This document shows positions 1 through 38,586 of a stretch of 38,586 nt of DNA, piece by piece. Source of the stretch: a virus; IMG/VR virus record IMGVR_UViG_3300035183_000435, positions 1 through 38,586 of that record. One strand, 5' to 3'. The position numbers and the translations under genes were made by a program. Numbering within the stretch: the first letter of the stretch is position 1; every line of letters begins with the position of its first letter. Below the pieces are notes generated by a model. The model ran no database searches, was not told where the DNA came from, and saw only the letters and a list, made by a program, of their open reading frames with translations.

Positions 1-95
1 TAACATTCGAAAACGCCATCGATGAATAGTTCTCCCTGTGTGCTGTTTGCTGCCCGGTTCTTGGTGTACAGGTCTAATTGCAGGTCTTTTGCCAT
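1..95 (-). CDS. Partial gene, N-terminus of a possible DUF5675-type phage protein
   Basis: The start codon lies at 95 and the reading frame runs out of the window at base 1, so only 31 residues are visible. They contain GELFIDGVFECY, which resembles the 'GkLyidG.ffCyTLED' signature at the start of DUF5675 proteins found in many phages. The role of that family is not firmly known. The leader is A/T-rich (ATAAACATGGCA) with no Shine-Dalgarno, as is usual in Bacteroidota. The next upstream candidate ends about 30 bp away, so the gene probably belongs to the same transcript. The assignment rests on one motif and needs the missing C-terminal part. Confidence 0.5.
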   Translation of the reverse strand, partial: MAKDLQLDLYTKNRAANSTQGELFIDGVFEC

Positions 96-124
96 GTTTA
101 TAGATTTTGTTTTTATTGATGAAA

Positions 125-211
125 TTACAAGTATTGCGCCTCGCCAAGCATGTTGCCGGCTGCATGTTTTCCGATGTGTATGCTACCGGTGCTGATCTTT
201 CTCATTGTCAT
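125..211 (-). CDS. Putative 28-residue peptide gene
   Basis: This short frame starts MTMRKISTGSIHIG and ends at TAA (125-127). Its ATG overlaps the stop of the upstream gene in an ATGA arrangement, as at most junctions in this block, and it fills a gap that would otherwise be empty. No domain is recognisable. It could be a real translationally coupled micro-gene or a chance frame; coupling is the only support. Confidence 0.3.
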   Translation of the reverse strand: MTMRKISTGSIHIGKHAAGNMLGEAQYL

Positions 212-510
212 TCATCCCCTCCATTTGCAAACATTTCCCGGGCAGCATTCCATGGCCACATACAAGCCTCGTATAATTCACGTACCCGTGTATCTGTTTC
301 TGCTTTATTGATTGCAAATGCGCGGCCACAGTGGAACCATTTTGTTGCGTTGTCAGCGAATTTATCAACCCATTGCTCCCATGATATATGAGGTTTGCAG
401 AATGCCGGGCTGGTGTAACCCTGTTTCTCAAGTATGCGCCGCGCATGTTGAATGCGAAATTCCATGTGTTCGATCTGGTTGCGGTGAATGGATGAAGTTG
501 TGATGCTCAT
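208..510 (-). CDS. Hypothetical phage protein, 100 aa
   Basis: A soluble, mostly helical protein with a Trp-rich C-terminal half (SWEQWVDKFADNATKWF, then MWPWNAAREMF). No motif allows a function to be named. The start at 510 overlaps the stop of the DUF3850 gene (ATGA), so the two are translationally coupled and probably co-regulated. It is part of the compact early block between 0 and about 2.4 kb, downstream of a promoter near 2.47 kb. Confidence 0.7.
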   Translation of the reverse strand: MSITTSSIHRNQIEHMEFRIQHARRILEKQGYTSPAFCKPHISWEQWVDKFADNATKWFHCGRAFAINKAETDTRVRELYEACMWPWNAAREMFANGGDE

Positions 511-956
511 AGTGGTTTTAGTTGAAGTATAACAAATCCGCCATCGAGGGCTGGGTAATCTCTCAATATGTAGGTAATCAAGAACATCAGCACACGGCCA
601 CGCATGTACTGCTGTTTATCAGCATCGTATGGGTGCAGCCGTATCGTATCACCAACCTCGTATGCGCGGTCATTGTACCGCACCTCGAATGTTTTTTCGC
701 CACGTGCAACAGCACTGTAATATGGCTCCACTATTTTCAAATCATGCGTACATGGTTTCCATAGCATACCCCGCTCGTTCCATTCCTTAAACCGGTATTT
801 GCGTGCATCGCCAGGCACAGTTACCAAGAACCCGCGCCCATTTTTGCGCAGAATTACCCTCTTTCTTGCGCTTGGTTCTTCTTGCATTGCGCACTCCCAC
901 GCCCCGCCGTATATGGGTCGTCGGTATTTAAAACCATGTTCCTGTAATGTGCTCAT
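507..956 (-). CDS. DUF3850 (ASCH/PUA-like) domain protein with N-terminal extension
   Basis: The C-terminal half (about residues 74-149) matches the DUF3850 pattern: HDLKIVEPYYSAV, GEKTFEVRYNDRAYEVGD, then a closing strand GGFVILQLKP. DUF3850 belongs to the ASCH/PUA-like superfamily, thought to bind nucleic acid; its role in phages is unproven. The first ~70 residues (YRRPIYGGAWECAMQ, ILRKNGRGFLVTVPG) form a separate basic beta-rich segment I do not recognise. I chose the ATG at 956, which overlaps the upstream stop as ATGA; an in-frame ATG at 968 would add four residues. DUF3850 proteins are often close to 80 residues, so the extension is unusual. Confidence 0.78.
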   Translation of the reverse strand: MSTLQEHGFKYRRPIYGGAWECAMQEEPSARKRVILRKNGRGFLVTVPGDARKYRFKEWNERGMLWKPCTHDLKIVEPYYSAVARGEKTFEVRYNDRAYEVGDTIRLHPYDADKQQYMRGRVLMFLITYILRDYPALDGGFVILQLKPL

Positions 957-1186
957 ATTTCTTTCCATTCAAGTGATTCGCACTGATTTGGTGAATAGCC
1001 CAGACGCTGATGCAGTTTGGCGACCATTTCGGCTGCAAATTTATCGGAGCGGGTCGAACGTATGGTCATTTCGTACCGGTATGGTTTGCCATCCCGCCCA
1101 ATGCCCTTCACCAGTACACGGCTGCGTTTGCTTGGTTTGCCGCCTGTTTTTTGTTTCAGTTGTACCAATGCCATGTCTGTTTTCAT
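953..1186 (-). CDS. Small basic hypothetical protein, 77 aa
   Basis: A Lys/Arg-rich protein. The N-terminal third (VQLKQKTGGKPSKRSRVLVK) looks disordered, and the rest (KPYRYEMTIRSTRSDKF, then AAEMVAKLHQRLGY) could fold as two strands and a helix. The charge suggests nucleic-acid contact, but there is no diagnostic motif. It overlaps its neighbours on both sides by 4 bp (ATGA), so it is embedded in a translationally coupled chain. Confidence 0.7.
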   Translation of the reverse strand: MKTDMALVQLKQKTGGKPSKRSRVLVKGIGRDGKPYRYEMTIRSTRSDKFAAEMVAKLHQRLGYSPNQCESLEWKEI

Positions 1187-1455
1187 GTTTGCGATTTTTT
1201 GAAATCTTTTTTCGCCTGCTTCTCACCGCGTATCTGTTCCCATGCCGTGCGTGCCACAATCCACAGCCCGGTGCCCATTGCCAGCAATGCTACAACCACA
1301 ACTACGGCGGCAATTCCAGCCCATAGGGGGAAGAGCATCCAAAACCACGGCAAATCAGGGTACAATGTCAATTTCAGCACAGCCATAGCAATGAATGCCA
1401 CAACACTCAAGGCCATCAGTCCGAAACGGACATTCGATTTACTATTGTTTATCAT
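1183..1455 (-). CDS. Small membrane protein with two transmembrane helices
   Basis: Ninety residues from the ATG at 1455. Two hydrophobic stretches are clear: FGLMALSVVAFIAMAVLKL (residues ~10-29) and an Ala/Val-rich stretch from FWMLFPLWAGIAAVVVVV to about residue 66. The tail QIRGEKQAKKDFKKSQT is strongly basic and likely cytoplasmic. A longer frame up to 1539 lies wholly inside the preceding gene and adds a Cys/Arg-rich segment unlike a real N-terminus, so I reject that start. The first 14 bp overlap the upstream gene. It might be an accessory inner-membrane protein; nothing shows a specific task. Confidence 0.65.
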   Translation of the reverse strand: MINNSKSNVRFGLMALSVVAFIAMAVLKLTLYPDLPWFWMLFPLWAGIAAVVVVVALLAMGTGLWIVARTAWEQIRGEKQAKKDFKKSQT

Positions 1456-1993
1456 GGTTCGGAGTTTCTTGAGTCGTCTGTTCCAGTGGCATGATGTATT
1501 CCGGCGCAACTTGCAGCAAGAACAATCGGCGGCTGCCATCCTGTGGTGCCCCTGGTTGTATGCCGGTGCGCTGTCTGATGTATGCCAGTATTTCGGGCGT
1601 TAATCCCATTGCATCATCAACCTGTACATGATATACCAGTTGTGGCAATGGGTTGGCGCGGATGAGCGTCATTTGATGAACCACACCCCGCACTGGCAGC
1701 GGTTCCTCTTTCGGGTCTTCCGGCGTATGACCCTCAGCTGGTTTAACCAGCATCAGTAGCACAGGGCTTCCAGGTTGTATGTAACTGCTCAACGCCGGTG
1801 GGTTGTATAGTACACGGTACTGGCGTACACCGGGAGCGGAGTTTTCATTGAATAACTGCAATACGCCGCTGCGTTTCAATGATTGGAATACATTTTCCTT
1901 TAGCGTCTGCAATGTCTGCTGCTCTGTGCCCTTTTCGTCAGGAACGTACGAAAGGGTGAAAGCCATCTGCTGAGTTGGGTCGATTTTATTCAT
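1442..1993 (-). CDS. Hypothetical protein, 183 aa
   Basis: Soluble, mixed alpha/beta protein starting MNKIDPTQQMAFTLSY. It has a Pro/Glu-rich linker (PAEGHTPEDPKEEPLPV) near the middle, a strand-rich following segment (RANPLPQLVYHVQVDD), and a Gln/Thr-rich end. The ATG at 1993 overlaps the stop of the preceding frame as ATGA, so I prefer it over an upstream in-frame ATG at 2017. No family is recognised. It sits in the coupled early block. Confidence 0.65.
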   Translation of the reverse strand: MNKIDPTQQMAFTLSYVPDEKGTEQQTLQTLKENVFQSLKRSGVLQLFNENSAPGVRQYRVLYNPPALSSYIQPGSPVLLMLVKPAEGHTPEDPKEEPLPVRGVVHQMTLIRANPLPQLVYHVQVDDAMGLTPEILAYIRQRTGIQPGAPQDGSRRLFLLQVAPEYIMPLEQTTQETPNHDKQ

Positions 1994-2142
1994 CGCTTTT
2001 GTTTTGAATCTCTCCACAGCCCACTATCCATGCCAGCCACGGCATAGAAATGCAACCTCTGCCCGGGTTGGCGTTCCGGTACTGTTGGCAGTTTGCAACG
2101 GATGCACGTTTCGTGGGCATATTTCGAGAATGTGCTGTTTAT
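1990..2142 (-). CDS. Putative small CxxC protein with a non-ATG start
   Basis: A 50-residue frame fills the gap between two genes. It contains HETCIRCKLPTVPERQ, with one CxxC pair, and ends DSGLWRDSKQKR. Its stop overlaps the next ATG (1993) in the ATGA arrangement used throughout this block, and the composition is protein-like. The frame has no ATG, GTG or TTG between its upstream stop (about 2220) and the conserved-looking part. The only positional candidate is ATA at 2142, overlapping the upstream TAA. Alternatives are a frameshift out of the preceding gene, a base error, or a chance frame. Confidence 0.35.
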   Translation of the reverse strand: MNSTFSKYAHETCIRCKLPTVPERQPGQRLHFYAVAGMDSGLWRDSKQKR

Positions 2143-2411
2143 GATGTTTGGAAAATTGCCATGTGCTGATGGCGCAGTTCCATTTCTCTGATGTCGGCCA
2201 CGGCCAGTGCGCCAACAAAATCACTCGCCAGTATGTGGTCACGTATTTTGGCGGCTGCCAAGTCTGCGGCCTCGGCCAGCATTTTGTAGGCTTCTGATTT
2301 ACATTCAGTAAACCCAGCGACATACCTCGCCATTGCGCCAGCTCGCATCAGTTCAAGCCTGTCCAGTGCAGCCTCGGCCATTTCTTTTCGAGAATTTGTT
2401 TCTATGTCCAT
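2139..2411 (-). CDS. Small helical hypothetical protein, 90 aa
   Basis: An Ala/Glu-rich, almost wholly helical protein (ALDRLELMRAGAMARYV, MLAEAADLAAAKIRDHI). No motif assigns a role. It is the first gene downstream of a promoter-like block at 2435-2498 that is shared with the region at 12.5 kb. The ATG at 2411 leaves a leader of about 50 nt. Confidence 0.65.
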   Translation of the reverse strand: MDIETNSRKEMAEAALDRLELMRAGAMARYVAGFTECKSEAYKMLAEAADLAAAKIRDHILASDFVGALAVADIREMELRHQHMAIFQTS

Positions 2412-2434
2412 TGTGCTCAGTTGTTAAATGTTTT

Positions 2435-2498
2435 GCCGCTAAGTAATCGAGTTTATATGTTCCGTGCAAATTTATTTTCAATTTTTGGTAAATTATTC
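2435..2498 (-). promoter_or_regulatory. Promoter block A, duplicated at 12464-12527
   Basis: By eye, 57 of 64 bases match the block at 12464-12527. On the minus strand it contains a Bacteroidota-style -7 box TAAATTTG (2467-2474), an upstream AT-rich segment AATTTACCAAAAATTG, and a conserved transcribed leader ending TTACTTAGCGGC. It precedes the gene starting at 2411. No convincing -33 TTTG is seen at the usual distance, so the conserved AATTTAC segment may replace it or bind a regulator. Confidence 0.65.
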
Positions 2499-2524
2499 AT
2501 GCAAATCTCTGACGTTCAATCTGA

Positions 2525-2896
2525 TTATTTTATTTCCTCAACAATTATTTCCGCCCGCTCCTCTTTTTTCGAGGCCACCTTTATTTGCAGCGGCCTAAAT
2601 TCCCCAATGATACGCGGGTTGTCATCGGTAATAATACCACACGCCACCAGTGCATCGCCGATATGTTTGAAACTGGCGCAATGGTTATCCCAATCCATCA
2701 GTATAATCCTGTAACCAATGTATGTCACGCGCACCATGCCCGGTAACAATGGACACGCCCCTGGGCGGCGCTGGGATGCGATGTATTGCACGTACCTGTC
2801 TTTCCGCACTGCAGCCGCCCGGTAATGCTCGCGCATTAACCCATCCGAACTGTTCAGTCCCGGTATGCGCTCTGGGATAATGAATTTATGTTTCAT
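2525..2896 (-). CDS. rusA: RusA-like Holliday-junction resolvase
   Basis: The central segment LMDWDNHCASFKHIGDALV followed by IITDDNPRIIGEF is the RusA core. It supplies the acidic residues D68, D70 and D91 (with D92), which correspond to the metal-binding aspartates of RusA. The C-terminal KKEERAEIIVEEI strand also fits. RusA dimers cut four-way junctions symmetrically, usually to resolve phage recombination or replication intermediates before packaging. Its 123 residues match the family's usual length of about 120. It overlaps the MazG-like gene by 4 bp (ATGA). Together with the recombinase genes at 7.5-9.7 kb it completes a phage recombination set. Confidence 0.88.
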   Translation of the reverse strand: MKHKFIIPERIPGLNSSDGLMREHYRAAAVRKDRYVQYIASQRRPGACPLLPGMVRVTYIGYRIILMDWDNHCASFKHIGDALVACGIITDDNPRIIGEFRPLQIKVASKKEERAEIIVEEIK

Positions 2897-3369
2897 GGCC
2901 TGTATGAGATTTGTGAATACACTGCAGCCTCCAATTCAATGTCGAGCACCCGGCATAGTGCAAACAAATTGCCAAGCGCCTCGCCGAGGTGTTGCCGTTT
3001 GAAAGCTGCATACTTACCGTCGACAATGCTACGAATCACCGTAAAACATGCCAACGATATATCAATACCTGCGCCAGCCTTATATGCGGATCGGAGTTCT
3101 GCATCGAAGTATTTCCATGCACTGGTCGGTGTGTTCAGATTATCGGCCACCAGCGTGCCAATGTGTATTGCAGCTGTAACAAACATGCGCCGTGCATCAT
3201 CCAGCTGCTCCACATCACCCTCCATATATGCATCAACTTCACCTGCAGCCATTGCCAATGCGTGCATAGCCTGCAGCGCACGCTCTTGATAGGTGTATCG
3301 ACCTGTTCCCATGCCATGCGTGTATTCACGGCACCGGTGCGTGAATTTCAAAAACTCTTTCTCGTTCAT
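2893..3369 (-). CDS. MazG-like all-alpha NTP pyrophosphohydrolase candidate
   Basis: An all-helical protein of 158 residues. The segment HLGEALGNLFALCRVLDIELEAAV (about 126-149) resembles the MazG helix 'ELGDvLwyla.la..lgidLeea'. An earlier acidic helix (AAGEVDAYMEGDVEQLDDA) could supply the other metal-binding glutamates. MazG-type enzymes hydrolyse (d)NTPs or (p)ppGpp-like nucleotides, and phage copies are thought to adjust nucleotide pools. The exact ExxE-ExxD set is not perfect, so activity is uncertain. It is coupled to rusA downstream and the winged-helix gene upstream. Confidence 0.5.
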   Translation of the reverse strand: MNEKEFLKFTHRCREYTHGMGTGRYTYQERALQAMHALAMAAGEVDAYMEGDVEQLDDARRMFVTAAIHIGTLVADNLNTPTSAWKYFDAELRSAYKAGAGIDISLACFTVIRSIVDGKYAAFKRQHLGEALGNLFALCRVLDIELEAAVYSQISYRP

Positions 3370-3686
3370 AAACCAAGTTCTAATTGTCCGAACTGTGAAA
3401 CCAAACGCCAGCAGGCTATCATCTTACCATACGCCCCGGTGCGCTGTTCCTGTGTTTTAACCAAATGCCCGCGGTTTGTCAAATTGCTAATCGCCCGGCG
3501 TATACTGGTAATTGGGACCATCGGCAAATTCACAGCCCTGTGTACTTCCTCCGGTGTATATGCCTTCCCGGCGTTGCGCATGAAAAATGCCAATATAATT
3601 TCTTCCTGTGTTTGAGCCTTCTGTTCGCTGCGCTGCAATACAGCGCCATGCTCATTGTTTGTGTTGTGGTAACTTGTCGGATACAT
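3366..3686 (-). CDS. Winged-helix DNA-binding protein
   Basis: After a polar N-terminus, residues ~26-100 form a typical winged helix: an opening helix (QEEIILAFFMRNAGK), YTPEEVHRAVNLP, a recognition-like helix ITSIRRAISNLTNRGHLV, and a wing (KTQEQRTGAYGKMIACWRLV). It may act in replication initiation or regulation of the early block; it is too small to be a full initiator. The start overlaps the preceding gene by 35 bp, more than its neighbours do. No later Met keeps the whole domain, so I retain 3686. Confidence 0.65.
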   Translation of the reverse strand: MYPTSYHNTNNEHGAVLQRSEQKAQTQEEIILAFFMRNAGKAYTPEEVHRAVNLPMVPITSIRRAISNLTNRGHLVKTQEQRTGAYGKMIACWRLVSQFGQLELGL

Positions 3687-4164
3687 GTTCGCTCAGTTTA
3701 TTGTTGATGAATTTTTCCAAATTAAATTCCCTGGATGCCATTGTTTTCAATGTATCGAAAACAGCATCCCGGCGGTATCGGTATTCCACCGCATCCATCG
3801 CCTCACCGGCATCCAATGCTGCCAGTAACCGGCGGGTCTCATTCATTCCAGCGTGTCGCAATTCCTTTGCCTCCGCACGCACCTGTGCGCGTGCCTTATC
3901 CATCAACTTATCCCGCTGTGTGTCGGTGTGTTTTATCAGCCCCAGTTGTTTGAAGAAATCAAATATGGCACTATGTCCGTGTTCCATTTTCAGCACCCCT
4001 GTTTTCTGTAATATGGCGTATGGCTGCAGTATGCATACCTCTATCCAGTTGCGGCGTATGCGTTCCTTTTCATCGAGTGTAATTGTGCGCTCCTTTGGCA
4101 GCGGATATGGGCATACCTCTGGGCGAATCTTCAATGATGGTGCGTTGCGGCGTATTGTTGTCAT
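3652..4164 (-). CDS. Hypothetical protein of the replication block, 170 aa
   Basis: A charged, mainly helical protein. It has a basic N-terminus (RRNAPSLKIRPEVCPYPLP), a central segment KMEHGHSAIFDFFKQLGLI, then long amphipathic helices (KLMDKARAQVRAEAKELRH). It lies 15 bp after the helicase-loader gene, so a link to replication is plausible by position only. No family is recognised. Confidence 0.65.
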   Translation of the reverse strand: MTTIRRNAPSLKIRPEVCPYPLPKERTITLDEKERIRRNWIEVCILQPYAILQKTGVLKMEHGHSAIFDFFKQLGLIKHTDTQRDKLMDKARAQVRAEAKELRHAGMNETRRLLAALDAGEAMDAVEYRYRRDAVFDTLKTMASREFNLEKFINNKLSEHVSDKLPQHKQ

Positions 4165-4179
4165 GTGTATGCGAATTTA

Positions 4180-4797
4180 TTATTTTCTTAGCGATGATCC
4201 ATAAACTTTAATCAGGTTAAACATTTCCCGAAACCTGTCGCGCACCCTGGCATCGTATTTTTCCTCGATTTGCGACGGTGTGAGGTTGGTGGTGGCGTGT
4301 GTTATCATGCCCTTCTGTTTTGCCAAGTCATACCTGTCAAGTAAGATTTCCCGCATGATTTGGAATTTGTTACCATACAGGGCGCTCTCTTCCGGTTCCA
4401 AACCAAGGTCATCGAAACAATACTGGCGCGGATGAAATCCTATGCTGCCGATACCAATAACTTCAACCATGCAGAATGATTGGCGGGTGTATTTGTCGAT
4501 GGCACCTGTGGCATCTTTATCCGCCAATGCATCCCGCACAATGTCCCGGCATGGAACCACATGGAATAACCCCGTCATTCGTGCCATAATGCGCATTACA
4601 GTCGTTTTCCCGGTGCCAGGGCTACCTTCCAGTATCAGACCCTTAGATAATGCGAGGCCGCACGTTTCATCGCGTAGGAAATACCGCAACACCTGCTCAT
4701 ACAGTTCCGTGTTTTCATTGGTTAACTTGAACTCGGGCATCACTTGCTGGCCGTACTGTGGCAATGCAGCCCAGTATCTATCAAAATTGCTCTTCAT
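4180..4797 (-). CDS. DnaC-like AAA+ helicase loader
   Basis: An AAA+ ATPase of 205 residues. Numbering from the GTG at 4803: Walker A is GSPGTGKT (60-67), Walker B is YCFDDLG (128-134), a sensor-1-like TTN is at 171-173, and an arginine-rich RVRDRFREM helix is at 186-194. This matches the DnaC/IstB group of loaders that place the replicative helicase on origin DNA; here the helicase would come from the host or lie outside the window. I prefer the ATG at 4797. The gene overlaps the initiator gene by 17 bp, the same order as an O/P- or DnaT/DnaC-type pair. IstB-type transposition helpers are excluded by context. Confidence 0.85.
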   Translation of the reverse strand: MKSNFDRYWAALPQYGQQVMPEFKLTNENTELYEQVLRYFLRDETCGLALSKGLILEGSPGTGKTTVMRIMARMTGLFHVVPCRDIVRDALADKDATGAIDKYTRQSFCMVEVIGIGSIGFHPRQYCFDDLGLEPEESALYGNKFQIMREILLDRYDLAKQKGMITHATTNLTPSQIEEKYDARVRDRFREMFNLIKVYGSSLRK

Positions 4798-5752
4798 TGG
4801 CACCGCGTGTTATGTTCTTGTTGGTCGATGAGCTCCCCTGTTTGCGCAGCTTCCACGTGCGCACTGCAGCCTGCCAGTCCTTCATTCCAGTCTTGCCAAC
4901 CTTCCACCCTTTGCTGGTGTAAAACGATATGAATTGCTCGCTTTCCAGTGTACAGTCACCGGGGTATTGTATCTCGCGCATGTAGTCGGCAACTTCCGTC
5001 GCCGTTGGTTTTTTAAATTTTTTTTCCCCCTTATTATTAATAGTAGTATTATTATTAGATATATACTTATTATCTATATTATTATCTATATAAGAGGTGG
5101 GCGATTTTTTTTTCGCGCTGCTACCTCGTGCTGCTGGTTGATTATTTTGCATTTGATTTTCAACGTTTTGTAAATTTCGCGCTGCCCCCCCGTGCTGCTC
5201 CTTTTCAAAGTCCATCAGCGCCATCTGTAAATCTGTCAATCCTGCACCAGTATTGAGTTCCTCTGTTTTCGTGCTGCTCATCTGTGCAGCTACATCAATA
5301 GTCGGCATAGTTGGAATTGGCACAGTGTTGATTTGTGCAGGGGTTGAGTTGACACGCTGCGTGTATAGTTCCACCATGCGCGCGAACCCTTTCTTGGCAC
5401 CATGAGAGGCGTTAATGGCATTTTGTTTAGCGCGTTCCCGCGCGTGTATCATCTCAGGTATCAGATAACAGCCCTGATAATCTTGGTAAACTAATCGCGC
5501 CATCAACAGTTCATCCATCAATGCCTCACATCTGTCTGCAGGCATACCGACCATAGCAGCAATGCGTTCGATTTTCAAAGTGTTACCATTTATACGGGCA
5601 TGACCGTATGGACTGCCTTCGATCATTATCAAACACAGCTCTATAAACAGTGCCCTGGCTTCGAATGAGCACGCCCGCAAGCGTAGGTCATTTCTCCACG
5701 TGCGGGCGCGTATCTTTAGAAATCCGGGTTTCTTGTCATTTCCGAAAAGCAT
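4781..5752 (-). CDS. Replication initiator (lambda O / DnaT-like) that carries the likely origin
   Basis: 323 residues. The N-terminal ~100 (FLKIRARTWRNDLRLRACS, EARALFIELCLIMIEG, INGNTLKIERIAAMVGM) resemble the winged-helix domain of phage replisome organisers. A poorly structured, Asn/Thr-rich linker follows (YIDNNIDNKYISNNNTTINN). The C-terminal ~70 residues (TATEVADYMREIQYPGD, FISFYTSKGWKVGKTGM, KDWQAAVRTWKLRKQ) match the DnaT-like domain that contacts a helicase or its loader. The loader gene follows directly. The linker is coded by an AT-rich tract next to iteron-like repeats, so gene and origin seem combined. I chose 5752 because the longer frame from 5803 enters a tRNA-like locus. Confidence 0.8.
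   Translation of the reverse strand: MLFGNDKKPGFLKIRARTWRNDLRLRACSFEARALFIELCLIMIEGSPYGHARINGNTLKIERIAAMVGMPADRCEALMDELLMARLVYQDYQGCYLIPEMIHARERAKQNAINASHGAKKGFARMVELYTQRVNSTPAQINTVPIPTMPTIDVAAQMSSTKTEELNTGAGLTDLQMALMDFEKEQHGGAARNLQNVENQMQNNQPAARGSSAKKKSPTSYIDNNIDNKYISNNNTTINNKGEKKFKKPTATEVADYMREIQYPGDCTLESEQFISFYTSKGWKVGKTGMKDWQAAVRTWKLRKQGSSSTNKNITRGANEEQF
5008..5093. other. AT-rich tract, likely DNA-unwinding element of the origin
   Basis: This stretch is almost pure A/T apart from one CCCCC run, with TATTATTATTAGATATATAC-type sequence. It sits inside the initiator gene beside short direct repeats. Because coding sequence around it is about 45% GC, the bias is striking. In lambda, phage P22-type and related origins, an AT-rich segment next to initiator iterons is where strands first open. 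Here the call rests on position and composition. Confidence 0.6.
5111..5278. repeat. Iteron-like direct repeats inside the initiator gene
   Basis: Two 25-bp copies lie at 5111-5135 and 5175-5199 and differ at three positions. Each is built of two tandem versions of TCGYGCTGCT 13 bp apart. A further single half-copy is at 5269-5278 (TCGTGCTGCT). They lie immediately beside the AT-rich tract and give different amino-acid contexts (RGSSAK, HGGAARN), so repetition is not explained by protein repeats alone. They are probably binding sites for the encoded initiator. Confidence 0.6.
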
Positions 5753-5776
5753 ACCAGTAAAACCTATTTTGTTTGG

Positions 5777-5852
5777 TGGCATCGGGAGGATTCGAACCTC
5801 CAATCACATTGCGCAACTGAGCAGAAACACAGTGTTACCCGTTTGCGATGCC
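5777..5852 (-). tRNA. tRNA-like locus with intact acceptor and T arms, isotype unclear
   Basis: A perfect 7-bp acceptor stem (GGCATCG with CGATGCC), a perfect T arm (GGAGG-TTCGAAT-CCTCC), discriminator A and an encoded CCA (5774-5776) are present. The 44 nt between acceptor and T arm do not fold into a normal D arm and 7-nt anticodon arm by hand. The best anticodon-arm candidate (CTGTG/CTCAG) has a T-T mismatch and a 6-nt loop TTTCTG. It is either a decayed tRNA, a tRNA with a structure I could not solve, or a tRNA-like element. The first bases overlap nothing coding if the initiator starts at 5752. Confidence 0.5.
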
Positions 5853-5878
5853 GTTGGCGCGAATATACGCCGATTTTG

Positions 5879-5951
5879 TAGCGGGAGCAGGATTCGAACC
5901 TGCGACCTGTGGATTATGAATCCACTGTGCTGACCTCTGCACTATCCCGCA
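5879..5951 (-). tRNA. tRNA with CAT anticodon (Met type)
   Basis: A full cloverleaf of 73 nt. The acceptor is TGCGGGA with TCCCGCT, the D arm GTGC/GCAC with loop AGAGGTCA, the anticodon arm GTGGA-TTCATAA-TCCAC, the variable loop AGGTC, and the T arm GCAGG-TTCGAAT-CCTGC. The 1:72 position is a T-T mismatch, which resembles the unpaired 1:72 of initiator tRNAs. The anticodon stem lacks the three G-C pairs of initiators, so it could instead be elongator Met or, with lysidine, Ile-CAU. The 3' end is followed by CA rather than an encoded CCA. Confidence 0.88.
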
Positions 5952-6031
5952 ATGTGATGGCTCCAGTTAAACCATAGCAGTATAGTAAGCGTACACCCTG
6001 GCGCCACCATATTGTTCACCTGTTGTTGCGC

Positions 6032-6817
6032 TTACTTATTGCCTGTGGTTTCGATAACCACAATTTCATCCGCGAATTTTGCAACCTCATCGTCAATGGC
6101 TGTGGCACGTGCCCGCTGTTGCAATTCACGCAGGTCAACCGATTCCAACCAAAACTCGCAACCAGTGCTGGTAACTGTCACGCCAACCGTCACGCCGAAT
6201 GTTTGGTTCGGTGTGCCCTTAAACACTGGGCATGTAACATCGAAATCGAGATTGATTTGCTGGCGTATCTTCTGCTCAATACTTACCAGTACATTGCCAC
6301 GGAGGTCATCGTGATTTTTGATTTCCTTGTCAACGTTCAGCGTGAAATTCATCAGGTTCGATACGATGTCCATGCAGCGGCCACGCTCGGTAAACATTGC
6401 GCGGTTGAATTTCAAATGCTGCATCAGTTCTTTCACGTTCCATGTACGGTTGTCGTTAATTCCCATCGCAGTTAAATCAGGATTTGCCTCGAGTAGTCCT
6501 GTAACAGTGCAGCGTGGGATGCTTTTCAAATCATCTTCATCTACCACCAGCACCATCATACCAACTGCTTTGTCAATCAGAAGGTGGGCAGTGCGCACAT
6601 CATGCTTACCGTGTTTCTTTAGTCGATGGCGGTAGAAATCATACGGCGCTGCCAGTGTGCCGCTCAGGTGAAGCGGCTTGCGATATTCGCGTTCCGGTTC
6701 GGTGATGGTACCCTGTAACAGTGTAACAACTCGGTTCTCGCCTGGTGTTACTGCCTCGATTTGTTCCATCACCCGCTTGGTGTTAATCTTGTCGATATTG
6801 GGTGCTGTGTTTGACAT
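6032..6817 (-). CDS. Conserved phage protein of the recombination/replication block, 261 aa
   Basis: A soluble alpha/beta protein. Features visible are VTLLQGTITEPEREY, then PLHLSGTLAAPYDFYRHRL, a strand pair (AHLLIDKAVGMMVLVVDED), TVTGLLEANPDLTAMGIN, and a late segment CPVFKGTPNQTFGVTVGVTV. The order SGTL...lid...v..nE/D...G...W...l resembles a protein I associate with Bacteroidota phages and perhaps DUF2303-type proteins, but I cannot name a function. It lies between the tRNA loci and the coiled-coil gene, with 78 bp of AT-rich leader upstream. Confidence 0.6.
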   Translation of the reverse strand: MSNTAPNIDKINTKRVMEQIEAVTPGENRVVTLLQGTITEPEREYRKPLHLSGTLAAPYDFYRHRLKKHGKHDVRTAHLLIDKAVGMMVLVVDEDDLKSIPRCTVTGLLEANPDLTAMGINDNRTWNVKELMQHLKFNRAMFTERGRCMDIVSNLMNFTLNVDKEIKNHDDLRGNVLVSIEQKIRQQINLDFDVTCPVFKGTPNQTFGVTVGVTVTSTGCEFWLESVDLRELQQRARATAIDDEVAKFADEIVVIETTGNK

Positions 6818-6895
6818 TGTATGCGGTGTTTATTTGTTTACTGTTTTTAAAACACATAGCGCCATGATATGTGTGGTAATTAGATGCGATATGGT

Positions 6896-7339
6896 TTAAC
6901 CGATGGTACCGCTGCGATTCATGCTGATGATGTTGGTTTGTCGTTCATCGGGCATCAGCCTGCGGGTTTCAATCAGTTCACCATTGCGGTCGTAAATGGC
7001 CATTTGCCCGGCTTCCTGATAGTCATACAGGTACACATCCTCATTCACTTCGATGTAACCTGTGCGCAGGTTGGTGGTCAATTTTTTCACATTTGTTTTC
7101 AGAGGAGCCATTTCGTCATCGTATTTCTTTTTCAGAGCGCGAAATTCTTCATCCAGTTTCTGCAACTGTGTTAAATCGCGCACAAGTTCCCGGCGCATAT
7201 TATCCTTCTCTATCTCAGAATATGGGCGCTTTATCATGCGCTTCTCACTGCGCAGTGCATTTGCATCCAGCATTTCCTCACGCTGTGCACCTGCTGGCAC
7301 ATCGGCAAACAGGGTGGTGTCAATTTGGTTTTCTTTCAT
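6896..7339 (-). CDS. Coiled-coil hypothetical protein, 147 aa
   Basis: Residues ~40-95 form a charged coiled coil (LTQLQKLDEEFRALKKKYDDEMAPL). A short beta-rich domain follows (RTGYIEVNEDVYLYDYQE, AGQMAIYDRNGELIETRRL). The pattern suggests a scaffold or accessory replication/recombination factor, without a catalytic motif. It is the first substantial gene after a promoter-like box at 7449-7456 and precedes the 261-aa gene. Confidence 0.65.
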   Translation of the reverse strand: MKENQIDTTLFADVPAGAQREEMLDANALRSEKRMIKRPYSEIEKDNMRRELVRDLTQLQKLDEEFRALKKKYDDEMAPLKTNVKKLTTNLRTGYIEVNEDVYLYDYQEAGQMAIYDRNGELIETRRLMPDERQTNIISMNRSGTIG

Positions 7340-7342
7340 GGT

Positions 7343-7399
7343 TTATTTTTGGTTAAAAAGTTTCACGATATTACTGTGCGTGTGTTTGTTGTCAAACAT
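7343..7399 (-). CDS. Possible 18-residue leader peptide
   Basis: A short frame, MFDNKHTHSNIVKLFNQK, lies in the leader between the -7 box at 7449-7456 and the gene starting at 7339, ending 3 bp before that start. It could couple translation of the downstream gene or be chance. The rest of the 7340-7518 gap is AT-rich promoter sequence. Confidence 0.25.
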   Translation of the reverse strand: MFDNKHTHSNIVKLFNQK

Positions 7400-7448
7400 G
7401 TATACTGCTGTTTTTTTTGCGCAAAATATATCACTCAATAACGCGATG

Positions 7449-7456
7449 CAAATTTA
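7449..7456 (-). promoter_or_regulatory. Promoter -7 box (TAAATTTG)
   Basis: The box sits in the 180-bp gap upstream of the coiled-coil gene, preceded by an A/T-rich run with AAACTTACAAAAAAAT, similar to the upstream halves of the promoters at 2.47, 10.15 and 12.5 kb. The leader to the ATG at 7339 is about 100 nt. Confidence 0.5.
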
Positions 7457-7518
7457 TTTTTATTTTTTTGTAAGTTTATTGCACAGGTTATTGATTTTCA
7501 TATTTTTTAATTTTGCGC

Positions 7519-7971
7519 TCATAGTTCAAAATCAATTGCGGCCTGCGTGTTTGGCAGTGGTACATCAATGCCAAACCATTCAAGTATAAATGCCCTGCAT
7601 CTGTCGTGGTATTCTTCCTGTGCCAATGTAGTGTTGGCTGTTGTGCTGCGTGGTATGCGGATGATTTCCCCGGTGCTGATGTTTACCATCTCATCGCTCA
7701 GGCATTGCATCTTCAGCGCATCATGTGCCTGCGTCGCGGTTATTTCCTCTCCCCATTCCTCTGCTGCACCCTGCACAAATGCCTGCACAATTACGCCCCA
7801 GTAATACCGGTTCTGTGATTGGCTGCGCTGTTTGCGCTTCTTCCGTATGCGTATCTCAACGCGAGCACCATCGAATACGTCAGCGATGTCGCGTTTAATC
7901 CGGCGGCTCAGGTTAACACTAATTGCCCCAGCCTTCACATCACCATAATATACCAGCTCACGCTCTGCCAT
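7519..7971 (-). CDS. NinB-like recombination protein
   Basis: 150 residues. The basic segment RIRKKRKQRSQSQNRYYWGV matches the NinB signature (R-S-x-x-QNryyw). It is followed by a helical part with THDALK-like spacing (ATQAHDALKMQCL) and a conserved end ARSTT-like stretch (RIPRSTTANTTLAQEEYHD). Lambda NinB (Orf) is a recombination mediator that binds SSB and single-stranded DNA. The gene directly follows the RecE-like nuclease and shares one base with it (TAATG), consistent with one recombination operon. Confidence 0.75.
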   Translation of the reverse strand: MAERELVYYGDVKAGAISVNLSRRIKRDIADVFDGARVEIRIRKKRKQRSQSQNRYYWGVIVQAFVQGAAEEWGEEITATQAHDALKMQCLSDEMVNISTGEIIRIPRSTTANTTLAQEEYHDRCRAFILEWFGIDVPLPNTQAAIDFEL

Positions 7972-8891
7972 TACTGGTGTTTTTTGAGCATACTTTTTGC
8001 ATACCCTGGCAAATCTAAATGGCTGTATCCGAATGGCCGCTTGAACTCATACCCCTCATGCCATAGGTTATTGTCATAGCAGTACCGGAAATCCTGCATC
8101 AGTTCGGCATATTGTTCAATGCCCAATTCCCTATAATCGCTATCCGCCATCATTACACAAATTCCATACGGTGGGTCCTTCTCGATAACCAAGTATGCGA
8201 ACTGTTTATTGAACTGGCCACGATGGCGGGCACCATGCAGGTACGTACCACATTGCAGGTGATAGTCAAGATTGAAGGCCTGTTTCGCGAACTCCTCTGG
8301 GTCTGCGCTGGCAGCTGTTTTCACTTCCAATATCAAATCATCCCCATCCCCATCCAAGAATGCCTTCACTGGTAATTTCGTTTCATTGTCCACCCAGCGC
8401 ATATACTGCTGCGTGCTGTTAATGCGCTGAAGCAGTTCCGCCGCCGGTTGGTATGCCAACACTTTTTCCACAATATACCGCGCCTCATCGTACATTGCCT
8501 GCGTAATAACCTCGGGGCGTTTACCGGTTGCGTCTTTAATGCCATGCAGATGTTTCTCGAACCCAGCCCACCATTCGATGGCCCTGATGCTGTCTGCTGA
8601 TGGATTTTTGGCATTTAATTGCGCACTGGTTGGGCGGCGTGGCGCATCCTCGGGCATTATGATATATCGGTTTTGAAATTCATCGGGTGTCAGCAGCAGG
8701 CAATCAACCAGATTGCCGAATACCATTGCCGGTGTTGGTTCCGGGCGTGGTGCCAGCCAGTAGTATACGAAATGGCGCGGTGAGCGCTTGAACTCTTTCA
8801 GTGCCGTGTAACTCAATGCTCGGGGCGGTTTCTCTGAGTTCTGTTCAAAATCCGGGGCAAAATCTGCAGGGTGTTTCCAAAATTCGCTCAT
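7971..8891 (-). CDS. RecE-like PD-(D/E)XK exonuclease
   Basis: 306 residues with the family order: ALSYTALKEFKRSPRHFVYY near the N-terminus, FGNLVDCLLLTPDEF, then the catalytic core FLDGDGDDLILEVKTA giving D180, E189 and K191. A QxxxY motif follows (Q213, Y217). This is the RecE/DUF3799-type exonuclease that resects double-strand ends to expose 3' single strands. The annealing protein gene precedes it with a 4-bp overlap. An AAAGGAGG Shine-Dalgarno lies 7 nt before the ATG at 8891, uncommon in this window. Confidence 0.86.
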   Translation of the reverse strand: MSEFWKHPADFAPDFEQNSEKPPRALSYTALKEFKRSPRHFVYYWLAPRPEPTPAMVFGNLVDCLLLTPDEFQNRYIIMPEDAPRRPTSAQLNAKNPSADSIRAIEWWAGFEKHLHGIKDATGKRPEVITQAMYDEARYIVEKVLAYQPAAELLQRINSTQQYMRWVDNETKLPVKAFLDGDGDDLILEVKTAASADPEEFAKQAFNLDYHLQCGTYLHGARHRGQFNKQFAYLVIEKDPPYGICVMMADSDYRELGIEQYAELMQDFRYCYDNNLWHEGYEFKRPFGYSHLDLPGYAKSMLKKHQ

Positions 8892-9715
8892 CGCTTGCCT
8901 CCTTTCAGTTCGGTTTTCTTACGAATTACATGAGCGATGTATTTCTTGTCTTTCTGCAGCGCCGGGTGGTCATTCCAGAACTGTTCCAAACTACGCAAAT
9001 CACTGATTATTTCCAATGCAAACTGCACATCTTCATCGTACTTTAAGAACGTACCATCCGGTGCAGATTCATGCAGTTTTTGCTCCGCCATTTCCTCGGC
9101 TGGCGTGTCGCTGAACCCGGCGGCCATCATTACGAACCCCAGCAGATTGCGCAATGCTTTTGCAATTGCGCGAGTCTGTGCCATACTGGCCACGGCATAT
9201 TCATCGAAAACAACCTTCGTCGATTCCGTGTTGCTGCATACGGCCATACCGCTGCCAACCTTATTGCCGCTGGCCATGTGTACCAAATCCACCTCACACC
9301 GGTATGCAATGTGGCGCAGATATTTCACATTGCTAAAGTTTGGCAGCGATTTCAATTCCTCAATCTGTTCTGGGATGTCGGTAATTGCCTCGATTCCATC
9401 ATACGTGCTGCCATTCCTGCCATGCTTCTTCACGTACACAATTGTGTATATATGGCCATCGCTGATTTTAACCGGAGAGCCATCGCGTACAATCGGCACT
9501 AGGCCAAAATTAATGCCGGCAAATTTCCATCCGTCGACAAATACGTATGGTTTACTTCCTTCCTTCAACACGGCGCTCAGGCCATTTTTTTGAATGAATT
9601 GATTTAGCGTGGCGGCAAATTCGCTCACTTGTTTCGGATCATGCAACTGCAAGCCACCGGTTACGGCTGGCACAGTTGCGGGCGGTGTCTGTTGTTGTTG
9701 TGCTTCTGTTGTCAT
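8888..9715 (-). CDS. Single-strand annealing recombinase candidate
   Basis: 275 residues. After a Gln/Pro-rich start, the core reads YVFVDGWKFAGINFGLVPIV, YTIVYVKKHGRNG, GSGMAVCSNTES, then EYAVASMAQTRAIAKALRN, LLGFVMMAAGFSDTPAEEM. The 'A.aSMAqTRAigKALR..lg..m..AG...TPAEEM' segment recurs in ERF/Rad52-type phage recombinases. Such proteins form rings or helices that anneal complementary strands after resection. The RecE-like nuclease is the next gene, so the two would work together like RecET or Exo/Beta. The exact superfamily (ERF, Rad52 or RecT) is not settled by eye. Confidence 0.68.
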   Translation of the reverse strand: MTTEAQQQQTPPATVPAVTGGLQLHDPKQVSEFAATLNQFIQKNGLSAVLKEGSKPYVFVDGWKFAGINFGLVPIVRDGSPVKISDGHIYTIVYVKKHGRNGSTYDGIEAITDIPEQIEELKSLPNFSNVKYLRHIAYRCEVDLVHMASGNKVGSGMAVCSNTESTKVVFDEYAVASMAQTRAIAKALRNLLGFVMMAAGFSDTPAEEMAEQKLHESAPDGTFLKYDEDVQFALEIISDLRSLEQFWNDHPALQKDKKYIAHVIRKKTELKGGKR

Positions 9716-9870
9716 TATTTCGGGAATTTGTAACGATTACGAAGTTTGTGCAGGCGCTTCATATCGCGCTGCGCTGGCGGTTTGCGCCTGGGTTTCAAAT
9801 CGGCAATCCACGGCCTTGCTGCAAGCAGCAGCATAAACATGGTGCCAAGTATTAACACCAGCGCCTTCAT
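9715..9870 (-). CDS. Small single-pass membrane protein, 51 aa
   Basis: MKALVLILGTMFMLLLAA forms one transmembrane helix, followed by a strongly basic tail (LKPRRKPPAQRDMKRLHKLR). It overlaps the upstream HTH gene by ATGA and the downstream recombinase by TAATG, which supports it as a real translated gene. The role is unknown. Confidence 0.65.
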   Translation of the reverse strand: MKALVLILGTMFMLLLAARPWIADLKPRRKPPAQRDMKRLHKLRNRYKFPK

Positions 9871-10133
9871 GCCGCCTGTGTGTATTTGCCTAATCCATTC
9901 TCTGCCGCATGGCGCAATGCTTTTGCATTATACTGACGCGGCACAGTCCATTGTATGTGGCCACATAATTTAAGGCGCATCAACTGCACCGGCTTCCATT
10001 TATTATCCTCCAGCCGTTTCCGGAATGTGGCTGGAGTTATGCCAGCATCGCGGGCAATTACCGTGCGCTTCATGCCCTTGGCGATGAGCATATAAATCTG
10101 CTCATTTACAGATGGCATTCTCTTCTTTCCCAT
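9867..10133 (-). CDS. HTH DNA-binding protein, 88 aa
   Basis: Residues ~5-45 read MPSVNEQIYMLIAKGMKRT, VIARDAGITPATFRKRLED, a helix-turn-helix of the type found in small phage regulators and terminase small subunits. A possible start at 10163 would lie upstream of the predicted transcription start, so I use 10133, giving a short leader after the box TACATTTG (10151-10158). It is the first gene after a dyad-containing promoter and could be an early transcription regulator, possibly autoregulatory. Confidence 0.65.
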   Translation of the reverse strand: MGKKRMPSVNEQIYMLIAKGMKRTVIARDAGITPATFRKRLEDNKWKPVQLMRLKLCGHIQWTVPRQYNAKALRHAAENGLGKYTQAA

Positions 10134-10150
10134 TGGTTTCGTTTTTTTTG

Positions 10151-10189
10151 CAAATGTATGCAAAAATTTACAATTTTCTGTAAATTATT
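10151..10189 (-). promoter_or_regulatory. Promoter with inverted repeat (operator-like)
   Basis: A -7 box TACATTTG (10151-10158) precedes the HTH gene. Upstream is a perfect inverted repeat, AATTTAC (10165-10171) and GTAAATT (10180-10186), spaced by 8 bp. The 19 bp at 10171-10189 are identical to 12508-12526. A dyad in a promoter of an HTH gene suggests repressor binding. The segment also covers the end of the upstream gene (10185). Confidence 0.6.
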
Positions 10190-10433
10190 TTGGTTTAATT
10201 TTTGGCACACTACCACGATACACCAAATACTGGGCGAGGCTGTCGGTATATTGCTGCAATCGCATCAGTGTGCGTTGGTTCTGTGCGTTTACCGTATCCC
10301 GCTGCGCCACGGCCTGCTGCAATGCGTCGACACGGAGTTGCCATTGTGTGGCTGTGGTTATGTGGCTGCCCACCCACATCAGGCCACAGAACAGCCAACC
10401 ATAACAGAACCATTTGAATTTATCAGTCCCCAT
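10185..10433 (-). CDS. Single-pass membrane protein with a helical outer domain, 82 aa
   Basis: From the ATG at 10433: MGTDKFKWFCYGWLFCGLMW is a transmembrane helix near the N-terminus, followed by a Gln-rich amphipathic helix (WQLRVDALQQAVAQRD, NQRTLMRLQQYTDSL). The layout resembles an inner-membrane spanin (Rz), but the gene sits in the early block and no outer spanin is seen, so that is only one option. AAAGGAG lies 7 nt before the chosen start. A start at 10448 would add five residues; starts farther upstream would lie inside the preceding gene. Confidence 0.6.
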   Translation of the reverse strand: MGTDKFKWFCYGWLFCGLMWVGSHITTATQWQLRVDALQQAVAQRDTVNAQNQRTLMRLQQYTDSLAQYLVYRGSVPKIKPK

Positions 10434-10680
10434 ATTTTCTCCTTTCATCGGCACGGTCTTCGGCGGAGTTGTATGCCTGTTCCTCTTCCCATTCCCAGTA
10501 GATTTTCCAGTCAACCATGCCCGTACCATTACAATGCTCGCATCTATTACAATCACATTCATAGGGCAGGCAATCGCATCGATGCATATTGCCATCACAA
10601 TACGGGCACTCCATATACATCTGGTTCCACGGTGCCCGTGTATCGCTCTCGCTGCATCCAGGTGGTAAATTACTGTTCAT
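10423..10680 (-). CDS. Cysteine-rich zinc-finger protein, 85 aa
   Basis: Eight cysteines lie in about 30 residues (CPYC, CDC, CDC, CEHC), ending in CNGTG, the same flavour as DnaJ-type zinc fingers. It ends with an acidic and then basic tail. It probably binds zinc and may contact nucleic acid or protein; no more can be said. The start at 10680 is supported by AAAGGAGG 7 nt upstream. It overlaps the previous gene by 11 bp and the next by 11 bp. Confidence 0.68.
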   Translation of the reverse strand: MNSNLPPGCSESDTRAPWNQMYMECPYCDGNMHRCDCLPYECDCNRCEHCNGTGMVDWKIYWEWEEEQAYNSAEDRADERRKYGD

Positions 10681-10957
10681 TGTTGCCTCCTTTCTTTGCC
10701 TTTTGTTCCATTTTCCAGCAATGTATACTAAATGCAATGGCCTGTTCCGCATGTTTTATTTTCATAGCCATCAATCGGCGGGTTTCGGGGCGGAATAGCG
10801 GCATATTGCGCGCAACGCATTTCAGTGCCATGTTATGGCAGTAATATGCATTGGGTATATTACCAAGCTCCTCGTGCATATTCGCTGATATACGCCACAA
10901 CTCGTGCATCCTCGCGTTTAATTCAAATGCTGCTCGGCGGTATTGTTCTGCTGTCAT
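10670..10957 (-). CDS. Helical hypothetical protein, 95 aa
   Basis: Almost fully helical (AAFELNARMHELWRISANM, RRLMAMKIKHAEQAIAF), with a basic C-terminus. No diagnostic motif. It overlaps the GHKL ATPase gene by 4 bp (ATGA) and the zinc-finger gene by 11 bp, so the three are probably co-translated. Confidence 0.65.
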   Translation of the reverse strand: MTAEQYRRAAFELNARMHELWRISANMHEELGNIPNAYYCHNMALKCVARNMPLFRPETRRLMAMKIKHAEQAIAFSIHCWKMEQKAKKGGNNEQ

Positions 10958-12231
10958 ATTGTTACGGCGTATGTGATTTTCATTTGCTGAAACCAGCGCT
11001 GGAGCAGGTGATTTTGAAAATCGCGGGTATTATCCTCAAACCCGGTAATACCATGCTCGTTCTCTTCCATAAGTGTCATGCATAGCGTGGCAACTGTATT
11101 GAATGCCTGCCCGCCGATGTAGATGGCATTATCGCAGTATAGCCCCGATTGCAATGAGTCGGCAAAATCGCATACATGCACATCGAACCGTATCTCATAC
11201 TGCATTTCCTTCAGGTAATACAATGCCTGTTTCAGTGTGTACGCTTCTTTCTCGGTGGCTGCCCGAACCTTTGCCCCGGCCTTGCTGTATATGCCAGCCA
11301 CGTGCGTGATATTTTGTTCTGTTTTTAACAGTTTATCGATAATGGCTTTAGGAAGTTGCACAGCCCGGTGAAACTGTGGCAAATCGCTGTAATGCCCTGC
11401 AATCTCACGCTCCACAACCGGGCGACCACCAAGCGCCTCCGCCCATGCATGGCTGTATGTGTGTTGGTATTCGAATCGCAACCCATGCTCAAACAGATCT
11501 CCCTCCCGCATCTTGCTCATCAGTATGCGCAGTGCCTTGGCTGGTGCATGTTTGGCAAACCACTCGGCCAGTTTCCAGCGCAGCTCCCAATGGTTATTCA
11601 GCACCCGCGCCTCATTGATGGCGATGTCTGCGAAATCGTAATGGAATGCACTCGGCACACCTTTTTCCGTATGTATTCGCACGCCCTTACGGTACACAAC
11701 CATATCTCCCTTGCCGGCATACAGTTTCACGCCTGCGGCCTCGGCAATGATTTCGCGTTTGTTGCAAAAGTATTCATCCCATCTATCAATCACCTCCATC
11801 AGTTCCGGGGTGGTTGCAATATAGAATACAGTCTTGTCATCACCCGCCGGGATAATTTCACCAGCATAGCATCCGTCCAAATCCTCCCCACCCTCATCCA
11901 GCGCATTGCACCACAATTCGCGCAATACGAACCACGGTTTCCAATCGTGCCCCATTTCGGTTGTAAACGATGTAGGCTGGCCATTTACGCATATAATGTC
12001 GAACTGCTGCCCGCGCATATCTGTTGGATGTTTGGCAAACTTCACCTCCTGCATCCCGGCAAATACCCGGAATGTTACATTGTTGCGCATCAACCATGCG
12101 ATGGCATAATTCAGGCCGCTGCCATATTCCCCAATCTTGGTCGCGTCATTGCGCTTGGTGCTCGCGCCCAGCAATGTGAACGCTCCGAAGTCTATGACTC
12201 CGTTATTACTGATCTTGATGTAGGTGTTCAT
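10954..12231 (-). CDS. GHKL-type ATPase with motifs in permuted order
   Basis: 425 residues. Near the N-terminus LLGASTKR then IGEYGSGLNYAIAWLM (residues 33-48) looks like GHKL motif III (IGxxGxGl...a). The Bergerat N-box follows later as RELWCNALDEGG, giving E105, N109 and D112 in ExxxNAxD spacing. In Hsp90, MutL and gyrase the N-box comes first, so the fold appears circularly permuted. The C-terminal ~60 residues (IYIGGQAFNTVATLCMTLM, EENEHGITGF, TRDFQNHLLQRW) form another domain with an EExxH-like element at 389-393, perhaps a degenerate metallopeptidase. It starts the early transcript or follows a 54-aa gene. The function is unknown. Confidence 0.7.
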   Translation of the reverse strand: MNTYIKISNNGVIDFGAFTLLGASTKRNDATKIGEYGSGLNYAIAWLMRNNVTFRVFAGMQEVKFAKHPTDMRGQQFDIICVNGQPTSFTTEMGHDWKPWFVLRELWCNALDEGGEDLDGCYAGEIIPAGDDKTVFYIATTPELMEVIDRWDEYFCNKREIIAEAAGVKLYAGKGDMVVYRKGVRIHTEKGVPSAFHYDFADIAINEARVLNNHWELRWKLAEWFAKHAPAKALRILMSKMREGDLFEHGLRFEYQHTYSHAWAEALGGRPVVEREIAGHYSDLPQFHRAVQLPKAIIDKLLKTEQNITHVAGIYSKAGAKVRAATEKEAYTLKQALYYLKEMQYEIRFDVHVCDFADSLQSGLYCDNAIYIGGQAFNTVATLCMTLMEENEHGITGFEDNTRDFQNHLLQRWFQQMKITYAVTI

Positions 12232-12282
12232 GTTGTTTGAATTAATCGTTCTGATTTTGCAAGTGGCCGGTGGGATGGACCA

Positions 12283-12447
12283 TTACCATGCCTTCATCCT
12301 GCGATTAGCCTCTCGCACAGAAGTGTTCGACTGATACCAATAGCTACCGAATCCGGATGCCGATGTTCTGTATCCTCGTCCGGGTTCGTAGACGAATACG
12401 AATGTGTAGCCATTTGAATTTTTGGTGATTGTTTTACGTGCTTTCAT
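12283..12447 (-). CDS. Small basic hypothetical protein, 54 aa
   Basis: A basic, aromatic, Ser/Gly-rich protein (ITKNSNGYTFVFVYEPG, SASGFGSYWYQSNTS, ending REANRRMKAW). It looks like a small three-stranded domain with a terminal helix. It is the first gene after promoter block B, with a leader of ~50 nt matching that at 2.4 kb. The remaining sequence to the GHKL gene (12232-12282) holds nothing evident. Confidence 0.6.
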   Translation of the reverse strand: MKARKTITKNSNGYTFVFVYEPGRGYRTSASGFGSYWYQSNTSVREANRRMKAW

Positions 12448-12463
12448 GTCGTTAAGTGTTTAT

Positions 12464-12527
12464 GCCGCTAAGTAATGGAGTTTATAGGTACAATGCAAAT
12501 TTATTTTCAATTTTCTGTAAATTATTC
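12464..12527 (-). promoter_or_regulatory. Promoter block B, start of the early transcript
   Basis: It contains the -7 box TAAATTTG (12496-12503), the AATTTACAGAAAATTG segment shared exactly with the 10.17-kb promoter, and the leader TTACTTAGCGGC shared with 2.43 kb. It lies just downstream of the late-operon terminator and upstream of the small 54-aa gene and the GHKL ATPase. It likely drives the early block. Confidence 0.68.
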
Positions 12528-12565
12528 GCACAACAAACTGATAATCAGGCTGAATAAATTTAGCC

Positions 12566-12603
12566 AATAAAAAACCCGGGAGCCATTTACATGGCATCCC
12601 GGG
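12566..12603 (-). terminator. Strong intrinsic terminator of the late operon
   Basis: On the minus strand a hairpin forms between CCCGGG-ATGCCAT and ATGGC-TCCCGGG (12575-12603, one bulged base), with loop GTAA. It is followed by TTTTTTATT (12566-12574). It closes the run of virion and lysis genes and insulates promoter block B. Confidence 0.85.
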
Positions 12604-12639
12604 CGCACAACAACAACTGGCACCGCTACCAGTCGAGTG

Positions 12640-13065
12640 TTAATCCTTAAGCCACCTGCGCAGCAGTGCATGGCTGGCAACAATATGTACCGGCAATGCC
12701 CACCACGGCATCCCCAGCAATATGGCTATCATAGTGAACGTCATAATGCTCTGCCATACTGCGCTGCAATATATGCACCCGCCCAGTATCTTGTACAATG
12801 CGTATCTGCTGGCTGCCTCCATGTATTTCTCATCCCGCACTTCACGCGGCACATTGCACAACTGTGTGTGCAGGTGCATACGTTCCGCACGATTGTGCAG
12901 TTTGATAATACGCCGCGCCAGCCACGGTAGATACCGGCCAAAGATTTGCCCCGGCCATAAGCAGTAATCAAGGAAATAAGAACACAGCCCTGAAAGTATA
13001 CCGGTAATGGTGGCGCATAGTAGCAGCACCAGTATGTTAATTATTACAAGGGTCTCCGCAGCCAT
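12640..13065 (-). CDS. Membrane protein with a CxxC motif
   Basis: 141 residues with an N-terminal hydrophobic helix (VIINILVLLLCATITGIL) and a C-terminal one (MTFTMIAILLGMPWWALPV). In between there is a basic helical stretch and CIYCSAVW (a CxxCxxxW motif as in DUF1360-type membrane proteins). As the last gene before the late terminator and two genes after the holin, it could be part of lysis or host interaction. It overlaps the 103-aa gene by 29 bp. Confidence 0.65.
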   Translation of the reverse strand: MAAETLVIINILVLLLCATITGILSGLCSYFLDYCLWPGQIFGRYLPWLARRIIKLHNRAERMHLHTQLCNVPREVRDEKYMEAASRYALYKILGGCIYCSAVWQSIMTFTMIAILLGMPWWALPVHIVASHALLRRWLKD

Positions 13066-13348
13066 CGGTCAATTCTGTATAAATGTAAAATGAGAAATCT
13101 TCGCAGTTGTTTGCCACGACCGCATTACCATTGGGGTCAAGGATGCGCCCGTGGTATTTGAATTGCTCATTGAATGTCCCTGGGAACACCAGCGGATCGC
13201 CTACGCCCAACGTTGCCTCGCGCCGCACTATGCTGCCAGCGAAATCAATAATGAAAACATATATCCCGGCAATGGTTGCCAGTAAACCGGTATCAACTCC
13301 CGGCGTGTTGTGAGGGTGTGCCCCTAAATCATTCGTACAGCAGCTCAT
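13037..13348 (-). CDS. Hypothetical Cys-rich protein, 103 aa
   Basis: MSCCTNDLGAHPHNTPGVD, then a strand-rich middle (IAGIYVFIIDFAGSIVRRE, EQFKYHGRILDPNGNAV) and a closing Cys cluster (DGCGDPCNN). The style fits a small virion-associated decoration or fibre protein with six cysteines. It overlaps the holin gene by 4 bp (ATGA) and the membrane protein gene by 29 bp. Confidence 0.6.
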   Translation of the reverse strand: MSCCTNDLGAHPHNTPGVDTGLLATIAGIYVFIIDFAGSIVRREATLGVGDPLVFPGTFNEQFKYHGRILDPNGNAVVANNCEDFSFYIYTELTDGCGDPCNN

Positions 13349-13752
13349 CGTTTCCGGCGTATGTGTTTGGCAATATCCCTGAGAATATCAAACCCGTAAA
13401 TAGTTTGAATATTTCTGCGTATCGATCGCAGTTCCACCAGCACAATGGCACCAGCTACAATCTGTGCCCCTGGGAGGTTGCGGAAAATAACGGCACCAAT
13501 TACATGCCCCACAAGTATAGCAACTCCCTGCCCGATTAATTTATCCATTGTACGATATAATCCCTTCGGGCCTTCATAATCGTCCCGCTTCTTTGCAGCA
13601 CGTACTCCAGTAGCCAAATCACACGCACTCATAAATCCCACCAGCAATACCGATGGCCACATTGGCGCGAAGAATGCGGCGACGCTAATTACAGCGGCCA
13701 TAACCCATTGCCACACCTGATCGGGGATTGACATTGCCATAACGTGCTTCAT
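13345..13752 (-). CDS. Holin
   Basis: 135 residues. Hydrophobic helices include WVMAAVISVAAFFAPMWPSV and LLVGFMSACDLATGVRAA; a third is LIGQGVAILVGHVIGAVIF and a fourth lies around AQIVAGAIVLVEL. The 'DLaTGvrAAkk' with a following basic segment and 'K.....G' is the hallmark of the phage holin 4 / toxin-secretion holin group. The basic end (KHIRRKR) is typical. It opens the inner membrane at the end of infection so an endolysin can act. No certain endolysin is next to it; the permuted papain-fold peptidase at 24.5-25.1 kb is a possible partner. Confidence 0.8.
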   Translation of the reverse strand: MKHVMAMSIPDQVWQWVMAAVISVAAFFAPMWPSVLLVGFMSACDLATGVRAAKKRDDYEGPKGLYRTMDKLIGQGVAILVGHVIGAVIFRNLPGAQIVAGAIVLVELRSIRRNIQTIYGFDILRDIAKHIRRKR

Positions 13753-13763
13753 ACGCCCTGCGC

Positions 13764-14402
13764 TTAATAGTTGTAATTAAACAGCATATCATACAGTTTA
13801 TTATATCGCTGCTGTGTGTAATATGTTTTGGCGGCAAAACCGGTTGGCGATGTGAGCCAATCATGGAACCCGCGCCCATCGGCATATATGTATCGCGAGA
13901 GCAGTTCGTCGGTATCATTCCAAAATTGCTCTGCGTCAGCCTTCGTTATTGTACCAATGCGCAATTCATTGCCAATCGTCTTGCGCATTGCCTCAACTTG
14001 CACACGCCTGTCATCAAGTGTGCATTGCAGCACATTTTCCCACGCTAATTTGTCATCCTCCTCGCTGTGCACCTGTAAACGCAGGGCATAAGGTGCAACC
14101 ATCCACGTGGCTGCGATTGTTTTTTGCGCAGGTGTCAATGTAGGCCACCCGCTATAATCTGCGCCAATCATGGCCACCAATGCGTCACGCACCGCGAACC
14201 GTGTTCGGGTGAAATTGAGCGCCAGCTGCCCAAATAGGTTCCAGTTTTCAAGCGATGTAATATCCTGATAATCGATAACCGTCGCATCGGTGCTTGCCAA
14301 GAATGGCCGTCGCCCATTTAATTGCCCATCGGTGTATCCGGACAGTTCGTTGGCTGGTTTCAATATACCAGCCACATTTATAAGCAGAGCGAATAGTTTC
14401 AT
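13764..14402 (-). CDS. Virion-associated hypothetical protein, 212 aa
   Basis: A mainly helical protein with a mildly hydrophobic N-terminus (LFALLINVAGILKPA). Later come DYQDITSLENWNLFGQLAL, ARTRFAVRDALVAMIG-like helices, and an aromatic C-terminus (TYYTQQRYNKLYDMLFNYNY). It sits between a fibre-like gene and the holin, so a role in tail fibre assembly or in the virion is plausible. No family is recognised. Confidence 0.6.
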   Translation of the reverse strand: MKLFALLINVAGILKPANELSGYTDGQLNGRRPFLASTDATVIDYQDITSLENWNLFGQLALNFTRTRFAVRDALVAMIGADYSGWPTLTPAQKTIAATWMVAPYALRLQVHSEEDDKLAWENVLQCTLDDRRVQVEAMRKTIGNELRIGTITKADAEQFWNDTDELLSRYIYADGRGFHDWLTSPTGFAAKTYYTQQRYNKLYDMLFNYNY

Positions 14403-14406
14403 CTAT

Positions 14407-15078
14407 TTACGGAATTATGTTTGAATCGAGTACCCCTTCGATGTGCATCGTGGCATTCAATATGGTGGTCGTGACTACAGGCCCACCGGCCACTCTGCGC
14501 ATCTGCAATTTGAAAACAGTCCCAGCCGGTATCCCTGCAATTTTAGCAATAAGTTCGCAACTTTCGGAACTCGTGGTGTTTGGTAACTGTTTAACCAACC
14601 CAATCTGCGTATCTGCAACACCATATACCAGCCTGAATTGCTTGCCACTGCCACCTGTTGAAGATGAGAAATGCACAAATGATGCCATCACCTTATATGT
14701 GCCATTGGCACCCAAATTACCGGATGTCAATGTCATGCCAGGTACATCAGTCCATAGCGTTGAACTGGTGCCAAAAGATGAGCCAACCAACGCCTCCCTG
14801 AAATCTTTCTTGCTGGCATTTTGCAATGCCAGTATGGCCGCATCCTGTGTCGTGTCATGCAATTGTAATGCAATTATATTGGCATTCTGCGTGGAATCGT
14901 TGTTTTGTAGCGCTAAAATATCAGCGTCCTGTGTTGCATCATTACTCTGCAGCGTGGCAATTTGCCCTGTGTGCATTGCGATGGTTGCATTATCACCATT
15001 GCTCTGAGCGATAAGGCCATTCAGTTTGGTCCGTACCGATGATGCGCTTTCTCCGTTGTTTATGTTTGAGATGGGCAT
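14407..15078 (-). CDS. Tail-fibre-like protein with 14-residue coiled-coil repeats
   Basis: 223 residues. The N-terminal INNGESASSVRTKLNGLIAQ is like the virion-anchor start of many phage fibres. Residues ~30-85 repeat a 14-residue unit (IATLQSNDATQDAD, ILALQNNDSTQNAN, IIALQLHDTTQDAA), two heptads each, as in a trimeric coiled coil. The C-terminal ~130 residues are beta-rich (MASFVHFSSSTGGSG, FRLVYGVADTQIGL) and may form a receptor-binding or knob domain. The DNA repeats lie at about 14825-14990. It follows a 50-aa gene. Confidence 0.72.
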   Translation of the reverse strand: MPISNINNGESASSVRTKLNGLIAQSNGDNATIAMHTGQIATLQSNDATQDADILALQNNDSTQNANIIALQLHDTTQDAAILALQNASKKDFREALVGSSFGTSSTLWTDVPGMTLTSGNLGANGTYKVMASFVHFSSSTGGSGKQFRLVYGVADTQIGLVKQLPNTTSSESCELIAKIAGIPAGTVFKLQMRRVAGGPVVTTTILNATMHIEGVLDSNIIP

Positions 15079-15094
15079 AGTGTTGCAAATTTAG

Positions 15095-15247
15095 CTATTC
15101 AACGCACCAGTATAGTAAATCATCCCATAACAGTGCATCATTCCATACACCCAATGGCCACAGGCAATCCGCACTGGCGCCACCACCGGTTGCCTGCTCA
15201 TTGTATATTATCTTATTGCTCCCGCAATTTGGTTTATCACATGCCAT
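15095..15247 (-). CDS. Small Cys-rich hypothetical protein, 50 aa
   Basis: MACDKPNCGSNKIIYNEQ, then Gly/Ala-rich and a Trp-rich end (CLWPLGVWNDALLWDD). Four cysteines. It begins 1 bp after the tail terminator stop and ends 16 bp before the fibre gene, so it fits the operon. Role unknown. Downstream of it, the sequence TAAATTTG (15085-15092) happens to lie next to the fibre start. Confidence 0.6.
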   Translation of the reverse strand: MACDKPNCGSNKIIYNEQATGGGASADCLWPLGVWNDALLWDDLLYWCVE

Positions 15248-15248
15248 A

Positions 15249-15803
15249 TTAACACTCCATTAAAATGTTCACATCGCACTCGTCCGTGCAATTTTCCCGT
15301 GTTAATAAATAACGCAGTTGAGCATCAACTGCAACTACAACTGGGTCGTCGCCAATGAAGGTATCTTTCCCCACCTCATCTTGAAATGCTACATGGGCAT
15401 CCATTGTAATGGTTCCAACCGCCACACGTGGCTTCCGCTCCGCACCATTGTATGCGCCAAACTTAACCCGGCGCAAACTGTCGGCCAGTTGTACAGCAAC
15501 CCGCTGCGCATCTTGCTCCGCGTTGTTTATTTTGAAATACACCAATCGGATGGGCACCACAATTTCATATTCATTGATGCACGATGCAAGGGCACGCACC
15601 TGCTGGACATTTGCCCGGGCCCCTGGGCGAAGGTAAAATGCTGCACCGGGAATATCGCTAATGCCTTGATATGTTTTCTCGCGTCCATGAAATTGCACCT
15701 CCATACCCTTCATCTGCTTAGTATTGACAGCATAGGCCTCCACGTATGGATTCTCTGCCATAACATTTGCACCAATGTATTTCAACAAACTATTCAATGC
15801 CAT
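15249..15803 (-). CDS. Tail terminator-like protein
   Basis: 184 residues with the usual tail terminator layout: a helix (ALNSLLKYIGANVMAENPY), strands (VEVQF-like, GAAFYLRPGARANVQQV), a later strand YEIVVPIRLVYFKINNA with a helix AQRVAVQLADSLRRVKFG, and a final strand pair (DPVVVAVDAQLRYLLTR). Such proteins cap the tail tube and join it to the head. Position directly after the virion morphogenesis protein supports this. It overlaps the upstream gene by 10 bp. Confidence 0.6.
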   Translation of the reverse strand: MALNSLLKYIGANVMAENPYVEAYAVNTKQMKGMEVQFHGREKTYQGISDIPGAAFYLRPGARANVQQVRALASCINEYEIVVPIRLVYFKINNAEQDAQRVAVQLADSLRRVKFGAYNGAERKPRVAVGTITMDAHVAFQDEVGKDTFIGDDPVVVAVDAQLRYLLTRENCTDECDVNILMEC

Positions 15804-16249
15804 GTGCTGATGATTTCATTTAACCGTGCCGAAATATAGTCTGCCATTACCTGCGATGCCTCCTGTATTTCCGATTCTGATACGGTGAATATGGCACGGC
15901 CATAGTTCTCTTCCAAATAGCCGGCAATACGGTTGCGGTCATTTTTGAAACCAATTAACAACTGGTTACCATCCACACCGAGGTCGATGCTCTGAAACAA
16001 CTCACCGCTGAACTGTAAATCCACGTAACCGGTTTGCCGCCCCTCTGCCTCACGGCGTTTCTTCCATGAGCCATCCTTGTATTGCCCAATGGGTCTGCCA
16101 TCGGTTGCCAGCCCCTCATTGAATATACGGCGCAGCAGTTGCCCATGTATGTCGCTGGCCTTGGCCAATACAGCCTCGCGTGGCAATTCAGCCAACTCAA
16201 CAAACGATGCGTCAATGCGCGCAATCAGTTCATCAATGGTTAGTGCCAT
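15794..16249 (-). CDS. Virion morphogenesis / HK97 gp10-like protein
   Basis: 151 residues: TIDELIARIDASFVELAEL, then AKASDIHGQLLRRIFNEG and LATDGRPIGQYKDGSWKKRR. The 'F..q..pdG..w..r' turn is typical of the Mu gpG / tail completion (virion morphogenesis) group, followed by YVDLQFSGELFQSIDLGV and an Ile/Ala-rich finish. These proteins join head and tail. The order connector, this gene, tail terminator is the usual one. Confidence 0.72.
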   Translation of the reverse strand: MALTIDELIARIDASFVELAELPREAVLAKASDIHGQLLRRIFNEGLATDGRPIGQYKDGSWKKRREAEGRQTGYVDLQFSGELFQSIDLGVDGNQLLIGFKNDRNRIAGYLEENYGRAIFTVSESEIQEASQVMADYISARLNEIISTWH

Positions 16250-16261
16250 AATACGTGCCGC

Positions 16262-16345
16262 CTATCTCGGACGCGGCCAGCCGGTTGGACGTGGTCTTGG
16301 TTTTGGCCGCGTGCCGCTTCCGCAACCGCTGCAGCCATAAACCAC
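16262..16345 (-). CDS. Possible 27-residue Pro/Arg-rich peptide with GTG start
   Basis: A GTG at 16345 opens a frame reading VVYGCSGCGSGTRPKPRPRP then TGWPRPR. A CxxC followed by a Pro-Arg tail is distinctive. An alternative frame beginning with ATG at 16348 fits less well. The sequence fills the 97-bp gap between two virion genes. Confidence 0.35.
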   Translation of the reverse strand: MVYGCSGCGSGTRPKPRPRPTGWPRPR

Positions 16346-16346
16346 A

Positions 16347-17327
16347 TCAGGGTGTTGTCTGTGTGTAAACATTGCCAGTACATTGTATGCAATCGCCTTT
16401 CAGCGTTCGCATGTAGTTATACGTCGATTTCACGAACGATTGCCATTCCCGTTCGTAATCTTTCGTGTATTGCTCGAGCAATTCTTTGGCGCGCTCCTGT
16501 GTAAACAATACGATTTCGTTAAGCCTGTTGCTTTCCATCCGCTGGCGCATGAACTCAATACCAGCGGCATACCACATAATGAAGTGCATACGGCGCAGTA
16601 AGCTGCAGATGATGATTTCCTCTTGGCATTGTATCTGTGCGAACGCCCCAATGCCATAACAGCGCTGAACCTCCTGTGTACCATCCCAGCCTGCTACGAA
16701 CAATCCCTTCGCATTGCGGGCTCCGCCGCATGAGAAACAACCAGGGTCGCGTAATGATGCCATGTCGCAACTGTATACCGGCACGCCAGTGTTATCCATT
16801 ACAATACGCACCTCCTCGCTTTCAGCCCGGTAATTAACCGGTACCACAATGCTCTGTCCAGCTATGAGCGTCACATTGTACGCTGTGGTATTGCTACCAT
16901 CGATGATGTTTATCGTTGCTGCACCATTTACACCGGCCTTCACATACACATCCGCAATGAATATGCGGGCTGCCTCCGATCGCCAGCGTTTCAACACCAA
17001 CCCTCGGTCGGCGGCAACTGCTGGCAGCACCGTATTATTGAATACATTCACCTTCCGCGCCTCGACAACAGCGTTAAAATCAAAATAACCGGCCATACGG
17101 TAACTAAAGTCCTGAAATACACGGCGGGCACTCAATGCCAAACATTGGCGCATTAACTGCACACCAGTATGCTGTTCAGGATTTGCCACGGCTGCAGCAA
17201 CCTTCAACGATACGCCCGGTAAATCGTTCAGGAATAAACCGCTCTCGGGCTGGGCGCACGCAGCGAAATCGCGTATGCCTATGATTGTGCGGTTTCCACA
17301 GATAATATCCTGCAGGCAATCGGCCAT
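16347..17327 (-). CDS. Neck / head-tail connector candidate, 326 aa
   Basis: The N-terminus (IIGIRDFAACAQPESGLFLN, DLPGVSLKVAAAVAN, GVQLMRQCLALSARRVF) matches proteins that follow the capsid gene in related phages. The middle is beta-rich and resembles a carbohydrate-binding-like or Ig-like insertion (INIIDGSNTTAYNVTLIAG, GQSIVVPVNYRAESEEVRI). The C-terminal part is helical (RRMHFIMWYAAGIEFMRQR). Twelve cysteines are present, including CFSCGG. Located after the capsid gene's terminator and before gp10-like protein, it should bridge head and tail. Confidence 0.55.
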   Translation of the reverse strand: MADCLQDIICGNRTIIGIRDFAACAQPESGLFLNDLPGVSLKVAAAVANPEQHTGVQLMRQCLALSARRVFQDFSYRMAGYFDFNAVVEARKVNVFNNTVLPAVAADRGLVLKRWRSEAARIFIADVYVKAGVNGAATINIIDGSNTTAYNVTLIAGQSIVVPVNYRAESEEVRIVMDNTGVPVYSCDMASLRDPGCFSCGGARNAKGLFVAGWDGTQEVQRCYGIGAFAQIQCQEEIIICSLLRRMHFIMWYAAGIEFMRQRMESNRLNEIVLFTQERAKELLEQYTKDYEREWQSFVKSTYNYMRTLKGDCIQCTGNVYTQTTP

Positions 17328-17348
17328 CGGTTTTTGTTTTTGCTGTGT

Positions 17349-17376
17349 AAAAAAGGCTCGGTCGTGTTGCCGAGCC
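17349..17376 (-). terminator. Terminator downstream of the capsid gene
   Basis: On the minus strand GGCTCGG (70-76 end) pairs with CCGAGCC (17355-17361 on the plus strand reads GGCTCGG), loop of 8 nt, followed by TTTTTT at 17349-17354. It directly follows the capsid gene stop at 17399. Confidence 0.85.
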
Positions 17377-17398
17377 CTTTATCATTTAACGATACTGG

Positions 17399-18607
17399 TT
17401 ATGCAGTTGTCGCACGATAGTGCAGTGTGTAGTTCACACCAGCCAGTTCGTCCGCTGCGTTAAACGCATTGGCTGGCAGCCACCACATATCCCAGTTGAT
17501 TCCGAATTGCACGAAATAGAAATCGTCGCAATCATTGTAATGCCACTTCATGTCCAGCTGCAAGCCGGTGAGCGGGTCAACGATTGTGCCGTGTGAGAAT
17601 ACATCATTTTCTTTAGCGTAATCACCCACGTACTCGTTCCAAGTAAGGAGCTGCACATAGCCCGGGATGAGCAGAATGAAATGCTCCGAACCGAGGATGG
17701 TAGGTACAAATCGGTCACGGAAGAAATCCATGTTTCCGCCCTGTGATAAATCCTGTCCGAGGTCATTGCAGCAACCAATGCCAGTCATGCGTGCATAGAT
17801 GCCGAGGATACCGCTTCCCACTACCAGCGGGCGTACTGCACCGCTGTCAATGTTTTCGATATCCTCCATGATGAGAGCTTCACCGTAGTAATACGCGGCC
17901 TTCGTCGCGTTTACAAGCAATGGCACATCCTTGAACAGCAGCGGGCTGATGTCCGGGTTAAACAAACCGAAATTCGCATTTTGCAGCGTAATCATCGCTT
18001 TGTTAAGCTCCACAATCAGCGGGTCAATTTCCGCATTAATTACCTGCGCACGATATTCATCATCAGCCTCGCATAGCTTGCGCATTTCTTTCTCGGAAAA
18101 TTTCAGTCCCTTCGTGCCCAGGTACCGGGTAATTTCGACGGTCTGCTCGAAAGGCTCCTTTTCCAGATCAGTCGCACAGCCTGCAGGCTTCACAGTGGTA
18201 ATGTCAGTACTGATGCCGCGCTGGATGTATTTAACACGCACCTGCTTAAACTTACCATTTCCCGGGTCAACAGGTATCTTCTCAACACCTGCGGTATTTT
18301 GCGGGCTCATAACAGCTTGCAGAAAACCAACCTGCGTGCGCTTGTTTTGAGGTGCATTGCTTCCAAGAATGTTGATCAGTGAAGTCTGGATTTTCTCGCA
18401 TAAACCCTGTGTAAATCCGTTCAGATAAACGCCATCCATTGGTTTGCTTTTCGTAAATACAATTGCTACAAATGCAATCGTGAATACAACTACCTGCATC
18501 GTGGTGCTGTCAGTTGTAATTGATACAGGTGCAGCGGCCAGTCCGGCCATGATGGCAGCCATTGCGAGCAGACGGATGAGTGTAAATAAAGCAGTAAGAC
18601 GTTTCAT
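17399..18607 (-). CDS. Major capsid protein candidate
   Basis: 402 residues. The call rests on position after scaffold, head protein and portal, size, strong dedicated promoter and terminator, and the capsid-like core: AVMSPQNTAGVEKIPVD, VRVKYIQRGISTDITTV, EITRYLGTKGLKFSEKEM, NTAGV, and a P-loop-free C-terminus WLPANAFNAADELAGVNY. The N-terminus is odd: MKRLTALFTLIRLLAMAAI and MQVVVFTIAFVAIVFTK are hydrophobic, with a signal-like AAAP. An in-frame ATG at 18439 (MDGVYLNGFTQGLCEKI) may be the true capsid start, or the first 56 residues may be removed. A hydrophobic leader is unusual for HK97-type capsids. Confidence 0.72.
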   Translation of the reverse strand: MKRLTALFTLIRLLAMAAIMAGLAAAPVSITTDSTTMQVVVFTIAFVAIVFTKSKPMDGVYLNGFTQGLCEKIQTSLINILGSNAPQNKRTQVGFLQAVMSPQNTAGVEKIPVDPGNGKFKQVRVKYIQRGISTDITTVKPAGCATDLEKEPFEQTVEITRYLGTKGLKFSEKEMRKLCEADDEYRAQVINAEIDPLIVELNKAMITLQNANFGLFNPDISPLLFKDVPLLVNATKAAYYYGEALIMEDIENIDSGAVRPLVVGSGILGIYARMTGIGCCNDLGQDLSQGGNMDFFRDRFVPTILGSEHFILLIPGYVQLLTWNEYVGDYAKENDVFSHGTIVDPLTGLQLDMKWHYNDCDDFYFVQFGINWDMWWLPANAFNAADELAGVNYTLHYRATTA

Positions 18608-18708
18608 AGTCTTTATGATTTTTTTTTGATTAGTAAAAAGTTGATTTTCCCACATTACACAGGCCGGGGTGCCTCATCTACCTATTTTGGTCGGCAGTAA
18701 CCACGTTA

Positions 18709-18716
18709 CAAAATTA
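18709..18716 (-). promoter_or_regulatory. Promoter of the capsid gene (-7 box TAATTTTG)
   Basis: TATAATTTTG sits just downstream of a terminator and ~100 nt before the capsid ATG at 18607. It matches TAnnTTTG. A -33 element is not clear, as the terminator hairpin occupies the upstream side. Confidence 0.5.
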
Positions 18717-18720
18717 TACG

Positions 18721-18754
18721 AAAACAAATACCCGCACCATGTTTGCGCGGGTAT
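18721..18754 (-). terminator. Terminator between scaffold and capsid genes
   Basis: A perfect 8-bp stem (ATACCCGC with GCGGGTAT, 18728-18735 and 18747-18754) and loop of 11 nt, followed on the minus strand by TTTGTTTT. It ends the head-gene transcript before the separate capsid promoter. Confidence 0.7.
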
Positions 18755-18782
18755 CTGATAAAAACTTATTAACACCGTGATT

Positions 18783-19676
18783 TTATTTCTGAACGGTATT
18801 CTTCGCGGCCTTCATAGCCTCGAGGTGTTTGCGGGCTGCGTCAGCACCCTGTGCATTCACCTTCTGCTTCACATCATCAACAACAACAACTGCGCCACCC
18901 ACGTTGCCGCCACCAGTACCGCCGTTACCAGCGCCACCGTTGCTGCCCTGCTGTCCTCCATTGCTTTGCTGCATAAAATCCAATTCTGTGAATTTCTCTG
19001 TCAGCATATCGCCAAGCGTGAGGGTCTTGGTCTTGTCTTTGTTTGTCGGTTTAACCTGCTGCCCTTTCACCAGCACCACCAGTTCACCGGTTGCTGCATC
19101 AAGGTCAAGATCATACCCAGCATTCAGGTATTCGCGTGCCACTGCCAGTGCCGCCTCCGGTTTTACCCGCAATCTTGCACCGGTTGTTGCAGATGCCATA
19201 CCAGCAATGGTTGCAGCCAATTTCTGCTCAATTCGGTCGCGTTTGCGTTCTGCTTCAACCTGCGATTTGATTGCCGGGATTTCTTCTTCTTCAAGTTTCT
19301 TGATTTGATTGCGTGCAGCAATCAATTCGTCCTGAAGTTTCTGCACATCGGAGCCAGCCGTGGAGCTTGCTTTCTGATAAGCCAAATCCACAATCTCCTC
19401 AGTCTTCTTGTCCTTCATTTCATCAGCTGTCAAACCGAATTTCTGCTTCATTCGGCGCTCAAAAATGTCACGCTGTTTGGCACGTTCCTGACCGCGGATG
19501 CCCTCGAGAAAATCGTGGTCATTCTCGAGCAATGCCTTCTGTGCCGTGCGAACCTGCTGCAATATGGCAGCCTCATCCAACACAGCCGCCGGATCATCCC
19601 ATCCGGTTTTCAATTGGTCAATGATTTGCGGCTGAATACCCAGCGCAGTGAGTACGGTAAATAATTTATCCTTCAT
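18783..19676 (-). CDS. Scaffolding protein
   Basis: 297 residues. A helical N-terminal part is followed by a long coiled coil (VQKLQDELIAARNQIKKLEE, EIPAIKSQVEAERKRDRIEQ), a short folded segment (LNAGYDLDLDAATGELVVLV), and a Gly/Asn-rich linker with a C-terminal helix (ADAARKHLEAMKAAKN). This is the layout of phage scaffolds located just before the capsid gene. No protease signature is seen, so cleavage of scaffold and capsid would need another enzyme. It overlaps the 53-aa gene upstream (TAATG). Confidence 0.78.
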   Translation of the reverse strand: MKDKLFTVLTALGIQPQIIDQLKTGWDDPAAVLDEAAILQQVRTAQKALLENDHDFLEGIRGQERAKQRDIFERRMKQKFGLTADEMKDKKTEEIVDLAYQKASSTAGSDVQKLQDELIAARNQIKKLEEEEIPAIKSQVEAERKRDRIEQKLAATIAGMASATTGARLRVKPEAALAVAREYLNAGYDLDLDAATGELVVLVKGQQVKPTNKDKTKTLTLGDMLTEKFTELDFMQQSNGGQQGSNGGAGNGGTGGGNVGGAVVVVDDVKQKVNAQGADAARKHLEAMKAAKNTVQK

Positions 19677-19837
19677 TACTTGGATTTTTTACCGCCCCAA
19701 TAGTCGCGGCCAGTAGCCGGTTTCTTTGCAGCGGTGTGGTTTGACGCATGTTTTGCACCGCCATTGGTATTGGCTGGTGTGGCCGGGGTCGCGTTTTCAC
19801 CATCCGTGCCTGATTTGTTTTCTCTGTCCTTTGCCAT
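19676..19837 (-). CDS. Small disordered hypothetical protein, 53 aa
   Basis: Polar, low-complexity sequence (NATPATPANTNGGAKHAS) ending in ATGRDYWGGKKSK. It overlaps the scaffold start as TAATG, so it is translationally coupled to it. Role unknown, possibly head-associated. Confidence 0.6.
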   Translation of the reverse strand: MAKDRENKSGTDGENATPATPANTNGGAKHASNHTAAKKPATGRDYWGGKKSK

Positions 19838-19848
19838 GCTGGTGCTTG

Positions 19849-20070
19849 TTATTCGTGGTCGTTTGCAGCCGGTTTTTTCTTGCCCGGTTTTCCTTCTTCT
19901 GCGCTTATAGGTGTGCCATTCTCATCGCACTCCCCGAGGTAAACATTCTCGGCGCGGAACTGTTTGTAGTTTGCCGAATTGCTGATGGCAGCATGTTGCG
20001 CAGCGGTGTACATTGCCACCTTACCGGTTTGTTTATTCTTATAAAGGTGATGGGTGTTTTCTTTAGCCAT
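19849..20070 (-). CDS. Small hypothetical protein of the head block, 73 aa
   Basis: MAKENTHHLYKNKQTGKVAM, then AAQHAAISNSANYKQFRAEN and a polar tail rich in Lys/Pro. An in-frame start at 20163 would lie inside the head morphogenesis gene, so I use the ATG at 20070. It may be a capsid accessory protein; nothing more is recognisable. Confidence 0.6.
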   Translation of the reverse strand: MAKENTHHLYKNKQTGKVAMYTAAQHAAISNSANYKQFRAENVYLGECDENGTPISAEEGKPGKKKPAANDHE

Positions 20071-20107
20071 GTCTGTGCTGGTTTTGGTTAATTTATGGAT
20101 TACAAAT

Positions 20108-20947
20108 TTATGAATTTCTCTTAAATGTAGGTATGGCGCGATGCCTGCAGTTGTACCCACCACGGTAAATCATGAACGTGTCCGGCGTTGTATCCGGTAT
20201 CATGCCCGAGCCATTGTTAAATGCCCAGCGTATTTCATCGGCCAAATCATCATTCATAATGATTGCCATATCCACCCAGCGGCGGCATTGCTTCCGGCTA
20301 TCGCGTATCAGACTGCCAACGTACCTGGTGGCGTTCAATTGCAAATCCTGTGCGATCTTCTGCTGCACACTGCCATCATATTGGGATATGCTGTCGCGGC
20401 TCACCTGTTTCACGTAACGCGTTAAACGGCTGTCTGCCTGCGCCGAACTCACTACATACGTTTTCAGCGTCTCCTCCACGTCAGTAATTTTGCCGCCCAA
20501 TAATATGTTCCTGTACATGGCCTGTCTAACCGGCTGAACAAAATCCTTCGCCATGCCACTGCCTAGCAGCCTGTCCAATGTGTTGCCCGTTTCCAGCCTC
20601 CGTATCGGATCAATTTGCCCGGCGGTAATTTGTACCCCGTTCAGTTTATCATGCAGCGCAATGATATTTGCGTCCATTTTCTTGAAATCCCGCAAATACT
20701 GGTAAACGCCCTCAGTGTACCCACTCCTGTCGAGGGCGCTTTGTATACGGCGTTCCAGTGACATGAGAAACTGCTGCGCTTTATCACTGTTCGATAACCT
20801 GCCTTCCCGAAATTCAACACTGTTGAGGAATTTCATCAGCTCCTCGAATACCGCCGCCTCTGCCCGCCCAGTGGTGCGCAATAAACGCTGTTCGCTGTCA
20901 TCCATTATATGGTCGCCAGCCCTTAGTATATCATCAAATGATGCCAC
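20108..20947 (-). CDS. Head morphogenesis protein (SPP1 gp7 / Mu F-like)
   Basis: 279 residues, starting with GTG just after the portal stop. The helical body contains RLETGNTLDRLLGSGMAKDF and TRYVKQVSRDSISQYDGSVQ. The end has the family's Cys/His signature RDSRKQCRRWVD and GGYNCRHRAIPTF, like the C-terminus of Mu F / SPP1 gp7 proteins. This protein usually sits at the portal and helps head assembly or DNA injection. Order portal, this gene, scaffold, capsid supports it. Confidence 0.8.
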   Translation of the reverse strand: MASFDDILRAGDHIMDDSEQRLLRTTGRAEAAVFEELMKFLNSVEFREGRLSNSDKAQQFLMSLERRIQSALDRSGYTEGVYQYLRDFKKMDANIIALHDKLNGVQITAGQIDPIRRLETGNTLDRLLGSGMAKDFVQPVRQAMYRNILLGGKITDVEETLKTYVVSSAQADSRLTRYVKQVSRDSISQYDGSVQQKIAQDLQLNATRYVGSLIRDSRKQCRRWVDMAIIMNDDLADEIRWAFNNGSGMIPDTTPDTFMIYRGGYNCRHRAIPTFKRNS

Positions 20948-20948
20948 C

Positions 20949-22685
20949 CTATTCGGTTATTAGCGGTGTAACTGGTGCAGGTATATATGGCTGCAATGCT
21001 TCAGTAAATCGTGTAATAATATCGGCATCATCAGCGGCCACAAATGCCTCCGGGGTCATTTCCCTGGCAATGTTATAGAGCAGACTGTATGCCCGCACAC
21101 TGGCAATGTATTCCACTTTCTGTGCCGCCCCGGCCATTACCATGCGCTCTTTCTCATCATTGCTGTATGCCCACAATGGATCAACCAATGGCATCACTTC
21201 AAATATGCGCCGTGCCAGCGGATCGCCACTGAAACGGCGGGCGCTCAATTCCTGTACTGCGGCGCTCACAAATACCGCTGGGGCATTCTTGCTTTTCAAA
21301 TCACCAATCTCTGCAACCAAATCCTCCTCGGTTTTAATCCGGAAGGATGCGGTGCGGTTAATACTCACACTGGTTTTCTGCGCCGGTGCCAGTTCCAGAT
21401 ACCCGGCAATGTATCGCAATGAGTTCAGCATCAGATGGTCGAAGAAGTTATTGCCAATCTTCTCGATCATGGCATAATGTTCCTCCTTATCCAATTCCTT
21501 CGCCTTACCTGATTGGTTCAATTGCCCGAGATTCAAGTGCAGTGCCGCCTCAGCCATCTCGATGAGCTTCTGCCAAGATTCGCCACTGTATTGGGCAATG
21601 CTGATGTCTGGGTAAATAAATCGCTTTGACGGGATGTCTGCTGGCAGCACAGCCTCGCCAAGTATATTGGCATTCTGCTGTGGTATTTTGCGAATGATTA
21701 CATTGTATGGCGAACGCGGGATTGGCTTCAGTTGTGTTTGTGGCGTAAATGCCTGTTGATCCATGCCACCATTATATTCCTCCTCCCCTGGTGCTGGTGA
21801 TGGGTTGCTGTCCTTATTTGGTATTTGCACGCTGCATTCGGCATAGAACTCCTCAGTATATGGATACCCGCTGGTCACCATGATTGCCTGCCAGTCCGAG
21901 AATTGGCGGATAGCTTGGTTGCCGAAAGCATTGTATGGGGCAAAATAGGATTCGAAATACCCATTGCTGTTTAAATCGCCGCCTAGTACAATGGCTGGCA
22001 CCTCTCCCAGTGCATGGCGGTAAACCTCCACCAACCGGAAGCGCCGCGCCTCTTTTGCGCCAAATTGCTCAAACCGGTAAAACGCATCCGTGGTCAGTAT
22101 ATGGAAGACCTCCCCAGCCATTACCCGGCGGCGGTCGACAATTACTTCACTGTATTCATTGCATGCCTTGTACGCCAGCAATTCAGGTTCCACCGCAATA
22201 ATATCCCCACTATATACCAGTAATGGACGCGGCTCAACCTTCACTGCATCATTTACGAGCCCTTCCCCAGTTGGCAGCCACACCAAGAATCCATTCGGGT
22301 CTTCGATATTGCGCTTCAATACGGCCTTCTGCATGAATGTATCGAAATCGTATGCATTGCCAGAATCATCGGCAAATACCCGGCGGCGCAAATAATCCTT
22401 CACCGAATCGCTGACTTTGTAGCTGTAATTTACCCCGCTTACAATCCTGTTCAAACTATCCAGCGCTCTGTTCATGCTGCCATACGTGATAGCTTCATAG
22501 TTGGCTATGCGGTACTTGAATACCTCCGGGTCTTCATTCGGCCGCGTTTTTAGCAGCAATTCCTCCGGCACACGTTTGCGCGTATGTACCGCCATCTCGT
22601 GATACACCTTCACCCAGTGCTGTTTGTTTACAGGCTCTGGGCGCTTGAAGAAGTTCCGGGTAAATTCTATCAGATCAACTGCCAT
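20949..22685 (-). CDS. Portal protein
   Basis: 578 residues. The size, position before the head morphogenesis gene, and pattern (ITYGSMNRALDSLNRIVSG, PNGFLVWLPTGEGLVND, FEVMPLVDPLWAYSNDEK) fit a dodecameric portal. The middle contains FIYPDISIAQYSGESWQKLI with helix AALHLNLGQLN, and a Thr/Pro-rich C-terminus. Portals form the ring through which DNA enters and leaves the head. A terminator hairpin lies just before the gene, so transcription may rely on readthrough. Confidence 0.82.
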   Translation of the reverse strand: MAVDLIEFTRNFFKRPEPVNKQHWVKVYHEMAVHTRKRVPEELLLKTRPNEDPEVFKYRIANYEAITYGSMNRALDSLNRIVSGVNYSYKVSDSVKDYLRRRVFADDSGNAYDFDTFMQKAVLKRNIEDPNGFLVWLPTGEGLVNDAVKVEPRPLLVYSGDIIAVEPELLAYKACNEYSEVIVDRRRVMAGEVFHILTTDAFYRFEQFGAKEARRFRLVEVYRHALGEVPAIVLGGDLNSNGYFESYFAPYNAFGNQAIRQFSDWQAIMVTSGYPYTEEFYAECSVQIPNKDSNPSPAPGEEEYNGGMDQQAFTPQTQLKPIPRSPYNVIIRKIPQQNANILGEAVLPADIPSKRFIYPDISIAQYSGESWQKLIEMAEAALHLNLGQLNQSGKAKELDKEEHYAMIEKIGNNFFDHLMLNSLRYIAGYLELAPAQKTSVSINRTASFRIKTEEDLVAEIGDLKSKNAPAVFVSAAVQELSARRFSGDPLARRIFEVMPLVDPLWAYSNDEKERMVMAGAAQKVEYIASVRAYSLLYNIAREMTPEAFVAADDADIITRFTEALQPYIPAPVTPLITE

Positions 22686-22697
22686 ATTTCGCGTATT

Positions 22698-22736
22698 AAA
22701 AACAACGCCCGCACACTGGTATGTGCGCAGGCGTTG
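22698..22736 (-). terminator. Terminator after the tail-tube gene
   Basis: On the minus strand CAACGCC (703-709 partner) pairs with GGCGTTG (22730-22736), extended by GCACA/TGTGC inside an asymmetric loop, then TTTTTAAT. It lies between the tail-tube candidate and the portal. Confidence 0.75.
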
Positions 22737-22762
22737 CGGTTGTATTACCTAATTGCAGCCGG

Positions 22763-23407
22763 TTACGGTGTGCAGCTCGTAGTTGTGTTAAATGCAGCCA
22801 GTGCGTCGAGCAGTCCCGGGCAGATGATTGGCTTTACCAGTTCTTTGGTCGACATGGTAACAGTGCCATCGTAGAATGATTTTCCCTCGCTGGTGTCTTC
22901 GATCACTTCGTCGATTTCCAAATCCCAGTCTCCATCGAATTGGTACCAACGATCATCGCAGGTTACCCAGCCAAAGTACATGAACCGCTTGTTCTTCTCA
23001 ATGGCCTGCCAAAAATCGAAATCCACGAGGGTTTCTTTGTTCGCGTTGAAATCCTGAAACGTGATTTGTTTCGAGCCGCTGATGGTAGTTTCAGGCGCGC
23101 ATGAAGTCATGCGGCGCTTGTTGAAACTGCCCTTCGGCTTTTGCCCAAGCAAATCACCAGTAACGAACAGTTTATTCTGGCACATCGCGTAGATAACGTT
23201 CGCAGGGTTTGTCCACGGGTTGGCATTGGGGTTGGGGTCAACCGAACCATCAGGCAATAGTGCCGGGTTGGGTAACACCAGACTGTTATCGCATACGAGG
23301 AAAGTCAGGCGAGGGATGCCTCCATCGCGCACACTGATTTCGCAACCATTTGCCCAGTCTGTTGCTGGTGCGCCGGTTACACATGAAGGTCTGCAAATGA
23401 TTCCCAT
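22763..23407 (-). CDS. Major tail (tube) protein candidate
   Basis: 214 residues, beta-rich, with a repeated pattern (ETTISGSKQITFQDFNAN, RFMYFGWVTCDDRWYQF, DLEIDEVIEDTSEGKSF, DGTVTMSTKELVKP) similar to tail tube proteins, whose C-terminus often ends in an Ig-like or cysteine-rich tail. It contains nine cysteines. It has its own promoter box upstream and a terminator behind, as expected for an abundant structural protein. I start it at 23407, because 23431 is at the predicted transcript start. Confidence 0.62.
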   Translation of the reverse strand: MGIICRPSCVTGAPATDWANGCEISVRDGGIPRLTFLVCDNSLVLPNPALLPDGSVDPNPNANPWTNPANVIYAMCQNKLFVTGDLLGQKPKGSFNKRRMTSCAPETTISGSKQITFQDFNANKETLVDFDFWQAIEKNKRFMYFGWVTCDDRWYQFDGDWDLEIDEVIEDTSEGKSFYDGTVTMSTKELVKPIICPGLLDALAAFNTTTSCTP

Positions 23408-23436
23408 TATGTTTTGGTTTAAGATGAACAATAGTA

Positions 23437-23444
23437 CAAATTTA
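23437..23444 (-). promoter_or_regulatory. Promoter of the tail-tube gene (-7 box TAAATTTG)
   Basis: TTTTAAATTTGTAC lies ~30 nt before the ATG at 23407 and just behind the stop of the preceding gene (23450). It matches TAnnTTTG. Confidence 0.62.
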
Positions 23445-23449
23445 AAACT

Positions 23450-24334
23450 TTATTCACAGAAGAATGGGTTCTCGCAGATTTTTATCAACGTGGTATTAAC
23501 TATCCACATTGCTCCCTCCTCGAAATTCTTTTCCAATTTCAACGCGCCCATGTACTCCGTGCCATCAATGAATGTTTGTTGCCCGCCAAATGCTGCAGCC
23601 AGTTGCTCCGCTACATATGGAGGCAGTTTCTCTGTGCGAAGTAAATACCGGTTTGTAACATCCTTCCTGGCGTTATCTAAACCTACCTTCTGCTCTGTGA
23701 AATCATACCCCACAAGCTCCAGCGTACCACGTACACGCACCTGCATTTCAAAATTGTTATTCCCTCCGCCGCTACTGAATGCGCCGTAATAATTGCCAAA
23801 ACAATCCCTCACGGTATATGTGCCGCTGATTAACAATGTAGGCTCATCGCATCGCACAGCGCACCACGGCTCAGTGCAATGTTCAGCAACAGGTTCAGAA
23901 CATGGCTCGCCCAATGGACAATCAAATAATTTGACTTTGACATAAAAACACGCACACGGCACAAGTGCAGTGTTGATAATCAAGTTCTGAATATCATCGC
24001 GTGCCTCATCATCTGTTGTACCCGATTGCGTAATGGCCAACCCATGTATACTGGTCACGGGTGTTTCCACCTCCGTATCGCAGCAAACAATGAAATACTG
24101 TAATTGCGGGTAATCTTTCGCACTGAAATGGAACTGTAAATACAATTTATCACCAGGCAAATATGGCTGGCAATAATCATCATCCTGTTGGCAGTGCGTT
24201 TCATTCCAGCCGCCATTGCAGCCATTTGGAACGGTATCAGTACAGGTTTTGACACCCATAGTGGTGCGGGTTGTCCATGATTTATTATCATGTACACCAG
24301 CCCCGGTTGGCACTATGTATTCATAAACTGGCAC
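23450..24334 (-). CDS. Cys-rich virion protein, tail-associated, 294 aa
   Basis: A beta-rich protein with 16 cysteines (e.g. CCDTE, PCACF, DCPLGEPCSEPVAEHCTE), starting with GTG. The last third contains LELVGYDFTEQKVGL and DGTEYMGALKLEKNFEEGAM, typical of tail or baseplate proteins. The clustered cysteines suggest disulphides or metal sites that stabilise the particle. It lies between the peptidase group and the tail-tube promoter. Confidence 0.55.
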   Translation of the reverse strand: MPVYEYIVPTGAGVHDNKSWTTRTTMGVKTCTDTVPNGCNGGWNETHCQQDDDYCQPYLPGDKLYLQFHFSAKDYPQLQYFIVCCDTEVETPVTSIHGLAITQSGTTDDEARDDIQNLIINTALVPCACFYVKVKLFDCPLGEPCSEPVAEHCTEPWCAVRCDEPTLLISGTYTVRDCFGNYYGAFSSGGGNNNFEMQVRVRGTLELVGYDFTEQKVGLDNARKDVTNRYLLRTEKLPPYVAEQLAAAFGGQQTFIDGTEYMGALKLEKNFEEGAMWIVNTTLIKICENPFFCE

Positions 24335-24337
24335 GAT

Positions 24338-24547
24338 TTAAAACTGTGTTTTCAGTTGATCAATTATAGCCTTCTGCCCTGCAGGCAAATCGGCATACTT
24401 CAATTCTGTCTGTGTATGCTTTGGAAATGGGTGTGGCCCACCACCAGGCAATGTACCCTCGGTGATTGCCGTTACAATAATTTTATCCATTGCATGGCTG
24501 CCATCATTCTGTGGCTCGCCCAGCACAATCACAATTGTTTTCATCAT
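24338..24547 (-). CDS. Small hypothetical protein, 69 aa
   Basis: MKTIVIVLGEPQNDGSHAMD, then IIVTAITEGTLPGGGPHPF and a C-terminal helix (PAGQKAIIDQLKTQF). It overlaps the peptidase gene by ATGA and ends 3 bp before the next. Role unknown; possibly virion-associated. Confidence 0.6.
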   Translation of the reverse strand: MMKTIVIVLGEPQNDGSHAMDKIIVTAITEGTLPGGGPHPFPKHTQTELKYADLPAGQKAIIDQLKTQF

Positions 24548-25083
24548 TTGATGCGTATTGGTGTGAAATGAGTTTTATCCATCAATCGTACAAAATCCTG
24601 TGGCGTAATCCATCCGCCTGTATTGTAACACGTGCCGCATAATTCGTGCGCATACCGTGCTGCAAATTCGCTGCATATATCACGGCGTTCGCTGCCCATA
24701 CCTTTGGCCACATCGCGGCGCAGTGTCCGGGCAATTGCTATGCGTGGGAGCAATGTGAAATCGTATTTGATGCCATCATCGGCGGCAGCCATTACCTTGT
24801 CAAGTGCAGCCCGTTTTTCGGATGCTGCTGCCAGCGGGCGTATAATGCCCACATCATCATATCCCAAACACCGGTCGCTGAGCAATTCAGGGTGTACGCC
24901 CCTGGCATTGCTGTCGATTATGAACAAACGGCCATGAGCCTCAAACACCACGCCCACATGGTTGTAATATGCGCTGTCGAAATATTGAATGGTGCGTGCC
25001 AGTAAATGGTGGCCACGGAAAAGCAGTATGTCGCCGGGTTTTACCAGCGGCCTGATTTCATTTTCGTAATATACACGCTCCAT
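24544..25083 (-). CDS. Permuted papain-fold (YiiX/NlpC-P60-like) peptidase
   Basis: 179 residues. VKPGDILLFRGHHLLARTIQ starts the fold; the His is in YYNHVGVVFE (H42) and the Cys follows much later in DICSEFAARYAHE (C137, E139). His before Cys is the permuted order of YiiX-type NlpC/P60 enzymes, which act on peptidoglycan peptides or acyl/amide bonds. In phages, such genes near the tail tip may open the wall during entry, or serve as endolysin. It sits after the spike gene, so a tail role is plausible. Confidence 0.75.
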   Translation of the reverse strand: MERVYYENEIRPLVKPGDILLFRGHHLLARTIQYFDSAYYNHVGVVFEAHGRLFIIDSNARGVHPELLSDRCLGYDDVGIIRPLAAASEKRAALDKVMAAADDGIKYDFTLLPRIAIARTLRRDVAKGMGSERRDICSEFAARYAHELCGTCYNTGGWITPQDFVRLMDKTHFTPIRIK

Positions 25084-25084
25084 C

Positions 25085-26398
25085 TTATACGTTCGCGTTC
25101 GATGTTACCAATGTGCCACCAATTAAGTCGGTCAGATTAGCATCCAGTTTTCCGGTTTGGAAGAGGCTGTACACTTTGTAATTGAGCGCGCCTGGCACCT
25201 TGATACCATCGGCTGCAATACCAGCAACCTGTCTGATGCGGGCATTCATCGCCTCAATCATAGGCGTGCCAGCTACCACATGTATGCCATACCCTGTAAT
25301 TGCCGCATTCCCCTCATTGTGCAGCGTGCAGCTATTAAGCCACACCCCACCGCCGCCTGTTTCCCAGCGTACCGGTACACTGGCAGCATCCACGTCATTA
25401 CTGTTCAGCCATGTGCCGGGTTCAAATTCGAAATAAAACTCAGCTATTGATTGCTTCAATGCACCGTATCGCATTTGCCCGCTATGTTTGCCTGCAATGC
25501 GGGTGCGGCTATTCCCATCGGCTGAAGCATGTGCATAATGCCATGCTCCGTGGCTGTCCAGTGCGCCATCTACTCTTTCCCAGTTGCCAACTACATCAAT
25601 CACGCCGCCTATGTTATATGTACCCCAACCTGCATTATCGAAGGATGTATATCCAACCATATTGCGCGGCACACGGGCGCGGATAATAGGTAAACCAGCA
25701 AATCCATAACCGCCTGCATTGATAATTGAATACAGGGCATGTTCCGCCTGCAAATAACCAGTCATTTCAATATCCATTCTATCACCACCAACACCGCCAC
25801 CACTTACATCTAATACAAATCCGTTAAATGCGCTCACGGCTGTATGCTGTTTGAATTTGTAAATGCCAGACAAACAGTATGCAATGCCTCCACCGAATAG
25901 GTATTGCTCGGCGCTCTTGTATTCGGCCTGTACATAGCACGAGTTGCAATAGAAAATGAAATTGTTCGCTTTGAAAATGGCATTCCCAGTGATGCTGTAT
26001 GAGATGCCCGCACCGCCCCATATTGCGCTGCCAGCACCAACCACCACTGTGCCATCCATGAAGTGGTATTGCACTCCATCCACACCGCGTGGAGTTACCT
26101 CCACATAGCTGCCCGGCAAAACGATAATCGTATCGCCCGGTAATGCCACGCCTTCGGCAGCGAAAATGCTTGCAAAACGGCGGAATCTATCATTACGGCG
26201 ACCGGTAATATCATTACCAAGTGCGCTGTCCACGTAGATAACACCACCCACGTATGGGTCTGTTTCACGGTTAATGGAACTATCCAGTATATCACGCAGC
26301 AAATCGTGCAGGATTGTACCCGTAATGTCTTCGGTTACGTTATCGTAAATCTGCGCAGTATTTGCGGCCTGCAGAGTGGGTATGTCTTGAACTGCCAT
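25085..26398 (-). CDS. Beta-helix tail spike / fibre protein
   Basis: 437 residues. IYVDSALGNDITGRRNDRFR, then the classic start of a pectate-lyase-like helix, AEGVALPGDTIIVLPGSYVE, followed by coils rich in G, N, V, I, and T (NAIFKANNFIFYCNSCYVQ, GGGIAYCLSGIYKF, GVWLNSCTLHNEGNAAITG). Such phage proteins usually bind or cut surface polysaccharides. The first ~50 residues (AVQDIPTLQAANTAQIYDN) may attach it to the tail. No catalytic pair can be fixed by eye. The gene lies between tail-tip and peptidase genes. Confidence 0.78.
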   Translation of the reverse strand: MAVQDIPTLQAANTAQIYDNVTEDITGTILHDLLRDILDSSINRETDPYVGGVIYVDSALGNDITGRRNDRFRRFASIFAAEGVALPGDTIIVLPGSYVEVTPRGVDGVQYHFMDGTVVVGAGSAIWGGAGISYSITGNAIFKANNFIFYCNSCYVQAEYKSAEQYLFGGGIAYCLSGIYKFKQHTAVSAFNGFVLDVSGGGVGGDRMDIEMTGYLQAEHALYSIINAGGYGFAGLPIIRARVPRNMVGYTSFDNAGWGTYNIGGVIDVVGNWERVDGALDSHGAWHYAHASADGNSRTRIAGKHSGQMRYGALKQSIAEFYFEFEPGTWLNSNDVDAASVPVRWETGGGGVWLNSCTLHNEGNAAITGYGIHVVAGTPMIEAMNARIRQVAGIAADGIKVPGALNYKVYSLFQTGKLDANLTDLIGGTLVTSNANV

Positions 26399-26415
26399 GA
26401 TTAGACAAATCTAAG

Positions 26416-28440
26416 TCAATTATACGATTTATTAAATGATGAATCCTTGAATGTTTTCCCTGGCTGTATAAATTTGGCCAGTGCCACCACCTTGTAAGTG
26501 AACCCACTGTTCAGCATTCCTGTATCGATACAGAAGTTTGCCAACCCGGTGCCAGCCGCGTATGGTACATCCTGCGAAACAACCGCCGAAATATCCAACT
26601 GTGGTAATATGCCCTGGGCGTACTCCTCATTTTCGCCCAATGTTGTGGATAGCCCGTTTAATGGCTCCAATGTAACGATCAACCGGTAATTTTCCGGGTC
26701 TGTAATACTTCCATCGAGTGTTGGTTTGTAGCATTTTGTCAGACCGGAACATACAACCGATTTGGCATCTATGCTAAGTGGTGAAGTAACGTATGCTTTT
26801 GGCTTCAAATACGTGCGGTATATTACGCGGTCGGTGAATGGTGTCACGTAGTCGTCGTAGTAAAATTCCAACTGTATCTCACACGTTAAATTGCGCCCGC
26901 CCCAGTTTTGGTTGGCCAATGGCAATGGCTGCACCACCCCATCATAATCCGTATATAGGTTCTGAATGTGGCTCTCATACCGTACCCGGAAATCGTAAAT
27001 CAATGCCGCCGCATTCAGCCCAGCGGTAAACTGCATTCCGTTCTGTGTCGTGAATGTGCCGTTCGGATTTTGCGCCAGTGTAACGTCGACGAAATAATCG
27101 CGGCGATATGTGGTGTATAGGATACCAGCTTGGTCCGTGCGTTCCTCATATACCAGCACCCGCACCTGTGTCAAATACCGGCGGATGTCGTTTGGCACTA
27201 CCAGCCCCAGCCGGTTGAAAATATCGTTCGCCCATTGGTTGTAACTGTAATCCAAATCCAATACAACCTGCAGCCGCTCCTCCACTGTACATGTGAGAGT
27301 TTCGGCGGGGTATGTTTTGTGAAAATCCGACACAACGAATTGCTCATTCCAGCCATTACCGTCATACGGTTTATTGTTCGTGGTGCATAATTGGTCGCTG
27401 ATGAATGATGTGCTGGCATACGAGCCGCCCGTTTCATCATAGGCAATGGCGATAACCCGGTAACAACCAGGATGGGTTAAATAGGTCTTATCAATGGCAC
27501 CTGTTGCCTTGAAAGTAATTCCGCCAATGTTTACCGGTGCCGCTGTTGGTGCAACCCATGCCCCGCCCGGTGTGCCAGCAGTGGCAACCGATAATTCGAT
27601 GCACTGCGTGAATGTTACGTTGTTGTCCGTGGTATCGGTGCGGAATATATACAGCACGCATCGCGTCATGTTACCGGTTAAAACAGCATCCGCATAGAAC
27701 TCCACATCTGTATCCTGCAGCGTACTCAAATCAGTTACTGGTGAGCCGCCACGTTTGAATATGAACGTGCCATTCTGATAATCGGCTGCTGCACCTGTAT
27801 CTGCTGCGCCATAGTATGCACCGCGCACATCAATGTTCAGTTCATCAAATTCGATGAACCCAGTATTCGGGTCGCGCACCTGTATATGCAACCCGATGTC
27901 GCGTTTGGTGGCCAAATACACGGAATGAACGCTGGGCGTGAGTATGATTGGGTCTGCCAATAAACTGCGCACAAACCTGTCCGGGTTGCTGCCCGTGGCA
28001 GGCATCCATGCGTCCTCATCATAGGTCATATAAAACTCATGCACCACCTCCCATTCTGTGGAGGATACTATGCGCGCCTTTACAAATCGATTGCGCATTA
28101 CATTATTCAGTGGGGCGAACAAACCAGCCTGCAATGCAGCGGCTTGCAACGGAGTTGGCTGGCTGGCGAAATACCACATCCAGCTATTCGCCGGTAACAT
28201 GGCACCAATACCTGAGGCCAACCCGTGGTCGACAAACAGCGCAGGCACATACCGCAATTCTTTTCCAACCAATGTGCCGCCACCGGTCAATACGCCCTGT
28301 ATGGTCATGCGTTTGTATTCGCCAGCCCTGTTCTTTGTCATTACCACAGGGCTGCCAGTGGTATACGTCTGTGAGCGCAATACGGTAAGATCCGCTGCGT
28401 CGAGCGTTTCAATTTTTATGCTGTTGATTTTTACACCCAT
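26416..28440 (-). CDS. Large tail-tip / baseplate protein, 674 aa
   Basis: A beta-rich protein with repeated Ig- or fibronectin-like modules (GFIEFDELNIDVRGAYYG, NVTFTQCIELSVATAG, RYLTQVRVLVYEERTDQAG). It probably forms part of the tail tip or a fibre adaptor, following the tail hub gene. It is 2 bp from the hub gene. No enzymatic motif is evident. Confidence 0.58.
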   Translation of the reverse strand: MGVKINSIKIETLDAADLTVLRSQTYTTGSPVVMTKNRAGEYKRMTIQGVLTGGGTLVGKELRYVPALFVDHGLASGIGAMLPANSWMWYFASQPTPLQAAALQAGLFAPLNNVMRNRFVKARIVSSTEWEVVHEFYMTYDEDAWMPATGSNPDRFVRSLLADPIILTPSVHSVYLATKRDIGLHIQVRDPNTGFIEFDELNIDVRGAYYGAADTGAAADYQNGTFIFKRGGSPVTDLSTLQDTDVEFYADAVLTGNMTRCVLYIFRTDTTDNNVTFTQCIELSVATAGTPGGAWVAPTAAPVNIGGITFKATGAIDKTYLTHPGCYRVIAIAYDETGGSYASTSFISDQLCTTNNKPYDGNGWNEQFVVSDFHKTYPAETLTCTVEERLQVVLDLDYSYNQWANDIFNRLGLVVPNDIRRYLTQVRVLVYEERTDQAGILYTTYRRDYFVDVTLAQNPNGTFTTQNGMQFTAGLNAAALIYDFRVRYESHIQNLYTDYDGVVQPLPLANQNWGGRNLTCEIQLEFYYDDYVTPFTDRVIYRTYLKPKAYVTSPLSIDAKSVVCSGLTKCYKPTLDGSITDPENYRLIVTLEPLNGLSTTLGENEEYAQGILPQLDISAVVSQDVPYAAGTGLANFCIDTGMLNSGFTYKVVALAKFIQPGKTFKDSSFNKSYN

Positions 28441-28441
28441 A

Positions 28442-30127
28442 TTATACTTCGCCTCTTATGGTCATTTGACCAGATGAATAATCAATATCAATGCTGTCAA
28501 TACGCTGCGACAGACCGTATTGGGTCATAATTGTACCATCGATGTCGAAGTTACGCAAACGGTCGCACGTGAGCAGTATTGTGGCTGTAAATGTAAACCC
28601 TCGAAATACTGTATTGCGCGGATTTTCAATCTGCCAAAATTGGTCGTACAAGTTACCAGGGGTGCTCTGGTCAAACCAGTACGGATAATTGTAATGCTGG
28701 TTCAGTCCGGCATTGGTATTGCCTGCAGGATAATACAGTGCCACCCGAGCGTCACTATTCGGGAAGGCTGGGTCAATGATTAACAGTTTTGGGTTAAATG
28801 CTGTCCCGTTGTTTAGCAGCATCACCCGCCCGTATTGGCTTATCAAACTGCCAACGAGTGGCCAGTTGTTGTAAGATGAAAGTACATCGCGCTCCACGCC
28901 ATCATCGCGGAAACGTGCAGGGCTGAATTGAAGTTGCTTCAGGAACTCCCCCTTTTGCACCGGGCTGGGCGGGCTATTCCATTCCACAATATCATTCCAC
29001 CTATCGCGCCCCTCATTACCCACCCAATCAGTGGCATCCTGTGCGTACTGGAAATTCCCGTATGCAGGGCGTTCTCTCCCACTCCACTGCCAGCAAATAC
29101 TCTCCACCTCATTGGGCTGCAGTTGCGTTAAATCCAGCCACGGGGTGGTGTTGGTGAAAAAGTCTTTCCGCTCGAAAATCAGTGTGCTATTGCGTATTAC
29201 CCAGCGGGCATTGTGTACGTCTTTCAACTGATCAAGGAACCGCGTGCCATTCAATAGTGGTTTGTTTTCATCTATCCAATATGATGCACTATTTGATTTT
29301 ACCCCCTTCTTTACCGGCGCATTGAAATATACTGTGTTGTAATACGCGGAGGCGTTATTGTTGAATATGCTGCTTTGGAAAGATATGCCACACTTCTGAC
29401 ATACATTGCTGATGTAGCTGCGCACAAATGGCGATGGGTGACGGCGACCGCATCCAATGAAAAATTCGTTAAACTGTTGGAATAAGTTGGCGAATTGGTT
29501 TATGATATTGCTCACTCCGCCGCCAATAAGATTTAGCCCAGCGCCCAGTGCATTTATGAATTGGATAATGGCATTGATGACGGCTATTATCGCAATAACC
29601 ACAGCAATGAGTGGTATCATTGTTATGATTACATTATCCAGCACTACAAGCAAAATAATCATAGCATCCTGCAGGATGTCTGGGCGAAACTCGAGGCAAT
29701 AGGTAATGCGTGGGTGTTGCTGATTTTGAAACCCGGCAAAGTTGTCAAATATCAAAGTATTCTTTAGACACGCATATTGCTCGCTGCTCAATGTATATTC
29801 CACCGCAGCAGCCTTTATTACGGAGCATGAATCACCTTCACACCACTCCAGCGATTCAGGTTTTATTTGAAATGTAAACTGTGGGGCTGGCTGTGTTGCA
29901 TCGCAGCAATCATCGGTGAACTGTAATACTACATAGTTATTCGGTGCATTTGGATCGGTGACAAGTTTTTGGAAAATGTAGTCCTTATCGGAACCAGTAA
30001 ATTCCAAATCACCAGCAAATCCTATCACTTTGTCCCCGCTTTCATCCTCACGGCGCACTGTGAAGCGTGGTTTGCGCAGCGAATCGTTCGGGTATTGTAC
30101 CGGGTTGCCGTCCAATGTTACTATCAT
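28442..30127 (-). CDS. Tail hub-like protein with an internal hydrophobic segment
   Basis: 561 residues. It follows the tape measure with a 4-bp overlap, the usual place for a distal-tail or hub protein. The N-terminal ~140 residues are strand-rich with many cysteines (DDCCDATQ, CEGDSC). Residues ~153-205 are strongly hydrophobic (DAMIILLVVLDNVIITMIPL, IAVVIAIIAVINAIIQFI), then a Gly-rich turn. The C-terminal half resembles a hub (YVYFNAP-like, ARWVIRNSTLIFERKDFF, FTATILLTCDRLRNFDIDG, SQRIDSIDIDYSSGQMTI). The hydrophobic part could insert in the host membrane during DNA entry. Confidence 0.62.
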   Translation of the reverse strand: MIVTLDGNPVQYPNDSLRKPRFTVRREDESGDKVIGFAGDLEFTGSDKDYIFQKLVTDPNAPNNYVVLQFTDDCCDATQPAPQFTFQIKPESLEWCEGDSCSVIKAAAVEYTLSSEQYACLKNTLIFDNFAGFQNQQHPRITYCLEFRPDILQDAMIILLVVLDNVIITMIPLIAVVIAIIAVINAIIQFINALGAGLNLIGGGVSNIINQFANLFQQFNEFFIGCGRRHPSPFVRSYISNVCQKCGISFQSSIFNNNASAYYNTVYFNAPVKKGVKSNSASYWIDENKPLLNGTRFLDQLKDVHNARWVIRNSTLIFERKDFFTNTTPWLDLTQLQPNEVESICWQWSGRERPAYGNFQYAQDATDWVGNEGRDRWNDIVEWNSPPSPVQKGEFLKQLQFSPARFRDDGVERDVLSSYNNWPLVGSLISQYGRVMLLNNGTAFNPKLLIIDPAFPNSDARVALYYPAGNTNAGLNQHYNYPYWFDQSTPGNLYDQFWQIENPRNTVFRGFTFTATILLTCDRLRNFDIDGTIMTQYGLSQRIDSIDIDYSSGQMTIRGEV

Positions 30128-33100
30128 CGCGCCAGTTTGTTTATACGATCAGACTTCTGTTGGTAACGGCTGGCAATAGTATGGATGCCCTTTTCATTGA
30201 TAATAACCTGTAGACGTTCCTGTTCCTGTATGGTCTTGGTAATCGTTTCCAGCCCTCTGCCAATTAACTGCAGCGCATCATCGCTCAATCCATTGCCCGT
30301 GCCGCCTGCATACCCCGGGTGCAGCACCATACCACCCATAGCCATCATCCTGTCGTATGCCGTGGCCTTCTCCTTCCATTTGTTCAAGTCAATCTCGCCC
30401 CGGTGTACCCCGTGGAAAATATCCCGGTATTTGCCAGTCTTTTCGTGGTTGAAAATAAACTCACGCTTGTGGTATATATATGGCTTGCGACCAATAGCTG
30501 TGCTCCTGTCGCGTGGGTTGCCATCACCGGTATAACCATCAGCATATTCACCACCGGAGTAGAATGCCGCCTGTGCCGCCACAGCACGCGCCTGTGCCAG
30601 CCCTGCCACCAATGCAATCAATGTGGCCGCAATTGTGAATGGGGCCGCCGCTCCGCCCTGTGCCGCCGCCTTGCTTATTGCCACAGCAGAATTGGCAATA
30701 AGTTCCGCTACAGCAAGTGCCTGTTGTGCGCGGACAAATTTTTCGCGCTGTTTCTGCAATTTATCCAGCCTATCCTCTTCCAATTGCAGCAACTCGGCAT
30801 TACCTGAATCGGCCAAGTCGCGAGCCTGCTGCACCCGGCCGCGTTGCGCCTCGGTGAGCTTTTCAAGGTTACCAATTTGGATGGCGAGCAGTTGGTTGGA
30901 CGCGGATACGGTTGCGTCAAATACGGTTTTAATCCCATCAATAGTTGCCTTAATCCGCTCATCGTCCATCTTCTTCAAGATGGCATTTTTCTGCGCCTCA
31001 AGCTCGATGATTTTGTTTTGCTGATTTATCAATTCCTGCTCCGATGCTGCACCAGTTTTGCGCATGTTTTCCAAGCGCTGCTTTTCGTATTTCAATTGCG
31101 CGTCCAAACTCTCCGCCTCCGTTGCACCCTGTATATCCAGCAATGCCAACTGGTGGCGCTGTTCCTCATCCAATGCCGCCTCGTTGGCCTTGATTTGCGC
31201 TTGCAGTTTCTGTTTGCGGAGGTTGGCCACAGCTACATCACCCTCCATGCCAAGCAAAATAATCTGTTCCTGTTGCCCAGCATCCATTGCAGCCTTCACT
31301 CGTGCATCATAGTATGCCTGTGTGGCTGCAATCTTTTCATCTAATAAATCCTGCTCCTTGACGCTCTGCGCCTGCTGCAGTTCAATATCCAAATCTGCCA
31401 GCCGTTTTGTTTGTTCCGCTGTTGCATTGGCTGCTTCCAATTTGGCCTGTCGTACTGCTTCGATTTCCTGAATCGAGAGTGTTTGTAACTGAACGGCCAC
31501 CCGCTTGGCTACCTCAACATCATACAACCGGGCATCTGCTTTGTTAAGTATTGCCGCTGCTGCTTTCTTGTCGGCCTCGGCATTGAAAAGTATTTGTTCA
31601 CGCTGCTGCTTAAACCCGGCACGTACTTTCTCAACACCCTGCAGTTGTGTATCAATGGTAGCAGTGTTCAATGCTAACTGCGCCTCACGCAGTCGCTTCG
31701 CTTCTTCTTCGAACAACCGGTTACGGTCGGCCAAATACTTCTTCACGCGCTCCAATTCTTTTTCGCGCTCCTTCTGAGACTCATTGTTGGCGGCAATGGT
31801 GGCATCGTTACGGGTCTTTATCAATTCAAGTTCCTTATTCAGAAAATTGGTTTTCAATTCCTGCAGTTTATCTGCTGCCTCTTTGTAATCATCCGATTCC
31901 TCGCCCTGAGTTTGGCGCAGCAAATCCAGCCGTGTTTGCTGTTGTTCAATTTCCTGCTTTATCAGGTTAGCCTCATTGGTGCGATTTTTAATTCGCAGAG
32001 CAAGCAATTCCTCTGCTGACTTCTTCTCCGCCGCAGTCCGTTCCTCGGCATTCTTTATGAAACTATTCTTCAATGCATCCTGTGTGGCCTTGAAATCCTC
32101 CCCAATCTTGTTCAATTCCTCCAGCGCCTTGCCATACTTTTCCATTTCTTCGACGGCCGCCTTTGCCGCCTCCGCTTGGTCTTCAAGCGCAAAACTGGTT
32201 AGGCCAATCCAATCGCTGAAATCCTTCAATGCCTGTATAACTGTACCAATCACATCGCCAATTGCCGAGAACACTTTACCAATGATACCGCCGCTGTTTG
32301 CAAGTTTCTTAAAGTTTACAATAATCAGGATGATTACTGTGGCAATAAGGAAAATCGGATTCGCGAGTAATGATTTTCCAAGTTGCGCAAATGCACCAAC
32401 TGCGCCCTTCACACCACCGGCCAGCGTTTTGAAATCCAGTTTCGACACATTGGTTGCAAGGTTGCGCACATTGCGTGTAACGCCACCGAAATCCAATCGC
32501 AGCAGCGAGGCGCTGATTCCCTGCACATTTTGCCCAACCAATTCCAATGCGTCACCGGTTTGACCTGCGACATCATCCTTGAAATCGGCGAAACGGTCTT
32601 TCATTTCACCCAATGCGCCCTTCAGTTGCTCAAACTCAGGGCTGGTTTCATCCAATTTGAGAAGCTCATCCTGTATCAGCCGTATTTGTTTTCGCAGCGG
32701 TTCACCGCTGGCCTGCACATCGGCCAAAAATTGGTTCACGTTGCCTGTGAACTCAATCTTGGGTTTCTTCGCCGCAACCTCATCCAATGCTACACCCACC
32801 CCGGCAATTCGCTGTTTTGTTTCGGCGATTGCTGTATTGGCACCATCAATTGCAGCTACATCAAATGCAGTTTCAATCTGTTTGCCCATTGTCACGCTGG
32901 TGCTGCCCAGCGTTTGCACCGCCCCGGTGGTGTTCTGTACTGCTGCCGCCTGCTGATTTGTGGCCGCCGTAATATCGGCCATCGATTTGCGTATCTCCTT
33001 TAACTTGGCATCATAGGCCACAATGGCCGTTGGGTTGGTAGCTTTTGCCCGGGCTGCGTTTAATTCAGCCTCCTGCGCACGCAATGCTGCCAACTCCTTG

Positions 33101-33219
33101 CTATAGTTTTTGTTCGCCGCACTGACTGTGCCATACTTGGCATTGAGCGTATCGAGCTGTTTGATTACTTCATCGCCCTCCACTTTCAACGATAAAATTA
33201 TCTCGGTCAGGTTTGCCAT
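30124..33219 (-). CDS. Tape measure protein
   Basis: 1,031 residues, mostly coiled coil (e.g. AKVIKQLDTLNAKY-like start, EKKSAEELLALRIKNRTNEA, RLFEEEAKRLREAQLALN). It has a hydrophobic span LLANPIFLIATVIILIIVNF near residue 300 and an Ala-rich, hydrophobic one (FTIAATLIALVAGLAQARAV) near 900. This is the tape measure layout: it sets tail length and helps DNA pass the cell envelope. At about 0.15 nm per residue the tail would be near 150 nm, which fits a siphovirus. The gene follows the chaperone pair. Confidence 0.9.
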   Translation of the reverse strand: MANLTEIILSLKVEGDEVIKQLDTLNAKYGTVSAANKNYSKELAALRAQEAELNAARAKATNPTAIVAYDAKLKEIRKSMADITAATNQQAAAVQNTTGAVQTLGSTSVTMGKQIETAFDVAAIDGANTAIAETKQRIAGVGVALDEVAAKKPKIEFTGNVNQFLADVQASGEPLRKQIRLIQDELLKLDETSPEFEQLKGALGEMKDRFADFKDDVAGQTGDALELVGQNVQGISASLLRLDFGGVTRNVRNLATNVSKLDFKTLAGGVKGAVGAFAQLGKSLLANPIFLIATVIILIIVNFKKLANSGGIIGKVFSAIGDVIGTVIQALKDFSDWIGLTSFALEDQAEAAKAAVEEMEKYGKALEELNKIGEDFKATQDALKNSFIKNAEERTAAEKKSAEELLALRIKNRTNEANLIKQEIEQQQTRLDLLRQTQGEESDDYKEAADKLQELKTNFLNKELELIKTRNDATIAANNESQKEREKELERVKKYLADRNRLFEEEAKRLREAQLALNTATIDTQLQGVEKVRAGFKQQREQILFNAEADKKAAAAILNKADARLYDVEVAKRVAVQLQTLSIQEIEAVRQAKLEAANATAEQTKRLADLDIELQQAQSVKEQDLLDEKIAATQAYYDARVKAAMDAGQQEQIILLGMEGDVAVANLRKQKLQAQIKANEAALDEEQRHQLALLDIQGATEAESLDAQLKYEKQRLENMRKTGAASEQELINQQNKIIELEAQKNAILKKMDDERIKATIDGIKTVFDATVSASNQLLAIQIGNLEKLTEAQRGRVQQARDLADSGNAELLQLEEDRLDKLQKQREKFVRAQQALAVAELIANSAVAISKAAAQGGAAAPFTIAATLIALVAGLAQARAVAAQAAFYSGGEYADGYTGDGNPRDRSTAIGRKPYIYHKREFIFNHEKTGKYRDIFHGVHRGEIDLNKWKEKATAYDRMMAMGGMVLHPGYAGGTGNGLSDDALQLIGRGLETITKTIQEQERLQVIINEKGIHTIASRYQQKSDRINKLAR

Positions 33220-33222
33220 TGG

Positions 33223-33450
33223 TTATCGTTTTTTACTATTCAATTCACGCAACGCTGCGCTGGTGTTGGTTTTACCCATTGCTTTTTCCATCAATTCCAC
33301 GCTCTCGATATGCGCATCCAAATATGCCAATAAATCCAAGAATGTCCCAGCCTCCAGTGCTATCCTATCGGTGACCCTGCCAGATGTTGCGTGGTGCAGT
33401 GCCCGGGATAACCAATCTACGAACTGACCGTCTGCGTCTGTGGCAAAAAT
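33223..33450 (-). CDS. Tail chaperone frameshift extension (GT-like)
   Basis: A second frame, -1 to the chaperone gene, is open through its end and continues to TAA 33223-33225, 4 bp before the tape measure start. It has no start of its own and codes protein-like sequence: IFATDADGQFVDWLSRALHH, TDRIALEAGTFLDLLAYLD, ELNSKKR. A tail gene with a -1 overlapping frame ahead of the tape measure is typical of lambda G/GT-like pairs. A candidate slip site is A-TTT-TTG (33444-33450), a weak version of the usual heptamer. The fusion would be near 247 residues. Confidence 0.62.
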   Translation of the reverse strand: MFATDADGQFVDWLSRALHHATSGRVTDRIALEAGTFLDLLAYLDAHIESVELMEKAMGKTNTSAALRELNSKKR

Positions 33451-33968
33451 CGGTGCGCCCTCTGTGCGAGGTGCTGTGTTTCGCTGATATATCCGAGGAG
33501 CTCTTCGCTGCGCCTCTTTCCATAGCGGTTCATAATGCTGAATGCCATGTGCAAAAAAAAAGCCCGCGCCTCCGCATCCCCACGCATGTACGCCAGTTTC
33601 TTGGCATTGCTATCCGCATCCGGGTTGTCCGGGTCTTCATCCTCCAGCACATAATACAGACATGCCAGGTCCAGCAGGCTGTTCTCTTCGCAGATAAAGT
33701 CCAACCGGTATTTCACCTCATGGATAATGGCGAATGCCTTCACCAAGTCGTTACGATTGGCAGCCTCAATACATGCATCCAGCAGCCCGCGCAATTCCTG
33801 CTCTGTTAAATTCATTGCTGCAAATCGCTTGGCACGTTCTGCCGCCAGCCCACGCATGGCGGGAAATTCCTCCGGGTTGCGGAATGTGTAAAACTTTATC
33901 CCATTCTTGGATTTGTACGCCACCTCCATACGTGGGTCGCGTGCATTGTTTGGCTTGATTACTTTCAT
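33417..33968 (-). CDS. Tail assembly chaperone (G-like)
   Basis: 183 residues, soluble and helical (ERAKRFAAMNLTEQELRGLL, NRNDLVKAFAIIHEVKYRLD, SLLDLACLYYVLEDEDPDNP). It precedes the tape measure and its end overlaps a -1 frame. The two forms (short, and frameshifted long) would act with the tape measure during tail building, as lambda gpG and gpGT do. Sequence alone would not identify it; the call is mainly from position and overlap. Confidence 0.68.
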   Translation of the reverse strand: MKVIKPNNARDPRMEVAYKSKNGIKFYTFRNPEEFPAMRGLAAERAKRFAAMNLTEQELRGLLDACIEAANRNDLVKAFAIIHEVKYRLDFICEENSLLDLACLYYVLEDEDPDNPDADSNAKKLAYMRGDAEARAFFLHMAFSIMNRYGKRRSEELLGYISETQHLAQRAHRFLPQTQTVSS

Positions 33969-34240
33969 TGGCGGTTGGTTGTCATTGTGCGTCCGAATAT
34001 TTGCGCAAGCTCTACGCTACGCCGCATCCGGGTAATGTTATCGAAGGATTCGAGCAGAACATACGACTGTCCATTGCGCATGGTCACATGGCATTTGGGT
34101 TGTTTGTTGGCGAAGAAATCATCATCATTCCACTCCTCAATGCTGTAGATTTCCTCAACTGCAAATTGTACACGCACAATACACTCAAGTCGGGTATCTT
34201 GGTCGCGGAAAATGCGCCGGGAAGTTACCAGTGTTTCCAT
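33965..34240 (-). CDS. Small hypothetical protein, 91 aa
   Basis: Beta-rich with an acidic middle (RVQFAVEEIYSIEEWNDDDF), HVTMRNGQSYVLLESFDNI and a terminal helix (RSVELAQIFGRTM). It lies between TerL and the chaperone gene and overlaps the latter (ATGA). It may help tail assembly; no family is seen. Confidence 0.6.
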   Translation of the reverse strand: METLVTSRRIFRDQDTRLECIVRVQFAVEEIYSIEEWNDDDFFANKQPKCHVTMRNGQSYVLLESFDNITRMRRSVELAQIFGRTMTTNRQ

Positions 34241-34254
34241 TATACAAATGTGCG

Positions 34255-35529
34255 CTATATTTTGTATTTAACAAAATCGGAAAACCATGTGTTCAGGTAA
34301 TACCTGAAACAGTCGAGCAGGTGGGTCATGCGGGCGTTACGGGTCTTGTCAAGGTCCCCGCCTTGAGTTACTTCGCAGTATAATAAATCCTCAATAAGGT
34401 GCTGGCATACTGGATCAATGTACAGCATCGGATGGCGCTGCAATAGACTGTTCGTCAATACGCGGCTATTGCCCAGCCCCGGGTTGGAGCGTGGTACAAT
34501 GATCTGGCTGGCCGATAACTGCATTTCCTGCATTATTACCCGGTAATAATTCAAATCATCCAGCACCAATGCGCTGCTGTTTTGCCCACTCGCGTCACCG
34601 GTTACATAGATGTAATACTTTGGAAAGTCGCGGCGTATGGCGCGACATAGTTCATAGATGTTACTGTTCCGCAACCTGTACTCGCGGTGGATGAATATCC
34701 GGGTGCGCTCTTGATTGTGCTGGCATACCAGTGCGGTTATTGGGTCGACGTTGAAATCAAATGACACATACAATGGCAGTGCAATGTTTGGTGCCCCAGT
34801 TGGCCGTACATGGCGACCACGGTCAAATCCATAGGCAAATGGGCGACCAACGTCCACTATGTCCCAGTTACCGCGCACAAATCGCTCATAGGTAATCATG
34901 TCAAGCGTTTCCAGCGATTGCACATATTCGGGGTCGAGGTATGGGTTGTCGGCCATGCTGGCGGGTATGAATGCGCGGGGCGGTAATAAATCGCCAGCAG
35001 CCCATGGCTCATAGAACAGCTTCTTGCTGAAGTTTTGCGACGGGTTGCCGGTCATTATGATTAATTTCTTCGGCTGATGCGCACCCTGCAATATGTGTCG
35101 CCCGGCGCGTAACCGGGCTTTGTTGTACATCTTTTCCTGCAGTTCTTGGCACTCCTCAAGCAGGAACCCATTCACGTCGAACCCGTCGAACTTGGTGAGG
35201 TCTTTGTCCTTGTCGAAGTTCTCGCCGGTGAAAATTATCTGACTGCCATTCTTGAAGGTGGCAGTGTAGTTTACAAATGACATCAGGAACCGTGGAGGGA
35301 CCAGTTCGCGGAACTTCGGCAGGGTATTGTCCACCAGTTTCTGTCGATCCCGGCGTACCACTGCCCACCGGCTGCCAGGGTATATCTTGCAAAGTGCAAT
35401 AAGCAATGCCAGTGCGCCGTATGTTTTACCGCCGCCAGCAGCCCCGCCATAATACAACTCGAATATACCCGGCGTAAATGCCGCTTTAATCAACTGCTCC
35501 TGTTTTGGCGTTGGCGTGAAATTGGCCAT
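34255..35529 (-). CDS. terL: Terminase large subunit
   Basis: 424 residues. Walker A is GAAGGGKT (29-36), Walker B with catalytic Glu is GFLLEE (121-126), and a C-motif-like MTGNPSQNF is at 159-167. The nuclease domain gives D258 (YVSFDFNVDP), D312 (YVTGDASGQ) and D406 (LLDCFRYY). The ATPase drives DNA into the head and the RNase H-like nuclease cuts concatemers. The length matches short HK97-like TerL proteins. It follows a candidate small subunit by 16 bp. Confidence 0.93.
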   Translation of the reverse strand: MANFTPTPKQEQLIKAAFTPGIFELYYGGAAGGGKTYGALALLIALCKIYPGSRWAVVRRDRQKLVDNTLPKFRELVPPRFLMSFVNYTATFKNGSQIIFTGENFDKDKDLTKFDGFDVNGFLLEECQELQEKMYNKARLRAGRHILQGAHQPKKLIIMTGNPSQNFSKKLFYEPWAAGDLLPPRAFIPASMADNPYLDPEYVQSLETLDMITYERFVRGNWDIVDVGRPFAYGFDRGRHVRPTGAPNIALPLYVSFDFNVDPITALVCQHNQERTRIFIHREYRLRNSNIYELCRAIRRDFPKYYIYVTGDASGQNSSALVLDDLNYYRVIMQEMQLSASQIIVPRSNPGLGNSRVLTNSLLQRHPMLYIDPVCQHLIEDLLYCEVTQGGDLDKTRNARMTHLLDCFRYYLNTWFSDFVKYKI

Positions 35530-35545
35530 GTGCGGTGCGCGGCAT

Positions 35546-35830
35546 TTAGAAGGTGATTGGTTGACCCAGTATCATGAACACCTGTTGTTCACAATTATCC
35601 GTATCATTTACCACCATCCGCTGTGGTTTTGGAACGCTAAATTCGAACAGCTTTATCATCGCCTGCACCCTGTCGCGTGGCTGCAATTTGGCAATGTCAG
35701 CGGCAAATTGTTCGGGTGTGTATAGGGCCGTAAACTGCTCGATGTATTCAAGCGTGACTTTGCGCTTGGCCTTTGCCGTGGCTTTTTTGCCCTTATTGGA
35801 TTTATGCTGGTCTCTTTCGGTGGTTTCCAT
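35546..35830 (-). CDS. Terminase small subunit candidate
   Basis: 94 residues: a basic N-terminus (KSNKGKKATAKAKRKVTLEY), then FTALYTPEQFAADIAKLQPR, DRVQAMIKLFEFSVPKPQR. The 'LkPrDRv....lfe..vPKpQ' segment is common in short genes just ahead of TerL in Bacteroidota phages. No clear HTH is present, so DNA recognition is unproven. It is the first gene after the iteron copy at 35911-35935. Confidence 0.6.
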   Translation of the reverse strand: METTERDQHKSNKGKKATAKAKRKVTLEYIEQFTALYTPEQFAADIAKLQPRDRVQAMIKLFEFSVPKPQRMVVNDTDNCEQQVFMILGQPITF

Positions 35831-35910
35831 ACCGCTGCATCGTTTTACGGCTGATGATACCGCCTATTCGGCACAATGTACAAACATTTGCCAAATCTGC
35901 AAAATAATTG

Positions 35911-35935
35911 TTTTGCGCTGCTACCTCGTGCTGCT
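35911..35935. repeat. Iteron copy upstream of the terminase genes
   Basis: The 25 bp match the iteron at 5111-5135 at 24 positions, and the following GG also match. It lies in the 133-bp gap between the RHH-like gene and the small terminase candidate, where no gene is seen. Possible roles are a packaging-start signal, a second initiator site, or a control site. Confidence 0.6.
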
Positions 35936-35963
35936 GGCAGTGGCTGCTCGATATATTCCCTGT

Positions 35964-36134
35964 TCAGTGTTCAGATTTCTGCACCATTCCATTATTTTGC
36001 TTCAGAATTTCTTTTGCGAATTTCTCCAGCTTCGCCTCGACATAATTCTTGAAATTCGTACCGCACTGTGCGGCTCGAACTGTAAGAATCCTTACTGTCT
36101 CGTCGGATAAGTCTATGTTCTTCCTCTTCTTCAT
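35964..36134 (-). CDS. Ribbon-helix-helix-like small protein, 56 aa
   Basis: MKKRKNIDLSDETVRILTVR is a likely RHH strand and first helix, and AAQCGTNFKNYVEAKLEKF a second helix. The pattern is that of antitoxin-type or transfer-type RHH proteins, and the tail is polar. It overlaps the upstream 135-aa gene by ATGA. Length is normal for RHH proteins. It could autoregulate the pair. Confidence 0.65.
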   Translation of the reverse strand: MKKRKNIDLSDETVRILTVRAAQCGTNFKNYVEAKLEKFAKEILKQNNGMVQKSEH

Positions 36135-36538
36135 AATATTGTAATTAAAGATGGGCAGATGTACCTGAATCTGTTCTTTCCATTGTATACGATAATTCGG
36201 TTTGCATTCTGAATTGAAATTGACGGCGTTTTGTTTTTTGCCAGTTTCATGGCAAACTTCTCTTCAAAGTATTCCTTGGAAAGTGTTCCCCAATAGATTA
36301 CAGATTCGCGCGATAAGCTCCAACTAGCCTTCAATTCGACTTCAATACCATTTACAAGTATCTTCATTGATTCGGGATTTTCAGCTATTACCTGTTTCCA
36401 GACTTGCTCAACATCATCTTGATTGCTTCCGCTATGCCCAGTGTGTGAACTTGCAGTCGGCAGGGTTGAATAATCGATTTGCAGATTCAATACTTGGTTC
36501 TTGGCTCCGCTTCTAAGGTGAGAAATCTGAGTTTTCAT
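36131..36538 (-). CDS. Hypothetical protein paired with the RHH-like gene, 135 aa
   Basis: Starts MKTQISHLRSGAKNQVLNL, followed by a Ser/Gly linker (ASSHTGHSGSNQDDVEQVW), a strand-helix domain (MKILVNGIEVELKASWSLS, VIYWGTLSKEYFEEKFAM) and a C-terminal strand pair (SISIQNANRIIVYNGKNRF). I believe related proteins occur on Bacteroidota mobile elements, but cannot name a function. Coupling to an RHH-like gene leaves toxin-antitoxin as one possibility. Confidence 0.62.
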   Translation of the reverse strand: MKTQISHLRSGAKNQVLNLQIDYSTLPTASSHTGHSGSNQDDVEQVWKQVIAENPESMKILVNGIEVELKASWSLSRESVIYWGTLSKEYFEEKFAMKLAKNKTPSISIQNANRIIVYNGKNRFRYICPSLITIL

Positions 36539-36549
36539 GGCGATTTAGA

Positions 36550-36969
36550 TTAGATTGATTGGAGGAATGCGTTAACTGCGTCTTGGGTGTACTTTTTCGA
36601 GAAGTGCTGTTTTCTGTAAGGATTGCCAGCGGTGTTTAGCCACTTTCCGAACTCTACCAATTTCCGGGCAGCCTTGATGGGGGCCAGAATATCAGCAGAA
36701 GCCTCCTTATTCGCTGCCAGCTTGGCCTTGCTCTCAGCCAGCTTCTTGTCGGCCTTAACCTGTTCATTCAGGAAGAACAGCTTCCACTCGCGCTCCAATT
36801 CTTTGTCCCCGGCAAGAATCTGGCGAACAATACGATTGTGATATTCGCATCGCTGCTCGGCAGCAGCCCATCCGATATATTCAGGCTCGAAGCTCTCTAC
36901 GGTCCTGATTACCAGCATTGCATTGTAAGCATTCTTGGCGTTCTCGATTTGTTTGGCTGTGTATTCCAT
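36550..36969 (-). CDS. Helical hypothetical protein, 139 aa
   Basis: Mostly helical with a charged central coiled coil (NEQVKADKKLAESKAKLAAN) and an aromatic end (WLNTAGNPYRKQHFSKKYT). The ATG at 36969 gives MEYTAKQIENAKNAYNAM; a start at 36996 would lie nearly on the promoter. It is the first gene after a promoter-palindrome at 36994-37013. Function unknown. Confidence 0.62.
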   Translation of the reverse strand: MEYTAKQIENAKNAYNAMLVIRTVESFEPEYIGWAAAEQRCEYHNRIVRQILAGDKELEREWKLFFLNEQVKADKKLAESKAKLAANKEASADILAPIKAARKLVEFGKWLNTAGNPYRKQHFSKKYTQDAVNAFLQSI

Positions 36970-36993
36970 TTTCCGTTGTTTTAAATTGATGAA

Positions 36994-37013
36994 CAAATAT
37001 ACATCATGTATAT
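36994..37013 (-). promoter_or_regulatory. Promoter overlapped by a palindrome
   Basis: A -7 box TATATTTG (36994-37001) is overlapped by a perfect inverted repeat, ATATACAT-C-ATGTATAT (36997-37013). This is an operator-like layout. The nearby RHH-like protein is a natural candidate binder. The 120 bp upstream to 37135 hold only the tail of an interrupted frame. Confidence 0.6.
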
Positions 37014-37135
37014 GATATACACAAGCCTCCGGGCAATTATTTTTTCAGTTCTTTCGTAAGTCGCTGATTTTCAAAGGCAAAAATTTTGTTTGATTGTTCA
37101 TGCCCGGATCTCCTGGGCGCATAAAGCCGCTGGAG

Positions 37136-37399
37136 TTATGCTCCATTCCGGTGGACACCATCTATTGCATTGTACCAGCCCATCCATTGGGCGGCTAGGT
37201 CGAAGCCCCCAATGCCCGAGAAAAGTGAGCCGTGTGAAAGGCGCGAGGGCGTAACTAAATGGAATTGTTCAAAGCATTGTTCTGAACAAAACACCTCGCC
37301 ACTATTAGCACTATCATCTTTAGTTTTTCCACTCAATGTAATCTGTTTCCCACATTGTCCGCATGGGTAACTTACTCTTTTGCCAATGTATCTACTCAT
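37136..37399 (-). CDS. Zinc-finger fused to a truncated C5-methyltransferase start
   Basis: 87 residues. The first ~48 carry two Cys pairs (PCGQCGK, FCSEQCFEQF), a zinc-ribbon-like segment. Then HGSLFSGIGGFDLAAQWMGW is motif I of DNA cytosine-5 methyltransferases (SAM-binding FxGxGG). After 11 more residues the frame stops at TAA 37136-37138, so motifs IV (PC), VI, VIII and X are all missing. The same frame stays open beyond the stop to 37037 (ending LTKELKK). It is probably a remnant or a small protein that kept this part. Confidence 0.6.
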   Translation of the reverse strand: MSRYIGKRVSYPCGQCGKQITLSGKTKDDSANSGEVFCSEQCFEQFHLVTPSRLSHGSLFSGIGGFDLAAQWMGWYNAIDGVHRNGA

Positions 37400-37424
37400 A
37401 ATGCAATCGTTTTGAAATGCTATT

Positions 37425-37793
37425 TCAGCAAAACCATTTTCGATACGTTGGCAGTGTTTTGACTACCTTCATTTTGAAGTGCTCTTTCAGCATACTTCTC
37501 GTAAAGTCTTTAATATGGGTGTAGTCCATGTTAAATTCATTTTCAAAAACACCCCAAAATAGTTCGTAGTTTAAAAACGCTTTGTCATTTTCAATTTCAA
37601 ACATAAATTCGCCATTTCTGAAATAGAAAATGCTGTCAGGATAATTCACCTTGTTTATCTTAACAGTCAGTCCTTCCATTAACTGTAAGAATCTCTGCTC
37701 AGGTGTTACTTCGGGAGCGTTGATGACCGCCAACAATTCTGCTTCGCGTAACTTTAGCGCGTCTAATTCTTTCTGAGCTTCCTGTTTGTTCAT
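37425..37793 (-). CDS. Hypothetical protein, 122 aa
   Basis: A helical, Glu/Lys-rich start (KQEAQKELDALKLREAELLA) is followed by a beta-rich part (LTVKINKVNYPDSIFYFRNG, FMFEIENDKAFLNYELFWG) and a C-terminal helix. Composition is more AT-rich than the phage core. The leader is AT-rich with no Shine-Dalgarno. No family is recognised. Confidence 0.6.
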   Translation of the reverse strand: MNKQEAQKELDALKLREAELLAVINAPEVTPEQRFLQLMEGLTVKINKVNYPDSIFYFRNGEFMFEIENDKAFLNYELFWGVFENEFNMDYTHIKDFTRSMLKEHFKMKVVKTLPTYRKWFC

Positions 37794-37863
37794 GGTTGTT
37801 GTTTTTGATTAGTTTAGTTTATGAGTTGCGCGTATTTACCAGTTATGCTCCAAAATTCATCTC

Positions 37864-38586
37864 CTACTTCTTCTTGACTATGTGAGACAGCGCGTTTTTC
37901 TCGTGCAGGTTTGCAATAAACTCGATGTAGTTGCCATATTCCGCGATCTCTCCTGCGCTGTAACCATTGTTTTCACCGATGCTCTTGAAGTTATTTTGCC
38001 AATCTTTTATCGAGTGTTTTATACAGCCGATTTGAATTTCATCAGAACCCCAATACGACACGTGATGTCTTGATCCGTTGAAGCTAAGAGTGCGGACGAT
38101 AACGCATTTCTCGATGCTCGCGCCTTTGCCGATTTTCGCGCCCCATCCGATGCTCGCGCCTTCACCGATGTTCGCGCCTTCACCGATGTTCGCGCCTTCG
38201 CCTATGTTCGCGTCCCATCCGATGCTCGCGTCTTCGCCTATGTTCGCGTCCCATCCGATGCTCGCGTCTTCGCCTATGTTCGCGCGTGGGCCGATGCTCG
38301 CGTCTTCGCCGATGCTCGCGCCTTCGCCGATGTTCGCGCCTTCGCCGATGTTCGCGCGGTGGCCGATTATCGCGCCGTCGCCGATTATCGCGCCGTCGCC
38401 GATGTTCGCGCCTTCGCCGATGTTCGCGCGTGGGCCGATGCTCGCGTCTTCGCCGATGCTCGCGCCTTCGCCGATGTTCGCGCGGTGGCCGATTATCGCG
38501 CCGTCGCCGATTATCGCGCCGTCGCCGATGTTCGCGCCTTCGCCGATGTTCGCGCGTGGGCCGATGCTCGCGTCTTCGCCGATGCT
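37864..38586 (-). CDS. Hexapeptide-repeat left-handed beta-helix protein (N-terminus cut by window)
   Basis: The frame is open from the right edge to a stop at 37864, giving 240 residues. About 26 hexapeptides of the type IGEGAN, IGEDAS, IGPRAN, IGDGAI and IGWDAN (pattern [LIV]GxxAx) run down to about 38110. These build a triangular left-handed beta helix. The C-terminal ~80 residues are a separate cap: FNGSRHHVSYWGSDEIQIG, then CIKHSIKDWQNNF, a helical region, and a Lys-rich tail. Transferases also use such helices, but no catalytic insert is visible; adhesion or structure is possible. A GTG at 38061 is internal, not the start. Confidence 0.85.
   Translation of the reverse strand, partial: SIGEDASIGPRANIGEGANIGDGAIIGDGAIIGHRANIGEGASIGEDASIGPRANIGEGANIGDGAIIGDGAIIGHRANIGEGANIGEGASIGEDASIGPRANIGEDASIGWDANIGEDASIGWDANIGEGANIGEGANIGEGASIGWGAKIGKGASIEKCVIVRTLSFNGSRHHVSYWGSDEIQIGCIKHSIKDWQNNFKSIGENNGYSAGEIAEYGNYIEFIANLHEKNALSHIVKKK
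38113..38586. repeat. 18-bp tandem repeats with a higher-order 144/126-bp unit
   Basis: Each 18-bp unit codes one hexapeptide. A block at 38281-38424 (144 bp, eight units) recurs at 38425-38550 (126 bp, seven units) and starts again at 38551. The second block equals the first minus exactly one unit, with the rest identical by eye. This points to recent duplication and slippage in multiples of 18, which keeps the frame. The array continues past the window. Confidence 0.9.

Follow-up and report, generated by a model that had tools for sequence, protein, structure and literature searches.

The window analysed here is the whole 38,586-nucleotide stretch given by positions 1 to 38,586 of IMG/VR virus record IMGVR_UViG_3300035183_000435. 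Two minus-strand genes with predicted roles in replication overlap in its left part, and one of them, the initiator gene, contains an AT-rich tract and three pairs of short repeats. The features of this region are as follows.

4180-4803, minus strand: DnaC-like helicase loader gene (phrog_50, 5e-15; phrog_3277, 7e-9)
4781-5752, minus strand: initiator gene, with its ATG at 5752 (phrog_15768, 1e-18; phrog_28809, 7e-9)
5008-5093, no strand assigned: AT-rich tract (86% A/T), candidate DNA unwinding element, with a core at about 5034-5093 (90%)
5111-5135, minus strand: repeat pair 1, AGCAGCACGA-GGT-AGCAGCGCGA; the 25-bp unit is TTTCGCGCTGCTACCTCGTGCTGCT
5175-5199, minus strand: repeat pair 2, AGCAGCACGG-GGG-GGCAGCGCGA
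5267-5291, minus strand: repeat pair 3, degenerate, AGCTGCACAG-ATG-AGCAGCACGA

The 3' end of the initiator gene overlaps the loader gene, and this overlap and the phrog_50 match bear out the gene order given in a preliminary description of this DNA, in which an initiator precedes a DnaC-like loader. Directly upstream of the initiator gene is a good tRNA-Met (cat) gene (5777-5852, minus strand), and beside it is a tRNA-like element (5879-5951, minus strand) with intact acceptor and T arms and a degenerate middle, which scored 25.1 bits against Rfam, below the gathering score of 29. The tRNA-Met gene and the tRNA-like element are partly complementary (arms 5803-5825 and 5936-5958).

The 323-aa product of the initiator gene consists of a variable N-terminal domain, a disordered linker, in the coding region of which the candidate origin lies, and a conserved C-terminal domain (about residues 243-312). 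PHROG families 15768 and 28809, both of unknown function, cover its C-terminal half, and no Pfam or NCBIfam family scored above the cut-off. The C-terminal domain was also found by tblastn in initiators of Bacteroidota and Vibrio phages. In an AlphaFold (AF2) model built from 20 sequences, this domain was confidently predicted (pLDDT about 95). Residues 189-237 had pLDDT values below 50, and the linker, which covers the codons of the repeats and the AT-rich tract, is thus predicted to be disordered, in agreement with the earlier suggestion that the AT-rich codons specify a flexible linker. The predicted structure matched viral models named replication initiator, replisome organizer and DUF6291, and returned no significant match in the PDB. 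The protein had been described as an O/DnaT-like initiator; assignment as an initiator stands, as it matches phage initiators of the DUF4373/DUF6291 type, but no significant match to O or DnaT was found in sequence or fold. By eye, the sequence of the N-terminal domain looks YdaU/DUF1376-like when set against a Pontibacter homolog and a Pseudanabaena phage protein. As none of 70 viral relatives carries a homolog of the N-terminal domain, it was poorly modelled. Searches for close phage relatives via the initiator, via the phrog_8203 protein and by megablast returned none.

The two 25-bp repeats reported previously, each with two TCGYGCTGCT-like halves, were found at 5111-5135 and 5175-5199 and are identical at 22 of 25 positions. 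A further half reported alongside them is also genuine (5269-5278) and is matched by a degenerate second half at 5282-5291, which makes the third element a 13-bp-phased pair as well. Each element therefore comprises two AGCAGCRCGA half-sites, 13 bp apart and in the same orientation, and the three pairs are spaced 64 and 92 bp apart. Reading along the minus-strand gene, the order is 5291-5267, 5199-5175, 5135-5111, the AT-rich tract (5093-5008) and the part encoding the C-terminal domain. The 25-mer occurs three times in the window when up to 3 mismatches are allowed and not once across 100 dinucleotide shuffles. With up to 1 mismatch, the half-site TCGYGCTGCT has 15 matches in the window, where 5.4 are expected. 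A matrix made from the seven strong halves scored all seven at 15.1 or above, high by construction as these are its training sites, and the runner-up in the 38.6 kb scored 12.7.

The adjoining 86-bp tract has the highest A/T content of all 86-bp windows in the record (second best, 80%), and its best 60 bp is 90% A/T. The preliminary description was right to place such a tract next to the repeats, though "nearly pure" A/T overstates 86%.

The window's repeat sequence had no match in the 85k genomes searched, and on these grounds the candidate explanation that it is a host REP-type or mobile element was rejected. Matches to a looser pattern in viral contigs were chance-like and mostly in GC-rich contigs, and two other patterns returned none.

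A further copy, missing from the preliminary description, is present about 31 kb from the in-gene repeats, near the terminase genes. Positions 35908-35937 are identical to 5108-5137 at 28 of 30 positions (BLAST E 4e-7). The features around this distal copy are as follows.

34255-35529, minus strand: large terminase gene, TerL (phrog_2, 1e-24; relatives 47% identical)
35546-35830, minus strand: putative small terminase gene, terS, so called from its position adjoining TerL only, with no family match
35873-35902, minus strand: promoter-like TTG-N19-TACATTGT of the Bacteroidota -33/-7 type, a weak match to the consensus only
35911-35935, minus strand: distal repeat pair, AGCAGCACGA-GGT-AGCAGCGCAA, lying between genes; a third half-site, at 35948-35939, is weak
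35964-36134, minus strand: 56-aa ribbon-helix-helix (RHH)-like ORF upstream of the distal pair (weak FitA-like_RHH match, E 0.03, below the cut-off)

The repeat is a signal in the DNA. Copies 1 and 2 differ in codon register and in the peptide that they encode (AARGSSAK and QHGGAARN), the distal copy lies outside any likely gene, and a codon-permutation test that counts only offsets not divisible by 3 was significant for the initiator gene (z 9.8, p 0.0025). Codon permutation is a partial null, and the control genes that calibrate it, eight others from the window, gave no significant result (p at least 0.17). That the repeats are instead a feature of the protein, a repetitive low-complexity linker with no role for the DNA, would fit the predicted disorder of the linker and the in-frame repeats seen in some homologs. 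Such a linker would leave unexplained the change of register, the extra-genic copy and the significance of out-of-frame offsets taken alone, and we regard this explanation as extremely improbable.

As no relative carries the window's repeat sequence, conservation was assessed from architecture rather than sequence. Direct repeats at out-of-frame offsets were detected in the linker of 31 of 70 homologous initiators and in 4 of 149 other genes (Fisher 3e-14; 70 non-redundant IMG/VR homologs and controls from the same contigs, the homologs being related and not independent). The other 39 homologs had no significant out-of-frame repeats (p >0.025). Counted by protein cluster, about 14 of 24 were positive (about 15 of 25 with one cluster double-counted). 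Repeat offsets in the homologs were typically 10, 11, 22 and 23 bp, none a multiple of 3, with 10, 11 and 23 dominant. The AT minimum fell within the linker in 45 of the 70 (14.8 expected). Lambda O, used as a positive control, was detected by the repeat test at its annotated 20-bp spacing. A second sample, made up of 28 initiator genes from Bacteroidia genomes and the window's own, had significant linker repeats in 15 of 29 genes, where 1.5 were expected. These repeats are unrelated in sequence from one Bacteroidia initiator to another, with 23-bp units in one case, for example, and inverted repeats in a different one. One Bacteroidia prophage homolog (L120) has three copies of an inverted-repeat box, ACTGTCCCAATAATGGGACAGACAA, at gene offsets 340, 385 and 597, in contrast to the direct half-sites of the window. 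In the corresponding linker of Vibrio phages 1.259.O and 1.155.O, the unit TTCCGGAG occurs three to four times at a spacing of 11 bp.

Repeats and an AT-rich tract in the initiator linker are thus an architecture conserved across homologs. The DUF4373/DUF6291/phrog_15768-type initiators of Bacteroidota and Vibrio phages share the homologous C-terminal domain, the linker repeats with an AT-rich tract and, as in the window phage, adjacent helicase or loader genes; they differ from the window's initiator in the type of N-terminal domain and in having unrelated repeat sequences. Among 31 IMG/VR relatives, 13 have a DnaB helicase gene immediately downstream, about 6 have one for an IstB/DnaA-type loader and 2 have one for an SSB, and in a Porphyromonas phage an annotated "replication initiation protein" overlaps a "DnaC-like helicase loader". 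Judged from these comparisons, the reading of the initiator gene as the seat of the origin holds for much of the family. The family is widespread among phages (Bacteroidota, Vibrio), and its members often have linker repeats and an AT-rich tract, with a repeat sequence that differs between phages. As linker repeats recur across it, origins should be callable with a simple out-of-frame repeat test.

We conclude that 5008-5291, in the linker-coding part of the initiator gene, is very probably the replication origin of this phage, and that it belongs to a known kind, the lambda type. In lambda, the O protein binds iterons within its own gene, and the AT-rich DNA beside them unwinds (PMC7466680, PMC4488673). 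Four features of this type were found here, namely direct repeats in the initiator coding sequence, a flanking AT-rich tract, selection at the DNA level and an adjacent helicase-loader gene. The order is also that of the lambda origin in gene O, with direct repeats followed by an AT-rich tract in mid-gene, then by the part for the C-terminal domain and then by the helicase-loader gene. The lambda iterons are four in number, 18-19 bp long and spaced by about 20 bp, whereas the window has three pairs of 13-bp-phased half-sites, and no similarity to lambda O or P was detected in the window's proteins. An AT-rich region within an initiator gene is likewise required for replication at P1 oriL, in repL (PMC9948254); the P1 initiator is unrelated. 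The lambda-type origin proposed in the preliminary description is therefore supported by the repeats with their AT-rich tract, by the order of the genes and by recurrence across the family. The check on GC skew put forward with it revealed no inflection near 5.1 kb, but skew is uninformative here, as nearly all likely genes are co-oriented and the sequence is a 38.6-kb linear fragment.

By analogy with lambda, we propose that the N-terminal domain of the initiator would bind the three pairs of AGCAGCRCGA half-sites, that the resulting nucleoprotein complex would melt the adjacent AT-rich tract, and that the C-terminal domain, together with the neighbouring DnaC-like protein, would load the host replicative helicase. 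The AT-rich codons would yield a flexible linker rich in Asn, Lys and Ile, and in this way coding and origin function can coexist. For an uncultured Bacteroidota-type phage, a probable replication origin can thus be located to the base pair.

The copy at 35.9 kb is outside the initiator gene, and the repeat is therefore not confined to the origin. The promoter-like TTG-N19-TACATTGT follows the distal pair at a distance of 9 bp, and terS is about 80 bp downstream; a regulatory role for the distal pair is possible given its distance from this weak element. Taken further, all of the repeats could be operators at which a phage regulator, either the 56-aa RHH-like protein or the initiator acting as a transcription factor, controls a terS or late promoter, and their presence in the initiator gene would then be coincidence or autoregulation. 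While the RHH-like ORF is indeed just upstream of the distal pair, its assignment is below the cut-off, and the promoter match is weak and one of about 7 such on the same strand of the window. Moreover, six of the eight half-sites are in the initiator gene beside the AT-rich tract, and homologous genes have linker repeats whatever their sequence. We therefore consider operators an unlikely explanation for the repeats as a whole, and favour sites for the initiator.

On that basis, the initiator probably binds the distal pair as well, which would serve either as a fork barrier or late site like oriR of phage SPP1, or as a link between replication and late expression. A full origin is unlikely there, as the site is one pair only with no AT-rich tract (local A/T 47-67%). 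SPP1 is the nearest precedent, with its main origin in the initiator gene and a distal, intergenic copy of the repeats in the late region. Both SPP1 sites, oriL within gene 38 and oriR among the late genes, are bound by the initiator G38P, which is believed to hold up replication forks at oriR (PMC6316719, PMC3485210). In the window, a distant late-region copy is present (28 of 30 positions), but it has neither an AT-rich tract of its own nor repeated boxes, while SPP1 oriR has repeats and an AT-rich region. The window's distal site is also directly upstream of terS, unlike SPP1 oriR.

The distal pair may, like oriR, bind the initiator, stall forks and promote a switch from theta to sigma replication, a prospect to which we give somewhat less than even chances. 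Apart from the binding of G38P at both SPP1 sites, it draws on the RusA-like resolvase, exonuclease VIII-like and NinB/Orf proteins that the phage encodes, which, from their predicted identities, are compatible with recombination-dependent late replication. Set against it are the single pair and the lack of an AT-rich region, unlike SPP1 oriR, and the relatives examined, in which there is no such site. When contigs of 14 relatives, covered over all or almost all of their length, and 11 prophage regions were searched for distal copies, none comparable was found. The window scored 25.8 (control 11.4) and the other contigs 10.7-14.4 (controls 10.6-16.4), and the single extra strong match falls within another initiator gene.

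The position of the distal pair immediately upstream of terS and TerL could also indicate part of a packaging initiation site (cos or pac) for the terminase, which would then touch the in-gene copies too. Relatives of TerL, at most about 48-50% identical, lack the window repeat, and those with 47% identity have no related repeat near terS. As a packaging site would also fail to account for the cluster within the initiator gene and for the repeats at this place in homologs, we think it improbable. A second site for the initiator accounts for the distal pair better in our judgement, and a more speculative extension is that the initiator acts at two places, the in-gene origin and the distal pair upstream of a terS promoter, thereby coupling replication to the expression of late genes or to the changeover to concatemer synthesis. 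We regard this as possible but doubtful; coupling of this kind was not described for the window's initiator family in the literature searched. The lone extra-genic copy upstream of terS offers a concrete site at which a possible link between replication and packaging or late expression can be probed.

Several other features of the window were recorded. Dispersed AT-rich repeats, ATGCAAATTTATTTTCAATTTT..GTAAATTATT, are found at 2431-2527, 7446-7500, 10166-10189 and 12460-12556, apparently between genes; they are up to 97 bp long, with 78% identity between copies 10 kb apart, and may be shared promoters or operators. The product of a minus-strand gene at 24544-25083 matches phrog_1128 (7.5e-10), a PHROG auxiliary family named enoyl-CoA hydratase/carnitine racemase-like. 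At the right end, a long array of 18-nt tandem repeats (38020-38586), GATGTTCGCGCCTTCGCC-like and of the type that encodes hexapeptides, runs off the end of the record.
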